Shown piece by piece: positions 1-64,000 of a DNA stretch of 64,000 nt; the first letter of the stretch is position 1; each line of letters opens with the position of its first letter. Under the pieces are notes generated by a model that worked only from the letters and a program-made list of their open reading frames with translations, did no database searches and had not been told where the DNA came from. This DNA comes from Halomicrobium urmianum. GTDB lineage: Archaea > Halobacteriota > Halobacteria > Halobacteriales > Haloarculaceae. A program made the translations under genes and the position numbers. Location of the stretch: positions 186,001 through 250,000 of the forward strand of contig NZ_CP084092.1 of the NCBI RefSeq assembly GCF_020217425.1, given 5' to 3'.

Positions 1-232
1 GCAGCGTCCGGTCGGTCTCGCCGGGGACCGTCGCGAGGAGGTTCGGCTTCGCCGGGTCGACGGCGAACCGTTCCGTCTCGACGGCGAGCGGTTCGAGCCA
101 CGCCTCGATCGCGTCGACGGCCTCGCGCGTGTCGCCGGGCGGGTTCGACGTGTCGACCGACAGCAGATCCAGCGTCAGGTCGACGAGCTCCGTTCGGTGC
201 ACAGAGACGTCAACGGGAGCGCTCACCGTCAT
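1..232 (-). CDS. M20-family metallopeptidase / deacylase, N-terminal fragment
   Basis: Only the first 77 codons lie in the window; the gene runs off the left edge. The start reads MTVSAPVDVSVHRTEL and continues with LLSVDTSNPPGDTREAV, the N-terminal pattern of M20 amidohydrolases (the ArgE/DapE/carboxypeptidase group, which use two metal ions to cleave amide bonds). Its ATG overlaps the stop of the upstream flavoprotein gene in an ATGA, so the two are probably translated together. The metal ligands lie outside the window, so the exact substrate class cannot be judged. Confidence 0.75.
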   Translation of the reverse strand, partial: MTVSAPVDVSVHRTELVDLTLDLLSVDTSNPPGDTREAVDAIEAWLEPLAVETERFAVDPAKPNLLATVPGETDRTL

Positions 233-1578
233 TCGAGCTTCCCCGAGAGGACCTTCGCGGCCGTGAGGACCGGGTCCCACACGGGGCTGAACGGCGGCGC
301 GTACGCGAGGTCGGCGTTCTGTAGCTCCGTCACGGTCATGCCGGCGTGCAGAGCCGTCGCGACCGTGTCGATGCGCTTGGCCCCCTCCGCTCCGACGACG
401 CTACCGCCGAGGAGTCGCCCGGAGTCCCGATCCGCGACGAGCGTGATCTGGATCTCCTCGCTACCGGGGTAGTAGCCGGGGCGCGATTCGTCGGTGATCG
501 TGACCGAGACCGGCTCGAAGCCCGCCTCGCGGGCCCGTTCCTCGTCGACGATGCCAGTCCTCGCGGCCCCGAGGTCGAAGGCCTTCACGATGGCCGTCCC
601 CGCGATGTCGCCGGTCGGCGTCGGCGACCCCGTCACCGTCTGCCCGATGGCCCGGCCGGCGCGGTTGGCGGTCAGCGCCAGCGGCACGTGATCCGGCTCG
701 CCCGTCACGACGTGGCGGGCCTCGGCGCAGTCGCCCGCCGCGTAGACGTTCTCGTAGTTCGTCCGGCCGTACTCGTCGGTCGCGATGGCCCCGGTCGAGC
801 CGAGTTCGATCCCGGCTTCCTCCGCAAGGCCGACGTTCGGTGCCACCCCCACGCCCACGATCACGACGTCAGTCGGGTCGGACTCGCCGCCCTCGAGGAC
901 GACGCGGTCGACCCGGCCGTCCCCGTCGAACCCGGAGACGGCGGTGTCGAGGTGCAGGTCGACGCCCCGTTCGCGGAGGTGATCCTCGACGACCTCGGCG
1001 ACCTGCTCGCCGAACGGCTGCAGGACGTGGGGTAACATCTCGTAGAGGGCGACGTCAACCCCGCGGGCCGACAGCGCTTCGGCCATCTCGATGCCGACGT
1101 ACCCGCCGCCCACGATGGCGGCCCGGTCCGGCGACTGGTCGGTGACGTACGACTCGATCTCGCCCGCCTCGTCCATGTCGTGGATCGTGAACACGCCGTC
1201 GAGGTCGGTCCCGTCGAACGGCGGGACGATCGCGCTCGCACCGACCCCCACGAGGAGGTGGTCGTACGACTGCTCGAACCGCTCGCCGTCGCCCTCGACC
1301 GCGACCGTCTGGCGCTCGGGATCGATGCCGACGACCTCGTGGCCGGTCCGCAGGTCGATATCGCGCTCCTCGCGGAACCGCTCCGGCGTCACGGCGACGA
1401 GGTCCTCGAGCTCGTCGACTTCGCCCTTCACGTAGTAGGGCATCCCGCAGGCGGCGTAGGAGACCCACTGCCCCTTCTCGAAGACGATTACCTCCAGGTC
1501 GGGGTCCTCGCGCTTGGCCTTGCTCGCCGCGCTCATTCCCGCGGCGTCACCGCCGACGACGACGAACGTGTCGCTCAT
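229..1578 (-). CDS. FAD/NAD(P)-dependent disulfide oxidoreductase, CoA-disulfide reductase / NADH oxidase type
   Basis: A 449-aa flavoprotein of the single-cysteine pyridine nucleotide-disulfide reductase group. It has an N-terminal FAD Rossmann motif (VVVGGDAAGMSAA, residues 6-18) and one redox cysteine in SYAACGMPYY at about residue 44, the place of the active Cys in CoA-disulfide reductases and Nox-type NADH oxidases. A second dinucleotide motif, IVGGGYVGIEMAE, lies near residue 155, and YAAGDCAE near 275 is the second FAD motif. Known relatives reduce CoA disulfide or polysulfide, or reduce oxygen, using NAD(P)H in the cytoplasm. A sulfur-linked role would suit the neighbouring molybdoenzyme operon, but that is inference. 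The start is the ATG at 1578. Confidence 0.85.
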   Translation of the reverse strand: MSDTFVVVGGDAAGMSAASKAKREDPDLEVIVFEKGQWVSYAACGMPYYVKGEVDELEDLVAVTPERFREERDIDLRTGHEVVGIDPERQTVAVEGDGERFEQSYDHLLVGVGASAIVPPFDGTDLDGVFTIHDMDEAGEIESYVTDQSPDRAAIVGGGYVGIEMAEALSARGVDVALYEMLPHVLQPFGEQVAEVVEDHLRERGVDLHLDTAVSGFDGDGRVDRVVLEGGESDPTDVVIVGVGVAPNVGLAEEAGIELGSTGAIATDEYGRTNYENVYAAGDCAEARHVVTGEPDHVPLALTANRAGRAIGQTVTGSPTPTGDIAGTAIVKAFDLGAARTGIVDEERAREAGFEPVSVTITDESRPGYYPGSEEIQITLVADRDSGRLLGGSVVGAEGAKRIDTVATALHAGMTVTELQNADLAYAPPFSPVWDPVLTAAKVLSGKLE

Positions 1579-1645
1579 ACGCGTCGGTTGGGTCGGAACT
1601 GACTAAAGTATTCCCCAGATCGCACAATACTGCTGGCTCGGGCCC

Positions 1646-1720
1646 GCTGTTCGGCCTGCAGCCCCGGGCTCGCTGTTCGGCCTGCAGCCCCGGGCTCGCT
1701 GTTCGGCCTGCAGCCCCGGG
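1646..1720. repeat. Tandem repeat, three copies of a 26-bp unit
   Basis: Three head-to-tail copies with unit GCTGTTCGGCCTGCAGCCCC plus GGGCTC lie at 1646, 1672 and 1698; the third diverges after its GGG. The copies are identical to each other. They fill the gap between the 3' end of the Bat-like regulator and the 5' end of the flavoprotein gene, both on the minus strand, so they lie in the flavoprotein promoter/leader region. Each unit contains the palindromes CTGCAG and CCCGGG. Confidence 0.9.
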
Positions 1721-1763
1721 CCAGCGGCGAGCCAGTCCAAGCCGCTGGCGGTCGGCCGGACGC

Positions 1764-3599
1764 TCACGCACTGACCGGCTCGGCAACGACGTCGTCGTCG
1801 CGGTCGAACAGCGACGCGAACAGCTTCCGTTCCGCGGCGCGGAGGTGCTGGGTGAACGTCGACTGGTTGATCCCCATCGTCTCGGCGACGTCCTCCCCGC
1901 TGGCGTCGCGGGGCCACTCGAAGAAGCCAGCGAAGTAGGCCGTCTGGGCGGCCTCCAGCTGACGGTCGGTCAGCGACTCCTCGAAGGTCGTCCGGAACTC
2001 CGTCTCGGCGGCCGCGTCGGGCTCGCGCTCGCGCTGGGCGATCAGGTCCAGACCCGGATACGCCGACTGGACGGCCTCGACGACCGACCGGACGTCGTTG
2101 GATCTGGCGACCTCCGCGACGAGGCGGCCGGTCCCCTCGGTGACCGTCAGCGACTGGACGGCCGCGCCGTACTGGGCCAGCGTCGTCACGACGGCGTCGT
2201 CGAGGGCCAGCCTGACGGCGCACTGCCCGTCGCCGGCGCACAGCACTTCGGCCCGTTCGACCCCCGGAGCGTCGGCGGCGTGGGCCGAGACGGGACCCGG
2301 CTCGCAGCCGGCGACGGAGACGTAGGCGGCGCAGTCGCCCTCCCCGCCGTCGCCGATCCGGTCGAGTTCGATCGTGCACCCCAGCGCCGCCGACAGCGAG
2401 ACGAGCGGATCGTCCGTCCCGTCGAGCCGGAACTCCAGGCGAGTCACCTCGTCCGACGCGAGCGTCCGACGGCTCTCGGCCGCGTTGATGGCGTCCCCGA
2501 CGGTCAGCCCGAGCTCTGCGAACACCGCCCGGTCGATGGCCTCGAACGCGCCGTCCGTCGCGGCCTCGACGAACAGCGCACCGTAGTCGGCGTCCTGGTA
2601 CGACAGCGGGACGACGACCCCCGCGGCCCCGGCGGGGTCGTCGACGGGCCCCCCGTCGTCGTCGACGAGCGCCGGCCGCCGCTGCTCGAGGACGTCCCCC
2701 GCGACGTCCCGGTAGGCCGTCGAGCCGTCGAGGCGCGTCTCGAGGGTCTCGGGGTCGACGCCGGCGGCGGCCTGAACCGCGACGCCGTCGTCGACGAGTC
2801 GGGGCGTGCCGACCCAGGCGGCGTCGAACAGGTGCGAGCGCGCGAACCGGTCACAGAGCACCCGCTCGATCTCGCGGCGCGTCGACGCCCCCACCAGCTC
2901 CCGGTTGACGTCGCGGAGCACCTCGTTCGTGTTGTTCAGCCGCTCGAGGCGGTCGTTCTGCTCCTCGATCCGGAGCCGTCGCTCCTTGCGGTCGGTCACG
3001 TCCCGCTCGACGGCGACGTAGTGCTCGACCGCGCCCGCCTCGTCGGTGATCGGTGCGACGGTCGTGTCGACCCAGCACAGCTCCCCCGACTTCCGGCGGT
3101 TGACGATCTCCCCCTCCCAGACCTCCCCCGAGGAGATCCGCTCCCACAGCTCCGTGTAGAAGTCCTCGTCGTGCTCCCCGGACTGCCACAGGCGGGGGTT
3201 CTCGCCGACGACCTCCTCGGGGCCGTAGCCGACGACGCTCTCGACCGCCGGGTTCGCGTACTCGATGGTCCCGTCGGCGTCGGTCACGAAGATGGCGTGG
3301 CCGGCGTGTTCGATCGCCTTTCGGAACCCCTGGAGGCGCTCGGTGACGCGCCGCTCCTCGACGACGTAGCTCGACAGGTAGTACACCGTCAGCAGCGCGA
3401 GGACGCTGACCGCCAGTCCCGGGAGCTCCTCGACCGGCGTGGTCGAGCTCCGGGCGGACAGCAGCTGTCGGGTCGCCATCAGCGACAGCATCACCGTCAG
3501 GAACCCGAACCGCCGGTCGCTGCTCCGGGCGAGCAACACCAGCGAGTACCCGACCCCGGCGAGCCTGAGGAGGACGGACGCGACGAGCACGCCGTTCAC
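1764..3599 (-). CDS. Membrane-anchored PAS/GAF sensor with Bat-type HTH_10 DNA-binding domain
   Basis: A 611-aa bacterio-opsin-activator-like regulator. The first 85 residues carry about three hydrophobic segments. A PAS domain follows at roughly 95-210 (AIFVTDADGTIEYANPAV, then a PAC end near VERDVTDRK), then a GAF-like region at about 245-390, the Bat-associated domain and a C-terminal HTH_10 (LTDRQLEAAQTAYFAGFFEW, then GINQSTFTQHLRAAERKL). I chose the GTG at 3599 because GGAGGTGG precedes it at the right spacing and the first membrane segment then starts at once; longer in-frame starts add an unlikely Arg-rich leader. It is divergent from the molybdoenzyme operon, which makes it the obvious candidate regulator, probably sensing a redox or membrane signal. 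Confidence 0.82.
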   Translation of the reverse strand: MNGVLVASVLLRLAGVGYSLVLLARSSDRRFGFLTVMLSLMATRQLLSARSSTTPVEELPGLAVSVLALLTVYYLSSYVVEERRVTERLQGFRKAIEHAGHAIFVTDADGTIEYANPAVESVVGYGPEEVVGENPRLWQSGEHDEDFYTELWERISSGEVWEGEIVNRRKSGELCWVDTTVAPITDEAGAVEHYVAVERDVTDRKERRLRIEEQNDRLERLNNTNEVLRDVNRELVGASTRREIERVLCDRFARSHLFDAAWVGTPRLVDDGVAVQAAAGVDPETLETRLDGSTAYRDVAGDVLEQRRPALVDDDGGPVDDPAGAAGVVVPLSYQDADYGALFVEAATDGAFEAIDRAVFAELGLTVGDAINAAESRRTLASDEVTRLEFRLDGTDDPLVSLSAALGCTIELDRIGDGGEGDCAAYVSVAGCEPGPVSAHAADAPGVERAEVLCAGDGQCAVRLALDDAVVTTLAQYGAAVQSLTVTEGTGRLVAEVARSNDVRSVVEAVQSAYPGLDLIAQREREPDAAAETEFRTTFEESLTDRQLEAAQTAYFAGFFEWPRDASGEDVAETMGINQSTFTQHLRAAERKLFASLFDRDDDVVAEPVSA

Positions 3600-3909
3600 G
3601 TGCGTCCACCTCCGTCGGCGGATCGGCGACGACGGTCGACATGCGCGTTCATGGTCCGAACTCGTTCGCGCCATCCCATATAAGGCCCCGGGCGTTCTCA
3701 GTCCCTGGGACGCGGGCCGACGAGCGGCCGGCGCGGGGTCGATCCCCCGTCCCAAAGAGTATTGGGTCGGGAGTTATCCACCGTGTCGGACCGATCCGGC
3801 GGGGCAAAGAGTATCGGTAGCACGCTCACCTCCCCGGATCACGTAGGTCTACGCGTATGCTCCCGATCGACCGGCCGAACGGACGCGTTCCGACGTGTGG
3901 GTGGTACCG
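3600..3909. promoter_or_regulatory. Divergent intergenic region between regulator and molybdoenzyme operon, with a 13-bp direct repeat
   Basis: No gene is seen in these 310 bp. CAAAGAGTATTGG at 3753-3765 recurs as CAAAGAGTATCGG at 3805-3817 (12 of 13 identical), 52 bp apart and about 90-150 bp upstream of the FeS subunit start. On the minus strand TTATATGG near 3675-3683 could serve as the TATA box of the regulator with a leader of about 50 nt. The repeats are plausible activator sites, possibly for the divergent regulator itself. Confidence 0.45.
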
Positions 3910-4935
3910 ATGAGCGGCGCGAGCGACGACCGGCTGCCGGGCGTCCCAGATGCGGGCGCCGCCGACTTCGACGCGATGGTCGACGACGAGGCGTCCGATC
4001 CCCGGGAGGAGCTGTCGAAGACGGATCACGACACGGACCTGGGGATCGCCATGGCCGAGGACGCCAAGCGCGTCTCCCGTGGCGAGCTATCGGCCGAGGA
4101 GTACTGGCGCAAGTACGACGCGGCCGCGGAGGCCGAGTTCGGCGACGACTACCGGCAGACGCCCAACCCGGCCATCGACAGCCCCGACCAGACCATCGAG
4201 TCGGAGACGGCCGAGTCGCTGGGCTGCTCGGTCGGATCGATGGACTCGATCGCCTGCGAGTCCGCTGCCTCGGCGCCGACCGACGAGGACGGCGACGACT
4301 CCGACGAGCGCTGGGGGATGGTCATCGACCTCCAGAAGTGCGTCGGCTGCGACTCCTGTTCGGTCGCCTGCAAGGCCGAGAACCGGACGCCGCCGGGGGT
4401 CTCCTACAACGTCGTGATGGAGGAGGAACACGGCGAGTTCCCCGACGTCACGCGCACGAACGTCCCCCGTCCGTGCATGCAGTGCGAGAACCCGCCCTGC
4501 GTGCAGGTCTGCCCCGTCAGCGCGACCTACAAGATGGACAACGGCGTGGTCAACATCGACTACGACCGCTGTATCGGCTGCCGGTACTGCATGATCGCGT
4601 GCCCGTACGGCGCTCGGTACTTCGACTTCGGCGAGAACTACGACGACGAGGTCGACGGCGCCGGCGAGGTGACCAGCCCCGAGTACGGCGTCGACCGTGG
4701 CCCGCGCGAGGACGGCGCCTCGCCGGTGGGTAACGTCAGGAAGTGCAGCTTCTGCACGCACCGCCTGGAACGCGGGGAGGAGCCGGCCTGCGTCGAGACC
4801 TGCGTTGGCGACGCCCGGAACATGGGCGACCTCGACGACCCCGACAGCGAGGTCTCGGAGATGGCCGACTCCTCGCGGGCGTTCCAGCTCAAGGAGGACG
4901 AGGGCACCGACCCCAACGTCTACTACCTCAAGTGA
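3910..4935 (+). CDS. Four-cluster [4Fe-4S] ferredoxin subunit of a molybdopterin oxidoreductase (DmsB/PhsB/TtrB-like)
   Basis: A 341-aa iron-sulfur subunit that should pass electrons between the membrane anchor and the molybdenum subunit. Four Cys groups are visible: CVGCDSCSVACKAE, CMQCENPPCVQVCP, CIGCRYCMIACPYGAR and CSFCTHRLERGEEPACVETC, the usual set for four [4Fe-4S] clusters. The first 120 or so residues form an acidic extension without Cys, longer than in bacterial homologues, with no recognisable signal peptide. The ATG at 3910 (MSGASDDRL) is preferred to one five codons upstream. It is first in the operon; the next gene starts 2 nt after the stop. Confidence 0.9.
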   Translation: MSGASDDRLPGVPDAGAADFDAMVDDEASDPREELSKTDHDTDLGIAMAEDAKRVSRGELSAEEYWRKYDAAAEAEFGDDYRQTPNPAIDSPDQTIESETAESLGCSVGSMDSIACESAASAPTDEDGDDSDERWGMVIDLQKCVGCDSCSVACKAENRTPPGVSYNVVMEEEHGEFPDVTRTNVPRPCMQCENPPCVQVCPVSATYKMDNGVVNIDYDRCIGCRYCMIACPYGARYFDFGENYDDEVDGAGEVTSPEYGVDRGPREDGASPVGNVRKCSFCTHRLERGEEPACVETCVGDARNMGDLDDPDSEVSEMADSSRAFQLKEDEGTDPNVYYLK

Positions 4936-4937
4936 CC

Positions 4938-6206
4938 ATGGCAACCGAACACTCGCGGTTCGAGTTCGACCCCGGATTCGTCGACGACCGCCTCCGGGCT
5001 GCCTGGTACGCCGTCCTCGGCGTGCTGCTGCTGGTCGGCGGCGCGGCGACGTGGCTGCGGATCTCCGGGGGCATGCAGAGCACCAACCTCACGAGCACGA
5101 CCCCGTGGGGCGCGTGGGTCGCCTTCTACATCTACTTCGTCGGCCTCTCGGCCGGCGCGTTCCTCGTGAGTACGCTGGCCAACGTCTTCGGCGTCGCGGG
5201 GATGCACCGCATCGACCGCGACGCCCTGTTCGCGGCGATCGTCAGCATGCTGGTCGCGCTGCTGTTCGTCTGGACCGACCTCGGCCGGATGGACCGGATG
5301 TACCACCCGTTCATCTGGCGGCAGGTCACCTCCGCGCTCGCCTGGGAGGTCCACGCGTACGTCGCCTACATCGGGGTGCTGACGACCGAGCTGTACTTCT
5401 CGATGCGCTACGACCTCGCTCGGGTCGCCGAGCGCGGCTCAGGACTGCGGGCCAGGCTCAGCGGCCTCCTGACGCTGGGCCGGCGACAGACGACCGAGGC
5501 CTCCCGGGAGACCGACAGGACGTGGCTGAAGCGGGCCGGCATCCTCGGCATCCCGCTGGCCATCTTCATGGTCCACGGCGGTACGGGCGTGCTCTTCGCC
5601 GTCTCGAAGGCCCGCCCCTACTGGAACAGCGGCCTGTTCCCGGTGATCTTCATCGTCTCCGCCGTGCTCTCCGGGACGGCGCTGGTGATGATGCTGTACG
5701 TCCTCCGGACGCGGCTGTTCGACGGCGAGTCCGTCGACCCCGACCTGCTGGACCGGCTCGCCAAGCTGCTGGCGACGTTCGTCGTCGTCGACGTGGCGCT
5801 GACCGCCATCGAGGCGCTGATCGCCATCGTCAGCTTCCACCCCCACGTGGTCGAGACCTGGAACATCATCGCGTTCGGCGAGATGTCGTGGTCGTTCTGG
5901 TGGTTCATGGTCGGCCTCGGCTGGGTGTTCCCGCTCGTGATGCTCTCGAAGCGATCCTGGCGGCGCACCCCGTGGCTCATGGCGGTGGCCGGCCTCAGCG
6001 TCGTACTGGGGATCATCGCGGTCCGGTTCAACATCGTCGTCCCGCCCCAGATCCGCCCCGTGATGGAGGGGCTCCCGCACGGATCGTACTTCCCCTCCCT
6101 CGTGGAGTGGGCGACCAGCGCCGGCATGATCGCGGTCGGTCTGCTGGTGTACACGATCGGCGCGGAACTGCTTCCGCTGACGCCGCTCGACGGAGGTGAT
6201 CACTGA
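4938..6206 (+). CDS. NrfD/PsrC-family membrane subunit (quinone-interacting anchor)
   Basis: A 422-aa polytopic membrane protein with about nine or ten hydrophobic helices, such as AWYAVLGVLLLVGGAATWL, and the NrfD-type stretch TTPWGAWVAFYIYFVGLSAG. In known PSR/TTR/DMSO-type complexes this subunit binds quinol and exchanges electrons with the FeS subunit. It sits between the FeS and catalytic genes. Its stop overlaps the next ATG (TGATG at 6204-6208), and GGAGGTGATC just before that point is a strong ribosome site for the downstream gene, so the subunits are made together. Confidence 0.9.
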   Translation: MATEHSRFEFDPGFVDDRLRAAWYAVLGVLLLVGGAATWLRISGGMQSTNLTSTTPWGAWVAFYIYFVGLSAGAFLVSTLANVFGVAGMHRIDRDALFAAIVSMLVALLFVWTDLGRMDRMYHPFIWRQVTSALAWEVHAYVAYIGVLTTELYFSMRYDLARVAERGSGLRARLSGLLTLGRRQTTEASRETDRTWLKRAGILGIPLAIFMVHGGTGVLFAVSKARPYWNSGLFPVIFIVSAVLSGTALVMMLYVLRTRLFDGESVDPDLLDRLAKLLATFVVVDVALTAIEALIAIVSFHPHVVETWNIIAFGEMSWSFWWFMVGLGWVFPLVMLSKRSWRRTPWLMAVAGLSVVLGIIAVRFNIVVPPQIRPVMEGLPHGSYFPSLVEWATSAGMIAVGLLVYTIGAELLPLTPLDGGDH

Positions 6207-9200
6207 TGTCCACTGACAGCGATAGCTCGGACGCGGACGGATCGAACGGTGACGACGGGGCCACCCTCACCAGGCGCGACCTGGTGAAGGCGGTCGGCAG
6301 CGTCGGCCTGATCGGCGCGGCCAGCGCTGCCACCGTCGACGTCGACACCGAGGACCTCTGGACGGACGACGAGGCCCACTACGTCGGCGACGACTACGGC
6401 GAGTACGGCGCGAGCGACGTGATTCACACCACCTGCGGACAGTGCAACACCTTCTGTCCGATCAAGGTCCGCCTGTCCGACGAGAGCGCCAGCGGCGAGT
6501 ACAGCTCGCTGGTCCGCAAGCTCGCCGGCAACCCCTACTCGTTCCTGAACACGCAGCCGTTCTCGCAGGTGCCCTACGACAGCGATCCCGAGGACGTCGC
6601 GATGGGCGACGTCGAGGGGAGCGGCGACGTCGACGCCGACCGCTGGTCGCTGTCGGGCGGCCGGATCTGTCTGAAGGGCCAGGCTGGCATCCAGACGGCC
6701 TTCGACAGCTACCGGGTCCGCAAGCCGATGAAGCGAGTCGGCCCCCGCGGCTCCGGGGAGTGGAAGACCATCTCCTGGGAGCAGGCGATCGAGGAGATCG
6801 CCGAGGGGGACGACGAACTCGGCCACCCCGGCCTGCGCGAGCTGTGGGCCTACGCGCCCGAGGACGAAGTGATGGACGACTGGGAGGCCGTCCAGTCCGG
6901 CGAGATGGACAGGTCGGCCTTCGACGAGAAGTGGGGCGACGCGCTCATCGACACCGACCACCCCGACCTCGGACCGAAGGCCAACCAGATCGTCGACGTC
7001 GGCGGGTTCCGGCGCAACTTCATCAGGACTCGCCTGTGGCACCAGGGACTCGGTTCGATCAACAGCGTCCACCACGCCGGGACCTGCGGGTTCTCCAGCG
7101 TCATGGGGAATGTCCGCTCGCACGCGGCCCAGAAGAAGCGCCAGTATCCCGACGTGGAGAACTGCGAGTACCTGCTGGTGTGGGGGACCAACCCCATGGT
7201 CGCCAACAAGGGGCCGACCTGGCTCGCCCCGAAGCTGACCAACGCCATCGAGGACGGCATGCGGATGGACGTGGTCGACCCGCGCCTGTCGAAGACCGCC
7301 GAGAAGGCCGACACCTGGGTCCCGGTCGAGCCCGGCGCGGACGGCGCGCTCGCGCTCGGGATGGCGCGCTGGATCATCGAGCGCGACCGCCACGACGTCG
7401 AGTACCTCCGCAATCCCGCGGCGACCGCCGCCGAGAGCGAGGGCGAACCCACGTGGAGCGACGCGACCCACCTCGTGCTCGTCGACGAGGAGTCGGGCCC
7501 CAAGGCGCGCGCCGCCGACCTCGGCCTCGTCCCCGAAGACCACGATCTGGCCGACGACTTCGTCGCCGTCGACGCGTCGACCGGCGAGCCGCGGCCGGCC
7601 AGCGAGGTCGAGACCGGCGTCCTTGACGTGTCGCTGACCGTCGACGGGACCGCCGTCGAGAGCGTCTGGAGCCTGTACCGCGACCGGGTGTTCGAGCACA
7701 CCGTCGAGGAGTACGCCGATACGGCCGGTGTCTCGGCCGACCGGATCGCCGAGATCGCCGACGAGTTCACCAGCCACGGCAAGCGGGCGGCGATCATGGC
7801 CTACCGCGGCCCGGCGAAACACACCAACGGGTTCTACAACACCCGCGCCATCGCGACGCTGCAGCACCTCATCGGCAACTACGACTGGAAGGGCGGGCAG
7901 ATCACCCCCTACGCCGGCTACAGCACGATGTCCGGCCGCTACGAGCTCGGGCAGGTCCCCGACGGCCACTCGCCGTGGGGGATCCCGCTGCTGCGCGGCG
8001 GGGTCAACTACGAGGACACCACGCTGTTCGAGCGCGACGACGGGTACCCCGCGAAGCGGCCCTGGTTCCCCGTCGCGCCGCCGCAGGCCACCCAGGAGCT
8101 GTACGGCAGCGCCGCAGACGAGTACCCCTACGGCGTCGAGGCGCTGTTCATCCGGCCGTACTCGAACAACCACGTGATGGCCGTCGCCGGCGGCGACCAG
8201 ATCCCCGACGTCATCGGCGACCCCGACGCGATCCCGCTGGTCGTCGCCTCCGACACCGTGATCGGCGAGACGAGCAAGTACGCCGACTACATCCTCCCTG
8301 AGCCGACCTACCTCGAGCGCTGGGAGAATTTCGGCACGTACCCGAACAAGCGGCTGGCCGACGAGAAGATCAGCCAGCCGGCGGTCGAGGTGGTCCCCGA
8401 CGCGCGGCCGTTCGAGGAGGTCCTGATCGACCTCTGGACGGAGCTGGACCTCCCCGGCGTCGGCGAGGACGCGATCCCCGACGCGGACGGGGAGCTGTGG
8501 CCGCTCGAGCGGGCCGAGGACTTCTACCTGAAGCTCGCGGCGAACATGGCCTACGACCGCGATCCCGTCCCCGACGCGAGCGAGGACGAACTGCGGGTCT
8601 TCCGCGAGAGTCACGAGAAAGGGCTTGGCGACTCCTTCGACATCGACCGCTGGAAGCGGGCCGTCAGCGACGAGGAGTGGGCGAAGGTCGTCACCGTGCT
8701 CAACCGCGGCGGCCGCTTCGAGGAGCCCGTCGACGACTACGCCGACCGGTTCGCCGAGCACGGCCACGAGTACGACTACGCCGAGCGCTTCGACGACAGC
8801 AACGCCTACGACGGCGACCAGATGCGCTACAAGCTTGGCTCGCGCGTGGACTTCTACAGCGAGGTCGTGCCGAAGGGGAAACACTCCTACACCGGCGAGC
8901 GGTTCGACCCGCTCCCGCGGGTCGACGACGTCGAGCACTACGGTGGCGCCGTCCAGGCACCAGTCACCGACGACGGCGACCCCGAGCGCCCCCTGCGGCT
9001 GATCAACTGGAAGCCCCGGACCCAGGGGATGCACCGGACCACGAACAGCCCGTGGCTCCGGGAGACCAGGCCCCAGAACCCGCTGTGGATCAACCCGCGC
9101 GACGCCGAGGAGCGCGGCGTCGAGAACGGCGACGAGGTCGTCATCGACGCCGGCCGGCGCACCGTCGAGGGCGTCGCGATGGTCACGAACGGCATCCGCC

Positions 9201-9487
9201 CCGGCGTCGTCGGCGCCATGTGGGGCTGGGGTCGGTCCGGCGACGGCGCGGTCGAAGAGACGGTCGACGGCGAGACCCGCGGCCCGGTCGAGGACGACGG
9301 ACACACGCCCTACCAGTTCGACGAGCCGATGACCGAGGACGCCGGACTGGCGAAGGGCCGCGACGCCGGGTTCGCGATCAACCACCTCCAGCCGCTGGAC
9401 GAGGACCTCGGCGACACCGGTCTCTCGGACCTCGTCGGCGGGAGCAACGCCCAGTACGACGCCTTCGTCGAGGTCGAACGGAAGTGA
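6206..9487 (+). CDS. Molybdopterin oxidoreductase catalytic subunit, polysulfide/thiosulfate/tetrathionate reductase-like
   Basis: A 1093-aa catalytic subunit. A twin-arginine signal (TRRDLVKAVGSVGLIGAAS, about residues 22-40) predicts folded export by Tat. The N-terminal [4Fe-4S] site is CGQCNTFC (C77, C80, C84) with C155 in GGRICLKG. A Cys at about 294 in HAGTCGFSS is the likely molybdenum ligand. The C-terminal molybdopterin-dinucleotide domain is clear (LWINPRDAEERGVENGDEVV). Its length of over 1000 aa and gene order (FeS, NrfD, catalytic, TorD) fit TtrA/PhsA/PsrA-like or related respiratory reductases better than DmsA, but the substrate cannot be read from sequence. Arsenate or another oxyanion remains possible. 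Confidence 0.88.
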   Translation: MSTDSDSSDADGSNGDDGATLTRRDLVKAVGSVGLIGAASAATVDVDTEDLWTDDEAHYVGDDYGEYGASDVIHTTCGQCNTFCPIKVRLSDESASGEYSSLVRKLAGNPYSFLNTQPFSQVPYDSDPEDVAMGDVEGSGDVDADRWSLSGGRICLKGQAGIQTAFDSYRVRKPMKRVGPRGSGEWKTISWEQAIEEIAEGDDELGHPGLRELWAYAPEDEVMDDWEAVQSGEMDRSAFDEKWGDALIDTDHPDLGPKANQIVDVGGFRRNFIRTRLWHQGLGSINSVHHAGTCGFSSVMGNVRSHAAQKKRQYPDVENCEYLLVWGTNPMVANKGPTWLAPKLTNAIEDGMRMDVVDPRLSKTAEKADTWVPVEPGADGALALGMARWIIERDRHDVEYLRNPAATAAESEGEPTWSDATHLVLVDEESGPKARAADLGLVPEDHDLADDFVAVDASTGEPRPASEVETGVLDVSLTVDGTAVESVWSLYRDRVFEHTVEEYADTAGVSADRIAEIADEFTSHGKRAAIMAYRGPAKHTNGFYNTRAIATLQHLIGNYDWKGGQITPYAGYSTMSGRYELGQVPDGHSPWGIPLLRGGVNYEDTTLFERDDGYPAKRPWFPVAPPQATQELYGSAADEYPYGVEALFIRPYSNNHVMAVAGGDQIPDVIGDPDAIPLVVASDTVIGETSKYADYILPEPTYLERWENFGTYPNKRLADEKISQPAVEVVPDARPFEEVLIDLWTELDLPGVGEDAIPDADGELWPLERAEDFYLKLAANMAYDRDPVPDASEDELRVFRESHEKGLGDSFDIDRWKRAVSDEEWAKVVTVLNRGGRFEEPVDDYADRFAEHGHEYDYAERFDDSNAYDGDQMRYKLGSRVDFYSEVVPKGKHSYTGERFDPLPRVDDVEHYGGAVQAPVTDDGDPERPLRLINWKPRTQGMHRTTNSPWLRETRPQNPLWINPRDAEERGVENGDEVVIDAGRRTVEGVAMVTNGIRPGVVGAMWGWGRSGDGAVEETVDGETRGPVEDDGHTPYQFDEPMTEDAGLAKGRDAGFAINHLQPLDEDLGDTGLSDLVGGSNAQYDAFVEVERK

Positions 9488-9492
9488 TCCCG

Positions 9493-10302
9493 ATGGACGA
9501 CGCCACCGCGCGCGAGATGGAGAGCGAGCCGGCGACCGACGACGGCGAGAGCGGGTCCGCCTCCGACGACGTCGAGAGCGCACCCGACGACGTCACGAGC
9601 GCGGCCGCGGGCGGCCCGGCCGGGGACGACGCCGACGCCGCCCGGGCGAGAGCGGCGGTGTACGGACTGCTCGCCGCGGCGTTCGACGGCGACCACGACG
9701 TGCTCGCGACCGCGCTCGGCGACGGTGCGCTGGCCGACCTCGCCGCCCGGTTCCCGGTCGACGCGGGCGACGAGGCGCTCGAACGCCCCGACCTCGACGC
9801 CGAGGGGCTCCGGATCGGCTACGACAACTTGTTCGTCGTCCCCGGTCCGCACTACGTCCCCCCGTTCGCGTCGGCCTGGGCCGACGACCCCAGCGAGTCC
9901 TTCGAGTCCGACTCGCCGTACCACGACGCCGGGGCGGCGGGCGAGCTGCTGGGCGACCCCGCCGCCGCGGCCGCGCGGTCCCACGGGGCCGTCGGCTTCG
10001 AACCCGAGCGCGGCGACGGCATCCCCGACCACCTCGCCGCCGAACTGGAGTTCATGCGCGCGCTCTGCGAGCGGGAGGCCGCCCTGCTCGCCGACGCAGG
10101 CGACGCCGCCGCCGAGCTCGCAGCGGTCCGCGAGCGCCAGCGGGAGACGGTCGGCCGCCTCGGCTGGCTCGATGCCTTCCACGAGGCCGTCGAGGCCGAG
10201 GACGCCGTCGAGGGCGTCTTCGCCGCGCTCGCCCGACTCGCCAGGACCTTCGTGGCCTGGGACGCACAGAGCGGAATCGCGGCTCCCGATAGCAGCAATT
10301 GA
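9493..10302 (+). CDS. TorD/DmsD-family molybdoenzyme maturation chaperone
   Basis: A 269-aa mostly helical protein. The first 55 residues are acidic and low-complexity; the rest matches the TorD fold (AARARAAVYGLLAAAF, then YDNLFVVPGPHYVPPFASAW, then HLAAELEFMRALCEREAALL). Proteins of this family bind the Tat signal of the partner apoenzyme and hold it until cofactor is loaded, which fits its place five bases after the catalytic gene. The stop codon TGA at 10300-10302 lies inside the left arm of an 86-nt palindromic repeat, so the repeat may have set the protein's end. Confidence 0.85.
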   Translation: MDDATAREMESEPATDDGESGSASDDVESAPDDVTSAAAGGPAGDDADAARARAAVYGLLAAAFDGDHDVLATALGDGALADLAARFPVDAGDEALERPDLDAEGLRIGYDNLFVVPGPHYVPPFASAWADDPSESFESDSPYHDAGAAGELLGDPAAAAARSHGAVGFEPERGDGIPDHLAAELEFMRALCEREAALLADAGDAAAELAAVRERQRETVGRLGWLDAFHEAVEAEDAVEGVFAALARLARTFVAWDAQSGIAAPDSSN

Positions 10303-10372
10303 ACGCACTGACACGCTCGAGGGGCACCAGTAGTGCTCCTCGACGTGTACACCGTTTCGATTGCTACTGTAG
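10287..10372 (+). repeat. 86-nt palindromic element, copy 1
   Basis: This is the most diverged of four copies (others at 31692, 58515 and 60527). The left arm CGATAGCAGCAATTGAA pairs with the right arm TTCGATTGCTACTGTAG. An internal loop follows, then an inner stem around CTCGAGGGGCAC / GTGCTCCTCG. Where the other copies have AGAAATT paired with AATTTCT, this copy has AGCAATT paired with GATTGCT, a compensating change. It overlaps the torD-like stop codon. Confidence 0.88.
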
Positions 10373-10438
10373 CCCGGTCCCGCCCGGGTGAGCGACCCCA
10401 AAGCACAAGCGAGACCGAGCGGTAGCAGTACCCGAGAG

Positions 10439-10690
10439 ATGGCCGACGCGGACGGAAGCACCGAGTCGACGCGGTCGTACCGGACGCTGCTCGGACTGGG
10501 CGGCGCGCTGAGCCTCTGCTGTCTCGTCGCGGCCCCGGCGGCGACCGGCGCGGCCGGGGCCGTCGGTGGCGGCGGCGCCGCCGCTGCTCTCGGCGGGAGC
10601 CTGGTTCAGGTTCTCGCGACGGCCGCGGCCGTCGGGTTCCTGGCCGCCCTCATCCGGTTCCGGACCGGCGACGAGAGCTGCGACGTGTGA
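10439..10690 (+). CDS. Small two-helix membrane protein with paired cysteines, function unknown
   Basis: An 83-aa protein starting MADADGSTESTRSY. It has a first hydrophobic segment containing adjacent cysteines (GALSLCCLVAAPA), a Gly/Ala-rich linker and a second segment (LVQVLATAAAVGFLAALI), ending in DESCDV. I do not recognise a family with certainty. Short membrane proteins with Cys pairs in the first helix include MerT/MerF-type metal carriers, but the usual extra motifs are absent. It precedes two minus-strand membrane proteins that also carry Cys-x-x-Cys motifs and a DsbA-like protein, so a shared thiol or metal task is possible. An in-frame GTG at 10388 is an alternative start. Confidence 0.55.
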   Translation: MADADGSTESTRSYRTLLGLGGALSLCCLVAAPAATGAAGAVGGGGAAAALGGSLVQVLATAAAVGFLAALIRFRTGDESCDV

Positions 10691-10699
10691 GTCCGACCG

Positions 10700-11119
10700 T
10701 CAGCGCCCACACGCCTCGCAGCGCCGCCGCTGGTAGTAGAGCAGTCCGCCGAAGGCGACGACGCTGACCGCCCCCAGAACCGGCCGCAGCGGGTCGAAGT
10801 AGGTCATCAGCGCCGACGAGCCGAACAGCGCCAGCAGCGCGACGTTACAGATCGGGCAGCCGAACGCCAGGAACCCGCCGACGACGCCGCCGGCCGCGTA
10901 GCGGTCCCCGATCGGGTCGTCGGTCAGCGACCGCTGGTAGACGAAGGCGGCGGCGAACGCCGCCGTAGCGACGAGAAACAGGTAGTCCGCGGGCGTGCGC
11001 TCCACCATGCGAACGTAGACGGGGTTCGGGAGCAGTCCGGTCACGACCCCGAACAGCAGGAAGCTGCCGACGCCGACGCCGACGCTCCTGACGAGCCGCG
11101 GGCGCGTGAGGTCCGTCAC
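10700..11119 (-). CDS. Small membrane protein with intramembrane GCPICN motif
   Basis: A 139-aa protein with four predicted hydrophobic segments. The third begins with GGFLAFGCPICNVALLALFG, placing a Cys-x-x-Cys at a membrane edge; the tail YQRRRCEACGR carries a second Cys-x-x-Cys. The GTG start at 11119 is supported by GGAGGTGA seven bases upstream. The central part resembles the neighbouring protein at 11211-11750 (GLLAAGCASCGAGVLGALG), so the two look like distant paralogues. It is the last gene of a minus-strand group led by a thioredoxin-fold protein. Thiol-disulfide or metal transfer across the membrane is a reasonable guess; no function is established by the sequence. Confidence 0.65.
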   Translation of the reverse strand: MTDLTRPRLVRSVGVGVGSFLLFGVVTGLLPNPVYVRMVERTPADYLFLVATAAFAAAFVYQRSLTDDPIGDRYAAGGVVGGFLAFGCPICNVALLALFGSSALMTYFDPLRPVLGAVSVVAFGGLLYYQRRRCEACGR

Positions 11120-11210
11120 CGGCTCACCTCCCGTCGCCGAGCGGTGTTCGTTCGACTACCCGATGCCATCCGCGTCTCGGTCGTCCGTCGTCGACCGTTC
11201 CGTCGCATGG

Positions 11211-11750
11211 TCACGTCGGATCGATCGCACAGGTCCGCGGGTCGCCCGTCCGCCCGAGGAAGACGGCGAGGAGCGCGATGCCGCCGATCCGGAGCAGGTT
11301 CCCCTCGAACGGGAGGGCCGCCATCGCGCCGACGAAGCCCAGCGCGCCGAGCACACCCGCGCCGCAGCTCGCACAGCCGGCAGCGAGCAGGCCCGGGACG
11401 ATCCCGGCGAGCGTGGACGCACCAGCGCGGCGGGCGCGCCGCACGAGCGCGACGGCGTCCGTCACGGCGACGCCCGTCAGGAGCGCGTAGGCGGCGACGA
11501 GTCCGATACCCAGCCAGCCGGTCCCGAGGTACACCTCCCGCGTGAGCGCCGGCACGGCGTAGGCGAGGTCGGTCGGGTCCCGCGTGAGCACCTGTACGGA
11601 GAACTGCGGAAACGAGCTCAGGACCAGGACGACGTACGTCACGCCCGTCGCGACGCCGGCGGTCAGCAACCGCCCGTTCGACGTGAGCGGATACGCGAGC
11701 GCGTCGCGGAGGTCGCGGAGCCACGCCCGGTGCACTGCCGTCCCGGTCAT
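11211..11750 (-). CDS. Membrane protein with intramembrane GCASCGAG motif, partner of a thioredoxin-fold protein
   Basis: A 179-aa protein with about five hydrophobic segments; one starts GLLAAGCASCGAGVLGALGFVG, and a further Cys sits in GDPRTCAID near the C terminus. Its ATG overlaps the stop of the upstream thioredoxin-fold gene (ATGA at 11747-11750), so the two are very probably co-translated. A periplasmic-side thioredoxin needs a membrane partner to recycle its cysteines; this protein could be that partner (a DsbB/CcdA analogue), but it shows no DsbB, VKOR or CcdA signature that I can see. Confidence 0.7.
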   Translation of the reverse strand: MTGTAVHRAWLRDLRDALAYPLTSNGRLLTAGVATGVTYVVLVLSSFPQFSVQVLTRDPTDLAYAVPALTREVYLGTGWLGIGLVAAYALLTGVAVTDAVALVRRARRAGASTLAGIVPGLLAAGCASCGAGVLGALGFVGAMAALPFEGNLLRIGGIALLAVFLGRTGDPRTCAIDPT

Positions 11751-12484
11751 GCCTCGCTGATCTGATCGAGCGCGTCGGCGAAGTTGTCGTAGGGGTGTGC
11801 GCCGACGAGCTTGCCGGCAGCGTCGCTCTCGCGGTTGTAGAGCACGAATCCGGGGGTCCCCCGGATCCCGGCCGACTGCGCCGACGAGAGGTCGGCGTCG
11901 ACGGACTCCCGGATCGAATCGCCGCGCTCCTGCCGACAGGCGTCCACGGCGTCGAGGGGGACGTTCTCCGTCCGCTCGGTGACGCCGGTGAACGTCTCCT
12001 CGTCCGCCCAGTCTTGTCCCGACTCCGCCTGCTCGTCGAACGCCGCCTCGTGCCACCGCCAGAAGGCGGCCGGATCGTCCTCGGCGACCTGCTGCCAGAC
12101 GCAGCGACTCCAGACCGCCGCCGGCATGGAGTACTCGCCGATGTTGGGATACGAGAGGAAGACGAGCCGCGCCTCGCCGGTGTCGACGTAGTCGCGACCG
12201 ACGTCCGGGAGCGTCTCCGTCTCGAACTGCTTGCAGAACGGGCACAGGTAGTCCGTCCAGTAGTAGACGTCGACCGGGGCGTCTGACTCGCCGGCGATCG
12301 GTCGACCGGCGAGTTCCACCCCGAATCCCGTCGTCTCCTCGCTCGTGTGAAAGGTGTCGGGAACGTATCCCTGCTCGTCCGACCCGGAACGAGACGCGAA
12401 ATACGCGACGGAACCGCCGAGCGCGAGGGTTCCACCGCCGGCGACGAGCATTCGCCGCCTCGTAATATTGTTCTCCGTATCCAT
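11747..12484 (-). CDS. Extracytoplasmic thioredoxin-fold (DsbA/DsbG-like) protein
   Basis: A 245-aa protein with a twin-arginine-like leader (TRRRMLVAGGGTLALGG) and a thioredoxin fold. The active site is CPFC in YYWTDYLCPFCKQFE at about residue 80, and the cis-proline loop GIRGTPGFVLYN lies near residue 210. Relatives form or shuffle disulfides in exported proteins, or in haloarchaea sit near membrane respiratory enzymes. It opens a minus-strand set with two Cys-containing membrane proteins and is convergent with the molybdoenzyme operon, so it may mature exported redox enzymes. That link is inferred from position only. Confidence 0.85.
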   Translation of the reverse strand: MDTENNITRRRMLVAGGGTLALGGSVAYFASRSGSDEQGYVPDTFHTSEETTGFGVELAGRPIAGESDAPVDVYYWTDYLCPFCKQFETETLPDVGRDYVDTGEARLVFLSYPNIGEYSMPAAVWSRCVWQQVAEDDPAAFWRWHEAAFDEQAESGQDWADEETFTGVTERTENVPLDAVDACRQERGDSIRESVDADLSSAQSAGIRGTPGFVLYNRESDAAGKLVGAHPYDNFADALDQISEA

Positions 12485-12564
12485 CTATGCACAATCATTT
12501 CAGTAGGATGCCAAAGGGCTTTGCGGTCGAGCAGTCGAATTAGTCCCGATCTCATCCGGAAGGG

Positions 12565-12570
12565 TATTTA
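12565..12570 (+). promoter_or_regulatory. TATA-like box of the 12595 methyltransferase gene
   Basis: TATTTA lies 25-30 bp before the ATG at 12595, which places transcription start at or within a few bases of the start codon, the leaderless arrangement common in haloarchaea. No ribosome site is present, in agreement. Confidence 0.5.
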
Positions 12571-12594
12571 CCGAGGTGACCCGATATTGCGTAC

Positions 12595-13167
12595 ATGGGC
12601 CATCACACGTTCGACGCCGATCGGGCCGACAAACTCGAACGGGCCGAGCGGCGATATCGATTCCTCTCGGCCGAGGAACTGCTCTGGGCGCTCGACCTGT
12701 CACCGACGGACGCGGTCGCGGACCTCGGCAGCGGCACGGGGTTCTACACGGATGCCGTGGCGCCGCACGCGGGGACGGTGTACGCCGTCGACCTCCAGGA
12801 GGCGATGCACGACTACTACCGCGAGAAGGGCGTTCCCGAGAACGTCGAGCTCGTTACCACCGGGGTGGGCGACCTCCCGCTCGACGACGGGAGCCTCGAC
12901 GCCGCCTTCTCAACGATGACATACCACGAGTTCGCCAGCGACGACGCGCTCGACGAGATCCGCCGGGTGCTGGCACCGGCCGGCCGCCTCGTCGTCGTCG
13001 ACTGGGCCGCGACTGGGACCGGCGAGGAGGGGCCGCCGCTGGACGAGCGGTTCACGGCCGCGGAAGCGGCGGAGGCGCTGGCGGAGACCGGCTTCCGCAT
13101 CGAACACGAGGCCGTCCGTCCGGAGACCTTCCTGCTGGTCGCCGCGGTGGAGCAGGAGTCCGGCTGA
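12595..13167 (+). CDS. Class I SAM-dependent methyltransferase
   Basis: A 190-aa methyltransferase with motif I DLGSGTGFYTDAV (about residues 43-55), an acidic residue after the second strand in VYAVDLQEAM, and a motif IV-like stretch SLDAAFSTMTYHEF. It resembles the UbiE/Methyltransf_11 group of small-molecule methylases, but the substrate is not predictable. The gene stands alone between a divergent thioredoxin-fold gene and a convergent second methyltransferase. Confidence 0.82.
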   Translation: MGHHTFDADRADKLERAERRYRFLSAEELLWALDLSPTDAVADLGSGTGFYTDAVAPHAGTVYAVDLQEAMHDYYREKGVPENVELVTTGVGDLPLDDGSLDAAFSTMTYHEFASDDALDEIRRVLAPAGRLVVVDWAATGTGEEGPPLDERFTAAEAAEALAETGFRIEHEAVRPETFLLVAAVEQESG

Positions 13168-13213
13168 AGTCGTCGTCCGACCCGAGCGACGATCGATGCC
13201 GGTCACCGGGCGG

Positions 13214-13855
13214 TCACGCCCGTTTCCGCAGCCGGCCCCGGACGAACGGTCGGATCGGCGTCACGCCCAGGTTCATCCGATCGACCTCGACGACGTCGAA
13301 CGACCGGTCGGCGGCGAACAGCGAGGCGGTCTGTCGCGTCAGGTGACAGCCCCCGGCGACCCGCTTCCAGAGCGGTGCGATCAGCGACTGGACGCGAGCG
13401 CGCCACCCGTCGTCCAGCACGTGTTCGAAGAAGCGGAACTCGCCGCCGGGCCGTAACACGCGGGCGACCTCCGACAGCGCCCGCTCGACGTCCGGGATCG
13501 TGCAGAAGACCATCGATGCGATCACGACGTCGAACGAGTCGTCATCGTAGGGGAGCGACTCGGCGCCCGCCGATCCGAGATCGATATCGACCCCCAGCTC
13601 GTCGGCCGTTTCGCGAGCCCGACGCCGCATGTAGGGGTCGGGCTCGACCGCGTGGAACGAGACGGTCCCGTCGGCGACGGCGTCGAAGTACGGGAACATC
13701 GCACCGGTTCCAGCACCCACGTCGAGGACGGCACCCCGGAGGTCGTCGACCAGGTAGTTCCGATGGGGGCGCAGTAGCGTCCCCTCGACGGCCGCCATCG
13801 CCGGGTCGTATACGGCCGCGAACAGCGGATGCGACGGTGCCCGTCGGTCGGTCAT
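13214..13855 (-). CDS. Class I SAM-dependent methyltransferase (Methyltransf_11 type)
   Basis: A 213-aa methyltransferase with motif I DVGAGTGAMFPYF, acidic AVEPDPYM at the end of strand two, then FDVVIASMVFCTI and EVARVLRPGGEFRFFEHV. This pattern is typical of small UbiE-like or phosphatidylethanolamine-like N-methyltransferases in Archaea; the substrate is unknown. It is convergent with the preceding methyltransferase and 72 bp from the UspA gene on the same strand. Confidence 0.82.
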   Translation of the reverse strand: MTDRRAPSHPLFAAVYDPAMAAVEGTLLRPHRNYLVDDLRGAVLDVGAGTGAMFPYFDAVADGTVSFHAVEPDPYMRRRARETADELGVDIDLGSAGAESLPYDDDSFDVVIASMVFCTIPDVERALSEVARVLRPGGEFRFFEHVLDDGWRARVQSLIAPLWKRVAGGCHLTRQTASLFAADRSFDVVEVDRMNLGVTPIRPFVRGRLRKRA

Positions 13856-13927
13856 ACGGTGGCTACGGACGCCCGCCTGAAATACCCAGAGGAACGATCC
13901 CGAACACTGCTTCCAGCGGGCGGACCG

Positions 13928-14551
13928 CTACTCCTCGCTGCCCTGGTCGATGACACTGGTGCGTCGAGTGACCGGATCGACGTAGACGAGGTACCGCTCG
14001 TCGTCCGCCGTCGCCTCGACTATCCAGACGCTCTGCTGGCGCTCGACGCCGGTGACCGCCGCGTCGATTCCGTCGTCCGCGAGGGCCTCGCTGGCGATGT
14101 CGCCGGCCGCGTCCGCGTCCGATACCGTCACGTCCGTCTCGGGGAGCCGGACCGTCATCACGGGGCAGGGAGCGCGGCGGACGAGCCGCTCGGCGACGCT
14201 CCCGATCAGCCGCCGCCTGACGCCAGAGCGGCCGTGCGTCCCGGCGACGATCAGATCGACGTCCTCGGCCTCGGCGTAGGCGACGATGGTCTCGGCCGGG
14301 TCGCCCTCCTCGACGACCGTCACGGTCGCGACGCCGTGTGCCTCGGCCATCCGTTCGACCTGGTCGACCGCCTGCTGGCCGCGCTGGCGGAGCTGGTCGC
14401 CGGCGTCGGTGGCCAGCCCCTCGACCGTCTCGTCGACGACGTGCAGAGCGTGGATCGTCGCGCCGTACTGCTCGGCGAGGTCGATCGCCTGCAGGGCGAC
14501 GTGAGCGGTGCCGGTGCTGCCGTCGGTCGGGATCAGGATTCGTTCGTACAC
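13928..14551 (-). CDS. UspA stress protein with conserved C-terminal extension
   Basis: A 207-aa protein: a Usp domain (residues 1-145, ERILIPTDGSTGT, then the ATP-loop signature GTHGRSGVRRRLIGSVAERLV) followed by about 60 further residues ending WIVEATADDERYLVYVDPVT. The Usp at 46898-47530 has the same extension, so the two are paralogues with a shared extra domain. I chose the GTG at 14551 because homologous proteins start at this point and the longer frame runs through the terminal repeat of the neighbouring island. ATP-binding Usp proteins act in stress responses; the tail's role is unknown. Confidence 0.85.
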   Translation of the reverse strand: MYERILIPTDGSTGTAHVALQAIDLAEQYGATIHALHVVDETVEGLATDAGDQLRQRGQQAVDQVERMAEAHGVATVTVVEEGDPAETIVAYAEAEDVDLIVAGTHGRSGVRRRLIGSVAERLVRRAPCPVMTVRLPETDVTVSDADAAGDIASEALADDGIDAAVTGVERQQSVWIVEATADDERYLVYVDPVTRRTSVIDQGSEE

Positions 14552-14699
14552 ACCCCGTACGTCCGGGCCCCAGCCACAAGGGCGTTTCCGGGAACGACGC
14601 CGAGCGAGCAGCCGAGCAGGTATCTGGTCCAGCGCCTCTGTTGAAATCCTCAACTGCGAGCGGATTCTGGAACGGGGGCACTAAGTACAGGTCTCGCAC

Positions 14700-15485
14700 T
14701 TACGGGTTCCTGCCGTCGTACGCTGCACCCTTCGTCTGGCCGGCATACACTTCGTCGAGGAACCGTGCCACCTCCGCCGTGAACGTCTCGGCATTGTTCA
14801 TCGGAGCGTAATGGCCGCCGTCGATCCATCGCAGATTCGCCTTGGCCCTCGCGGCGAGGCCACCGGCGTGCTTTGCAAGGAGTTCCGTATCGCCGTGGAT
14901 GATCAGGGACGGGCCACCGTACGCTTCGAGGTCCGGCCAAAACTGTCGGAAGGTGATATCCCGAGTCGCGCTGGTAAACCCCTTCCAATACGGGTGCGTA
15001 TCCTCGTGTGGAGGTGGCAGCTGTGTCTCATCGTCCGGGCCATGCTCGAACCGCCGCGCAAGTCGGGGGACGTGTGAAAGACCATCATAGAGATAGGACA
15101 GCAGGTTTTGGACTACACTCAGCATCAGTCCCACTGGCGACCGCCAGTTCCAGTTGTATGCGGCGCCTGCCAGTAGCACTCCGTCGACTCGCTCGGGGCG
15201 TGCGGCCGCAACACGAATCGCAACGTATCCTCCTAGCGAATGGCCAACGAGGACGGCGCTACCAACCGAGTCGAGCACGCTATCGATATCGGCGACAGCC
15301 CGCTCCATAGTGAATTCGGGATCGGGATGGATGCCGTGTCCCGGCAGATCGATCGTCACGACACGGTACCTGTCGGCCAGCCGCTCGGCGTGTGGCGTCC
15401 ACGCGTGCCGCGTCCACCCGGCCGGGTGGAGCAGGAACACCGTCGGATCCGACTTCTCACCGTAGGTTGTGACCCAATCTGGCAT
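14700..15485 (-). CDS. Alpha/beta-hydrolase fold enzyme
   Basis: A 261-aa hydrolase. The oxyanion-loop region FLLHPAGWTRHAW is near residue 17, the nucleophile elbow GHSLGG has Ser at about 81, the acid is likely Asp in IIHGDTELL, and the catalytic His is probably that of DGGHYAPM. This is the standard triad order of esterases, haloalkane-type and C-C hydrolases; no specific substrate is evident. It is the first gene inside the left end of the island and is followed on the same strand by nothing obviously coupled. Confidence 0.82.
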   Translation of the reverse strand: MPDWVTTYGEKSDPTVFLLHPAGWTRHAWTPHAERLADRYRVVTIDLPGHGIHPDPEFTMERAVADIDSVLDSVGSAVLVGHSLGGYVAIRVAAARPERVDGVLLAGAAYNWNWRSPVGLMLSVVQNLLSYLYDGLSHVPRLARRFEHGPDDETQLPPPHEDTHPYWKGFTSATRDITFRQFWPDLEAYGGPSLIIHGDTELLAKHAGGLAARAKANLRWIDGGHYAPMNNAETFTAEVARFLDEVYAGQTKGAAYDGRNP

Positions 15486-15508
15486 CGGACTCGTTGCGTG
15501 ACCTGAAT

Positions 15509-15961
15509 TCAGTCGTCGCCGGCCGACACAGCTTCACTGAGGTCCTCGGGGTTCACGCCGAGTTGTTGCATGAATCCGAGTGTGTCCGGTTGCATCCACC
15601 ATTCAGCAACCTTCCCATCCTCCAAGCGGAAGAAGGCCATGGTCTGTATCTCGAATTCCTTGCCAGTCGGCTCAATCCCCATGAACTCACCGTCGTGAGT
15701 GCCGCGCTCCGTCAATCGCATCGAGACCGTATCATCCTCCGCGATGACGTCATGGATCGTCTCGGTGGAATCTGAAAACCCTTCGCGGTCACTTTCGTAC
15801 ATTTCTTTGATCGCCTCAGGACCACGGAACTCCCCCATCGGGGTGTGCGTCACTACATCCTCGGTAAATATCTCGTCAATCGCGTCGAGGTTTCCCTGTT
15901 CTTCAACTTCGTCACGGATTCGACGGACGACACGCTTGTTCTCCTCGGCTGTTGATGACAT
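15509..15961 (-). CDS. SnoaL-like polyketide cyclase / ester cyclase family protein
   Basis: A 150-aa protein of the NTF2-like SnoaL fold: MSSTAEENKRVVRRIRDEV, then DEIFTEDVVTHTP, then FRGPEAIKEMYES and a C-terminal EWWMQPDTLGFMQQLG. Family members are small dimeric enzymes or binding proteins of very varied use, often annotated ester cyclases, so the substrate cannot be given. The ATG at 15961 is chosen because the fold begins right after it; the longer frame upstream has no family similarity. It lies 23 bp upstream of the alpha/beta hydrolase on the same strand, so the two may be co-transcribed. Confidence 0.75.
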   Translation of the reverse strand: MSSTAEENKRVVRRIRDEVEEQGNLDAIDEIFTEDVVTHTPMGEFRGPEAIKEMYESDREGFSDSTETIHDVIAEDDTVSMRLTERGTHDGEFMGIEPTGKEFEIQTMAFFRLEDGKVAEWWMQPDTLGFMQQLGVNPEDLSEAVSAGDD

Positions 15962-16052
15962 GGTTGTTCCGCCTCGTACTTCGTTCACGATGACCAAAGT
16001 TGCACTTCCCATTCCCATGTCAACAACCCCTGGTTGGTAACGAACGCTCGCT

Positions 16053-16450
16053 GATTGACATCCTCCTCTGCCTGAAGGCGGAGGAATCCCGAGCGGTGGG
16101 AGTGTCAGGTCTACAACCATGGACGCCGCCACTTTACGGGAGTTCGCTTCTAACCCAGCCATTATGGTCGGTGGCTGTCTAGCCGTGCTAAACGGCTGTT
16201 ACTCCTATCCTCAGCGTCGTGGACTCCCATCTGTTGTTTTGCCAGCAGGGAGTCGCAGATACTTCGACGGACTCGGAGTTATCGTCGGGCTTGCTCGACC
16301 AACGGGCACACGACGAACCTTTCAAGGATTCGCGTTCACCACGTCGACGTTCCGGATACTGCCTCGTTACGAGGGCGGACTTGCCGCCTCCGAAGGTCGT
16401 TCGGAATCGCTCCGTTCCGACCTGACCTTACTACCTGCCACGAAGTGTTT
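16053..16450 (-). mobile_element. IS200/IS605 (IS1341-type) right-end remnant
   Basis: The stretch from GATTGACATCCTCC at 16053 holds a hairpin (CCTCTGCCTGAAGGCGGAGG) and then AATCCCGAGCGGTGGGAGT, the common right end of haloarchaeal tnpB-only elements. Read on the minus strand, a relic ORF ends with ERPSEAASPPS at 16367, followed by about 300 nt before the end. The copy at 33328 has a matching relic ending RPSEAACPST and the same hairpin end. Most of tnpB is missing. Confidence 0.5.
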
Positions 16451-16646
16451 ACACTTGAAACTACGGATTAGAAACTCAAGAGAGGTTATATAACGGTGGT
16501 TCGTGTAGAAATTTGTCGGATTCATCCTGACCCTGAAGGGCCAGGTATTCTCCTTGATCCCGTATAACTCACTGCACTTCGCACGCATTTCCTGACACTG
16601 TTTGGTCAGTTCATACAGTGTGAACGAGATACGTGACGCTAGTTGA

Positions 16647-16934
16647 TCACACGATTGATAGCTGGTCACTCCCACTATCTCCCCCACTTCCGTTCTCGTT
16701 CCATGCAAGTTCGAACTCGACACTCAATTCACCGGATCCATCCGTCGGTCCCTCACGCTCGGCTTTCACCTCGAACGTCGGGCGAGCTGGGGGTTCCATC
16801 GCCACGGACTCTGATCCCGATTTGAGCGTGATCGCGTCCCCCTGTTCCAACTTGTCGGCTACCCGGCGAAGGTAGGTTGCGATCTCCGCTCGACTCTGAG
16901 CGCTTTCCGATTTGAACAGGACTTCTTCGGGCAT
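16647..16934 (-). CDS. Amphi-Trp domain protein
   Basis: A 95-aa protein that is essentially one amphi-Trp domain: MPEEVLFKSESAQSRAEIA, then YLRRVADKLEQGDAITL, then PTFEVKAEREG and ELSVEFELAWNE. The family is common in haloarchaea and halophilic bacteria; its function is unknown. The coding frame is intact, unlike two related copies in the same island at 20917-21203 (frameshifted) and 23538-23640 (fragment). The 270 bp between this gene and the MITE at 17211 hold nothing I can identify. Confidence 0.8.
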   Translation of the reverse strand: MPEEVLFKSESAQSRAEIATYLRRVADKLEQGDAITLKSGSESVAMEPPARPTFEVKAEREGPTDGSGELSVEFELAWNENGSGGDSGSDQLSIV

Positions 16935-17210
16935 ATAGACGCATACGCCGCCTATACCTATAACTACACCTCTCTATCGGACTGCTCTAGCTGAATCTAT
17001 CCCCTATATTCAGCAGTAAGGTTTTGACAATCCTGAGTCAATTTCACGGGGCGTGTTGCATACAGGACGCATATTCAGCTAAGAGGCGTATCCGAATCAA
17101 TCTAAACCGATCAACATCGAACGATACCTCGCAAAATTGCGGTGAGCTAACTACTTCACGGAGAGTGGAGGCCTGGACTCCAGAGAAAGAGTTTCGAGAA
17201 GAGTGAATTC

Positions 17211-17424
17211 TGCTCTGTTGAATCCGATGACGGCAGCGGGATCGGCGGACTAGCCTCAAGCGTTCGAGCAGGAGTCAGCAACAGCTGGCTGTTCGGAATT
17301 GACTCTCGCTCTCCGAAACTACCTCCATCGTTCGAAGTTCGCGTGTGAGAATCTATCGCCGCTGGCGCCTGATGACCGTGTACTCACCCTCGATCCCCGC
17401 GCTGCCTGCGGATTCAACAGAGCA
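17211..17424. mobile_element. 214-bp MITE with ISH1-type terminal repeats and 8-bp target duplication
   Basis: Terminal inverted repeats TGCTCTGTTGAATCCG (17211) and CGGATTCAACAGAGCA (ending 17424) match the ends of the adjacent IS. The flanks are identical 8-mers GTGAATTC at 17203-17210 and 17425-17432, an exact target duplication. No ORF of note is inside, so movement would need a transposase acting in trans, probably that of an IS like the one at 17442. Confidence 0.85.
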
Positions 17425-17441
17425 GTGAATTCCGAATAGAC

Positions 17442-18371
17442 TGCCTTGTTGAATCCGGTTGCGGTCACTGTTTGATGGAGCGTTCGAGGTTGTAGACGGC
17501 GGCGGTGAGCACCAGTTCGCGGAATTCTCGGTACCAGGCGCGTGGCCTGACAGCGGAGCCGTATCGACGTTTGATGGCCGAGAAGGCGGTCTCGGCCATC
17601 AAGCGCTGCCCGTAGAGCCCGCTGTCCAACCGTGCGTTGTGTGCGTGGTCGTAGTGGGCGAACAGCCGGTGTCTGATGACCGGCCGGACACCTGCGGCGC
17701 GGAGTGCGTCCCGCAGCGACTGATCGTCGTAGCCGTTGTCGCCGGCGAGACTCTCGATTTTCGTCGTATTTCGGAGCGCGACGCGACGGCCCACCTGAGT
17801 GTCGTGGGGCCAGTGTGCCGAGCAGTGGACGTCCAGGACGGCACACGACTCCGTATCGATCAGGGCCGTCGCTTTCAGTGTCCGTCTGTGGCGATCCGAC
17901 CGCGCGATGTAGTGGCTGGATGCCGCCTGCCGGTCGAAGAACGTGGCATCCAGCGCGCCATGATCGCCGGGATCGCAGCGTGCCGCTGACCGCCGGAGCA
18001 GCTGGCGCCAGACACGCATCGGCGCCCGCTCGAACGACCGCCACAGCGTTGAGGGCGCGGGAAACGCCGACCTCGCTAGCCGAAGCAAACCACGAACACG
18101 ATCCATCTCACTCACCCAGTCGACGATTTCGCGGTACGTCGCGTCCATGTGGATCCGCAAGAAATGCAGCGTCACGTGCTTCCAGGCAGGAAACCCGTTG
18201 CCAGCCGGGTCACTCACCGCCGACGTGGGGCTGGCGGCACAGCGCTTTTGAGCCAGCGACACTGCCTGTGTAACGAAGCGGAAGAGGGTGCTGGACACAT
18301 CCGATTCTTCCGCTTCGCTTCTCCCTTCACAGCGACGCTATCCGTTCACCGTCTCCGGATTCAACAGAGCA
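17442..18371 (-). mobile_element. 930-bp IS5-family (ISH1-type) insertion sequence
   Basis: Ends TGCCTTGTTGAATCCGG (left) and its near inverse ending AACAGAGCA (right) enclose one transposase gene. Perfect 8-bp direct repeats GAATAGAC flank it at 17434-17441 and 18372-18379; 8-bp duplications are a mark of the ISH1 group of IS5. It landed two bases from the MITE's right target repeat, inside a decayed DUF389 gene. Confidence 0.85.
17465..18298 (-). CDS. IS5-family transposase
   Basis: A 277-aa DDE transposase covering most of the 930-bp IS. Likely catalytic residues are Asp in GALDATFFDRQ, Asp in LAGDNGYDD and Glu in LMAETAFSAIKRRYG, in the spacing of IS5/IS4 transposases. The C-terminal AVYNLERSIKQ matches the usual end. 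The frame is open from start to stop and the target repeats are perfect, so the copy is probably recent and possibly active. It would also be the natural source of transposase for the adjacent MITE. Confidence 0.9.
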   Translation of the reverse strand: MSSTLFRFVTQAVSLAQKRCAASPTSAVSDPAGNGFPAWKHVTLHFLRIHMDATYREIVDWVSEMDRVRGLLRLARSAFPAPSTLWRSFERAPMRVWRQLLRRSAARCDPGDHGALDATFFDRQAASSHYIARSDRHRRTLKATALIDTESCAVLDVHCSAHWPHDTQVGRRVALRNTTKIESLAGDNGYDDQSLRDALRAAGVRPVIRHRLFAHYDHAHNARLDSGLYGQRLMAETAFSAIKRRYGSAVRPRAWYREFRELVLTAAVYNLERSIKQ

Positions 18372-18765
18372 GAATAGACTGGATCGTCGAGAATCTGTTG
18401 AACATCGTCCCGGATCGATTGTTCGACAGTGGCAGTCTGATACAGGAGAACGTCACAGTTCCGAGGAATGCAGAAAGGAGCAGAATGCTAATCAGGAGAA
18501 CGCTGACACGCTTGAAGAACGTCTTTCTGGTCTGCTCGATATGAAACCATTTGGACGGCCGATACCCCATACCAGAGCACGAGGAGTGCGGCGAGATTGA
18601 TCGATAGGATGTTGACAAGAAGTGACACTCCGGAACCCACCGCGAGTGCCGTATTTCCCCATGCGATACCGATGCCGACCGTCGCTGCGGGAGGAACGAG
18701 TGCCACGGCAATCATGACGCCAACCAGTGCCGATGAAAGTCCCGAAGCGAGGCTAATTATTTGAT
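18372..18765 (-). pseudogene. DUF389 / TIGR00341-type membrane protein, frameshifted and truncated
   Basis: The minus strand encodes SALVGVMIAVALVPPAATVG and LLVNILSINLAALLVLWY, highly typical of the DUF389 membrane core, up to about 18555. The frame is then broken: the expected continuation GYRPSKWFHIEQTRKTFFKR is present but in another frame. Upstream the match stops at about 18765 with no start or N-terminal helices, and downstream the IS and MITE interrupt it. The gene is dead at both ends and in the middle. Confidence 0.75.
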
Positions 18766-18889
18766 GTAGGTTTTTAAACGTGGTATGGTAGAAAAGGTAA
18801 TTTAAACAATGATTACAAACATAGACACTCGCCTACTGGGATGAGACGTGTCATTTAGGGTGTCTGAGCTCTAGCTGGCATACTGGTTA

Positions 18890-19333
18890 GTGATTATGCA
18901 GCTCGCGGTCGGCTGGTGGTTCTTGCGTGCAGGGCTTGACAAGTTCCTAGCATGGCCATTCGACGCGAGTTGGTTCGTCGGCGGCGCAACTGCCGGGACG
19001 AGTCTTGGCCCGGTCGTGACACCGTTCGCTGGGGATGCGGGACTGGCATTCGTCAACATCATGGTTCCACTCGGGCAGACGCTGATTGGACTGGGCCTCG
19101 TCCTCGGGGCGTTGACCCGGCTCGCCGCTTTCTTCGGTGCCTTCCTAATGTCGTTCTTCTACTTCATTAACGGCGAGACGGGTGGCTGGGCCCACGGCGT
19201 CGTCACAGGCGAGTTGCTCGGGCTGCTCATTTTTGCGATGATCGCCACGCTCGGAGCTGGTCGTGTGCTCGGTATCGACGCGTATTTCCACGAATGGACC
19301 TGTTCGAAGATAACACTAAACTACGGTGGCTGA
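18890..19333 (+). CDS. DoxX-family membrane protein, N-terminally shortened
   Basis: A 147-aa protein with four hydrophobic segments. It has the DoxX features AVGWWFLRAGLDKFLAWPF, MVPLGQTLIGLGLVLGAL, TRLAAFFGAFLMSFFYF and GRVLGIDA. Compared with the DoxX at 61940-62473 it lacks roughly the first 25 residues. An in-frame TAG just upstream (18870s) precedes LAYWLV, which looks like lost coding sequence, so translation may begin at GTG 18890 or ATG 18896. DoxX proteins are membrane partners in thiosulfate or thiol oxidation in some organisms; the role here is unknown. It is followed 20 bp later by a small membrane protein, as at 41.5-42.4 kb. Confidence 0.75.
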   Translation: MIMQLAVGWWFLRAGLDKFLAWPFDASWFVGGATAGTSLGPVVTPFAGDAGLAFVNIMVPLGQTLIGLGLVLGALTRLAAFFGAFLMSFFYFINGETGGWAHGVVTGELLGLLIFAMIATLGAGRVLGIDAYFHEWTCSKITLNYGG

Positions 19334-19353
19334 TCGGATGAGAGGTGATGACA

Positions 19354-19620
19354 ATGAGTGAACTCAACACAACAGACAAGGTGGCAGCGTATGTCGGCGG
19401 CGGGCTAATCGTACTTGGCGCCGTCGTGATAGGTCTCCTGGAGATGATCGCGGGTAGTCCCCACCCAGTTACGGGCGAGGGACAGATAGAACACGAGGCG
19501 CTAATCCCGCTGGAAATACGGTCGTACATCATTATCCTTGGACTGCTTATCTGGGCCGTGTATGCAATCTACAAGGTCATCGGAACCACTTCGGCCACCG
19601 ATACGGCCGATATGACTTAA
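19354..19620 (+). CDS. Small two-helix membrane protein, DoxX partner
   Basis: An 88-aa protein with two hydrophobic helices (VAAYVGGGLIVLGAVVIGLLEMIAG and YIIILGLLIWAVYAIYKVIG) separated by a polar loop. GAGGTGAT just upstream favours the ATG at 19354 over the two preceding ATGs. The gene at 41532-41828 encodes a protein of the same layout (helix ending EILAGPPYG, loop, second helix), also directly after a doxX gene, so the two form a conserved pair. Function unknown; a subunit of a DoxX membrane complex is the simplest reading. Confidence 0.65.
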   Translation: MSELNTTDKVAAYVGGGLIVLGAVVIGLLEMIAGSPHPVTGEGQIEHEALIPLEIRSYIIILGLLIWAVYAIYKVIGTTSATDTADMT

Positions 19621-19717
19621 CGACGTAAAGAGCAGCAACTGAGGCCGAATCCTTCTGTCTTATATCGCGGTCGGTTTTAAGGGACCTAGCCCCCTATTGC
19701 CTAGTTGGTGCGTTCCA

Positions 19718-20770
19718 ATGCAAGCATTCGTGATGAAAGAACTCGGAGAGGTGGAATTTGTCGAGAAAGACAAGCCTGACGTTGGGCCGAATGACGCACG
19801 TCTCCGACCGACAAAAGGCCTCGTCTGTACGTCTGACGTACACACCGTCCACGGGGCTATTGGCGAACGAGAAAATCTCACACTCGGGCATGAGGTTGTC
19901 GGCATCGTGGACGCAGTGGGTACCGAGGTTGAGGATTTCGAGCCGGGTGATAGAGTCGTCGTTGGAGCGATCACGCCCGACTGGGGATCCGCCGCCGCAC
20001 AGGATGGACACTCCTCACAGTCCAACCAAGCGCTCGGTGGCTGGAAGTTCGCCAACGTCAAAGATGGAGTGTTCGCCGAATACGTCCATGTGAACGAGGC
20101 TGATGCAAACCTCGCTCACATCCCCGATTCAGTGACTGACGAAGAAGCTGCCTATGTGACTGATATGATGAGTACAGGATTCATGGGCGCAGAAAACGCT
20201 GACATCCCGGTCGGAGGATCCGTCGCCGTGTTTGCGCAGGGCCCCGTCGGGCTGATGGCCACAAAGGGCGCGGTCCTTCAAGGAGCTGGACGGATCATAG
20301 CGGTTGAAACCGAGTCAAATCGACAGGAACTGGCTCGTGAGTACGGTGCCGACAACATCGTTGATTTCGCAGAGGGCGACCCAGTTGAACAGATTATGGA
20401 CCTCACGAATGGTGAGGGGGTCGATTCTGCAATCGAAGCTCTTGGCCGGTCCGAAACCTTCGAACAGTGCGTCAAGGTGACGAAACCTGGGGGAACGATC
20501 TCGAACGTCGGCTATCACGGAGAGGGAGAATACGTAAACATACCGCGGGAAGAGTGGGGCGTCGGCATGGCAGAAAAGACGATCAACACTGGCCTCTGTC
20601 CTGGGGGCCGGCTACGCCTGCAGCGTCTCCTTCGCCTTCTTGAAACAGAGCGTGTCGATCCGACACTCATGACTAGTCATGAGTTCCCCTTCGAAGAAAC
20701 CGACGAAGCCTTCCGCCTCATGGAAACGAAAGAAGACAACATCATCAAACCGCTTATCAACTTTGAATAG
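19718..20770 (+). CDS. Zinc-dependent medium-chain alcohol dehydrogenase (TbADH-like)
   Basis: A 350-aa MDR-superfamily dehydrogenase. The catalytic zinc site is Cys37 in LVCTSDVH with His58-Glu59 in LTLGHEVVG. The nucleotide-binding fold begins at about residue 170 (SVAVFAQGPVGLMATKGAVLQGA). The CTSD start of the active site and the acidic ITPDWG loop resemble tetrameric secondary alcohol dehydrogenases of the Thermoanaerobacter type rather than threonine dehydrogenase. It probably interconverts secondary alcohols and ketones with NAD(P). TTTTAAGG at 19675-19682 is a likely TATA box. Confidence 0.85.
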   Translation: MQAFVMKELGEVEFVEKDKPDVGPNDARLRPTKGLVCTSDVHTVHGAIGERENLTLGHEVVGIVDAVGTEVEDFEPGDRVVVGAITPDWGSAAAQDGHSSQSNQALGGWKFANVKDGVFAEYVHVNEADANLAHIPDSVTDEEAAYVTDMMSTGFMGAENADIPVGGSVAVFAQGPVGLMATKGAVLQGAGRIIAVETESNRQELAREYGADNIVDFAEGDPVEQIMDLTNGEGVDSAIEALGRSETFEQCVKVTKPGGTISNVGYHGEGEYVNIPREEWGVGMAEKTINTGLCPGGRLRLQRLLRLLETERVDPTLMTSHEFPFEETDEAFRLMETKEDNIIKPLINFE

Positions 20771-20916
20771 TCAGTTCGTTCAGCTCTGACGTTCTACGGG
20801 GACCATCTATTTCACCGTTTCAATCGTCCACTATGAGGGTATCATATAACGGTTCACACGGCATTATTTTCATCCAGTAGGAAGCAGATCTATTGCCCAG
20901 TAAGCGGGCTGTTTAA

Positions 20917-21203
20917 TCACGCAATTTGTAACTGGCCGCTCGCGCCATCTGCCTCACTGGCATTCTCGTCCCATTCGAGTTCAAATTCGATAGTCAACTC
21001 ACCGGGCCCGCCCGTTGGCCCCTCACGTTCCGCCTTAACCTCGAACGTCGGACGGGCTAGCGGTTCCAACGTCACGGACTCGGTCCTGATTTGAGTGTGA
21101 CTGCTTCCCCTTGTTCGAGCCTCTCAGCGACCCTGCGAAGATACGAGGTTATGTCTTCTCGGGTCTGGTCGCTCTCTGATTTGAACAGCACTTCTTCGGA
21201 CAT
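20917..21203 (-). pseudogene. Amphi-Trp domain gene with single-base frameshift
   Basis: The start MSEEVLFKSESDQTREDI and the C-terminal part (PTFEVKAEREGPTGGPGE in another frame) are both clear and align with the intact gene at 16647-16934. They are joined by a region missing one base near 21085: the intact frame would read SGSESVT, but here the deletion gives a TGA stop in SGPSP. The gene is therefore truncated after about 40 codons. Confidence 0.75.
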
Positions 21204-21399
21204 ACAGAGTGAATACGCCGCCTGCACCGATAAGTGAATCCTCTGTATCTGCTGTTCCGGCTCTTATACCGTCTGTGTTGCACGGCCTCGAAGACGTGTT
21301 ACTACGTGGGTTTCAACACGAGAGCCGTCGCTACGTCAGCAGGTTAGCAAAAGATAAGGGTCATCACTGGCGACTGGCAGATGTAACGGAGTTCGAGAT

Positions 21400-21915
21400 A
21401 TGCCAGAAACACCACTCAATGGTGACATTGACCAACGAGGTGAACTGGCTCTGTCTAGTCCCGATTTTGAGGTGGAAGAGCAGATGCCGGACTGGACGGG
21501 CTACGTGAATGAAAACGAGAACCCGGAACTGGAGATCACCGGTGTCCCAGACGGTACTGAGTCCCTGGTCATGGTCGTCGATGACCCTGACGCGCAGCCG
21601 GTTGCAGGCCACACCTGGGATCACTGGTTTGTCTGGAATATCGATCCCGACATCGGCACCATTCCACGAGACTGGAACGCCAAAGACGCAATGGAAGGGT
21701 TCAACGACTACGTCGAGCAGGGGTACGGCGGGCCGTCGCCGCCGGAAGGCAGTCACGACTACCGATTCAAACTCCTAGCCCTGGACAGCACATTGGAGGT
21801 GCCGGCGGAGACGCGAAAGACCCGTGTCGGCTCCGCGATTGCGATGAACGTCGACGTCCTCGCGGCCACCCAAATCGTTGGTACGTACCACGCCGACCAA
21901 GGAACTGCATTCTAA
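21400..21915 (+). CDS. YbhB/YbcL (PEBP, Raf-kinase-inhibitor-like) protein
   Basis: A 171-aa phosphatidylethanolamine-binding-like protein. The anion-site motifs are present: MVVDDPDAQ, HWFVWNID and YGGPSPPEGSHDYRFKLLALD. Bacterial and archaeal members are small soluble proteins of uncertain function that bind an anion or phospholipid head group at this conserved pocket. It is followed 4 bp later by an ABM-type protein, so the two probably share a transcript. Confidence 0.85.
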   Translation: MPETPLNGDIDQRGELALSSPDFEVEEQMPDWTGYVNENENPELEITGVPDGTESLVMVVDDPDAQPVAGHTWDHWFVWNIDPDIGTIPRDWNAKDAMEGFNDYVEQGYGGPSPPEGSHDYRFKLLALDSTLEVPAETRKTRVGSAIAMNVDVLAATQIVGTYHADQGTAF

Positions 21916-21919
21916 CGCC

Positions 21920-22225
21920 ATGATCGTATTGCACGCAGCCTTCCCCATCGACCCGGACAAACGAGAAGAAGCCCTAGAACTGGCGGAGGACTTGGTGGAG
22001 AAGTCAAACCAAGAACCAGGTATGATCGAGTACCGGGCGACCACTGACATCGGGGACGAGAACGTGATCCGGTTCTTCGAGCAGTACGAGGATGCCGAAG
22101 CGTTCGAATCCCATACCCAGACAGCCCACTTCGAGAACTTCGAGGAACAATTGCCGGACCTTCTGGCGGGAGAACCGGAGGTAAGACAGTTCGAGGTCGG
22201 CGAAGCAACCGAACTCGAACTATAA
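21920..22225 (+). CDS. Antibiotic biosynthesis monooxygenase (ABM)-like dimeric ferredoxin-fold protein
   Basis: A 101-aa protein with the ABM pattern MIVLHAAFPIDPDKREEALE, then PGMIEYRATTDIGDENVIRFFEQY, then FESHTQTAHFENF. Family members are small dimers that bind or oxidise quinones or act as stress-related scavengers. Nothing in the sequence sets the substrate. The ATG at 21920 lies 4 bp after the YbhB-like stop. The 174 bp after its end hold nothing recognised. Confidence 0.8.
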   Translation: MIVLHAAFPIDPDKREEALELAEDLVEKSNQEPGMIEYRATTDIGDENVIRFFEQYEDAEAFESHTQTAHFENFEEQLPDLLAGEPEVRQFEVGEATELEL

Positions 22226-22399
22226 GACACAATATTTCCCTTCTTTCGCAACATGCTATTTCGGGATATTCAAGTCGATAATCAGTTAGTGTAAGTAAGC
22301 AGGATTGTTGGATCGTTCCTAACCAGCATTGTCATCGTTCTGAACATTCAATGCTATAAGAAGGGACAAGAGCAGTCGTACCTTGAAAAGCCAGTACTC

Positions 22400-23428
22400 T
22401 CACACAAATATGAGAATTATCCCGGATACATAGATGAGGAAGATCAGATAGCTTTCAGTTCCGACGTCTGTCCCGAAGTCCTCGGTCTCTCGCCGGATCA
22501 ACATAATCATCAGGACGCTGCTCATGAGGATGGCAACCCCAGTTAGAAACGGCACTTCAGGACTTACGTCCCTGTAGATCGGGGCTGCCGAATAGGCGAG
22601 GTCACCAAGCGCGATCATGAGTGTATCGAACACGTTTCCTCCGATGATATCCCCAATTGCCAGCGCTACCGCTCCCCGTTTGACAGCTGACACGGCTGTG
22701 ACCAGTTCGGGAATCGATGAGGAAATGGCCATTCCCGTCATCCCCATGAGCATCGGAGAGGTTCCCGTCTCCGCGACTAGCCCCTGTCCACTGTACGAGA
22801 TCAACCACCCAGCCCCGCCGATGAGCCCAGCGATCAAGAGATACTCTCCGAAAAGGCCCAGTGATAGGAGCGAGTCACGACGAGTACGTTTGGACCCGGA
22901 ACGAGCATCCTGTTGAGTGGTCTGCCCAGATAACCGGCGGGCGTACCACTTCGGTTCGACTTCAGATGTCTGAATCATCCGAAATCCGAGGAATACAGCG
23001 GTAACGAGAACAAATGTCGCTGGATGAAGACCGAAAATTGTGAACACAGTGGGGACTAGCATGGCCAGTAACGCGAGCGTCAATAGGAACAGCAGGATCG
23101 CTAACTGCATGAGACTCGCGGACGCCGTCACCTCTTCGCTGAGTGGTCCGCGTCGCATCACGACGTCCGCAACGGCGATGAACACAGTCTGTGCTGCGAT
23201 TCCACCGACCGCATTACTTACCGATAACGTAGCTTGCCCACCGAGAGCTGTATCGAATGAAATAATGATGCCGGGCAGTGAGGTACTCGCTCCCAGAAGG
23301 ATCATTCCCCCAAGCGACTGTCCGATGCCGAAGGCATCAGCGAGGTCCTCTGCGAGGCGGCTGAGCCGAGGACCAGTAGCTAAGATAACGATAGCTCCCA
23401 GCACAAAGAGCCCGATTTCCTCCCACAT
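22400..23428 (-). CDS. Sodium/calcium exchanger-family (CaCA) cation antiporter
   Basis: A 342-aa membrane protein built from two inverted halves. The first alpha repeat is MILLGASTSLPGIIISF with SNAVGGIAAQTVF; the second is GMAISSSIPELVTAV with GDIIGGNVFDTLMI. These GxS/TSxPE-type motifs form the ion sites of Na+/Ca2+ exchangers, although the first repeat has Gly where most have Glu (TSLPG rather than TSLPE), which may change ion choice. About ten helices, with a charged central loop at 165-185. Confidence 0.82.
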   Translation of the reverse strand: MWEEIGLFVLGAIVILATGPRLSRLAEDLADAFGIGQSLGGMILLGASTSLPGIIISFDTALGGQATLSVSNAVGGIAAQTVFIAVADVVMRRGPLSEEVTASASLMQLAILLFLLTLALLAMLVPTVFTIFGLHPATFVLVTAVFLGFRMIQTSEVEPKWYARRLSGQTTQQDARSGSKRTRRDSLLSLGLFGEYLLIAGLIGGAGWLISYSGQGLVAETGTSPMLMGMTGMAISSSIPELVTAVSAVKRGAVALAIGDIIGGNVFDTLMIALGDLAYSAAPIYRDVSPEVPFLTGVAILMSSVLMIMLIRRETEDFGTDVGTESYLIFLIYVSGIILIFV

Positions 23429-23537
23429 AGTGCGCCTTTACGCCTTCAAAAAGTGTAGACAAAAATCCTCGCTTACGTGAACGATTACCGACGTAGTGGA
23501 GGAGAATTACAGGAGAGTATCGATCACAAAAAGAGTG

Positions 23538-23640
23538 TTACTTTGTCCACCTGATTTCGTATTCAAGTTCGGACCGTTGGTCTCCGGGTTCCGAATCTGT
23601 GAGTCGTTCGAGTTCGACCTCGAATGTCGGTACGACCGCA
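23538..23640 (-). pseudogene. Amphi-Trp domain C-terminal fragment
   Basis: The minus strand reads PTFEVELERLTDSEPGDQ then ELEYEIRWTK, a clear match to the last third of amphi-Trp domains. The N-terminal part is absent; upstream sequence instead belongs to an unrelated plus-strand ORF that starts inside this fragment. It is the third amphi-Trp copy in the island. Confidence 0.6.
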
Positions 23641-24297
23641 GGCTTTGGTACCAGAAATAAACTGAACGTATTACTCAGTGAGCTCATAGACGAAGGACTG
23701 GAAACCGCGATCACGACCACCCAAGCCGAGAGTGAGTTGGTATCTCTCCTTTCAGAGAACGGTGTTCTGAACCCGAAGACGATGCACTATGGTGAGGTCC
23801 GCTCACGGAACGACTACGGTGATGAGGACGTCGGGTTCGTAAACGGATGCATGGATCCGGGCGATGATTTCGTGCTCACGGTATTAAGCGAGTATGAGTG
23901 CGACGCTGAGCCGGAACAGACGGAGTGTAAAGGATGCGATGGAAAGGGATAAAAAGAATGTGATAAGACCGGTCTCCAGCGTGCGCGTGGACGCGGATCC
24001 ACTGGGCCGGACGCCGACACCGCTGATCCGATTCTCGCTTCGGTCCGGGAGAACGAAGTTGCACAGGCTGCTGGACGGTACGCCCGGAATGCTGACGATT
24101 CGGGCGACCGCGCCGTCGTATACATCCGGACGGACGCGACCCCGGCGGGATTCGCCGATGTGCAAGTGGAGGTGTGGAATGAGTGGCGACACAGAAGCAA
24201 GCCCGGATTATTGAGTCGCTACAGGCCGACGATTGGCTGTCAGCAAGACAAACCGCGGCCGAGCTGGATGTGTCAAAACGCCACATGTTGAAGACGC
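23599..24297 (+). pseudogene. Unknown accessory gene interrupted by an in-frame TAA
   Basis: An open frame from GTG 23599 reads to TAA at 23950 (117 aa, ending ECKGCDGKG). The same frame then stays open for about 115 more codons with haloarchaeal-looking content (TADPILASVRENEVAQAAGR, AVVYIRTDATPAGFADVQ). The first 17 codons lie on the opposite strand of an amphi-Trp fragment, so the true 5' end was probably lost by recombination. CKGCDGKG followed after the stop by KECDKTG could be the halves of a zinc ribbon. Family not recognised. It may instead be a 117-aa gene with chance downstream frame. Confidence 0.4.
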
Positions 24298-24536
24298 TGA
24301 AGAAACTCCGGGACCGCGGGATAGTTGATTGCCGAAAAGGTGAAGGTCCGTACGGTGCGGACCTATATCGGTCCATCACCGGGAAAACGGCCTCACACTT
24401 AACGGAACTTGGCCCGTCGATGTCTCGGGACGATCAGTTAGACGGGCCGATGTGGTCACTCATAAGCGCGCTGTATCTCGCACACCCTCATGAACGCCCT
24501 CAACAACCGACACGGACTCCATCGGTCAGTTCGTAG
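24183..24536 (+). CDS. Winged-helix DNA-binding protein, small
   Basis: A 117-aa protein beginning at GTG 24183. It has a helix-turn-helix pattern SLQADDWLSARQTAAELDVS followed by RHMLKTLKKLRDRGIVDCRK and a wing-like GEGPYGADLYRSI, typical of MarR/ArsR-like or phage-type winged helices in haloarchaea. The C-terminal 45 residues are not recognised. It overlaps the preceding interrupted ORF in a different frame. It is the last gene before the right end of the island. Confidence 0.5.
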   Translation: MATQKQARIIESLQADDWLSARQTAAELDVSKRHMLKTLKKLRDRGIVDCRKGEGPYGADLYRSITGKTASHLTELGPSMSRDDQLDGPMWSLISALYLAHPHERPQQPTRTPSVSS

Positions 24537-24804
24537 CCCGCCCTGACGGCTGATTCAGCGGGAACAGTGTAGAACCAATAGGGTTTCAACAGAGCCGGTC
24601 AAGCGGTGGCACTCAACGAGCGGTCCCCCGCCGACCTGGCCGTGAGGCGGCCGCACGGTCGCACCGACGTCGGGCGGTTCCCCCTCGGGACCGTCGCCCC
24701 GCAGTACTGCGGTCAGGACGCCGAGATATCGGCGGCGAAGCCGCCGTTCGAAGCGAACTGGTAACTACTGTTATGGTCGTGGCCGCGGTCAGCGACGCGG
24801 TACA

Positions 24805-25953
24805 ATGAGTCGTGTCACCATGACTAGACGATGTGCCACCGCGTTCGTCGTCAGCGCGGTGCTACTGCTCTCACTCGGCACCGGCGTCGCCGCAGCCCAG
24901 TCGTTCGAGGGGGCCGGCGGCACGATCGTCGTCGAGTCGGACGAGACCTACGAGAGCGTCGAGGGCGTCGCGGGGTCGATCGTCGTCCGCGGGACGGTCA
25001 CCGGCGACGTGTCCGGGGTCGCCGGGAACGTACACGTCGCCGAAGGCGGAAGCGTCGAGGGCTCGATAGAGGCGGCCGCCGGCACCGTCCGAATCGACGG
25101 GATCGTCGGCGGCGACGTCGACGTCGGCGGGGGCCACGTCGAGGTGAGCGAGACCGGGCGGATCGGCGGCGACCTGAACGCCGGCGCCGGGTTCCTCGCG
25201 GTGAACGGGGCGGTCGGCGGCGACGTCCGCGCCGGAGCCGAGACGATCGTGATCGGGCCGAATGCGAACGTCGGCGGCGAGTTCCGCTACGACGCGAACG
25301 AGTTCAGCCGGGACGAGAACGCGACCGTGGCCGGCGGCGTCGTCGAGGACCCGAACCTCGCCGGGAATGTCGGACCGACCGGGGAGTTCTTCTCCGTCCC
25401 TCCCGTCCTGGTCTCGGTCTACGGCTTCTTCGTCAACCTTCTGCTCGGTGCGGTCCTGCTCGCCGCCTTCCCGGCGTTCTCGTCGAGCGTCGCCGCTCGC
25501 GTCGCGGACGACACGGTGAGGTCGGGCGGGGCCGGATTCCTGACCCTGATCGCCGTGCCGATCGCGCTGGTGTTCGTCGCGATAACCCTCGTCGGCATCC
25601 CACTGGCCGTCGTCGGAGCCGTCGTCTTCGGGCTGCTCGTCTGGATCGGCACCGTGTACGGCCAGTACGCCGTCGGCGCGTGGGCGCTGGGGCTCGCCGA
25701 CGTCGACAACCGCTGGCTCGCGCTCGTGGTCGGCCTCGTCGGGTTCGCTCTCCTGGGCGCGATCCCGGTCGTCGGCGGGCTCGTCGGGTTCGTCGCGCTG
25801 TTGCTCGGCCTCGGCGCGCTCGCGCTCGGACTGCGCGACCGGTACCGCAGCCGGAGGGAGCCGCGGATCGGCGGACGGCAGGCCACGCTCGACGAGGTCT
25901 CGTCCGACGCCCGTGGCCCGCCCGTCCGCGGGTCCGAGGAGGGCGAGTCGTGA
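24805..25953 (+). CDS. Exported bactofilin-like (polymer-forming) repeat protein with C-terminal membrane domain
   Basis: A 382-aa protein with a Sec-type signal (CATAFVVSAVLLLSLGTGVAAAQ). A right-handed beta-helix-like region follows at 30-165, with repeating GxVxGDV units such as GTVTGDVSGVAGNVHV and GIVGGDVDVGGGHVEV. About five transmembrane helices (200-345) and a charged tail complete it. The beta-helix resembles bactofilin or polymer-forming domains; the fusion to a membrane domain is known in haloarchaea. A cell-surface or envelope scaffold role is likely. The start may be the second Met (24820). Confidence 0.75.
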   Translation: MSRVTMTRRCATAFVVSAVLLLSLGTGVAAAQSFEGAGGTIVVESDETYESVEGVAGSIVVRGTVTGDVSGVAGNVHVAEGGSVEGSIEAAAGTVRIDGIVGGDVDVGGGHVEVSETGRIGGDLNAGAGFLAVNGAVGGDVRAGAETIVIGPNANVGGEFRYDANEFSRDENATVAGGVVEDPNLAGNVGPTGEFFSVPPVLVSVYGFFVNLLLGAVLLAAFPAFSSSVAARVADDTVRSGGAGFLTLIAVPIALVFVAITLVGIPLAVVGAVVFGLLVWIGTVYGQYAVGAWALGLADVDNRWLALVVGLVGFALLGAIPVVGGLVGFVALLLGLGALALGLRDRYRSRREPRIGGRQATLDEVSSDARGPPVRGSEEGES

Positions 25954-26214
25954 GTTGCGGGACCTGACGCGACCGCGGCCTCGATCACGGGAGCCGCTTC
26001 ACGCAGCGCGGCGGTGCGAGTACCGTACAGTGCTCGATTTCGACGATCAGACCAGTAACGATTTCACTCGACGAGACTCGTCTAGTCGTATGGGCTATGA
26101 CGGAAGCGTACCCCGTGCGGCGTCCGTCGATCGCGGGGGTGGGTCGAGGTGGACCGGCGCGGTGCCGACGCGAACAGAGCGTCGTCGTGAACGCCGCGAG
26201 GAGGTGACCGACGG

Positions 26215-27642
26215 GTGATCGACCCGACCTTCGCGAGCCGGCTCCAGTTCGCCGTCACGACGATCGTCCACATCGTCTTCCCGGTGATGAGCATGGGGCT
26301 CGCGCCCTTCCTGATCTACTTCACGTGGAAGGAGATCCGGACCGGGAAACCCATCTACGAGCAGTTGCGGCGGTTCTGGGTCCGTATCTTCGCGGTGAGC
26401 TTCGTCGTCGGCACCGTCACCGGACTCGTCCTCGAGTTCGAGTTCGGCACGAACTTCGCGGCCTTCTCGACGACCGCCGGCGAGCTGTTCGGCGGCCCGC
26501 TGGCCACCGAGGGGATGATGGCGTTCATGCTGGAGGCAACCTTCCTCGGCATCTTCGTCTTCGGCCGGGAGCGGGTCTCTGACGCGCTGTACTTCGTCTC
26601 CAGCGTCGCCGTCGGACTCGGGACGTGGCTGTCGGCCGTCTGGATCCTGATCGCGAACTCGTGGATGCAGACGCCTCGCGGGTTCGACCTCGCGACGGAG
26701 GGGGGCCAGCAGGTCGTCCTGCTGACTGACCCGCTGGCGGCGTACTTCAACCCGCGCTTCCAGTACATGTTCGTCCACATGCAGAACTCGGCCGTCGAGG
26801 CGGTCGCGCTGTTCATGGCGGGCGTCGCCGCCTACCACGTGTTCCGCCACCACGTGTGGGGCTACCCCGTCGAACACCCCGAGTTCTGGGAGACGACGCT
26901 GAAGATCGCCATCGTGGCGCTCGTGATCACCGCGCCGCTACAGGTGATCCACGGCGACCTGTACGCCCGCCACGTCTACGAGACGCAGCCCCAGAAGTTC
27001 GCCGCGATGGAGGCCGTCTGGGAGACGGACTCGTACGTGCCCGAGTACATCGTCGCGTTCCCGACCGACGTGCAGGACCTCCTCGACCCGCGGACCAGGG
27101 ATCTGTTCGGCATCGGGATCCCCGGGGGCGCGTCGTGGCTCGCCAGCGGGGGTGACCCGCAGGCGACGATACGCGGCCTCGACTCCTTCGAGACCGAGGC
27201 CCCGCCCGTCGCCATCGTGTTCTGGTCGTTCCGCCTCATGGTCGGCCTCGGGTTCTGGTTCATACTCCTCGCGTTCTGGGCCAGCTACCGCTGGTGGCGC
27301 GGCGAACTGCGCGATGACGACCTCCTCCACAAGGCGCTGATGGGGTCGTCGCTGCTCGGAATTCTCGCCGTGGAGCTGGGCTGGATCGTCACCGAGGTGG
27401 GCCGCCAGCCGTGGGTCATCCAGGGCGTCATGCGGACCGCCGACGGCGTCTCTCCCGGCCTGACGGGCGCGGAGGCCACGTTCACGCTCGTCGGATTCGT
27501 GACCGGCTACGCTGCGCTGCTCGGGCTGTACGCGTACGTCGTCGTCCGCCTCGTCCGGGCGGGGCCGCCGAGCGGGTCCGACCTCCGGGCGAATACGCAA
27601 ACGCCGACCGTCGAGAGCGAGGTGCCAGCCGATGGCGATTAG
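26215..27642 (+). CDS. cydA: Cytochrome bd quinol oxidase subunit I
   Basis: A 475-aa membrane subunit that oxidises quinol and, with CydB, reduces oxygen to water at high affinity. Conserved features include the early His in TTIVHIVFPVMSMG, the region GGPLATEGMMAFMLEATF, and GRQPWVIQGVMRTADGVS. Its length indicates a short Q-loop. The GTG start at 26215 follows a strong GAGGAGGTGA ribosome site. It heads a tight operon with cydB and a 71-aa membrane protein. It may work when oxygen is low, as suggested by the molybdoenzyme respiration elsewhere in the window. Confidence 0.93.
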   Translation: MIDPTFASRLQFAVTTIVHIVFPVMSMGLAPFLIYFTWKEIRTGKPIYEQLRRFWVRIFAVSFVVGTVTGLVLEFEFGTNFAAFSTTAGELFGGPLATEGMMAFMLEATFLGIFVFGRERVSDALYFVSSVAVGLGTWLSAVWILIANSWMQTPRGFDLATEGGQQVVLLTDPLAAYFNPRFQYMFVHMQNSAVEAVALFMAGVAAYHVFRHHVWGYPVEHPEFWETTLKIAIVALVITAPLQVIHGDLYARHVYETQPQKFAAMEAVWETDSYVPEYIVAFPTDVQDLLDPRTRDLFGIGIPGGASWLASGGDPQATIRGLDSFETEAPPVAIVFWSFRLMVGLGFWFILLAFWASYRWWRGELRDDDLLHKALMGSSLLGILAVELGWIVTEVGRQPWVIQGVMRTADGVSPGLTGAEATFTLVGFVTGYAALLGLYAYVVVRLVRAGPPSGSDLRANTQTPTVESEVPADGD

Positions 27643-28639
27643 CGCGTCGGCGCTGGCGTCGGAGCCGCTGTTCGGACTGCCGCTCGCGGAGCTGTGGTTC
27701 GCGCTGCTGTTTGCCATCTTCGGGATGTTCCTGTTCCTCGACGGCTTCGACTTCGGCATCGGAGTGCTGTTCGCCACGCGCGAGGACGCCCACGAGCGCG
27801 AGCAACTGCTGACCGCTATCGGCCCGTTCTGGGACGGCAACGAGGTGTGGCTGGTCGTGTTCGGCGGCGCGCTGTTCGCGGCGTTCCCGGCCGTGTACGC
27901 GAACCTCTTCAGCAGGTACTACCTGCTGATGTTCGCCATCCTGGCCGCGCTCGGGCTGCGCGGGCTCGCGCCCGAGATGTACGAGGAGCGGACCGATTCA
28001 CGGTGGCGGCGGTTCTGGGGGGCCGCCTTCGTCGTCGGGAGCACGGTGACGCCGTTTCTCCTCGGTGCGTTCGTCCTGAACTGGCTGGTCGGCTCTCCCG
28101 GCCTCGCGTCGCCGGCCGGCGTCGTCGGCGGGCTCGCGCTCGTCGCGCTGACCGTCGCCGACGGCGCTGCCTTTCTCGGCCTGAAGGCGCGCGGATCGCT
28201 GCGGGACGACGCGAGCAGGGACGGGATACGCGCGGTCGTCGCGTACCTGGTTCTCGTCGCCGCGGCGCTGGCGGCGGTGTACGCCACTGTACCGGCCCTG
28301 CGGCCGTCCCTGCTGTCGCCCGTCGTCGGGGCGCTGGTCGGGGTGACAGTCCTTGGAACGGCGACGTACGTCGTCGCGACCCGGCGGCGACGATACTACG
28401 TCGCGTTCGCGTCGGTCGCCGTGCTGGTCGCGGCGCTCGTGTCGGTCGTCGGCGTCGTCATGTACCCGGTAGCCGATCGGACGACCGGTCTCACCGTTCA
28501 GGAGGCCGTCGTCTCGACGCTGCCGCTGAACCTGATGTCGATCATGGCCGCCGTCCTGCTACCGATCGTCCTGTCGTACTTCGGGGTGCTGTACTCGGTG
28601 TTCAGCGGCCCGATCGAGGACGGAGAGGCGTATGGCTGA
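27632..28639 (+). CDS. cydB: Cytochrome bd quinol oxidase subunit II
   Basis: A 335-aa membrane protein with eight or nine helices. CydB signatures are FLDGFDFGIGVLF near the N terminus, IGPFWDGNEVWLVVFGGALFAAFP and PLNLMSIMAAVLLPIVLSYFGVLYSVF near the C terminus. The gene overlaps cydA by 11 bp and the next small gene by 8 bp, so all three are almost certainly one translation-coupled operon. Confidence 0.92.
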   Translation: MAISASALASEPLFGLPLAELWFALLFAIFGMFLFLDGFDFGIGVLFATREDAHEREQLLTAIGPFWDGNEVWLVVFGGALFAAFPAVYANLFSRYYLLMFAILAALGLRGLAPEMYEERTDSRWRRFWGAAFVVGSTVTPFLLGAFVLNWLVGSPGLASPAGVVGGLALVALTVADGAAFLGLKARGSLRDDASRDGIRAVVAYLVLVAAALAAVYATVPALRPSLLSPVVGALVGVTVLGTATYVVATRRRRYYVAFASVAVLVAALVSVVGVVMYPVADRTTGLTVQEAVVSTLPLNLMSIMAAVLLPIVLSYFGVLYSVFSGPIEDGEAYG

Positions 28640-28847
28640 GGACCTCCCGGCGAGCGGTCCGAACCTGGGGTCGCGGATCCTCGTGACCTGGGTCGAACTG
28701 ACGGTGGTCGGCCTCATCGGCGGCGTCGTCGGGACGTCGCTGGGCGGGCCGCCAGCGCTCGTCGTCTACTTCGCGACGACGCTGCTCTCGGTCGCCGTCC
28801 TGTTCCACAACGTCAACGAACTGATCCGCGAGTGGATCAGGGGCTGA
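28632..28847 (+). CDS. 71-aa membrane protein of the cydAB operon (CydX-like position)
   Basis: A 71-aa protein with two hydrophobic helices (ILVTWVELTVVGLIGGVVG and ALVVYFATTLLSVAVLF) and the charged end NVNELIREWIRG. It overlaps cydB by 8 bp. Bacterial bd oxidases carry one-helix CydX/CydS/AppX peptides that stabilise haem; this protein has two helices and no visible sequence similarity to them, but its place in the operon suggests a comparable subunit or an assembly factor. Confidence 0.65.
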   Translation: MAEDLPASGPNLGSRILVTWVELTVVGLIGGVVGTSLGGPPALVVYFATTLLSVAVLFHNVNELIREWIRG

Positions 28848-28937
28848 GGTGCCCCGGCGGCCGACGCCGACGCGTCGTCGACAGTCGCCGGGGTGTCGGA
28901 CCACCCGCACTCGGTGGCGGCCCCGCGGCCAGTGGCG

Positions 28938-29537
28938 TCACTCCGGGCCGTAGTCGCCGCCGTACTTCAGGAAGAAGTACCCCAGCGCGACGACGACGAC
29001 CATCGCGCCGACGAGCGCGATGACAGCGGTCCTGACGACCTCCGGCATCTCGGGGACGACGTCGTCACCGCCGCCACCGCCCTCGCCGCCGCCATCGCCG
29101 CCGTCGCCGCCGGCCGAGACCGTGAGTTCGGCGACCATTCCGGCACTCTCGTGCGGGACGCAGAAGTACCCGTAGGTGCCCTCGACCTCGAAGGTGTGCT
29201 CGAAGCTCTCTCCGCCGGGGATGTCCCCGTCCGGATACGCGTCGCGGGCCGACTGCTCGTCCTCGAAGCCGCCGGACGCGAAGTACTCGGCGTCGTCGGG
29301 GATCTCCTCCTCGTAGGCGGTCACGGAGTGACCGATGTCGCCCACGTTCTCCCACACGACCGTCGTTCCGGGCGCTATAGTGGTCGAGTCCGGGTCGAAT
29401 ACGAGTTCGTCGGTCATGTCGATGACGGCGTCTTCCTGGGCGCTCGCCGGGTTCGACGCGGCGGCCGCCGCGGTCGTCCCGCCGGCCGAGAGGAGGAAGC
29501 CGCGGCGCGTAACGCTCGCCGAATCAGTCGCTCGCAT
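28938..29537 (-). CDS. Halocyanin-like membrane-anchored blue copper protein
   Basis: A 199-aa protein with a twin-arginine leader (SVTRRGFLLSAGG), a plastocyanin/halocyanin domain (about 40-145) and, after a Gly/Asp-rich linker, a C-terminal helix (TAVIALVGAMVVVVALGYFF). Copper ligands are His in VGDIGHSVTAY, Cys in YFCVPHESAGM, His four residues later and Met at its end, the type-1 set. It should carry single electrons on the outer face of the membrane. The coxA gene lies 150 bp upstream on the same strand, so it is a candidate donor to that oxidase. Confidence 0.88.
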   Translation of the reverse strand: MRATDSASVTRRGFLLSAGGTTAAAAASNPASAQEDAVIDMTDELVFDPDSTTIAPGTTVVWENVGDIGHSVTAYEEEIPDDAEYFASGGFEDEQSARDAYPDGDIPGGESFEHTFEVEGTYGYFCVPHESAGMVAELTVSAGGDGGDGGGEGGGGGDDVVPEMPEVVRTAVIALVGAMVVVVALGYFFLKYGGDYGPE

Positions 29538-29687
29538 GCTCTCGACGTACCGCTCGCGGGGAAATAACGGTTCACGCCCGAACGCTGCGAGTTACGTGCG
29601 TCGTTCTAACGGACGCACGGCGAACGCCGTGGACTCCGGTGGTCGACCGACGCCGGCAGTCGCGTACCCCGACAGCGGGCGCGCCCG

Positions 29688-31451
29688 TCACCGGGGACCG
29701 TCGTCGTCCGGCGACGTCTCGTCTCCACTCTCGCCGCCGTCGGTGGCGAGGGTGTCCCCGAACTGGCGCTCGAACCAGGCGAAGTCGCGGCCGAACATGT
29801 CGTCGCGCTCGAGGTTCCACGGGTCGCCGTCGCGGATGCGCCGTCCCTCGAGCCAGGAGATTACGACGTTCCAGACGAAGATGACCTGCCCCACGAGCAA
29901 CACGAGGGCACCCACCGAGGCGATCTGGTGCCAAAACGTGATCTGTCCGAACGGCGCGAGTGCGCCGTCGAGTTCGTAGGTGGCGTACCGGCGCGGCATG
30001 CCGAGGTAGCCTAGCGCCAGCATGGCGAAGAACGTGACGTTCGTCCCGACCATCGACAGCCAGAAGTGCCACTTCGCGAGCGTGCGCTGGTACATCCGCT
30101 TGGTGTAGAGCGGGAACCAGTAGTAGATGCCGGCGAAGGCGGCGAAGCCGATGGCACCCATCACGATGTAGTGGAAGTGGCCGACGACGTAGTAGGTGTC
30201 GTGAACGACCAGATCGACGGGGACTGAGGCGAGGAAGACGCCGGTGACGCCGCCGATGATGAAGTTCGAGATGAAGCCGATGCAGAACAGCATCGGCGCG
30301 GTCAGTCGCAGTCGACCCTGCCACATCGTCGTGATCCAGTTGAACGTCTTGACCGCGCTGGGGACGGCGATGGCCAGCGAGACCGTCATGAAACTCAGAC
30401 GGAGGCGTGGGTCCATCCCCGTCGCGAACATGTGGTGGGCCCACACGCCGAACGAGAGGACGCCGATTGCCAGCGTCGAGTAGACGACGAACTTGAAGCC
30501 GAACAGCTCGCGGCCGGAGAACCGCGGCAAGATGTAGCTGACCAGCCCCATCGGCGGGAGCACGAGGATGTACACCTCGGGGTGGCCGAAGAACCAGAAC
30601 AGGTGCTGCCACAGCAGCGGACCGCCGCCGTCCACGGCGAAGAACGTCGTCCCGACGTTCCGGTCGAGCAGGAGCATGACCAGTGCGCTGCCCAGCAGCG
30701 GGAACGAGAACAGGATGATCCCCGACTGGGTGAGGATGGTCCACGAGAAGATGTCGAGGTTCGCCCAGTCGACCTCGGCCCCCCGCTCGGTGAAGATGGT
30801 CGCGATGAAGTTGATCGCACCCATGGTCGTGGCCACCCCCGAGAGGTGCAGGCCCAGGAACATCAGGTCCGCACCGAGGTGCGGCTGTTCGACTGACAGC
30901 GGCGGGTACATCGTCCAGCTCGTCTGTGCCGGGTCGAGACCGGGGACGAAGAAACCGGCCCAGATCATCAGTGCCGCCGGGGGGAGCAACCAGAAGGCGA
31001 TGGCGTTGATCCGCGGGAACGCCATGTCGTCGGCCCCGATCAGCAGCGGCACGAAGTAGTTGCCGAACGCAGCGATGATCGGGGTCCCGAAGAGGAACAG
31101 CATGGTGATCCCGTGGCTGGTCAGGAGCGCGTTGTAGAGGTTGTTGCCGACGATGGCGCCGCCGGGCGTGATCAGCTGGAGGCGGATCAGGAACGCCATG
31201 ATCCCGCCCACGGCGAAGGTGATGACGCCGTAGACGCCGTAGAGAATCCCGATGTCCTTGTGGTCGACGGTCGTCAGCCAGCGGATCAGTCCACCGGGTT
31301 TCTCCCGCCGTTCCGTGACGGCCGACTCGTCGTAGCCGCCGCCAGCCATCGGCGCGTACGATCGCCAGTCCTCGACCCGAAGCAAGGCGAAGATGACGGT
31401 GACCACGAGCGCCGCCATCACCGCCGCGATGACCAGTTGTTCGGCTGCCAT
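29688..31451 (-). CDS. coxA: Heme-copper oxidase subunit I (cytochrome c/quinol oxidase, A type)
   Basis: A 587-aa protein with about 12 helices. The CuB/heme ligands are His in LTSHGITMLFLF (low-spin haem), WFFGHPEVYILVLP with the His-Tyr crosslink pair and Glu of the D channel, the His pair in VWAHHMFATG, and two His in YYVVGHFHYIVMG. This is the A family pattern. No subunit II or III gene is visible near it; the only electron-carrying neighbour is a membrane-anchored halocyanin. In other haloarchaea subunits may be coded apart, so this is not evidence of loss. The acidic tail (from about 560) is a halophile feature. Confidence 0.92.
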   Translation of the reverse strand: MAAEQLVIAAVMAALVVTVIFALLRVEDWRSYAPMAGGGYDESAVTERREKPGGLIRWLTTVDHKDIGILYGVYGVITFAVGGIMAFLIRLQLITPGGAIVGNNLYNALLTSHGITMLFLFGTPIIAAFGNYFVPLLIGADDMAFPRINAIAFWLLPPAALMIWAGFFVPGLDPAQTSWTMYPPLSVEQPHLGADLMFLGLHLSGVATTMGAINFIATIFTERGAEVDWANLDIFSWTILTQSGIILFSFPLLGSALVMLLLDRNVGTTFFAVDGGGPLLWQHLFWFFGHPEVYILVLPPMGLVSYILPRFSGRELFGFKFVVYSTLAIGVLSFGVWAHHMFATGMDPRLRLSFMTVSLAIAVPSAVKTFNWITTMWQGRLRLTAPMLFCIGFISNFIIGGVTGVFLASVPVDLVVHDTYYVVGHFHYIVMGAIGFAAFAGIYYWFPLYTKRMYQRTLAKWHFWLSMVGTNVTFFAMLALGYLGMPRRYATYELDGALAPFGQITFWHQIASVGALVLLVGQVIFVWNVVISWLEGRRIRDGDPWNLERDDMFGRDFAWFERQFGDTLATDGGESGDETSPDDDGPR

Positions 31452-32058
31452 GATCGGACCGACGTCTGCCCTGCACTTAAAATATCACCGTTATTTCGGC
31501 ACAATCGTCTCCTATTCACGGTCAGGTACGAGATAGTCGATGGTTCCTCTTCCGATAGCAACCGCGTACCCTGATGTGACACTTCCACCCGGGACGGCTG
31601 CGGTCAGTCTATCCGATCGCCGCCGTCCTCCGGAGCACCGGCCGCTGTCCCTCGGACACCGTTCTTTCGGGTACCCGCCGCTCCGACCGATCTATAGTAG
31701 AAATAGAAACTATTTACACATCGAGGGGCACCTCGTATGCCCATCGAGTGTGTCAGTGCGTTCAATTTCTACTATAGAGGATCGCCCTGCGACAAATCCG
31801 ACGTTTGGTCGGCGTACGGGTAGCATACCACGCCACGCCGACGGGACGGCCCACTCACGGGACCGCCGGAGTCCGTGGCGACGGCGGCGTGATCGGGAGC
31901 CGTCGGGCGTTCTGAGCGCACAGTCTAACGCCCGTACTACCGTTATTATATGGTCGACCTACAGCCCGAAAACGGCGCCTTACCGCTGAGACGCGACCGC
32001 GTTGCGAGGGCTGAATCTCGAAAGGACGACGGGGCCCGAAGTTTGACGATACGGGCGC
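31452..32058. other. Long intergenic region between divergent coxA and mgtC-like genes; contains one 86-nt repeat
   Basis: No convincing gene in 607 bp. Short ORFs here lack family features and pass through the palindromic repeat. The only structured element seen is the 86-nt palindrome at 31692-31777. The region must hold both divergent promoters; AATATCACCGTTATTTCGGC just upstream of coxA contains A/T-rich stretches that could be TATA boxes, none convincing by itself. Confidence 0.6.
31692..31777 (-). repeat. 86-nt palindromic element, copy 2 (inverted)
   Basis: The same 86 nt as copies 3 and 4 but in the opposite orientation. Outer arms CTATAGTAGAAATAGAA and TTCAATTTCTACTATAG pair over 17 positions with one mismatch. 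The inner stem is TCGAGGGGCAC / GTATGCCCATCGA with minor mismatches. It lies between divergently transcribed genes, so it cannot be a terminator for either. Confidence 0.9.
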
Positions 32059-33327
32059 GTGACGTACCGGTGGATGGTCGATCCGGTCACTGATCCGCTC
32101 TACCGCGTCGTGTTCCGCGTCGGAATCGCCTTCGGGATCGGGGCCCTCATCGGTCTCGAACGGGAGCAGAGCGAGTCGGCCGGATCGGTCGCGGGCAGTC
32201 GCACGTTCCCGCTGTTCGCGATCCTCGGTGCACTGGTGCAGGCGTTCTTCCCGCCGATGCTCCCCGTCGTTCTGGCCGCGCTCGCGCTCGCGCTCACCGT
32301 GGCGTACGGGGCGAGAGCGTGGTTCGAGCGCGACGTCGGACTCACGACGCTGACCGCGGCGCTTCTCACCGTCGTGCTCGGGGCGACGGCGATGCATTCG
32401 GAGCGGGGGACCGTCGTCGCAGTCGTCGTGGGCGGCGTCGTCACCGTCCTGCTGTCCGCGAAGGGAGCGATCCACGAGTTCGCCGAGGGGATCGACGACC
32501 GGGAGCGCCGGGCGTCGGTCAAGTTCATCCTCGTCGTGCTGGTCGTCTATCCGCTGCTTCCCGCCCGGGAACTCGACGTCCTGTTCGGCCTCAACCCGCG
32601 GTTCGTCTGGCTCATGGTCGTCTTCGTCACCGGCCTGAGCTTCGCCGGGTACGTCCTGAGTCGGACGATCGGCACCGAGCGGGGCATCGCAGCGACGGGC
32701 ATGTTGGGCGGGTTCGTCTCCTCGACAGCCACGACCGTGTCGATGGCCGAGCGGACGAGCGAAGCGCCGGCGCTCGCCCGGATCTGCGCCTTCTCGACCG
32801 TGGTCGCGTCGGCCGTCATGTTCCCCAGGGCGCTCGTCGAAGTCGTCGTGATCAACCGGGCGCTCCTGCCGTACGTCGCGGTTCCGCTCGGCGCTATGAC
32901 CGTCTCCGGCGCTATCGCCGCCGCCGTCCTCTACTGGCGGGCGACCGCAGAGTCGGACCTGAACGCCGACGTCGAGAACCCGTTTCGGCTGCGGCCGGCG
33001 CTGTTCTTCGGACTCGTCTTCGCGGCGGTGCTGCTGGTCTCCGAGACCGCCCACTCGCGTCTGGGCGCGTCGGGCGTGTACGCGACGGCGTTCGTCTCCG
33101 GGCTCGCAGACGTCGACGCGATCACGCTGACGCTAAGCCGCCTGGCCGCGGAGGGGGAGGTGTCCCGACAGGTCGCGACGACCGGAATCGTCGTCGGGGC
33201 TATCGCGAACACTGCGACGAAGGCCGGGCTCGCGTGGCTCATCGGCACTCGACGGCACGCTCGCCTCGTCACGGCCGCCCTGGCCGTCGTCTCGGTCGTC
33301 GGTATCGTAGTCGTGGTGGTCGTTTGA
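32059..33327 (+). CDS. MgtC/SapB-domain plus DUF4010 membrane protein
   Basis: A 422-aa membrane protein. The N-terminal 150 residues form an MgtC/SapB-like domain (GIAFGIGALIGLEREQSES is its signature, with SRTFPLFAILGAL). The rest is a DUF4010 region of about seven helices (GMLGGFVSSTATTVSMAERT, ASGVYATAFVSGLADVDAIT). MgtC proteins regulate magnesium or ATP homeostasis in bacteria; the role of the fused form in haloarchaea is unknown. Starts at GTG 32059 or ATG 32074. The stop at 33325-33327 abuts an IS1341-type end. Confidence 0.82.
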   Translation: MTYRWMVDPVTDPLYRVVFRVGIAFGIGALIGLEREQSESAGSVAGSRTFPLFAILGALVQAFFPPMLPVVLAALALALTVAYGARAWFERDVGLTTLTAALLTVVLGATAMHSERGTVVAVVVGGVVTVLLSAKGAIHEFAEGIDDRERRASVKFILVVLVVYPLLPARELDVLFGLNPRFVWLMVVFVTGLSFAGYVLSRTIGTERGIAATGMLGGFVSSTATTVSMAERTSEAPALARICAFSTVVASAVMFPRALVEVVVINRALLPYVAVPLGAMTVSGAIAAAVLYWRATAESDLNADVENPFRLRPALFFGLVFAAVLLVSETAHSRLGASGVYATAFVSGLADVDAITLTLSRLAAEGEVSRQVATTGIVVGAIANTATKAGLAWLIGTRRHARLVTAALAVVSVVGIVVVVVV

Positions 33328-33740
33328 CATCATCCTCCGCGTTCACGCGGAGGAATCCCGAGCGGTGGGAGTTTCAGGTGTGCAGTCCAATCATCGGACT
33401 ACCAGCCCTTTCGGGCGCGGGTCGTCCCACAGCGTCGGACTGGTGGACTGCTGGCCATGGCAACTGGCCGTTACCCCCTCTCCTCGACCGTGTACGGCGT
33501 TCCAGTGTTGTTTTTGCCACGGGATGCCAGCAAGCGTCAGCAGAGTTGGGGGTATCGTCTTGCTCGCTTTGAGCAGTCGGCACGTTGGCACACCCGTCGA
33601 GGATGTGGCGTTCACCGACTGTTCTTTCAGATACTACCTCGTTACGTGGACGGACAGGCCGCCTCCGAAGGACGGTTCAGAATCCGCTCCGTTCCGACCG
33701 ATTCCTACAGCACTGGAAGGCGGTCTGTCACTTAAACATC
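33328..33740 (-). mobile_element. IS200/IS605 (IS1341-type) right-end remnant
   Basis: Directly after the mgtC-like stop, CATCATCCTCCGCGTTCACG opens a hairpin (CCTCCGCG / CGCGGAGG) followed by AATCCCGAGCGGTGGGAGT, the same right-end block as at 16053. About 310 nt further on, a minus-strand relic ORF ends in NRPSEAACPST with stop near 33655, parallel to ERPSEAASPPS in the 16-kb copy. Some 60 bp of this inner part are nearly identical between the two. The rest of tnpB is gone. Confidence 0.5.
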
Positions 33741-33881
33741 ACTGTGGGAAACTCGGGGAGGCGTTCGAACGGTGGTCTCTTTCGAGGAGTGACGGCGCGT
33801 ATCCACCCCGTCAACGGCGTGGTATTGCGCCTGCTCCGCATATAACCGCCCGCACGTGTTTCAGTCGGGTCTGCGCTCCGA

Positions 33882-34328
33882 TCACTCCTGTCTGAATTCG
33901 GACTCGATCCGCGCCGTCAGTTCGTCGGGTACGAGCCGGTGGAACTCGAAGTCCACCTCGCGGGTCGGGGCGTGGAAGATGTCGATAAGCGGGATGTCCA
34001 CGTGGTCGAGGCCGTCCAGCGACTCCGTGGCGATGTCCTCGTTATCGACGTCTTCCAGGTGGCCCCGGGCGACGACGCTCCGCCAGCGCTCGTCGTCGTC
34101 GCCGTACGTGACGAAAGCGACCGGTCGGCCGTCGAGGTCGCCCTTGGACTCCCCGTTCGAGAGCCGGAAGTAGAAGGTCGACTCCGAGCGATCGTATCCG
34201 TAGGACACCGGCACCGAGTGCGGCGAGTCGTCGCCCGACGTCGACAGCGAGAGCACGCCGGTCCCGCCGTTCCCGAGGAACTCGTCGCGCTCTTTCTCGT
34301 CCATCTCGATGGGGCTATCTTCTGGCAT
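33882..34328 (-). CDS. PNPOx-like split-barrel flavoprotein (paralogue 1)
   Basis: A 148-aa protein of the pyridoxamine-5'-phosphate-oxidase-like split-barrel family: MPEDSPIEMDEKERDEFLGN, then GTGVLSLSTSGDDSPHSVPVSYGYD, then RPVAFVTYGDDDERWRSVVARGHLED. Such proteins bind FMN, F420 or haem; many are stress-related with unknown substrate. Two related proteins are nearby (34413-34901 and 39959-40411). It lies 84 bp downstream of the second copy on the same strand. Confidence 0.8.
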   Translation of the reverse strand: MPEDSPIEMDEKERDEFLGNGGTGVLSLSTSGDDSPHSVPVSYGYDRSESTFYFRLSNGESKGDLDGRPVAFVTYGDDDERWRSVVARGHLEDVDNEDIATESLDGLDHVDIPLIDIFHAPTREVDFEFHRLVPDELTARIESEFRQE

Positions 34329-34412
34329 GGGTGACAGGACTGGTGGAACGCCCATAAGTCTCCGGTCGGGACGCGAGCCAGCGCTTCTGCGCCGGGTCGG
34401 TGAGCGCCGACG

Positions 34413-34901
34413 TCACGTGGATTCCTCCGACTGTGGCGGCTCGAACCCCGGCGGCAGTCCGTTCTGTTTGTACCCGACGCGGTTCGCGATCCGGAACCGG
34501 TAGACCGTGACGTCCGCGGCCAGGCCGTTCTGTTCGAAGAGGTCGGGGCGCCAGGCGTTCCCGAGCGCGTCCCCCAGGTCGTCCCATTCCGATTCCGGGA
34601 CGGGCGAGACTGCGCCGGACAGCAGCACGCTCTGCCACATGAACCGCGAGGGCGCGTCGAACACCAGGAACGCCGCGTCGTCGCCGCGCTCGCTGAGGCG
34701 CTCCTTCCGGCTCTCGTCGGTCGTGACGTACGTGAAGTAGAGGGAGTCCTCGCCGTCGAAGCCGAACGACATCGGGACCACGTACGGCTCGTGCTCCGCT
34801 GGGAGCGCGAGCACGCCGACCCCCCGATTCGTCAGGAAGTCGCGCATCTCTCCGTCGGTCATCCGGGACACGCCGAACCCCTCGAGTTCGTGGAGTGTCA
34901 T
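34413..34901 (-). CDS. PNPOx-like split-barrel flavoprotein (paralogue 2)
   Basis: A 162-aa split-barrel protein: GFGVSRMTDGEMRDFLTNRG, then GVLALPAEHEPYVVPMSFGFDGEDSLYF, then FLVFDAPSRFMWQSVLLSGAVS. It is clearly the same family as 33882-34328. The start at 34901 follows a region ending in an A/T-rich AGTATCACTCG block; the longer frame to 34955 adds a hydrophobic leader not seen in relatives. Cofactor and substrate cannot be judged from the sequence. Confidence 0.8.
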   Translation of the reverse strand: MTLHELEGFGVSRMTDGEMRDFLTNRGVGVLALPAEHEPYVVPMSFGFDGEDSLYFTYVTTDESRKERLSERGDDAAFLVFDAPSRFMWQSVLLSGAVSPVPESEWDDLGDALGNAWRPDLFEQNGLAADVTVYRFRIANRVGYKQNGLPPGFEPPQSEEST

Positions 34902-35060
34902 CACGAGTGATACTACAGCGAGCAGGGGGATAAAACGGCTGTCGATTCCTGGCACCCGGGAAAAGTTTCGTCGCGAGTGTCGCTGTCGGGGGAGGAGCAG
35001 GCGCTGGCCGCGACGATGCCCCCGCTGGAACCGGCAATAGCGTGCTCCTCGGCGTAGTCG

Positions 35061-35318
35061 TCACGGCGACAGCAAGACGCCGGCGGGGACCGCGTGCCAG
35101 ACGGCGGCCGCAGCTTTGACCCGGGTCGACGTCTCCGGTAGCGGCGGATTGCGGAACAGCGCCGCGTAGACGAACGCCGTCGCGACCAGCGAACCGACGA
35201 ACAGTCCGGTGCGAAACTGGACCGGCGTCACTACGCCGGCGAGCGCCCCGCCTCCGAGACTCGCCGCGATGGCGGCGAGGATCCTGTCGTAGTAGGTAAG
35301 CGTCGGAACGCCGCCCAT
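35061..35318 (-). CDS. Small membrane protein, unknown
   Basis: An 85-aa protein starting MGGVPTLTYYDRILAAIAAS. It has two hydrophobic helices (LAAIAASLGGGALAGVVT and GLFVGSLVATAFVYAALF) and a third weak one near the C terminus (AAAAVWHAVPAGVLLSP). Similar small proteins are frequent in haloarchaea and carry no assigned function. It is divergent from the 49-aa gene at 35425. Confidence 0.6.
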   Translation of the reverse strand: MGGVPTLTYYDRILAAIAASLGGGALAGVVTPVQFRTGLFVGSLVATAFVYAALFRNPPLPETSTRVKAAAAVWHAVPAGVLLSP

Positions 35319-35387
35319 ACGCCCGGTTCGCGGTCCAGCGGGAAAGCCATCCGAACGCGTTCCCGGGTCCCGGAAAGTGACAGACGA

Positions 35388-35395
35388 TTTATAAC
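35388..35395 (+). promoter_or_regulatory. TATA box of the 49-aa gene at 35425
   Basis: TTTATAAC lies about 34 bp before ATG 35425, placing transcription start within about ten bases of the start codon. Confidence 0.5.
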
Positions 35396-35424
35396 CCTGG
35401 CGGACCATCGTCCGTACGGGACTC

Positions 35425-35574
35425 ATGAGCCACACCATCGAAATCGACGACGACCTCAGGGAGCGCCTGGACGACCACCGCGAGGAGGGCGAATCGATCG
35501 AGGAGTTCATCGAGACGCTCGTCTCGATGTACGAGACAGAGGGAGCGTTCCTGCAGGAGGGCTACTCGGAGTAA
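35425..35574 (+). CDS. 49-aa haloarchaeal small protein (DUF7557-like)
   Basis: A 49-aa protein: MSHTIEIDDDLRERLDDHRE, then EGESIEEFIETLVSMYETE and FLQEGYSE. The first part has the beta-helix-helix pattern of antitoxin-like CopG/VapB proteins, and haloarchaea carry many such proteins (DUF7557). No toxin partner lies next to it, so an orphan regulator or antitoxin-like role is guesswork. The promoter has a good TATA box. The gene is very short but the composition and the pattern are typical. Confidence 0.8.
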   Translation: MSHTIEIDDDLRERLDDHREEGESIEEFIETLVSMYETEGAFLQEGYSE

Positions 35575-35695
35575 TCGGAGTCCGTACCGCCCCGTCGCGT
35601 GTCGCCGCGGGCGACGGCACAGCACGACGGCACCGCCTCGTCGGGTTCGCGGTGCGGCGTCTCGAGAGATGCCGCGCGGCGAGACGGTCGCGGTC

Positions 35696-36151
35696 CTACC
35701 CTGACGGCTGGTCGCTTCCGGTCTGGCCGGCGTCGGACTCCTGCCAGCCGCCCGCGTCCACGATCTCGAAGAGGTTTCCCCAGCCCTCGTCGTCGTCGCT
35801 CTCCGGCAGCTGGTCGCGGAGCTGCTGGAAGTCGGACTCGGGGACGAGGGAGTGCACGAGGTCGACGACGACTCGCGAGCGGTAGGCCGCCTCCGGTCGG
35901 TCGACGTTCTCGATCTCGCTCACGCGCTCGACGAACTCCGTCCAGTCGAATCGCTGTCCGTGCTCGCTGACCGCGCCGGTCATGTACCACTTGACCTCCA
36001 TCGGCAGCGACGCGGCGAGGTCCTCCGCGTTCCCCTCGGGAATCCGCCGTCCCAGCGTCGAGAGCGTCGCGCGAGTCGCCCGCACTGCTTCGCCCGTGTT
36101 GGCCAGTTCGAGGCGGTGCTGGACCTGTCCGGTGAACTCGTCGAAGTCCAT
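35696..36151 (-). CDS. DUF2267 domain protein
   Basis: A 151-aa acidic protein with the DUF2267 pattern: MDFDEFTGQVQHRLELANTGEAVRATRATL in two parts, LGRRIPEGNAEDLAASLPME, VKWYMTG and a second repeat (FVERVSEIENV and AAYRSRVVVDLVHSLVP). The family is widespread in haloarchaea and bacteria, often near CBS, Usp and oxygen-limitation genes, as here. Function unknown. GTTTAAAG at 36176-36183 (minus strand) is a TATA box placed for a leaderless message. Confidence 0.8.
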   Translation of the reverse strand: MDFDEFTGQVQHRLELANTGEAVRATRATLSTLGRRIPEGNAEDLAASLPMEVKWYMTGAVSEHGQRFDWTEFVERVSEIENVDRPEAAYRSRVVVDLVHSLVPESDFQQLRDQLPESDDDEGWGNLFEIVDAGGWQESDAGQTGSDQPSG

Positions 36152-36189
36152 ACGCAAGCAATCACTCGGCCCGTACTTTAAACTAGCTG

Positions 36190-36795
36190 TCACTTCTCCC
36201 GGTCCGATCTCTCGTCGACCGGCGGCTTCGAGGTCCCCGTCGCACTCCAGAGGTGTGAGCAGCACCGATTTCGACCACAGCAACGGGACCGAACGGAGTC
36301 GGGTCCGGCGGGCGGACCCGAGTGATCAGTACGACGGGCGTGCGCCTGGATGACCGACGCGAGGTGTTCGTGTTCGTTCGTGAGGAGTTCGGTGAGGTCG
36401 TCGGCGGTGATGATCCCCGCCAGCTCGTCTTCGTTCGTACAGACGGGCAACCGACGGATTCCGTGCTCGCTCATCGCCTCTGCGGCCTGGTGAACCGCCT
36501 CGGGGTCAAGCCCCGAGGCACTCGGCCTGCTCCGCCTGTAGAACCCGGCGTCGGGCCCGACCGTGTGGAGATCCGTCGACATGACGTCGCGTGCAGCGAC
36601 GCCGCTGGGATCGGTCGATTCGGCCAGCACGCGCGTCGTCAGGTCCCGATCAGTGACGATGCCCACGGGGGTGTCACCGTCTGTAACGACGACGCTACCG
36701 ACGTCTTCGTCGCGCATGGTTTCCGCAAGCTCGTGGACTGCAGCGTCCTGCGTTGCAGTGACGACGTCCTCCCGGGCGAGGTCCTGGATTGGCAT
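36190..36795 (-). CDS. Two-CBS-domain protein with an in-frame palindromic insert and a foreign-looking tail
   Basis: A 201-aa protein: first CBS (residues 1-65, MPIQDLAREDVVTATQDAAV) and second CBS (66-145, DVMSTDLHTVGPDAGFY, then SEHGIRRLPVC). CBS pairs bind adenine nucleotides and act as regulators. Between GFY and EAMSEHG about 16 extra residues (RRSRPSASGLDPEAVH) interrupt the second domain where normal proteins continue directly; they are coded by a GC-rich palindrome. After SVIQAHAR the last 40 or so residues are Arg/Cys-rich and unlike halophilic proteins; one missing base would otherwise give a normal end near HARPY. The gene may be partly damaged. Confidence 0.7.
   Translation of the reverse strand: MPIQDLAREDVVTATQDAAVHELAETMRDEDVGSVVVTDGDTPVGIVTDRDLTTRVLAESTDPSGVAARDVMSTDLHTVGPDAGFYRRSRPSASGLDPEAVHQAAEAMSEHGIRRLPVCTNEDELAGIITADDLTELLTNEHEHLASVIQAHARRTDHSGPPAGPDSVRSRCCGRNRCCSHLWSATGTSKPPVDERSDREK
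36497..36519. repeat. Palindrome inserted in the CBS gene
   Basis: GCCTCGGGG-TCAAG-CCCCGAGGC is a 9-bp perfect inverted repeat with a 5-nt loop. It is the core of an approximately 48-bp stretch that adds codons to the second CBS domain without breaking the frame. A similar GC-rich palindrome is familiar from other haloarchaeal genomes, from memory only. Confidence 0.65.
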
Positions 36796-36849
36796 TTGCT
36801 GTCCCTCCGCTCTAGTGTTACATCCCCAACCATTAATGGCCGCGAGCCA

Positions 36850-36868
36850 GTTCTCGCAGGGTGAGAAC
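36850..36868. promoter_or_regulatory. Palindromic operator-like site upstream of the CBS gene
   Basis: GTTCTC-GCAGGGT-GAGAAC is a perfect 6-bp inverted repeat with a 7-nt spacer. It lies about 14 bp upstream of the TTAATGG TATA-like box (36829-36836, minus strand) and 55 bp from the CBS start, the right place for a transcription factor acting near BRE/TATA. Confidence 0.45.
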
Positions 36869-36979
36869 TACCCGCACATCGATGGCTGTCTGACTCGACG
36901 TCGAGCGACGGAGACCGGGCGTTCGAGTGCGGCGATCTGTGGGTATTGCGGGCGAGCGGACGCTCGACGTGACGAGAGT

Positions 36980-39691
36980 CTACGACTCCTCCTCGGTCAC
37001 CCGTCTCGGGGAGCGCCGTCGCCGCCACCACAGTTTGTGGACCTCGATGCCGACGGCCACGGAGAGCGCGACGAGGGTCAGGAACGCCCACCTGCCCAGC
37101 GGCACCGGCGCCGTCTCGAGGACGGCCCGGGCGGGCGCCGCGTACATCGATCCCACGTGTACGAGGAACGCGGTAATCGTCCCAGCGAGGAGAATCGGGC
37201 TTCCCAGCGGCGAGAGCCGGAAGAGCGAGGTGGTCTCGGAGCGCGCGTTGCCGATGTTGACGACCTCGAACAGCACCATCAGCAGGAGGATCTGGTTGCG
37301 GGCCGCCGTCGCCGAGAGACCGGCGTCGAGCAGCCAGGCGAAGGCCCCGAACGCGAGCGGTCCCATGATCAGCGCCGCGACGACCGTCCGTTCGACCATG
37401 AGGCGATCGAAGACGCGTTCGGTCGGGGAGCGCGGCGGCCGGTCGAGCACGTCGTCTTCCGCCGGTTCGAAGGCCAGCGCGACGTCTTGGATACCGTTGG
37501 TGACGAGGTTCAGCCAGAGGATCTGGACGGGCGTCAGCGGCAGGGGCATCCCGGCGACGATGGCCAGCAGGACGAGCACAACCTCGGCCGCGCCGGTCGA
37601 CACCAGGAGGTAGACGATCTTCCGCACGTTGTCGTAGGCGATCCGCCCCTGTTCGATGCCCGAGACGATCGTGGCGAAGTTGTCGTCGCTGATGACGAGT
37701 TCGGCCGCGTCGCGGGCCACGTCCGTCCCCATCTGCCCCATCGCGATGCCGACGTTGGCCTGTCGCAGCGCCGGGGCGTCGTTGACCCCGTCGCCGGTGA
37801 CGGCGACGTAGTGGCCCGCGTCCCGGGCCGCTTTCACGATGTCCAGTTTCTGCTCCGGCGAGACCCGTGCGAACACGTGCGTGGTCCCGAGCAGTTCCCG
37901 GACGTCGTCAGTGGATCGGTCGGCGATTTCGACGCCGGTGACCACCTCGTCCGGCCGCTCGGCGAGCCCCAGGTCGCGGGCGATCGCCAGCGCCGTCTCG
38001 GGGTGGTCTCCGGTGATCATCGTGACGGTGATGCCCGCCCGGCGAGCCGTCGCGATCGCCGTTCGGACGCCCGACCGCAGCGGGTCGATCAGTCCCACGA
38101 ACCCGAGGAACGTGAGGCCGGTCGGTTCCGGCGGCGGGGCCTCCGGGTCGAGCTCGCCGTCGAGAGTTCCCTCGGCGACGGCGAGGACTCGATACCCCTC
38201 CCGGGCCATCGCCTCCGTCTCCGCTTCGAGGTCGGCGAGCGAGGCGTCCGTGGTCGTCTCGTCGCACATCGCCACGACGCGCTCGGGCGCGCCCTTGACG
38301 AACACCGCCGTTCGGTCGTCCGCCCGGTGGAAGGTGGCCGAGAACCGCTGCTCGGACTCGAAGGGGATTTCCTCGACCTGTGGGTATTCCGCGAGCGCTC
38401 CCTCTCTGGTCCGTCCGAGCTTGCGGCCGAGCGCCAGCAGCGCGACGTCGGTCGGATCGCCGCGCCACGTCCACTCGCCGTCGCGCCGAGACAGGGTCCC
38501 CTCGTTACAGAGGATCGCCGCCCGCGCGAGGCGAGCCAGGCGGTCGTCGCTCCCCGCGTCGGTCTGCACCCCGTCGCGAAGCACTGCTCCATCGGGATCG
38601 TACCCCTCCCCCGTGACGTCGTAGGTCGTCCCGTCCGCCAGGCGGAGCTGCCGGGCGGTCAGCTCGTTGGCCGTGAGCGTCCCCGTCTTGTCGGTGGCGA
38701 TCATCGTACAGCTCCCGAGCCCCTCGACGGCGACGAGCCGGCGGACGATCACGCCGACGTCGGCCATCCGCCGGCTGGCGACGCCCAGTGCGACGGTCAT
38801 CCCGACCGGGAGTCCTTCGGGGATCGCCGAGACGGCCAGCGCGACCGCGAAGAGGAACATCTCGACGGCGTCGTACTGGTGGATCACCACCCCGAGGATC
38901 GCGGTGATCGCCGCCGCGACGATGACCGCGACGCCGATGGCCCGAGTGAACCGCTCCATCCGCATCACGAGGGGCGGTTGCCCGCCCTCCACCGCCGTCA
39001 CGTCCTCCGCGAGCTGGCCGACCGTAGTCTCCGCCCCGGTGGCGACTACCACGCCACGGCCGCGACCCCTGGTGACGTTCGTCCCCGCGTGGACCATGTT
39101 GCGCCGGTCGCCCAGCGGGACGTCGCCAGACGCCTCCCAGTCCTCGTCTTTCAGCACCGCCTCGGATTCGCCCGTCAGCGGGGACTCGTCGACCTCGAGG
39201 TCGTGGGTCGCCGTCAACCGCACGTCCGCCGGCACGCGATAGCCCGACTCGAGGAGTACGACGTCGCCCGGGACGACGTCTTCGGCGGCGATGTCCCGCG
39301 CGTCGCCGTCGCGGAGGACGGTGGCACGCGTCTCGATCAGTTCCTGCAACGACCGGCTGCTCTGCTCGGCCTGCCACTCCTGAACGCTCCCGATCAGGGC
39401 GTTGATCGCCAGGACCGCCGCGATGAAGGCGGCGTCGGTTCCCTCTCCGACGGCGACCGACACGACCGCCGCGGCCGCGAGGACGTAGATGAGCGGGTCC
39501 GTGAACTGCCGGAGGGCGATCTCCCACAGCGACGTCGGTTTCGCCCGCGGGAGGCGATTCGGTCCGTAGCCGTCTCTGCGACGCTCGGCCTCCTCGCTGG
39601 AGAGTCCCTCCGCACCGGTCTCGTACTCGTCGCACGCCGTCTCGACGGACTCGGTGTACCACTCCGATTCCGTCGTGGCCGCGTCGCTCAT
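36980..39691 (-). CDS. P2-type cation-transporting P-type ATPase
   Basis: A 903-aa pump with an N-terminal cytoplasmic cation-ATPase segment (YETGAEGLSSEEAERRRDGYG), the actuator motif LTGESEAV near 175, the phosphorylated Asp in DKTGTLTANELT near 335, nucleotide-domain KGAPERV and hinge TGDGVNDAPALRQANVGIAMG near 600. About ten membrane helices, including PEGLPVGMTVAL in M4. These features indicate the P2A/P2B group (Ca2+, Na+ or K+-type pumps) rather than heavy-metal CPx ATPases, since no CPC motif is present (the site is IPEGLP). The ion cannot be named. Confidence 0.9.
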   Translation of the reverse strand: MSDAATTESEWYTESVETACDEYETGAEGLSSEEAERRRDGYGPNRLPRAKPTSLWEIALRQFTDPLIYVLAAAAVVSVAVGEGTDAAFIAAVLAINALIGSVQEWQAEQSSRSLQELIETRATVLRDGDARDIAAEDVVPGDVVLLESGYRVPADVRLTATHDLEVDESPLTGESEAVLKDEDWEASGDVPLGDRRNMVHAGTNVTRGRGRGVVVATGAETTVGQLAEDVTAVEGGQPPLVMRMERFTRAIGVAVIVAAAITAILGVVIHQYDAVEMFLFAVALAVSAIPEGLPVGMTVALGVASRRMADVGVIVRRLVAVEGLGSCTMIATDKTGTLTANELTARQLRLADGTTYDVTGEGYDPDGAVLRDGVQTDAGSDDRLARLARAAILCNEGTLSRRDGEWTWRGDPTDVALLALGRKLGRTREGALAEYPQVEEIPFESEQRFSATFHRADDRTAVFVKGAPERVVAMCDETTTDASLADLEAETEAMAREGYRVLAVAEGTLDGELDPEAPPPEPTGLTFLGFVGLIDPLRSGVRTAIATARRAGITVTMITGDHPETALAIARDLGLAERPDEVVTGVEIADRSTDDVRELLGTTHVFARVSPEQKLDIVKAARDAGHYVAVTGDGVNDAPALRQANVGIAMGQMGTDVARDAAELVISDDNFATIVSGIEQGRIAYDNVRKIVYLLVSTGAAEVVLVLLAIVAGMPLPLTPVQILWLNLVTNGIQDVALAFEPAEDDVLDRPPRSPTERVFDRLMVERTVVAALIMGPLAFGAFAWLLDAGLSATAARNQILLLMVLFEVVNIGNARSETTSLFRLSPLGSPILLAGTITAFLVHVGSMYAAPARAVLETAPVPLGRWAFLTLVALSVAVGIEVHKLWWRRRRSPRRVTEEES

Positions 39692-39958
39692 CGGTCGCTT
39701 CGTCTCGAACGGAGCCGTCCGGTCCAGTGCTGTCGTACGCGGGTGACTACGCCTTTCTCGATGGCGGTGAGAGACGAGAAGCGTCCGTCTATCTCGCTCG
39801 GCGGCTGAAACGTGCGCACGCTCTCCCGTATCGAAAGAGGGCGTAGAAAATCCCGGGGTCGCCCGCCGTTAGGAGGTATCGTGGGATAGAGTAGTTGGTC
39901 ACCAGGTGGTGAACAGCGCCGCAGTACTTTCTTTGCTGCGCCACCGATCCGTGATACC

Positions 39959-40411
39959 ATGTCGCGCGAGATCGGCACGGAACTCGACGACTACGAGACC
40001 GAGGAGTTCCTGCGGAACCGCGGGCTCGGAGTGCTGGGATTCGCGAGGGACGGACAGGCCTACACGATCCCCATCGCGTTCGCGTACGACGACTCCGACG
40101 GTCGCTGCGTCTTCCGGTTTCTCATGGGTGAGAACAGCCGGAAACGGGAGTTCGTCGCTGCGACTGACGTCGCCAGCCTCACGACCTACGAGTGGCGCAA
40201 GCGGGACGACTGGAAGAGCGTCGTGGTCAGGGGTCCGCTCCGCCGCGTCCCGGACGACGACCTCGCCGAGGCAGCGGCGCTGTTCTCCGACGTCGGCGAG
40301 GAAACGGCGCTGGAGGTCTTCAACAAGCCAATCTCGGAGTACGAGACGGTCTGGTACGAACTCGACGTGCGAGAGCTCACCGCTCGCGGTCAGTTCCCGG
40401 GAGTAAAGTGA
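39959..40411 (+). CDS. PNPOx-like split-barrel flavoprotein (paralogue 3)
   Basis: A 150-aa protein: MSREIGTELDDYETEEFLRN, then GLGVLGFARDGQAYTIPIAFAYD, then ASLTTYEWRKRDDWKSVVVRGPLR. The family is the same as 33882 and 34413 but more distant. It stands alone between the ATPase and a tandem Usp gene, about 110 bp upstream of the latter on the same strand. Cofactor and substrate unknown. Confidence 0.8.
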   Translation: MSREIGTELDDYETEEFLRNRGLGVLGFARDGQAYTIPIAFAYDDSDGRCVFRFLMGENSRKREFVAATDVASLTTYEWRKRDDWKSVVVRGPLRRVPDDDLAEAAALFSDVGEETALEVFNKPISEYETVWYELDVRELTARGQFPGVK

Positions 40412-40523
40412 ACGAACGGTCGATCGCGGACCGGTTCGGACTGGCCCGGGCGACGTTCCTGCGATGTGAGAACGCACACCAGTCTTGACAGACCCCGCGA
40501 GCGTAGTGGCAGCTGGAGACAGC

Positions 40524-41396
40524 ATGTACGATACCATTTTGGTGCCCACGGACGGCAGCGAACCGGCGACGGCGGCCGTCGAGTCGGCGCTGGCGCTCGC
40601 CGATCGATTCGACGCGTCGCTCCGGGCGATCAACGTGGTCGAGTTCGCGGACCTCTCGGACGAGGTCGCGGGCGAGACCAGCAGTCACGTCGCCGAACGC
40701 GCGACGCCGATCCTGGAGTCGATCACCGAACGGGCGGCCGACCGCGGGATTCCCGTATCGACGGAAATCGTGGAGACGACCGACGCCGTCCACCGGGCGA
40801 TCGTCGACGACGCCGCCGACCACGACGCCGACCTGATCGTGATGGGGACTCACGGCCGGACCGGCCTGGATCGAATCGCGCTCGGTAGCGTCGCCGAACG
40901 GACACTGCGCGTCTCGCCCGTTCCCGTCGTCACCGTGTCGGAGGACGCGAGCGTTGATCCGGACCTCGACTCGGTGCTGGTGCCGACCGACGGGAGCGAG
41001 GGGGCGGACGCCGCGGCCGACCACGGGATCGCCCTCTGTGAAGCGACCGGTGCGGCGTTACACGTCGTCCACGTCGTCGACCTCACGCCCATCTGGGGGA
41101 GCGCCGAGAGCGCCGCGATCCTCGATGCGCTGGAGGAGTCCGGGCGGCGCGCCGTCGACGACGTGATCCGCCGCACCCAGGCGGCCGACCTGCGGTCCAC
41201 CGAGGCGTCGGTGCTCAGCGGGACGCCGGCCCGGAGCATCGTCGACTACGCCGCCGATCACGACGTGGACCTGATCGTGATGGGGACCCACGGCCGGACC
41301 GGCCTGGATCGGTACCTGCTCGGCAGCGTCGCCGAGCACGTCGTTCGTCTGGCGGACCGGCCGGTACTGACGCTCTCCCCGTCGAGCGAGGACTGA
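40524..41396 (+). CDS. Tandem two-domain UspA protein
   Basis: A 290-aa protein made of two complete Usp domains: residues 1-143 (MYDTILVPTDGSEPATAAVE, ending VMGTHGRTGLDRIALGSVAERTL) and 146-290 (DSVLVPTDGSEGADAAADHG, ending VMGTHGRTGLDRYLLGSVAEHVV). Both ATP-binding signatures GxHGRxG are intact. Such tandem proteins respond to energy or oxidative stress. The ATG at 40524 is favoured because the domain starts there; the upstream ATG frame adds 13 unrelated residues. Confidence 0.9.
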   Translation: MYDTILVPTDGSEPATAAVESALALADRFDASLRAINVVEFADLSDEVAGETSSHVAERATPILESITERAADRGIPVSTEIVETTDAVHRAIVDDAADHDADLIVMGTHGRTGLDRIALGSVAERTLRVSPVPVVTVSEDASVDPDLDSVLVPTDGSEGADAAADHGIALCEATGAALHVVHVVDLTPIWGSAESAAILDALEESGRRAVDDVIRRTQAADLRSTEASVLSGTPARSIVDYAADHDVDLIVMGTHGRTGLDRYLLGSVAEHVVRLADRPVLTLSPSSED

Positions 41397-41531
41397 CCGC
41401 GTCGCGTCGCTCGTCGGTTCCCGTCGATCGGTCGATGCGCTACAGAAGGGACGGTGAGGGAGTCGAACGGGTCGCGATCCGCTCGCTGTCGCGGGGCGGC
41501 AGTGCCCTGCGACTCGGCCGCTCTACTCCGT

Positions 41532-41828
41532 TCAGCTGTGCGTGACCGCGGGCGTCTCCTGCTCCTCGCCCTCGAAGTAGGGCGTGGCGAGCCGGTAGAG
41601 CCCGTACAGCGTCAGCACGAGCAGCCCGGCGATCACCAGCCCGGTCCGGAGGTTCGGATCGACCAGCGGCGTGGCGATGACCTCGCCGGCGTCGTTGGTC
41701 TGTGGCGCGGCCCCGTACGGCGGGCCGGCCAGGATCTCGACGATCCCGAACCCGACGACGCCCAGCAGGAACAGGGCGCCGCTCAGGCCCATGGCGATGC
41801 GATCGATGACGGTGGCGTTGTGTTCCAT
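41532..41828 (-). CDS. Small two-helix membrane protein, DoxX partner
   Basis: A 98-aa protein with two hydrophobic helices (IAMGLSGALFLLGVVGFGIV and LRTGLVIAGLLVLTLYGLYR) around a polar loop with PPYGAAPQTND. It is the second gene after doxX (gap 15 bp). The layout matches 19354-19620 in the island, also behind doxX. Function unknown; a membrane-complex partner of DoxX is the simplest explanation. Confidence 0.7.
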   Translation of the reverse strand: MEHNATVIDRIAMGLSGALFLLGVVGFGIVEILAGPPYGAAPQTNDAGEVIATPLVDPNLRTGLVIAGLLVLTLYGLYRLATPYFEGEEQETPAVTHS

Positions 41829-41843
41829 TGTTTGTCACCTCGG

Positions 41844-42368
41844 TCAGCCCAGCAGGTACCGCAGCCGCGGACGCTGTTTCACGAACTCCGTCTTCTCGAC
41901 GATGGCGTCGAGGCCGTAGTAGCGGCCGGTCGCCAGCACGATCATGGTCACGAACAGCAGCAGCCCCATCAGGTCGCTGTTGACCAGGCCGTGACCGAAT
42001 CCGGCGTTCCCGACCCAGAACAGGGTCATGAAGAAGACGCCGAACGCGGAGGCCAGCCTGACCAGGACGCCCAGCATCAGGCCGAGCCCGATGAGGGTCT
42101 CGCCCAGCGGGACCAGCGCCTGGATCGCCCAGCCCAGGTTCTCGCCCATCCACACCGGGATGGGGCCCAGCGCCGTGCCCGTCATCTCCTGGAGGTACAT
42201 CGGCCCGTAGCTGTACGCCAGCCCGTCCTCGATGAGCTTCGTCACGCCGGCGTGGAAGAACCACCAGCCGGTGATCACGCGCAACGTCGCCAGCCAGTAG
42301 GCCGCCCAGGCCCCGCCCAGCTCGACTTCGAAGTCTTCCGCCAGGGGGTTAACCGCTTGGTAGGACAT
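41844..42368 (-). CDS. DoxX-family membrane protein
   Basis: A 174-aa membrane protein with four helices. DoxX features are LRVITGWWFFHAGVTKL, LVPLGETLIGLGLMLGVLVRLA and the tail VEKTEFVKQRPRLRYLLG. A GAGGTGA ribosome site precedes the ATG at 42368, and GTTATAT (42408-42414, minus strand) is a TATA box. DoxX homologues take part in thiosulfate:quinone oxidation in Acidianus and in a thiol-oxidation membrane complex in mycobacteria. Here the partner is a small membrane protein. The third homologue at 61940 ends in the same RHPRLRYLLG motif. Confidence 0.85.
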   Translation of the reverse strand: MSYQAVNPLAEDFEVELGGAWAAYWLATLRVITGWWFFHAGVTKLIEDGLAYSYGPMYLQEMTGTALGPIPVWMGENLGWAIQALVPLGETLIGLGLMLGVLVRLASAFGVFFMTLFWVGNAGFGHGLVNSDLMGLLLFVTMIVLATGRYYGLDAIVEKTEFVKQRPRLRYLLG

Positions 42369-42669
42369 CTGTGTCACCTCACATGTACGCGTAGCCCCTG
42401 AAGGGGGATATAACTGGGAGCGCGTTCCCGCGGCCTGAGGACGAGTCCACGCTACCGACCGAGCATCCCTCATTATCGTTCAATGATGGTTCCGATAACG
42501 GCGGCCTCAGACGCTCTCTGCCCGGTCTGATGCGACGCTTTCCGTGATAGACGTTCTCACCACCCGGGAACGGTGTCGCCGGTTGAAGGTATCTCGCACG
42601 GTAGTTACAGATAGATGCACCAGCAACGCCCAGCCAGCAAAGCAACGCCGCGGAAGTGACCCCACCACA
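42369..42669. other. Intergenic region between doxX and DUF7521-like gene
   Basis: No gene in about 300 bp. The doxX promoter (GTTATAT at 42408-42414, minus strand) is the only feature I can support. The right half, up to the ATG at 42670, has no clear TATA box. Confidence 0.5.
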
Positions 42670-42972
42670 ATGATACCGAACGTGACCGCGACGGTCCTGG
42701 TGATCGTCGTCGTGATCAGCACCGTCCTCGTCGGCGGATGCATCGCGTACCTTGCACACCGGGCCGCCCGTCGATCCGAATCCAGCCCGATGTACCTGTT
42801 CAGCTACGGGTTCGGCGTCCTGACGGTCGGCGTGGCCCTCAGCGGCCTCCTCGTTGTCCTGTTCCGGCTGGACGCGAAGGAGGGGCTGCTGATACACGGC
42901 GTCTTCGTCCTCGTCGGCTTCGGCCTGCTGTTGCGGTCCCTCTACATGCGCGTCCCGCGGACCCACGCGTGA
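42670..42972 (+). CDS. Small three-helix membrane protein (DUF7521-like)
   Basis: A 100-aa protein with three hydrophobic helices (VLVIVVVISTVLVGGCIAYL, YLFSYGFGVLTVGVALSGLL and LIHGVFVLVGFGLLLRSLYM). Haloarchaeal genomes hold many such proteins (DUF7521-type), usually beside an HTH regulator; none is visible here. Function unknown. The start at 42670 is chosen because the first helix begins within ten residues; the longer frame is hydrophilic and unrelated. Confidence 0.6.
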   Translation: MIPNVTATVLVIVVVISTVLVGGCIAYLAHRAARRSESSPMYLFSYGFGVLTVGVALSGLLVVLFRLDAKEGLLIHGVFVLVGFGLLLRSLYMRVPRTHA

Positions 42973-43094
42973 CGGACGTCGTCCCCGACGGCGTGGAGGG
43001 ATCGCGGCAGGCGGTTTCCGGTCGCCCTCGATCGCGGGAGGCATCGTATCGCAGCGGCGGTTCGATCGGGGAGACACGGAGAAGTGAGACCGAG

Positions 43095-43412
43095 CTACCC
43101 CTGTTTGTAGGTCACGCCGCTGCCGCGCTCGGGGTACTCCCACTCGACGTTGCCGTGCGGGCAGGCCCACCGGCAGCTCCCGCACTCCAGGCAGTTCTCG
43201 TAGGCGATGGTCGGCACGCCGCCGTCGCCGTCGGCCTCCCAGACGCCGGCCGGACAGACCGACGCGCAGTCGTAGGTCACGCACTTCTCAGCGCAGATCC
43301 CCGGGATCGTCACGTCCAGGTGCGACTCGCCGGAGTCCGTGTACTTGACCGTGTAGAGGCGATCTTCGAGCGATTCGTTCTCGACCGTCGGAACGCCGGG
43401 TTCGGTGCTCAT
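43095..43412 (-). CDS. fixX: FixX ferredoxin-like protein
   Basis: A 105-aa ferredoxin with Cys clusters CAEKCVTYDCASVCPAGVW and CLECGSCRWACPHGNVEW, the pattern of FixX. It accepts electrons from the bifurcating flavoprotein pair. The ATG at 43412 overlaps the fixC stop in an ATGA, so fixA, fixB, fixC and fixX form one tightly coupled operon. No nitrogenase is near; in haloarchaea FixABCX probably serves quinone reduction or fatty/amino-acid oxidation. Confidence 0.9.
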   Translation of the reverse strand: MSTEPGVPTVENESLEDRLYTVKYTDSGESHLDVTIPGICAEKCVTYDCASVCPAGVWEADGDGGVPTIAYENCLECGSCRWACPHGNVEWEYPERGSGVTYKQG

Positions 43413-44791
43413 GAGACGATCTTCCTGTATCTGAGCGCGAGTTTCGCGACGCCTCGCCAGCCGCCGACGGCCTCGAGGAGTCGCTGCTTCGCCGCGCTGG
43501 CGTGCGATGCCTTCGGCTCCCGGTCCATCCGGAAGTACTCCGCGCCCGCGTCCGCGACCGCCCGCGGCAGTTCCTCGAACAGCAGGTCCTGATCCTCGCG
43601 CGCGGCCTCCATCAGCCAGTCGTACCGCTCGAGGTTCCGGACGACGAACGAGTCCGCGAGCGCGTCCGGGTACGCGGTCAGCGCGGTGCGGTCGACGTGA
43701 CCGGCCGACACCGCGTCGGCGACCGCCTGACCGGCGTAGTAGCCGCTCTCGACGGCCATGTTCGTGCCCTCGAGGTGGATGCCGTTGTTGAGCACGAGAC
43801 CGGCGGCGTCGCCGACGATCAGCGCGCCGTCGTGGACGAGGTCCGGGACCGACTCGACGCCGCCCTCGGGGATGGTCTTGGCGGTGTACTCGACCGTCCG
43901 CGCGTCCCGGAGCAGGGGTGCGACCGCCGGGTGGGACTTGAACGCGTCGAGCGTCCCCGCCGGGTCGGGCTGGGCGGTCGCGGCGTCCGAGAGCCGGTAG
44001 GCCAGCCCGACGCTAACGGTGTCGTCGTTCGTGTAGACGAAGCCGCCCCCGAACGCGTCGCCGACCGCGCCGGTGCCGAAGTAGTGGTAGGAGACGCCGG
44101 CGTCCCCGTCCAGGCGGAACCGGTCCTCGACGACGCCGTCGCGCTCGGGGAACTCCAGCACCTCCTTGACGCCGACGGCGACGTGCTCGCGCCGCTCCGT
44201 CCGCTTCAGGTCGGCGCCCTCGCTCACCAGCGAGTTGCCGCCCTCCGCGAGGACGACCATCGGCGCGCGGAGCGCGCCGTCGGGCCGGTCGGTCTCGACG
44301 CCGACGATCCGTCCGCCGTCGCGGATCAGCCCGGTGACCGTCGTCTCGGTCACCAGCGTCGCGCCGGCCTCGGCGGCCTGCGCGGCGAACCACTCGTCGA
44401 AGTCGCCCCGCAGGACGGTGTAGGAGTCGTTGTGCGGCGGGTCGTGCCAGTCGCCGGGCCGCATCGAGACGGCCGTCTCGTCGTCCTCGGTCAGCATCGC
44501 GAAGCGCTTCTCGGCGACGTACCGCTCCAGCGGGGCGTCGTCGAGGTCGGCCAGTTCGCGGATCGTCGGGGTGTACAGCACGCCGCCGAAGACGTTCTTC
44601 GCGCCCGGGTACGAGCCGCGCTCGATCACCAGGACGTCCAGGTCTCTCTGGGCCATCGTCAGCGCGGCCGCGCTCCCGGCCAGCCCGGCCCCGACGACGA
44701 TCGCGTCGAACTCGCCGTCGTAGTCCGGGGTGGCCAGTCGCCGCGTCCCGGGCATCTCTTCGTCCGTTCGCTCGTGTGCGTCGTCGGTCAT
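43409..44791 (-). CDS. fixC: FixC flavoprotein (ETF-quinone oxidoreductase-like)
   Basis: A 460-aa FAD protein. The dinucleotide fold starts at FDAIVVGAGLAGSAAALTMA with the acidic LVIERGSYPGAKNVFGGV, typical of FixC/ETF-QO. Further features are GGNSLVSEG near 190 and LIVGDAAGLVLNNGIHLEG near 320. It takes electrons from FixAB and passes them to quinone or, with FixX, to ferredoxin. The ATG overlaps the fixB stop. Confidence 0.9.
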   Translation of the reverse strand: MTDDAHERTDEEMPGTRRLATPDYDGEFDAIVVGAGLAGSAAALTMAQRDLDVLVIERGSYPGAKNVFGGVLYTPTIRELADLDDAPLERYVAEKRFAMLTEDDETAVSMRPGDWHDPPHNDSYTVLRGDFDEWFAAQAAEAGATLVTETTVTGLIRDGGRIVGVETDRPDGALRAPMVVLAEGGNSLVSEGADLKRTERREHVAVGVKEVLEFPERDGVVEDRFRLDGDAGVSYHYFGTGAVGDAFGGGFVYTNDDTVSVGLAYRLSDAATAQPDPAGTLDAFKSHPAVAPLLRDARTVEYTAKTIPEGGVESVPDLVHDGALIVGDAAGLVLNNGIHLEGTNMAVESGYYAGQAVADAVSAGHVDRTALTAYPDALADSFVVRNLERYDWLMEAAREDQDLLFEELPRAVADAGAEYFRMDREPKASHASAAKQRLLEAVGGWRGVAKLALRYRKIVS

Positions 44792-45798
44792 GCGATCACC
44801 TCCGGTTCGAACTCCCCGTCGCGGAGCTGCTCGGCAAGGGTGGGGCACGCCTCGAAGAGGTCAGCCACGATCCCGTAGTCGGCATGGTCGAAGATTGGCG
44901 CGTTCGGATCGCTGTTGATGGCGACGACGACCTCGCTGTCGTCCATCCCCTCGACGTGCTGGACGGCACCGCTGATGCCGACGGCCACGTACAGCTCCGG
45001 TCGCACGGTCTTGCCGGTCTGGCCGACCTGGCGAGCGCCGTCGATCCAGCCCTCGTCGACAGCGGCGCGGCTGGCGGCCAGTTCGGCGTCCAGCGCGTCC
45101 GCCAGTTCCTCGATCGGTTCGAGGTCGCCGTCGCAGCCGGCCCCGGCCGCGACGATCCGGTCGGCGTCCGTGATGTCCGCGGTGTCGCCGGTCTCCCGTT
45201 CCAGCACCTCCGAGACGGTGTCCGACTCCTCGACGACGACCTCGACGGGTTCGACCTCGCCCGATCGATCGGGCTCCGGCTCGGACGCCTCGAAGACGCC
45301 GGGTCGGACCGTCGCCATCTGTGGCCGGTGCTCCTCGCAGATGATCGACGCGAGCACGTTCCCGCCGAAGGCCGGCCGGCGGGCCTGAAGCAGGCCGTCC
45401 TCGTCGACGTCGAGCTCCGTGACGTCGGCCGTGAGGCCGGCGTGTGCCGGCACCGCGACGCGTCCGGCGAAGTCCCGGCCGGTGTGAGTCCCGCCGATGA
45501 GGACGATCGAGGGCTTGCGGTCCTCGACCAGGCGGCGGAACTGCTCGCCGTAGGGGTCCGCGCGATAGGGCTCGAAGACCGGATCGTCGGCGACCAGCGC
45601 GCGGTCCGCGCCCCGCGAGACGGCCGCCTCGGCGACGCCGTCGACGCCCTCGCCGATCACGACCGCGACGAGGTCATCGCCGATGGCGTCGGCCAGTTCG
45701 CGGCCCTCGGCCAGCAGCTCCCACGAGACGCCCGCGACGTCGCCGGCGTGCTCCTCGACGAACACCCAGACGTCGTCGTACTCGTCGACGTCGACCAT
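44788..45798 (-). CDS. fixB: Electron-transfer flavoprotein alpha subunit FixB
   Basis: A 336-aa ETF-alpha. The N-terminal half reads VDEYDDVWVFVEEHAGDVAG. The C-terminal FAD domain holds ELAASRAAVDEGW, QVGQTGKTVRPELYVAVGIS and AINSDPNAPIFDHADYGIV, the standard FAD-binding signature. Works as a heterodimer with FixA. Its start overlaps the fixA stop by one base (TGATG). Confidence 0.92.
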   Translation of the reverse strand: MVDVDEYDDVWVFVEEHAGDVAGVSWELLAEGRELADAIGDDLVAVVIGEGVDGVAEAAVSRGADRALVADDPVFEPYRADPYGEQFRRLVEDRKPSIVLIGGTHTGRDFAGRVAVPAHAGLTADVTELDVDEDGLLQARRPAFGGNVLASIICEEHRPQMATVRPGVFEASEPEPDRSGEVEPVEVVVEESDTVSEVLERETGDTADITDADRIVAAGAGCDGDLEPIEELADALDAELAASRAAVDEGWIDGARQVGQTGKTVRPELYVAVGISGAVQHVEGMDDSEVVVAINSDPNAPIFDHADYGIVADLFEACPTLAEQLRDGEFEPEVIA

Positions 45799-46583
45799 CA
45801 GACCACCCCCTCCTCGTCGAGCGCGGCGAGCAGCTCACCGGGCGAGTCGACGACCGCCTGCGCCCGCTCGACCGGGTCGACCGTCTCCATCCCGCCGACG
45901 GCGGTCGGCGAGACGGCGAGACCGACCTCGTCTTCGACGCCGAGGTCGGCCGCGGACCACGTCGGCGGCTCGAACTCGTTCTCCGCGAACAGCTTCCGGT
46001 GGAGCCCCGCCGGCCGAGGCTCGTTCTCGCCGTACGCCACCGCGACGACGACGGGCGGGTCGGCCGCGACGCGCTCGTGGCCGCCCTCGACGTCCCGCCG
46101 GGCGATCACTCGCTCGTCGTCGGAGTCGACCTCGAGGTCCTCGACGTAGGTGAGCTGCGCCCATCCGTTGTGCGCGGCGATTCCCGGCGGGACCTGTCCC
46201 GTCGAGGAGTCGGTCGTCTCCTCGCCGCAGACGACCACGTCCGCGTCCAGTTCCTCGGCGGCCCTGGCGAGCGCCAGGCTCGTCGGCCACGTGTCGCTGC
46301 CGCCGAACGCGCGATCGGAGAGCAACACGGCGTCGTCGCAGCCGACCGCGACCGCCTCCTTCAGGACCGCCGTCGCCGTCGGCGGGCCCATCGAGACCGC
46401 CGTCACACGCGCGTCGACCTCGTCTCGGATCCACAGCGCCGCCTCGATTGCGTTCCTGTCCGGTCTGTTGAGCACGGCCGGCGCGCTGGAACGGTCCAGC
46501 CGGCCCGTGTCCGGATCGATAGTGACCTCGTCGTCGTCCGGCACCTGCTTGACGCAGACGACGACGTTCCACGGCTCAGTCAT
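45798..46583 (-). CDS. fixA: Electron-transfer flavoprotein beta subunit FixA
   Basis: A 261-aa ETF-beta: MTEPWNVVVCVKQVPDDDEV, LNRPDRNAIEAALWIRDEVD, LARAAEELDADVVVCGEETTDSSTGQVPP and NGWAQLTYVEDLEVD. Bifurcating ETFs carry a second flavin bound by the beta subunit, and the GEETTDSSTGQVPP loop agrees with that. It opens the fixABCX operon. A promoter is expected in the 314-bp region upstream; no site is clear. Confidence 0.92.
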   Translation of the reverse strand: MTEPWNVVVCVKQVPDDDEVTIDPDTGRLDRSSAPAVLNRPDRNAIEAALWIRDEVDARVTAVSMGPPTATAVLKEAVAVGCDDAVLLSDRAFGGSDTWPTSLALARAAEELDADVVVCGEETTDSSTGQVPPGIAAHNGWAQLTYVEDLEVDSDDERVIARRDVEGGHERVAADPPVVVAVAYGENEPRPAGLHRKLFAENEFEPPTWSAADLGVEDEVGLAVSPTAVGGMETVDPVERAQAVVDSPGELLAALDEEGVV

Positions 46584-46897
46584 GTCTCTGGGCCTCCCAT
46601 ACCCGACCTCGTTTCTCGATCGACCTCAAAGGTGACCCACGTTCCCACACTGCAGGAACTGATCCCGGGGGACGCGACGCTCGAACGGACCACCCCATAC
46701 TGACGGGAATATTATCATTGGTGAGGCGTGCTCTCTGTTTCCCCCATCTACGGCCCACTCAACTGGACACGGCGGCCATCGAGAAGTAATATGGTTTCTT
46801 ACCTGTTCGACAGCTTACCGAATGTCCGCCCGCCGCCGCTCCCAGTCGGCGAGAACGCGGTCGCTAGTACTTGCCCGCTCGTCCCGTCAATTCGACT
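46584..46897. other. Divergent intergenic region between fixA and UspA
   Basis: 314 bp without a gene. A/T-rich stretches ATATTATCATTG (about 46710) and TAATATGG (about 46788) are candidate core-promoter elements for fixA and the Usp gene respectively. No inverted repeat that would suggest an operator was seen. Confidence 0.45.
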
Positions 46898-47530
46898 ATG
46901 TACGACCGGATACTGGTACCCACGGACGGCAGCACCGGCACGGCGAGCGTCGCGCTACGGGCGGCCGACCTCGCCGAGCAGTACGGCGCCACCGTGTACG
47001 TCCTCCACGTGATCGACGAGGACGCGCGGTCGCTCGTCTCCGAGGTCGCGCGGGCGACGTCACGGCTGGTGGAGCACGGCGAAGAGGCGGTCAACCGAGT
47101 CGCCGCGCTCGCGGAGGCCCACGATGTGGCCGTCGAGACGGAGATCCGGGAGGGTCACCCCGCGGAGACCATCGTCGAGTACGCCGAGGAGATCGGCGCG
47201 GACCTCGTCGTGGCCGGGACGCACGGCCGCTCTGGCGTCGAGCGCCGGGTGATCGGGAGCGTCGCCGAGCGACTCGTCCGGCACGCCACCGTCCCTGTGC
47301 TGACCGTCCACCTCCCCGAGACGGACGTGACCGTCGGCGACGAGGCCGACGCGGTAGCGCTGGCCCGATCGGCGCTGATCGAGCGCGGGTACGGGGACGT
47401 CGCGATCGACGGCACGGATCGTCAGCCCAGCGTCTGGGTCGTCGAGGCGACGGCGGACGACGACTCGATGCTGGTCTACGTCGACCCCGTCACGCAGCGG
47501 GCCAGCCCGATCCAGCGGGCGGCGGACTGA
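46898..47530 (+). CDS. UspA stress protein with C-terminal extension (paralogue of 13928)
   Basis: A 210-aa protein: Usp domain (MYDRILVPTDGSTGTASVAL, then AGTHGRSGVERRVIGSVAERLV) and a C-terminal region ending VWVVEATADDDSMLVYVDPVT. It is closely similar to the Usp at 13928-14551 along its full length including the tail. The stop TGA at 47528-47530 touches the left arm of an 80-nt palindrome. The start is the ATG at 46898. Confidence 0.9.
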   Translation: MYDRILVPTDGSTGTASVALRAADLAEQYGATVYVLHVIDEDARSLVSEVARATSRLVEHGEEAVNRVAALAEAHDVAVETEIREGHPAETIVEYAEEIGADLVVAGTHGRSGVERRVIGSVAERLVRHATVPVLTVHLPETDVTVGDEADAVALARSALIERGYGDVAIDGTDRQPSVWVVEATADDDSMLVYVDPVTQRASPIQRAAD

Positions 47531-47609
47531 TACTGCCGGCTGTCAGTCCGTAAAGACACTCGCCACTACGGGGTGGCGAGTGCTTTCGAAATGTTACAGC
47601 CGACAGTAT
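47530..47609. repeat. 80-nt palindromic element (second type)
   Basis: Outer arms ATACTGCCGGCTGT (47530-47543) and ACAGCCGACAGTAT (47596-47609) pair except one base. An asymmetric internal loop follows, then a perfect 10-bp inner stem CACTCGCCAC (47557) / GTGGCGAGTG (ending 47582) with a 6-nt loop. It lies between the convergent ends of two Usp genes; the first base is the last base of the upstream stop codon. Confidence 0.85.
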
Positions 47610-47637
47610 GAACCGGAGCGCCGCTCCTGCCCGGCGC

Positions 47638-47955
47638 TCACTCCCCCGACCCGCCGGTGACGACCACGGGACGGTCCGTGTTCCGGACGACCGACTGGGT
47701 GACGCTGCTGAAGAGGCTCTGCTCGATGGGCGAGCGCTTCCGGCCGCCCATGACGATGCTGTCGACGTCCCGCTCCTCCGCGACCGTCAGGATCCGCTCG
47801 GCCGCGTCCGCGCTCCCCTCGATCACCTCTGTGGAGACGCCCCGGTCGTCGAGGTAGTCCACCGCTCGCCTGACGGCGGTGATCCTGGTCGGATCGCCCG
47901 CGAACTCCGCGATTTCCTCGGGGACGTCGGCGTCCCGCGCGCTCCTGTCGAACAC
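47638..47955 (-). CDS. UspA-like protein, probably N-terminally truncated
   Basis: A 105-aa ORF from GTG 47955: AVRRAVDYLDDRGVSTEVIE, GSADAAERILTVAEERDVDSIVMGGRKRSP, then LFSSVTQSVVRNTDRPVVV. This is the last two-thirds of a Usp domain, with GGRKRSP in place of the usual GxHGRxG loop. Upstream of the GTG the same frame still codes EAIETVVLFVF, which looks like an N-terminal Usp strand, but no start precedes it before a stop. The gene either uses an unusual start or has lost its beginning. Confidence 0.6.
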   Translation of the reverse strand: MFDRSARDADVPEEIAEFAGDPTRITAVRRAVDYLDDRGVSTEVIEGSADAAERILTVAEERDVDSIVMGGRKRSPIEQSLFSSVTQSVVRNTDRPVVVTGGSGE

Positions 47956-48066
47956 GAATAGGACGACCGTCTCGATCGCCTCCCCCTCCGTTCGGCCCGA
48001 ACTTTATCAATATCTGAAAACGGGGGGATCAGTTGAAGGGAATCTCCCGAAAAGCGACGGTCACTG

Positions 48067-49761
48067 ATGCACGTAGCCGAGTGGTACAAATCGCAGTTCC
48101 GTCGGTCGCTGAGCCGCCTCGGCGTCGACGGCTCCGTCGAGCGGAAGGTGTACGCCGCCGTGGGGATCCAGTTCGCCGTCTCGATCGCCCAGGCGGGCGT
48201 CGCGTTCGTGGTCGACGGCGCGGCGCAGGCGGTCCTGGCGGGGGCGCTGCTGCTGGGTGCCGCCGTCGCCTTCGTCAACACGGTGATCGTCACCCGCGAG
48301 GACCTGGTCGAGCCCATCACGGCGCTGGCCGACCGGGCCGACCGCATCGCGTCGGGCGCAGTGGACGTCGACGCGCCCGAGACCGACCAGCGCGACGAGG
48401 TCGGAGCGCTCGTCGACTCCTTTGGAGCGATGCAGTCCCACGTCGAGACCGTCTCCCGGCAGGCCGACGCGCTCGCCCGGCAGGAGTTCGACGCGGACGT
48501 GCTCGACGAGCCGGTGCCGGGCGCGTTCGGCGAGTCGCTCGACCGGATGGCCGCCAACCTGGAGGAGTACACGGTCGAGCTTCGGGAGACGACCGACCGC
48601 CTCGAGACGCGCTCACGCCGGCTCCGCGAGCTGGTCGAGGCGTTCGGCGACGCCGCCGAGCGCGCCAGACGCAGGGACCTCACCGCGACCGTCGACGTCG
48701 AGTTCGACGCCGACGACGAACTGTTCGAGTCGGTCGTCGAGGACTACAACGAGCTCCTGGGGACGCTCTCGGAGACCGTCGGCGAGGTGACCGACTTCGC
48801 CGCGGCCGTCGCGGAGTCCACCGATCGGCTCGACGAGAGCATGCGGGAGGTCGATCGTGCGAGCGGCGAGATCGCTCGATCCGTCCAGGAGATCTCCGCC
48901 GGCACCAGCCAGCAGAGCGACCGTCACGACGACGTCGCCGGCGACACGAACACCCTCTCGGCGACCGTCGAGGAGATCGCCGCCACGGCCGACGACGCGG
49001 CCGAGACGGCGGAGACGGCAGCGGAGCGGGGTCGCGCCGGCCGCGAGGAGGCGATCGAGGCCATCGACGAACTCGACGACTTCGAGGAGCGCGTCGACCG
49101 GACGGCCGACGCGGTCACCGGGCTCGTCGACCGGATCGGCGAGATCGACGAGATCGTCGACCTCATCGGCGACATCGCAGAGCAGACGAACATGCTGGCG
49201 CTGAACGCTTCCATCGAGGCCGCTCGCGCCGACGGCGACAGCGACGGGTTCGCCGTCGTCGCCGACGAGGTCAAGGGCCTCGCCGAGGAGACGAGGGCCG
49301 CCGCCGAGGAGGTCTCCGACCTCGTCGAAGCCGTGCAGGCCGACGCGCGGCGGACGGCCGAGGACGTCCGGGAGATGAACGACTCCGTCACCGAGTCGAC
49401 GGCGACTATCGAGTCGGCGCTGCGGGACTTCGAGGACATCGTCGACGACATCGGCGAGGTCGACGACGCCGTGCGGGAGATCTCCGAGGCCACGGCGGAC
49501 CAGGCCGAGACGACCCAGCGAGTCGCGACGGCGCTCGACGAGCTCGCGGCGGTCAGCGACCGGACCGAAGAAGAGGCTGCCAACGCCGCGAGCGCCACGG
49601 AGGAGCAGACGGCGACCGTCGCCGACGTGACCGACGACGTCGGAGACGTCGCCGAGCGGACCGACGAGCTCCTGGAGCGGCTCGCCGCCTTCGAGCTTCA
49701 GGGGCGCGACCCGGCGACGGGCGGGGCGAAGGAGATGCAGTCGCCGGCCGGCAGGAACTGA
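48067..49761 (+). CDS. Methyl-accepting transducer (Htr-type)
   Basis: A 564-aa chemotaxis/phototaxis-type transducer. Two adjacent helices (about 25-50 and 55-75) have almost no extracellular part. HAMP segments follow, then a long coiled-coil signalling domain whose conserved hairpin tip is [23 protein letters not shown] with [15 protein letters not shown]. Lacking an external domain, it must sense a cytoplasmic or membrane signal, or take its signal from a partner membrane protein. No such partner is adjacent. Coupled to CheW/CheA elsewhere in the genome. Confidence 0.92.
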
Positions 49762-49983
49762 CCGGCGCGACCCGCGGCACCAGCCGGCGTAAGGGAACGC
49801 CACCGTCGGCGGGGTCGGTAAGCTGTCGGCGAACGGGCTGGGGCCGGCCACGAGTGCCCGACCGCGGTCCCGCTGACGGTCCGCAGTCCGGACTCGTCGC
49901 CGACCGCGTCCGGCAGTGCTTCGCAGGGGCGGTCGTCGCGGGCCGCCGGGAAGTGGACCGTCCGCTCCTGGACCTGCTCGGCG

Positions 49984-51273
49984 TCATCCGTCGCCCGCAG
50001 CTCGCGTCGGCGATTCCGCCGCGGGCGCCGGCGGTTCGTGCGTGCCGAAGTCGGGATGGGTTTCTTCCATCCAGACGTACACGACGGCCCCGGAGAGGAA
50101 CATCAGGACCGCAGTCATGTAGAACGCGGCCTCGGCGCTCACGAACTCCATCGAGAGCCCGATCAGGATCGCACCGACCGCGTAGCCCGAGTCGCGCCAC
50201 ATCCGGTAGACCCCCATGCCTGCCGACCGCCAGGTCGGATGGGCAGCGTCGCTCGGCACGGTCATGAGGTTCGGATACAGCAGCGCCATCCCGAGCCCGG
50301 AGGCGGCGGCCAGGGCGGCCCACGGGAGATACCCCTCAACGAGGACCATTCCGAGGACGCCCCCGCCGGCCAGGAACATCCCGGCGACGACCGGCGGGCG
50401 TCGGCCGATGCGGTCCGCGAGGCCGCCGGTGCCGATCTGGGAGAAGTACATCGCGCTGTGGACGCCGACGACGAGACCCACGGCGTCGATGCCGAGCCCC
50501 TGGCTCGTCAGGTACAGCGGCACGGCGATCCAGAACAGCGTGTCCACGAAGTTCTCGACGTGGCCGGCCTGCGCCGCCGCGAACAGGGTTCTGTCGCCGT
50601 AGGTGGCCCGCTTCACTACCTCTTTGAAGGGAAGGTTCGCGTCGTGATCGTCGTCGTCACCCTCGGCCTGCGCGTACTGGACGGTCTCCTTGATCAGGAA
50701 GATCGAGACGAGGAACGCCAGCACGACGACCACCGCGAGGAAGTAAAACGGCTCGGGACGGAGATTCGTCCGCGCCGCGATGACCCCCGTGATCCAGGCG
50801 CCGGCGGCGAGGCCGGTGTAACCGAACGACTCGTCGATGCCGACCGCGAGACCGCGCTGGTCGGGCCCGGCGAGGTCGATCTTCGCGTTGATCGCCATGC
50901 TCCACGTGAGCGCCTGGTTGACGCCCAGGAGGACGTTCCCGACGGTGATCCAGCCCCAGCTGGGGGCGAAGATGAGGATGATCGGGAGAGGCAGCGCCGT
51001 CGCCCATCCGGCGACGAGTACCGGCTTGCGGCCGTACTCCTCGCCCCACTTGCCCGCGTAGAGGTTGAGGATCGACTTCACGATTCCGAACGAAACGACG
51101 AACGAACCGATGACCAGGAACGACTCGACGCCGAGCACGTCCTCGCCCAGAACGGGGACGACGGCCCGTTCGGACCCGATCGTCAGCCCCGTCGCAAACA
51201 CCAGCAGGACGTGCAGCGAGAACTGTCCGATGTGCTCGCGGATGCCCTGTTTCAGGTCAGTTGCCTCGCTCAT
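49984..51273 (-). CDS. MFS transporter (12 helices), in an operon with a rhodanese/MBL protein
   Basis: A 429-aa major facilitator. MFS marks include YAGKWGEEYGRKPVLVAGW after helix 2 and GGLADRIGRRPPVVAGM after helix 8. A charged central loop lies between the two six-helix halves (QAEGDDDDHDANL). It starts 3 bp after the stop of the rhodanese/metallo-beta-lactamase gene, so the two share a message. Export of a sulfur-oxidation product is a reasonable guess, since that enzyme class releases sulfite, but the family is not known for a single substrate. Confidence 0.85.
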   Translation of the reverse strand: MSEATDLKQGIREHIGQFSLHVLLVFATGLTIGSERAVVPVLGEDVLGVESFLVIGSFVVSFGIVKSILNLYAGKWGEEYGRKPVLVAGWATALPLPIILIFAPSWGWITVGNVLLGVNQALTWSMAINAKIDLAGPDQRGLAVGIDESFGYTGLAAGAWITGVIAARTNLRPEPFYFLAVVVVLAFLVSIFLIKETVQYAQAEGDDDDHDANLPFKEVVKRATYGDRTLFAAAQAGHVENFVDTLFWIAVPLYLTSQGLGIDAVGLVVGVHSAMYFSQIGTGGLADRIGRRPPVVAGMFLAGGGVLGMVLVEGYLPWAALAAASGLGMALLYPNLMTVPSDAAHPTWRSAGMGVYRMWRDSGYAVGAILIGLSMEFVSAEAAFYMTAVLMFLSGAVVYVWMEETHPDFGTHEPPAPAAESPTRAAGDG

Positions 51274-51276
51274 CGG

Positions 51277-52389
51277 TCACTCGGCGGCGCAGTTGTTCGG
51301 ACCCAGCTCGAGGTCGCCCAGTTCGTCCGCGGGGACCGATTCTCGCCCGACGTTGACCTGCTTGACGCGCTCGAAGTTCGGCGGGTGGTCCGGGATATCC
51401 GACGCGAGCGTTTCGACGAACGCCTCGCGGTCCCGCTGCAGGTCCTCGTTCCGCTCTGTGACCTCGCCGAGCGTCGCGGTCACCGGCGGCTCTGGCGATC
51501 CGGGGTCGTGTGCCGGGAGGACGACTGCGTCGCTCGGGCGCTCCAGCAGGCGCTGGAGGCTCTCGTAGAGCGTGGCGGCGTTGGCCGCGACGTCGGAGTC
51601 TTCGATCCCAGCCTCGACGCCGAGTTCGACCCGGCCGACGCTGTCGTGGAAGAGGGTGTCGCCGGTGAGCAGCGCCGCCCCCTCGACGTCGAACGAGACG
51701 CTGCCCTCGCTGTGGCCGGGCGTATGGATCACCTCGACGTCGACGTCCCCGACGGTGATCGTCTCGCCGTCTTCGAGGGGCGCGGCGTCGACGGCGAGCG
51801 CGTCCGCGGGGTGCAGAGAGTAGGGGACGTCGTGCCGGGACGCGAGTTCTCGGCCGCCGGACACGTGGTCGGCGTGGGCATGCGAGTCGAAGACGGCGAC
51901 CAGTTCGGCGCCGCGGTCGTCGACGATCGCCTCGTACTCCTCGACGTAGCTGGACGGGTCGAACACGGCCGCCTGCCCGTCCGAGAGCAGGACGTGCGAG
52001 AGGCAGCCCTTCCCCGGGCGAGCGACCTGGATCAACTCCCCGTCGAGGTCGACGGGGACGGCGGCGTGTCGGTGGACGCGGCTCCAGCCGTTCATCCCGT
52101 CCACCAGCGTCGCGGCGTCGTACCCCATCTCCTCGAGTACGTCCGTCGCGGTCTGGGAGACGACGCCCGCCGCACAGACGGTGACGACCTCCCTGTCTTC
52201 CGGGAGGTCCGAGAGGGATTCTTTCGCGGCCGCCGGGTCGTCGACCAACTGATCGTAGACGTCGACGTTCGTACTGTCCGGAACGTGCCAGTCCTCGTAC
52301 TCCTCGCGGTGGCGGACGTCCAGGACGAGCACGTCCTCTCCGTCCCCCTGCAATCGCCTTCCCAGTTCCGCCGGTTCGATTTCCGCCAT
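51277..52389 (-). CDS. Rhodanese plus metallo-beta-lactamase fusion, persulfide-handling type
   Basis: A 370-aa protein. The N-terminal rhodanese domain (1-105) has Cys72 in VVTVCAAGVVSQT as the persulfide-carrying residue and VLDVRHREEYEDWHVP near the start. The C-terminal metallo-beta-lactamase domain (115-370) has the metal motif HAHADH (170-175) and TPGHSEGSVSF. This resembles ETHE1-type persulfide dioxygenases and their rhodanese fusions, which oxidise glutathione- or CoA-like persulfide to sulfite. The domain order here is rhodanese first. The ATG at 52389 is chosen because the rhodanese domain begins there. Confidence 0.85.
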   Translation of the reverse strand: MAEIEPAELGRRLQGDGEDVLVLDVRHREEYEDWHVPDSTNVDVYDQLVDDPAAAKESLSDLPEDREVVTVCAAGVVSQTATDVLEEMGYDAATLVDGMNGWSRVHRHAAVPVDLDGELIQVARPGKGCLSHVLLSDGQAAVFDPSSYVEEYEAIVDDRGAELVAVFDSHAHADHVSGGRELASRHDVPYSLHPADALAVDAAPLEDGETITVGDVDVEVIHTPGHSEGSVSFDVEGAALLTGDTLFHDSVGRVELGVEAGIEDSDVAANAATLYESLQRLLERPSDAVVLPAHDPGSPEPPVTATLGEVTERNEDLQRDREAFVETLASDIPDHPPNFERVKQVNVGRESVPADELGDLELGPNNCAAE

Positions 52390-52425
52390 CGTACCCTCCC
52401 GTATGACGGGCGTTTGAATAGGGGT

Positions 52426-52447
52426 GGTGCCGGACATGACCGGCACC
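52426..52447. promoter_or_regulatory. Palindromic operator-like site between divergent rhodanese and HTH genes
   Basis: GGTGCCGG-ACATGA-CCGGCACC is a perfect 8-bp inverted repeat with a 6-bp spacer. On its right it abuts TTAATTT (52449-52455), the TATA-like box 28 bp from the HTH gene's ATG. On its left it lies close to TATTCAAA (about 52411-52418, minus strand), a TATA-like box for the rhodanese gene. One bound factor could control both directions. Confidence 0.6.
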
Positions 52448-52476
52448 GTTAATTTCGAGAGGTGCAAAGCATCGGT

Positions 52477-53211
52477 ATGGCCCTGTACGAGGCGTCCCTG
52501 CGGGTGAGACACGAGTGTCCGTATCGGTCGATCTCGGAGCGCTATCCGGACCTCACGATACGGGAGTGGCCGCTGAGCGACTGCCAGGTGCTCGAGATCT
52601 CCTCGGAGGAGACGCCGACCGAAGAGCTGCTCGCGGAGATAGACGAACTGGGGACGGTGCTCCACGAGTCGACCGACGACGACGGTTACCACGTCGTCAC
52701 GCAGTCCTGCCTCTGCTCGCTCGAGGAGTCGATCGTCGACCGGTTCGAGGCGCACAACTGCCTGTACCAGTCCCCGACGATCTACCGCCAGGGGTGGGAA
52801 CACTACACGGTCGTCGCGTTCGACGAGGCCGACGTCCGGTCGCTGCTCGCCGAGTTGCGCGAGGACCGCGACATCGATCTCCTCTCGAAGACGTCGATCG
52901 CGGAGAAGCAGGTCCCCCACAGCATGCTGGCGCCCGTCGACCGGCTGTTCGACGACGTCACCGACCGGCAGCTGGCGGCCCTGCAGCTGGCGCTGGAGAG
53001 CGGGTACTACGAGCAGCCCCGGCGGACGTCGCTGCGCGACCTCGCCGAGCAGACGTCCGTCGCCCGGTCGACCTACGAGGAGCACCTCCGGAAAGCCGAG
53101 AACAAACTGCTCTCGAACGCGGGGCAGTTCCTGCGTCTGGTGACGGCGACCACGTCGACGAATCCCCTCCGGTCGGAACAGCCCGCCAGCGTCGACCAGC
53201 GTGCCGACTGA
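52477..53211 (+). CDS. Bat-like HTH_10 regulator with Cys-rich sensor part
   Basis: A 244-aa regulator. The N-terminal part (1-160) is acidic and has Cys residues in RHECPYRS, SDCQV, QSCLCSLEES and AHNCLYQSP. The C-terminal HTH_10 is LTDRQL-like: DVTDRQLAALQLALESGYYE, then RRTSLRDLAEQTSVARSTYEE. The message is probably leaderless (TTAATTT 28 bp upstream). It is divergent from the rhodanese/MBL gene across a perfect palindrome, so it is the prime candidate regulator of that operon. The Cys-x-Cys motif suggests thiol or persulfide sensing, an inference. Confidence 0.82.
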   Translation: MALYEASLRVRHECPYRSISERYPDLTIREWPLSDCQVLEISSEETPTEELLAEIDELGTVLHESTDDDGYHVVTQSCLCSLEESIVDRFEAHNCLYQSPTIYRQGWEHYTVVAFDEADVRSLLAELREDRDIDLLSKTSIAEKQVPHSMLAPVDRLFDDVTDRQLAALQLALESGYYEQPRRTSLRDLAEQTSVARSTYEEHLRKAENKLLSNAGQFLRLVTATTSTNPLRSEQPASVDQRAD

Positions 53212-53242
53212 ACGCGGGTCCGATCGCCGGCGCGACCACCGT

Positions 53243-53884
53243 TCAGTCCGCGTCCGCGAACGCCGACGTCGCGAGCTTCGCCTCGACCGCACTGAGCCGC
53301 TGTGAGAGCGCCGGCTTCGAGACGCCGATGTCGTCGGCCAGCTCGCCGAACGACGTCTCCCGCGGCCGCTCGTAGTAGCCGCTCGCGACCGCTCGGACGG
53401 CCGCCTCACGCTGTTTCTCGGTCAGTCCCGCCAGTTCGACGGTGATGGTCTGGCAGGGGCCGTCGGCCGCGCCGTCGACCCGTCGGATCCTGCACAGGTG
53501 TAGTTCGGTGGTGACGCCTTCCAGACCGTCGATGAGCTCGCCCAGCGTCGCCCGATCGGGCAGGTACGCCTCGACCCGGAACCGGTCGTCCGAGACGTCG
53601 GTGACCTCCGGAACGCAGCCGACGGCGTCGAAGACGGCGCAGGGACAGCCCCCGTCGACCTCGCTGGTAGCGTGGACGACGGTTGCGTCGTCGGCTCGCT
53701 CCGGCGTCCGAACGGTGACGTCCGTCCGGCACGTCCGGCCCGCGAGCCGCTGGCGAGCGTCGACGACCTCGTCGTCGATCCCCGACAGCGGACACTCGCC
53801 GGGCGTCTCGGGGGCGATCTCGAGTTCGACGCAGAGGTCCCGTCGGGATCGTTCGGCGTCGGCCGGATCGCGACTATCGCTCAT
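53243..53884 (-). CDS. Bat-like HTH_10 regulator, Cys-rich
   Basis: A 213-aa regulator with Cys in DLCVELEI, TPGECPLSG, GRTCRTDV, DGGCPCAVFDAVGCVPE, LHLCRI and DGPCQT. HTH_10 is at the C terminus (LTEKQREAAVRAVASGYYER, then FGELADDIGVSKPALSQRL). It is convergent with the related regulator at 52477, 31 bp apart. GCCCGCT and AGCGGGC form an inverted repeat around its promoter (53885-53920). Six or more conserved-looking Cys imply a redox or metal-based signal. Confidence 0.8.
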   Translation of the reverse strand: MSDSRDPADAERSRRDLCVELEIAPETPGECPLSGIDDEVVDARQRLAGRTCRTDVTVRTPERADDATVVHATSEVDGGCPCAVFDAVGCVPEVTDVSDDRFRVEAYLPDRATLGELIDGLEGVTTELHLCRIRRVDGAADGPCQTITVELAGLTEKQREAAVRAVASGYYERPRETSFGELADDIGVSKPALSQRLSAVEAKLATSAFADAD

Positions 53885-53979
53885 GCCCGCTAGTTCGATT
53901 CGGACGGGATTAAGCGGGCGACGCGATCCAGCGCCGCGGGAATCGCCCGGTCGCTTAAGTCGATCGAACGCGGTCACGC

Positions 53980-55026
53980 CTACGCGGCGTCGACCAGCGG
54001 GCCGTCGACGCGGTCGGCGTGGGAGCGGCGGCGGAGCCGGCCGACGCGGTCCATGACCGTCCGCGCGAGTTGCCGGAGCTTCCCCGTCGACAGCCCGCCG
54101 TCGTCGGCGAGCGCGATCGGCGCCCCGGACCGCTCGCGGACGGTCGGGTCCAGCGGCAGCCGAACCAGCAGCGGCGCGTCCAGGTCGTCGGCCAGCAGCT
54201 CGCCGTCCCTGGTGTCGACGCGGTCGTGCACCGCGTTGCACTCCGGGCAGACGAACGTGCGCTTGTTCTCGACGACGCCCAGCACGGGGAGGTCGCGCTC
54301 CCGGCACTGCGCGACGGCCTCGCGTGCTCCGGCGACGGCGATCGACTGTGGCGTGGTGACGACGACGGTGCCCAGCACCGGCAGGCGGTCCAGCACCGCG
54401 CGCTGGGCGGCGCCCGACCCCGACGGCAGGTCGACGACGACGTAGTCGCGGTCTGCCCAGTCGAGGCCCGCCCAGGCGTCCGCGACCAACTCCGCCGCCT
54501 CGGCCGGCCGGTCCGCGACCGGCCCGTCGCCGTCCGCGAGGAAGTCCACGCCGAACAGCGCCAGGTCGCAGGCGTCGAGCGGTGCGACCGGCTCGCCGTC
54601 CGCGGCGGCGCCGTCCGCGCCCAGTTCGTGGGCCGTGGTCGGCCCGTGCACGTCGGCGTCGAACAGGCCGACCCGCGCCCCGCGGCGGGCCATCGCCGCG
54701 GCGAGGTTCACGGCCACGGTGCTCGTCCCGACGCCGCCCTTGCCGGAGCAGAGGCCGATCACCGTCGGCGTGTCGTCCCGGCCCGCGGGGGTCGCGTCGT
54801 CGACGTCGATGACGATGTCCGCGTCGTAGCCCGCCTCGTTGACCCGGTCGCGGACGTCGGCGATCAGATCCGTCTCCGCGGGCGAGTAGGGCGCGCCCAG
54901 CGCCAGCGGCACGCGCGCCGTCGTCGCCGTCGTCTCCACCGCACCGACGATCCCCAGCGAGACGACGTCGTCGCCGAGGTCGGGGTCCGTTACCGTCGCC
55001 AGTCGCTCCAGTAGTTGATTGGTCAC
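53980..55026 (-). CDS. Mrp/NBP35-like P-loop ATPase (FeS-cluster carrier)
   Basis: A 348-aa protein: N-terminal DUF59-like segment (LLERLATVTDPDLGDDVVSLG), deviant Walker A GLCSGKGGVGTSTVAVNLA near 93, GLFDADVHGPTTAHELGAD and the C-terminal FeS-type pair CPECNAVH near 265. Mrp proteins carry [4Fe-4S] clusters to target enzymes. A strong GGAGGTGA site overlaps the GTG at 55035 and is properly spaced for the GTG at 55026, so the latter is preferred. It may supply clusters to the ferredoxin-type proteins in this genome. Confidence 0.82.
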   Translation of the reverse strand: MTNQLLERLATVTDPDLGDDVVSLGIVGAVETTATTARVPLALGAPYSPAETDLIADVRDRVNEAGYDADIVIDVDDATPAGRDDTPTVIGLCSGKGGVGTSTVAVNLAAAMARRGARVGLFDADVHGPTTAHELGADGAAADGEPVAPLDACDLALFGVDFLADGDGPVADRPAEAAELVADAWAGLDWADRDYVVVDLPSGSGAAQRAVLDRLPVLGTVVVTTPQSIAVAGAREAVAQCRERDLPVLGVVENKRTFVCPECNAVHDRVDTRDGELLADDLDAPLLVRLPLDPTVRERSGAPIALADDGGLSTGKLRQLARTVMDRVGRLRRRSHADRVDGPLVDAA

Positions 55027-55248
55027 GGTCGTCACCTCCGCAGGTCTGCCCCCGCCCCCGGGCGGCGGGCGATCGTCTGCGATCCGAACGCCGCTGGACG
55101 CGGGGAGTCGGTCTGTGTCGGCGTCACATCCGTACGTACGCCCCCGACCGGCATCCCGACGGTGCTTAACTGTTCGTTCCTTTAAGGCGGGTTGCGAACC
55201 GGGGCCGCCGGGCTGCGACGCGAACCAGGCGCCGGGGCGCGCCCGGCG

Positions 55249-56316
55249 TCACTCGGCCGGCGGTAGCAACCGGTCGACGTCGACGCTCTCCGCCAGGAGT
55301 TCGCGTGCCCGTTCGACCGTCCGCTCGGTCCGCGTCCGTCCCGAGTGGAGGACCCCCTCAACGCGATCGACCGTCGTGCGCGTGTCCGACTGGACCAGCA
55401 AGACGGGGACGCCCTCCTCGCGGGCCCGACCCAGGACGCTCTCGGGCGGGCGGAAGCCGCCGGTCAGCAGCAGCGCCTCGACGCCGGGCGCCTCCAGCGC
55501 CGCCGCCTGGATCTCGGCGCGGTCGCCGCCCGCGATCATGACGGCGTTTCGCGTCCGGCGGAACTGCCCGAGTGCGCTGTCGCTGCCCATCGCGCCCACC
55601 GTGAACCGCTCGACGCGGTCGTCGAGCGTCGCGTCGCCCGAGAGCACCTCGGCGCCGAGGCTCTCCGCGAGGTCGGCCACGGGGACGCTGGCCAGTTCCT
55701 CGTCCCGGGGGACGAGCCCGAAGACCGGCACGCCACGGCTCTCGAGGAACGGGACGACGTCCTCGGTGAGTTCGTCTATCGACGCGTCAGTGACGCGATT
55801 GAACACGACGCCGGCCAGGCGGTCGCCGATCGACCCGGCCGCGGCCAGCACCTCGTCGACGTCGCCGACCTCCTCGTACCCCGCGACGAGGAGTACCTCC
55901 GCGTCGATCGCCGCCGCGAGGTCGACGTCGGTGAGGTCGATCGCACTCCCGGTCGCGAGACCGTCGCTCCCCTCGACGACCATCAGGTCCCTGTCCGCCG
56001 CCAGGGTCTCGAAGCTGTCGACGACCCGCGAACGCACCTCCTCGGGGTCCTCGCGGCCGCGCATCACCTCCTGGACGAACGTCGGCGAGTAGACGACCGG
56101 CTCCATCTCGTGCATCTCCGCGTCGAGGTCCAGCAGCGCGCGGGCCAGCAGGGGGTCCTCGTCGCGCGTCTTTCCGGTCGCGCTCCGGAGGCGGGTGCCC
56201 ATCGGCTTCATGTAGCCCACCTCGCGGTCCCGGTCGCGCGCCTCGGCGGCGAGCGCGAGGGCGATTGCCGTCTTGCCGATACCTGCGTCGGTCGATGTGA
56301 CGAGTAGCGTACTCAT
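55249..56316 (-). CDS. BioD/DRTGG-domain protein (phosphotransacetylase N-terminal-like)
   Basis: A 355-aa protein: P-loop with TSTDAGIGKTAIALALA (residues 6-22), MKPMGTRL and a DRTGG-like central to C-terminal region (AEVLSGDATLDDRVERFTVG, then LTGGFRPPESVLGRA). This is the N-terminal, non-catalytic half of large bacterial phosphotransacetylases; the catalytic Pta domain is absent. It overlaps the acetyl-CoA synthetase stop (ATGA), so the two are co-translated. A regulatory role over acetate metabolism is likely, by analogy with the Pta N-terminal domain that responds to NADH or pyruvate. Confidence 0.75.
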   Translation of the reverse strand: MSTLLVTSTDAGIGKTAIALALAAEARDRDREVGYMKPMGTRLRSATGKTRDEDPLLARALLDLDAEMHEMEPVVYSPTFVQEVMRGREDPEEVRSRVVDSFETLAADRDLMVVEGSDGLATGSAIDLTDVDLAAAIDAEVLLVAGYEEVGDVDEVLAAAGSIGDRLAGVVFNRVTDASIDELTEDVVPFLESRGVPVFGLVPRDEELASVPVADLAESLGAEVLSGDATLDDRVERFTVGAMGSDSALGQFRRTRNAVMIAGGDRAEIQAAALEAPGVEALLLTGGFRPPESVLGRAREEGVPVLLVQSDTRTTVDRVEGVLHSGRTRTERTVERARELLAESVDVDRLLPPAE

Positions 56317-58415
56317 GAGTCTCGGTCGATCGTTAGCTGCAAGTCCAGTGCGGTGACCCCGTCCGGCGCCGCGATCAGGGGGTTCACGTCCAGTTCGGCG
56401 ATGGCGGGGAAGTCCGCCACCAGCTGCGAGAGGCGCTGGATCGTCTCGACGAGGGCGTCCTCGTCGACCGGCTCCCGGCCCCGCGCGCCGCGCAACAGCG
56501 GCGTCGATTCGACGTCCTCGAGCATGTCGCGGGCCTCGGTCTCGGTGACCGGCGCGACGCGGAGCGTGGTGTCCTCGAACACCTCGACGAAGACGCCGCC
56601 GAGGCCGAAGAGGACCAACTGCCCGAACTGCGGGTCCCGGTTCGTCCCGAGGATGGTCTCCGTGCCGGCGTCGAGGTCGACCATCTCCTGGACCTGTACG
56701 CCCAGGAGCGTCGCGTCGCGCTGGTACTCGCGGGCGCGGACGACCAGGTCCTCGTAGGTGTCCCGGACGTCCTCCGGCGAGACGCCGACCTCGACGCCGC
56801 CGATGTCGGACTTGTGCAGGATGTCCGGGCTGACGATCTTCATGACGACGTCGCCGTCGATCTCCTCGGCGACCCGCTGGGCCTCCGCCGGGCCGTCGAC
56901 GACCTCGCCCTCCGGCGTCGGGATGCCGTAGGCGTCCAGCAGGTCCATCGCCTCGACGCCGAGGCGGTTCGTGTCCCGCCGCTCCGCGCGGTCGAGGATC
57001 TCGCGGGCCCTGTCGCGGTCGACGTCGAACCGCTCTGGCTCGGCGTACTCCCGGGACTGGATCTCGTCGTAGCGCCGCAGCGCGTCGAGGCCGTTCACGG
57101 CGCGCGCCGGGTCGAAGTACGAGGGGATCCCCGCCTCGGAGAGGATCTCGCGGTAGCTCGTTCCCGACTCGCCGCCCATGAACGAGGCCGCAATCGGGGC
57201 CCCAGATTCCACCTGCCGCTCCGCGACGGTCTCGGCCAGGGCGTCGAAGTCCACCACGGCCGTCGGGCAGGCCACGACGATTGCCATCCCGACGTTGTCG
57301 TCCTGGAGGACCGTCTCCAGGGCGACGTCGAACCGGTCGGCGGGCGCGTCCCCGAGGACGTCGACGGGGTTGTAGATGTTCGCCTCGTCGGGCAGCACCT
57401 CTCCCAGTCGCTCCTTCGTGTCCTCCGTGAACTCGGCCAGCGACAGGTCGGCGTCGCCGACGGCGTCGGTGGTCATCACGCCCGGGCCGCCGGCGTTGGT
57501 GACGATGGCGACGCCCTCCCCGTCGGGCAGCGGCTGGCCCGACAGGATCTGCGCGTAGTCGAACAGCTCCTGGACGGACGACGCCCGGAGGACGCCGGCC
57601 TGCTCCAGTCCGGCCTCGTAGGCCGCCTCGGAGCCGGCTATCGCGCCGGTGTGGGAGGCGGCGGCGCTGGCCCCGGCGTCCGTGCGCCCGGACTTCACCA
57701 CGACGATCGGAGTGTCCTGGGTCACCTCGCGGGCCGTCCGGACGAACTCGGCGCCGTCGCCGACGTCCTCGAGGTAGCCGAGGATGACGTCCGTGTCCGG
57801 GTCCGCACCCCACTCGGCGACGAAGTCGCCCTCGTCGAGGACGGCCTTGTTACCGAGCGAGACGATGTCCTTGAACCCGACGTCGCGCTCGGCCGCCCAG
57901 TCCAGGACGGCCGTGACGAACGCCCCCGACTGGCTCATAAATGAGATGTCGCCCTCGCGGGCCATCACGTCTCCGAACGTGGCGTTCAGCCCCCGAGGGG
58001 TGCTCATCACGCCGATGCTGTTCGGTCCGACGACGTTCACGTCGTGCTCTTCGGCTGCCTCGCGCAACTCGCGCTCGCGGGCTGCGCCCTCGCCGCCGGT
58101 CTCGCCGAACCCGGCCGTGACGACGACGACGTTCTCGACGCCCGCCTCGCCGGCGTCCCGGACCGAGTCGACCGCGGCGTCCGGCGGCACGGCGACGACC
58201 GCGACGTCGATGCCGCCGGCGTCCTCGACGTCGCCGATCTCGTCGTGACACGACAGCCCCAGCGCCGACTCCTTGTACGGGTTGATCGCGTGCACCGCTC
58301 CCTCGAAGGAGTCCAGCAAGTTCCGGGTGATAGCCCGGCCGACGGAGCCGTCACTGTCGGTCGCTCCGACGACTGCGACCCGTGACGGCGCAAACAGTGT
58401 AGACAATCGGCCCAT
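56313..58415 (-). CDS. acd: ADP-forming acetyl-CoA synthetase (acd), fused alpha-beta subunits
   Basis: A 700-aa enzyme. The N-terminal CoA-binding/ligase half has VAVVGATDSDGSVGRAIT, SFMSQSGAFVTAVLDWA and the phosphorylated His in SHTGAIAGSEAAY at about 255. The C-terminal ATP-grasp half (about 465-700) has AYGIPTPEGEVV, VVMKIVSPDILHKSDIGGV and LFGLGGVFVEVFEDT. Archaea use it to make ATP from acetyl-CoA while releasing acetate. A DRTGG-type protein is coupled downstream. The 86-nt repeat copy 3 lies 100 bp upstream. Confidence 0.92.
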   Translation of the reverse strand: MGRLSTLFAPSRVAVVGATDSDGSVGRAITRNLLDSFEGAVHAINPYKESALGLSCHDEIGDVEDAGGIDVAVVAVPPDAAVDSVRDAGEAGVENVVVVTAGFGETGGEGAARERELREAAEEHDVNVVGPNSIGVMSTPRGLNATFGDVMAREGDISFMSQSGAFVTAVLDWAAERDVGFKDIVSLGNKAVLDEGDFVAEWGADPDTDVILGYLEDVGDGAEFVRTAREVTQDTPIVVVKSGRTDAGASAAASHTGAIAGSEAAYEAGLEQAGVLRASSVQELFDYAQILSGQPLPDGEGVAIVTNAGGPGVMTTDAVGDADLSLAEFTEDTKERLGEVLPDEANIYNPVDVLGDAPADRFDVALETVLQDDNVGMAIVVACPTAVVDFDALAETVAERQVESGAPIAASFMGGESGTSYREILSEAGIPSYFDPARAVNGLDALRRYDEIQSREYAEPERFDVDRDRAREILDRAERRDTNRLGVEAMDLLDAYGIPTPEGEVVDGPAEAQRVAEEIDGDVVMKIVSPDILHKSDIGGVEVGVSPEDVRDTYEDLVVRAREYQRDATLLGVQVQEMVDLDAGTETILGTNRDPQFGQLVLFGLGGVFVEVFEDTTLRVAPVTETEARDMLEDVESTPLLRGARGREPVDEDALVETIQRLSQLVADFPAIAELDVNPLIAAPDGVTALDLQLTIDRDS

Positions 58416-58514
58416 CCAGTCGATAGTCGGCCCCGCGAAACCGTTATACTACGACTCGATTCCCACGCCGTGAGATTCCACAGACGAACCGACGGCCCTT
58501 TTTCCCTCGTAACT

Positions 58515-58600
58515 CTACAGTAGAAATTGAACGCGCTGACACATTCGAAGGGTACCCGAGGTACTCCTCGATGTGTGAATAGTTTCAATTTCTACTATGG
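58515..58600 (+). repeat. 86-nt palindromic element, copy 3
   Basis: Outer arms CTACAGTAGAAATTGAA and TTTCAATTTCTACTATGG pair well. The inner stem has changed from GCACC/GGTGC (copies 1, 2 and nearly 4) to GTACC/GGTAC, a compensating C-G to T-A exchange that keeps the hairpin. It lies between the starts of acd and the end of the GNAT gene. Confidence 0.9.
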
Positions 58601-58722
58601 GCGTTTGTTCGGTCGCGGCGGTCCGTAGTGTCAGAGTCCGTGTCCGATACGAACGTCCCCGGTCGTCGCTCCACCGGCTGCTCTGTGATCGTATTCGACG
58701 AGCAACTGTCGGCTGAAGGGCG

Positions 58723-59361
58723 CTACGGTGCCGGGCCGTCTCCGCGGAGGATCGGCGGGTACCGAAACTCCTCGGCCCGCACGCCCGAGAGCGGGAGCCG
58801 CAGTCGGAGGGCGTCGATCCGACCGTCTCGGCGATCGTAGGAGAACTGCTCGACGATCTCGAACCCGATGCGGTCGCACAGGCCCCGTGCGGCGTCGTCG
58901 TCCGCGTCGGCGACGGCCGCGAGCGCGTCCCTGTCGGCCGCGGTCGCGGTCGCAGCGACGTGCTTCGCCAGTTCGGTCCCGATGCCCCGGCACCGATAGC
59001 CCGGGCGGACGAACGCGGACAGTTCGGGCTCGGCCGCGTCCGTCGGGGCGTACAGCGCGTGCCCGACCACGTGCCCGTCGCGCGCGGCGACGACGTCGCA
59101 CCCGTCGGCGACGAGGTCCGCGAGCCACTCCGCGACGCGCGTCCGTCCTCCGGGCGGCACCGCCCGTCCGCGGACGCGGTCGGACGGCGAGGCGTCTTCG
59201 TACAGGTCGACGAGCGCGTCACGATCGGCCTCCCCGGCCGGCCGGACGACCCACGGCTCTCCGTCGCGGTCGACGAAGCGCGGGCACCGGGGCGGACAGT
59301 GTGGCGACCCCTCGCAAGTCCCGGGCTCCCAGTACGCACAGCGGTAGTCAGCGTCGGCCAT
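58723..59361 (-). CDS. GNAT acetyltransferase with N-terminal Cys cluster
   Basis: A 212-aa protein. The first 30 residues hold YRCAYWEPGTCEGSPHCPPRC, four Cys in a C-x7-C-x6-C-x3-C-like arrangement that could bind zinc. The GNAT fold follows (36-200: VRPAGEADRDALVDLYED, then VRPGYRCRGIGTELAKHVA with the acetyl-CoA-binding RCRGIGT loop, and DDAARGLCDRIGFEIVEQF). Acceptor unknown. The Cys cluster is unusual for GNATs and may carry substrate recognition. Confidence 0.82.
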   Translation of the reverse strand: MADADYRCAYWEPGTCEGSPHCPPRCPRFVDRDGEPWVVRPAGEADRDALVDLYEDASPSDRVRGRAVPPGGRTRVAEWLADLVADGCDVVAARDGHVVGHALYAPTDAAEPELSAFVRPGYRCRGIGTELAKHVAATATAADRDALAAVADADDDAARGLCDRIGFEIVEQFSYDRRDGRIDALRLRLPLSGVRAEEFRYPPILRGDGPAP

Positions 59362-59534
59362 ACGTCCGTCTCGCGCTGCGTCCGGGTTAAGAGCGGGCGC
59401 GCGCTCCCACGGAACGGGAATCGGGGCGGAAGCGGGCGGTCGACGGACCGCGCTGATCGACGGTCCCGGTCCGGATTTTCACCCGACGGGAATCGGTTGT
59501 CCGCTTTTAGGTCCCGCTCGGCGCAGGGACACAC

Positions 59535-60497
59535 ATGGACGTAGTCGCGGTCGACGATCCGATGATCGACGCGGACCGCATCGAGGCGGCGCTCGGCGAG
59601 GAAGACGCCGTCAGGACGACCGACGCCGACGACGGGGACGCCCTCGCCGCCGCTGCGGACGGAGCGGACGCCCTCGTCGTGGACGTGAACACGCCCGTGA
59701 CGGCGCCCGTGCTGGCCGCCAGTGACGCCCTCCGGATCGTCGCCCGGGCGGGCGTCGGCGTCGACAACGTCGACGTCGAGGCGGCCGCCGAGCGCGGCGT
59801 CCACGTCACGAACGTCCCCGAGTACTGCCAAGACGAGGTCGCGACGCACGCCGTCACGCTCCTGCTCGCCTGCCTCCGGCGCGTGACCGGGCTCGACCGG
59901 GACGTCCGCGCCGGCGAGTGGGACTGGGCGGGCGCCGGTCCGGTCCGCCGACTCGCCGGAACGACGGTCGGGCTGGCGTCCTACGGTCCCATCGCCCGCC
60001 GGGTCGCCGACCGGCTGGCCGGGTTCGGCGTCGACCTCGTCGCGTACGACCCCTACGTCGACGCCGACGAGATGGCCGACGACGGCGTCGAGAAGGCGTC
60101 CCTCGGCGACCTGCTGGACCGCGCGGACCACCTCGTCGTCCTCGCGCCCCTGACCGAGGAGACGCGCGGACTGATCGACGGCGACGCCCTCGACCGCCTT
60201 CCCGACCACGCCGTCGTGGTCAACGCCGGCCGCGGCGGCGTCGTCGACGAGGGAGCGCTCGACGCGGCGCTCCGCGAGGACGGGATCGCCGCGGCCGGCC
60301 TCGACGTCTTCGAGAACGAACCGCCGACGGACTCCCCGCTGCTGGACCGGGACGACGTCGTCTGCACGCCGCACGCTGGGTGGTTCTCCGTCGAGGCGCG
60401 CGCGGAGCTCAACGACGCGGTCGCGCGCAACCTCCGAGCCGTGCGGGACGGCGAGACCCCGCCCGACCGGATCGAACCCGAGACCGATTGGGTGTGA
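59535..60497 (+). CDS. D-2-hydroxyacid dehydrogenase family protein
   Basis: A 320-aa NAD(P)-dependent dehydrogenase. The catalytic set is Arg in NAGRGGVVDEGAL near 232, Glu in DVFENEPPTD near 261 and His in CTPHAGWFS near 280. The usual GxGxxG nucleotide loop is altered to ASYGPIARRVAD (about 150), as in C-terminal-binding-protein-like or haloarchaeal relatives. A TATA-like CTTTTAGG (59504-59511) sits 28 bp from the ATG, for a leaderless message. Glyoxylate, hydroxypyruvate or phosphoglycerate are possible substrates. Confidence 0.85.
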   Translation: MDVVAVDDPMIDADRIEAALGEEDAVRTTDADDGDALAAAADGADALVVDVNTPVTAPVLAASDALRIVARAGVGVDNVDVEAAAERGVHVTNVPEYCQDEVATHAVTLLLACLRRVTGLDRDVRAGEWDWAGAGPVRRLAGTTVGLASYGPIARRVADRLAGFGVDLVAYDPYVDADEMADDGVEKASLGDLLDRADHLVVLAPLTEETRGLIDGDALDRLPDHAVVVNAGRGGVVDEGALDAALREDGIAAAGLDVFENEPPTDSPLLDRDDVVCTPHAGWFSVEARAELNDAVARNLRAVRDGETPPDRIEPETDWV

Positions 60498-60526
60498 CGG
60501 ATCCCGGTGGGTCGCATCGGCTCCCC

Positions 60527-60612
60527 CTATAGTAGAAATTGAACGCACTGACACACTCGAGGGGCACCCCAGGCGCCCCTCGATGTGTAAATAGTTTCGA
60601 TTTCTACGATAT
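60527..60612 (+). repeat. 86-nt palindromic element, copy 4
   Basis: Outer arms CTATAGTAGAAATTGAA and TTTCGATTTCTACGATAT pair with few mismatches. The inner stem is ACACA(C)TCGAGGGGC and GCGCCCCTCGATGTGT with a single bulged C, closed by a short loop. It lies between the convergent ends of the dehydrogenase and HAD genes. Confidence 0.9.
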
Positions 60613-60636
60613 CCTCCGTCGCTCCGCCCGACGACG

Positions 60637-61869
60637 TCACTGATCGCGGGCCTGTTCAGCGAGGCGGTTGAGGGCGAACGCGGTTCGCAGGACGTCGTCG
60701 GCGGCGCCCGCGTCGAACACGAGCCCGTCTGCCTCGCGTACGTGGTCCAGAACGCGCCCCGAGGCGTGTTCGGGCGCGGCCGCGATACCCGCGTCGGTCT
60801 CGGCGATCCACTCCATCACCCGGAGGTCGCTCTTGCTGTCGCCCATGACGAGCGCGAAGGGGTCGTCGACGCCGAGGACGTCGAGCGCGGCCTCCACACC
60901 GGCGACCTTGTTGAGTTCGCGGCTCGCGATCTCCGCGGCGTCGGCCTCGTAGTAGGCGACGTCGATGCGGTCGAGGACGGTGGCGACGTCGTCGGGCACC
61001 TCGACGGCCGCGGGATCGACGGACGCGCCCTCGTCGTCGAGAACGCGCTCGATCTCTGGGTCCGCGGCGGCGTAGTACGCCCGCGTGTGCTCGACGTCGG
61101 CGCGGGGCACCGCCTCCGCGAGGAGGTCCAGAACGTACACCGTGGCCTCGTCGATGACGGCCGCGGCCTCGTCGCTGCCGGTCTCGTGATTGGGCTTGAG
61201 CGTGACGTTGAACTCGTTGCCCTGGAGGTGACACCCGCGGCGGATGGTCTCGGGGGCGTCCGGGAGGATGCTCGAGCGGACCGCGTCGAAGACGTCGGTC
61301 ACGGCGTCGTCGAGGTCCTCGTAGAGGAGCCGCTTCGTGTCGGGGCCGTGGCCGGGCGTGAAGACGCCGGTCCCCGCCTCGTAGACAACGCTCACGTTCC
61401 CGGAGTGGACGAGCTCGTTGCCGAGTCCCTGGATGAGAAAGCCCTTGACGTTCTCGATGGTCTGTCCCGTGCAGATGACGATGGGGACGCCCGCCTCATG
61501 GAACTCAGTGAGGAAGTGTAGCGTCTCGCGGGGGATCTCGTTGTCCGTCTGCCCGGCCGACCGCAGCGTCTCGTCGACGTCCAGGACGAGGACGTTCACG
61601 CCGCGCTCGTAGGTGGCGTAGAGGTCGAGCGCGGCGAAGGCCTGCTCGCGGGTCGCGTGCGCCGCGAGCTCCGCGAGCGTCTCCCCCTCGGCGAACACGG
61701 CGGAGATCTCCTCCTTGTCCCCTCTAAGACGCCGGCTGGCCTGCTCCCAGTACCCGAGGGCGACGCGCGAGTCGACCGGCGGAAAGAGGTCCACGAAGTC
61801 CTGATAGGCCCGGAGGGTCCCGGTGTCGAAGTCAGCGTACAGCGAGTACAGTTGATCGTACCGCTCCAT
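60637..61869 (-). CDS. HAD-superfamily hydrolase (phosphatase-like)
   Basis: A 410-aa protein. The HAD motif I is LVLDVDETLRSAG near 95, motif II ICTGQTIE near 130 and the acidic motif IV VMGDSKSDLRVM near 345. About 90 residues precede the HAD core (MERYDQLYSLYADFDTGTLR) and a large cap-like insertion lies between motifs II and IV. It is predicted to remove phosphate from a small molecule or sugar; the substrate is unknown. It is convergent with the dehydrogenase gene across repeat copy 4. Confidence 0.8.
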   Translation of the reverse strand: MERYDQLYSLYADFDTGTLRAYQDFVDLFPPVDSRVALGYWEQASRRLRGDKEEISAVFAEGETLAELAAHATREQAFAALDLYATYERGVNVLVLDVDETLRSAGQTDNEIPRETLHFLTEFHEAGVPIVICTGQTIENVKGFLIQGLGNELVHSGNVSVVYEAGTGVFTPGHGPDTKRLLYEDLDDAVTDVFDAVRSSILPDAPETIRRGCHLQGNEFNVTLKPNHETGSDEAAAVIDEATVYVLDLLAEAVPRADVEHTRAYYAAADPEIERVLDDEGASVDPAAVEVPDDVATVLDRIDVAYYEADAAEIASRELNKVAGVEAALDVLGVDDPFALVMGDSKSDLRVMEWIAETDAGIAAAPEHASGRVLDHVREADGLVFDAGAADDVLRTAFALNRLAEQARDQ

Positions 61870-61939
61870 AGTCGAAGCCTGCTCGCAAACGTCAAAAGCG
61901 ATAGGATACCCGCCGGAGATGCGTCAGAAAAGTACGCGG

Positions 61940-62473
61940 TTACCCGAGGAGGTACCGCAGCCGCGGGTGCCGGCGGACGAACGCGGTCCGCTCGAGGACG
62001 GCGTCGACGCCGAGGATCCGGCCCGCGGCGAAGGCGCCGACGATCACGAACGCGAGCAGCCCGAGCAGGTCGCCGTTGACGTACCCGTGCGCCCAGTCGG
62101 CGTTCCCGAGGTAGAACATGACCATCAGGAAGCCGCCGAAGAAGGCGGCCAGCCTGGTCATCGCCCCCAGGATGAGTCCCAGTCCGATGAGGAACTCGCC
62201 GAGCGGGATCATCACGTTGGTGAACTCGAGCAGCCAGGGCGTCCCCGCCACCGCGGCGAAGAAGCCCGCCAGCGGGCCCCCGGCGTTAGCCAGGAATCCC
62301 GCCGCGTCGAAGGGCTCGCCCGCGACGAACGCGAACTTGGTCCAGCCGGCGTGCAGGAACCAGTACCCGACGATCAGCCGGGTCAGCACCAGCACGTAGC
62401 CGGCCACGCCGTCCGCGTACTCGAAATCGCGTTCCTCACCGAGCAGCTCTATCGTGGGTTGATTAGTTGCCAT
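61940..62473 (-). CDS. DoxX-family membrane protein
   Basis: A 177-aa protein: MATNQPTIELLGEERDFEYA, four helices including LTRLIVGYWFLHAGWTKFAF, VMIPLGEFLIGLGLILGAM and MTRLAAFFGGFLMVMFYLG, and the conserved end VRRHPRLRYLLG. It is closest to 41844-42368 in the tail and to 18890-19333 in the middle. Unlike those two it has no small membrane partner next to it. Role unknown. Confidence 0.85.
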   Translation of the reverse strand: MATNQPTIELLGEERDFEYADGVAGYVLVLTRLIVGYWFLHAGWTKFAFVAGEPFDAAGFLANAGGPLAGFFAAVAGTPWLLEFTNVMIPLGEFLIGLGLILGAMTRLAAFFGGFLMVMFYLGNADWAHGYVNGDLLGLLAFVIVGAFAAGRILGVDAVLERTAFVRRHPRLRYLLG

Positions 62474-62658
62474 CGTCGTCTCACATCTATAGAGAGGGGT
62501 CCTCGATACATGAACTAGCGAGCGGGCTCTCACGCCCCGGGAGCGACTCTCACTTTCCGGGAATCCCGTCGCATCGAGTAGCTGCCCGGTCGCGTTCGAT
62601 CCGATTGTGAGTGAGTGTCTGCCAAAGCCGTTTCCCGATAGCGACCGTACCGTCACGT

Positions 62659-64000
62659 ATGACAACGACGAAGGAGCTCGCGGAGTTCGTCCAGAACGTC
62701 TCCGTCGACGAGTTTACCGAGGAGACCACGGAAGAGCTGAAGAAGCGCATCGTCGACTCGATCGGCATCGGTGCCGGGGCGCTCGGCGCCGAACCGGTGG
62801 AGGCGGTCTACCGGACGGTCCAGCGGGCGAATCCGGGCGACGACTGCACGCTGTGGGGTCGCGGAGAGACGGCGTCGCCGGTCGGCGCCGCGATGCACAA
62901 CACCGCCCTGACGCGCTACCTCGACTTCATGGACTCGTTCCTCGCGCCCGGCGAGACGCCCCACCCCAGCGACAACATCGGCGCCGTGATCGCCGCGGGC
63001 GAGTACGTCGGCGCCTCCGGCGAAGAGCTGCTGGAGGGCGTGGGAGCCGCCTACGAGGTCCAGGGGGAACTCGCCTGGAACGCGCCCGTCCGTGACAGGG
63101 GCTGGGACCACGTGACGCACACGGTCGTCTCGGCGACGTGCGGCGTCGCCACGGTGCTCGACCTCGACGTCGAGACGACGCGGCACGCCATCGGCATCGC
63201 CGGGACGGCGCACAACGCCCTCCGGGTGACCCGCACGGGCGGCATCAACGAGTGGAAGGGCATCGCGTCGGCCAACGCCGCGCGAAACGCCGTCTACGCG
63301 GCGCTGCTGGCCGAGGACGGGATGGAGGGCCCGACAAACCTCTTCGAGGGACAGAAGGGGTGGAAACAGGTGATCAGCGGCGAGTTCGAGGTCGACCTCG
63401 ATCCCGGCTGCACGCGGGTCCACGACGTCATGACCAAGCGCTACGTCGCGGAGACGTACGCCCAGTCCGCCGTCGAGGGCGTCATCGAACTCGCGGAGCG
63501 GGAGGACCTCGACGGGGACGAGGTCGAGCTCATCGACCTCGAGACGTTCGCCGGCGCGAAGCTGATCATCGGCGGCGGCGAGGGGGACCGCCACGCGGTC
63601 GAGACGAAGGCCCAGGCGGACCACTCGCTGCCGTACATGCTGGCGGCCGCGCTCCTCGACCGGGAGATGGGCACCGCCCAGTACGACCCGGACCGCATCA
63701 CCCGCGACGACGTGCAGTACCTCCTCCGGCACGTCACCGTCGAGGAGAACGACGAGTTCACCGAGCGGTTCGAGGCCGGGGAGATGCCCGCCCGCGTGAC
63801 CGTCGAACTCGAGGACGGGACGATCCACACCGTCGAGAAGGACGCCTTCGCGGGCCACCCCGCGAGTTCGATGGACTGGGGGCAAATCGAGGCGAAGTTC
63901 CACGACGTCGCCGGCCAGCAGTTCGACGAGCAGCTCCGGAACGAGATCGTCGAGGTGGGGCGGCACCTCGACCGGCACGACGGCACCGACCTCGTCGCGC
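62659..64000 (+). CDS. MmgE/PrpD-family protein (2-methylcitrate dehydratase-like), C-terminal end outside window
   Basis: 447 codons are seen. MTTTKELAEFVQNVSVDEFT, then LTRYLDFMDSFLAPGETPHP (the conserved MmgE/PrpD region), HALRVTR-like NALRVTRTGGINEWKGIAS and KAQADHSLPYMLAAALLD near the C terminus. The family dehydrates 2-methylcitrate or related acids (for example cis-aconitate decarboxylase also belongs). Conserved residues are in place, so the protein is likely active in propionate or dicarboxylate metabolism; the exact substrate is open. Confidence 0.85.
   Translation, partial: MTTTKELAEFVQNVSVDEFTEETTEELKKRIVDSIGIGAGALGAEPVEAVYRTVQRANPGDDCTLWGRGETASPVGAAMHNTALTRYLDFMDSFLAPGETPHPSDNIGAVIAAGEYVGASGEELLEGVGAAYEVQGELAWNAPVRDRGWDHVTHTVVSATCGVATVLDLDVETTRHAIGIAGTAHNALRVTRTGGINEWKGIASANAARNAVYAALLAEDGMEGPTNLFEGQKGWKQVISGEFEVDLDPGCTRVHDVMTKRYVAETYAQSAVEGVIELAEREDLDGDEVELIDLETFAGAKLIIGGGEGDRHAVETKAQADHSLPYMLAAALLDREMGTAQYDPDRITRDDVQYLLRHVTVEENDEFTERFEAGEMPARVTVELEDGTIHTVEKDAFAGHPASSMDWGQIEAKFHDVAGQQFDEQLRNEIVEVGRHLDRHDGTDLVA

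Follow-up and report, generated by a model that had tools for sequence, protein, structure and literature searches.

Several described systems resemble the locus analyzed here. The bdbD-bdbC genes are the classic two-gene pair (PMC8945050), bacterial sulfur oxidation provides precedents in SoxS, the CcdA-type SoxV/SoxW and SoxT/TusA (PMC10451225, PMC11582611), and a plasmid module of Arthrobacter has been described as probably sulfur-related (PMC6305408). In comparison, thiol and sulfane-sulfur handling outside the haloarchaeal membrane is little described, and our literature searches met no paper on it, nor any description of the combination of proteins considered below. The window analyzed, a stretch of 64,000 nucleotides from the haloarchaeon Halomicrobium urmianum, contains a cassette of four genes (D, M2, M1 and S83), all as described in a first-pass annotation of this DNA, together with two neighbours that bear on its interpretation:

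D, 11747-12484, minus strand: 245 aa, exported DsbA/BdbD-like thioredoxin-fold protein with a CPFC active site and an invariant C128/C183 pair
M2, 11211-11750, minus strand: 179 aa, unnamed membrane protein with a CASC motif and a C-terminal Cys
M1, 10700-11119, minus strand: 139 aa, unnamed four-helix membrane protein with CPICN in TM3 and a C-terminal CxxC
S83, 10439-10690, plus strand: 83-aa two-helix membrane protein with an invariant CC and a C-terminal Cys
MT1, 12595-13167, plus strand: class I methyltransferase, a recurrent neighbour; context gene and candidate part of the cassette
Molybdoenzyme operon, 3910-10302: adjoins the cassette in the window

Like BdbD-BdbC and DsbA-DsbB, the BdbD-like D forms a two-gene unit with a small cysteine-bearing membrane protein, but M2 is unrelated to the haloarchaeal DsbB or VKOR profiles. 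With CcdA, DsbD and ScsB the locus shares a Cys pair at an intramembrane helix break and thioredoxin-fold neighbours, although neither M2 nor M1 aligns to CcdA. The haloarchaeal sulfur neighbourhood described below resembles the sulfane-sulfur cluster of Bacillus licheniformis (PMC9918477), the soxSRT-TusA arrangement and SoxV/SoxW (PMC10451225, PMC11582611), in the last two cases through the joint occurrence of an exported Dsb/thioredoxin-type protein, a membrane thiol carrier, a YeeE-type importer, TusA and a regulator. The membrane partners here are M1 and M2, which are not CcdA, and SoxXABYZ is not among the recurrent neighbours of the cassette, as judged from the neighbour list. The CYT module of the Arthrobacter plasmid (PMC6305408) likewise places a regulator, a DsbA family protein, CcdA and DsrE beside a sulfur module, and from the gene count its second "CcdA" would be M1; it differs in being bacterial, in having no M2, and in not treating M1 as a family of its own.

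The four proteins and their possible relatives

The stop codon of D overlaps the ATG of M2 (ATGA), which makes translational coupling of the two plausible, and M1 starts with GTG 91 nt past M2 on the same strand. The 3′ end of S83 converges on that of M1 in the window; in many other loci S83 lies directly after M1 on the same strand. D begins with a twin-arginine stretch read from the sequence as NITRRRML, and its four cysteines, C81 and C84 of CPFC plus C128 and C183, are invariant in the alignment. It scores 66 bits against Pfam PF13462 (cut-off 23.2) and 36.5 bits against PF01323 (cut-off 25.6), and its nearest solved relative in the PDB is BdbD (3eu3, E 6e-21); with these matches above cut-off, a CxxC and an export signal, D has the attributes of a DsbA/BdbD-like thioredoxin-fold protein. 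It does not belong to the Rcas_1661 family (NF041057), scoring 96 bits against the NCBIfam curated cut-off of 190 bits.

None of the three membrane proteins matches a Pfam or NCBIfam family above cut-off, in agreement with the earlier statement that no described family was known for this combination. M2 carries LLAAGCASCGAG at C126/C129 and a further cysteine, C174, all kept in more than 90% of the aligned sequences. In an AlphaFold2 model of M2 (pLDDT 79, pTM 0.75) the CxxC falls at a low-confidence break between half-helices; Foldseek found no fold match for this model among solved structures, and a PDB sequence search with M2 returned nothing. M1 has the motif GFLAFGCPICN at C88/C91 and CEAC at C134/C137, and S83 has CC at positions 27/28 plus C81, all of these cysteines being invariant in the respective alignments. 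The model of M1 (pLDDT 62) was of low confidence and too poor for a fold search, and its PDB sequence search gave only chance matches to a complex I subunit.

The layout G-x-L-A-x-G-C-x-x-C-x4-L that had been proposed as common to M1 and M2 was indeed found in both, and profile comparison gave E 0.0075 for M2 against M1 (hhalign E-values, here and below, refer to single pairs and not to a database search). For the remote M2 proteins introduced below, the corresponding values were E 2.4e-4 against M1 and, aligned round the CxxC, 88.9% and E 2.4e-6 against bacterial M1. The cysteines are conserved beyond what chance would give, and these comparisons lend the resemblance of M1 and M2 weak support. 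Comparisons proposed in the first-pass annotation were run in the same manner, and neither M2 nor M1 gave any alignment to haloarchaeal DsbB, VKOR or CcdA profiles. A likeness to MerT was seen for one protein only: the TM3-TM4 hairpin of M1, with its Cys pair and a P-x-x-P loop, aligns with TM1-TM2 of MerT (94.9%, single-pair E 4.2e-8). Unlike MerT, M1 has two extra N-terminal helices and CPxCN in place of CC, and it remains below the Pfam PF02411 (MerT) cut-off (best 18.1 bits versus 32.9). M2 did not align to MerT at all, and S83 was rejected as a MerT because it showed no alignment beyond the CC.

Conservation of the neighbourhood

When the M2 alignment was used to scan 84,980 species genomes, 64 loci came out, all of them haloarchaeal, and none outside haloarchaea. 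A profile search placed M2, in some cases in remote form, in 17 of 295 genomes of the phylum. Neighbours within 10 kb were compared with 36 control stretches of 20 kb, taken at arbitrary places in further genomes from the same order; because the controls are arbitrary and the loci related to each other, p-values from these counts are only indicative. D lay near M2 in 62/64 loci, M1 in 38/64 and S83 in 21/64, each against 0/36 in controls, so that the genes, whose joint retention the first-pass annotation had left to be checked, are kept together in haloarchaea. D was directly upstream of M2 on the same strand in 41 loci, and in another 19 it lay divergently no more than 4 kb away. M1, itself found in 36 of the 146 genomes from this order, was directly downstream in 26 of its 38 loci. 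A match to MT1 occurred in 24/64 loci (controls 2/36), with copies mostly 67–80% identical.

Remote M2 proteins, with the motifs CAACG and a C-terminal GCPV, turned up at E 0.001 in 48 of the 145 genomes from the class; by our own count, 33 of these are strong matches. Profile comparison places them in the same family as M2 (99.4%, E 4.7e-21), and the three cysteines of M2 are kept. In the 30 remote loci that were read with 1.5 kb flanks, a DsbA-like gene adjoined remote M2 on the same strand in all 30. The partnership of D and M2 is well supported, and since the pairing holds in two divergent groups of M2, a direct redox partnership is likely.

The recurrent haloarchaeal neighbours were TusA, DsrE, DUF302, a rhodanese-MBL protein, half-size YeeE, TauE, CoADR and thioredoxin, a set enriched over the control stretches. 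Near M2, TrxA was present in 28/64 loci (controls 2/36), the rhodanese-MBL protein in 29/64 (2/36), and DUF302, TusA and DsrE in 20, 15 and 13 of the 64, respectively, with none in controls. A CcdA homologue was likewise found in 13/64 loci versus 0/36: this neighbour of the cassette in other genomes, of 300 aa and with the Cys motifs FAPC..LP and ACNLP, is below the Pfam cut-off for CcdA but was identified as a homologue by profile (99.7%, E 6e-26).

M1 extends beyond archaea. A plasmid search recovered homologues annotated as hypothetical proteins in Actinomycetota, Alphaproteobacteria and Thermomicrobiota, which match M1 over the whole protein (99.9%, E 1e-34), with R37, C88, P89, C91, N92 and P110 invariant across domains. 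Among 17 annotated plasmid loci, a non-random sample of which 4–5 kb was read, a DsbA/TlpA-type protein was near M1 in 11 and CcdA/DsbD in seven. In Arthrobacter and Pseudonocardia the abutting order is DsbA-like, CcdA, M1, and in Mycolicibacterium M1 abuts TlpA. Azospirillum has DsbD, DsbA and M1 followed by DUF2892, a sulfurtransferase and an MBL protein; Streptomyces NBC_01197 has M1, thioredoxin, CcdA, rhodanese and TauE; and Rhodococcus erythropolis, with a methyltransferase, DsrE, CcdA, thioredoxin, M1 and DUF302, has nearly the haloarchaeal set. No mer genes were seen among the recurrent or annotated neighbours of M1.

Further copies were observed in the genome of the window. A third D-M2 pair lies on the main contig (locus L227, 7338-8617; G000:C1:1072104), its M2 carrying GCAGCGAG and reported with one in-frame TGA. 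A second M2-M1 copy without D (L036, 7559-8487; G000:C2, about 369058-369989) has lost the first motif cysteine of M2 (GRASC) and its C-terminal part, and on the same contig a decayed M2 fragment lies beside an intact-looking CcdA-like gene (L228, 8328-9575). Solitary M1 proteins in five loci (L061, L065, L066, L067 and L068) have no C-terminal CxxC and instead a CxGDxC just before TM3, which looks like a displacement of the second Cys pair along the same side.

A candidate thiol relay and its rivals

A DsbA-like enzyme kept beside membrane proteins with Cys pairs, often with sulfur genes, suggests an undescribed thiol/sulfur membrane partner, and the unnamed thiol relay proposed in the first-pass annotation gains support from the conserved gene linkage together with the lack of a family match. 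We consider it about evenly balanced whether D, M2 and M1 make up, together with S83 and sometimes the CcdA homologue, an outward thiol relay, probably for sulfane-sulfur chemistry. The observed basis is the gene pairing, the conservation of cysteines and the sulfur-gene neighbourhood; from these we infer thiol exchange of D with M2 or M1, the membrane orientation, the electron direction and the sulfur substrate. D would be the exported carrier and M2 its dedicated membrane redox partner, the mid-membrane CxxC and C-terminal cysteine of M2 exchanging electrons with CPFC of D, while M1, whose second Cys pair is predicted to face the cytosol, could serve as an additional or alternative route. 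Electrons would most likely flow in the reductive sense, from cytosolic thioredoxin to the outside, where the relay may reduce or carry persulfide or sulfane-sulfur species as SoxS or SoxW-SoxV do, and sulfur may enter via YeeE/PmpAB-like carriers to TusA, DsrE and rhodanese. This outward reductive relay is favoured because thioredoxin, CcdA and sulfur genes neighbour the cassette, but the share of loci with a given sulfur gene within 10 kb is only a fifth to less than half, in counts to which related genomes do not contribute independently, 51/64 haloarchaeal loci have no CcdA within 10 kb, M1 is often solitary in unrelated surroundings, and the twin-arginine and thioredoxin-fold features of D do not fix a redox direction.

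Alternatively, M2 could be a DsbB/BdbC-like oxidant that passes electrons from D to quinone, D-M2 then forming disulfides in exported proteins as a BdbDC analogue of new sequence. The kinship of D with BdbD, a member of the classic pair, and the constancy of the remote two-gene unit are consistent with this, but we regard it as unlikely: M2 has neither a sequence relation to DsbB or VKOR nor a fold match, the genes that recur around it are those for CcdA, thioredoxin and sulfur proteins, and DsbB is already encoded in the window's genome. A reading in which M2 makes up for a missing DsbB was dropped, since 61/145 genomes, among them that of the window, encode DsbB (VKOR: 29/145); by our own count, the same draw of genomes assumed, DsbB was in fact commoner with remote M2 (21/33 versus 40/112). 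Handling of soft metals (Hg/Cu), with M1 and S83 binding or moving the metal like MerT and D protecting or loading thiols, for which ScsBC-type copper tolerance offers the comparison, seems rather improbable. A metal role is kept in play because of the MerT-like hairpin of M1, whose resemblance to a metal mover also counts against a thiol/sulfur relay, and because heavy-metal ATPases or copper genes are near some bacterial copies; the CC of S83 also fits. Weighing against it are the failure of S83 and M2 to follow M1 in the MerT alignment, the direct bacterial neighbours, more often DsbA/TlpA/CcdA than metal genes in the loci read, and the haloarchaeal neighbour clustering, in which no metal gene family recurred. 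That the relay serves to mature or protect the respiratory molybdoenzyme encoded next to it, as the first reading of this DNA had suggested, is very hard to credit. The operon adjoins the cassette in the window, the same operon with a Bat-type regulator recurs 3–10 kb away in Halorientalis marina (where its distance is 3–8 kb) and, in part, in Halobiforma haloterrestris, and a different operon (TorD/NrfD/FeS/Mo) is ~4 kb from the degenerate M2-M1 copy in the window's own genome; however, the linkage was found in 2/64 loci, a frequency that the control stretches (1–2/36) match, and was rejected.

We give somewhat less than even weight to a tentative proposal in which M2 adds one more class of membrane redox partner of DsbA-like proteins, unrelated to DsbB, VKOR and CcdA/DsbD and restricted to haloarchaea, and in which M1 is its relative across domains, based on a Cys hairpin like that of MerT. 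Should M2 exchange electrons with D, it would be a new solution for carrying reducing or oxidising power through a membrane. Together with its own unnamed partner in the membrane, the DsbA-like protein makes up a small, testable two-gene unit, and through the bacterial link of M1 it may be tested in tractable bacteria as well.

A TrmB-like regulator (HTHf12; for example L042, 10919-11338) was near M2 in 26/64 loci and carries, close to its N terminus, two cysteines that are almost invariant; it is possibly a thiol or sulfane-sulfur sensor. Elsewhere in the window, three proteins (18896-19333, 41844-42368 and 61940-62473) may by eye be DoxX-like.
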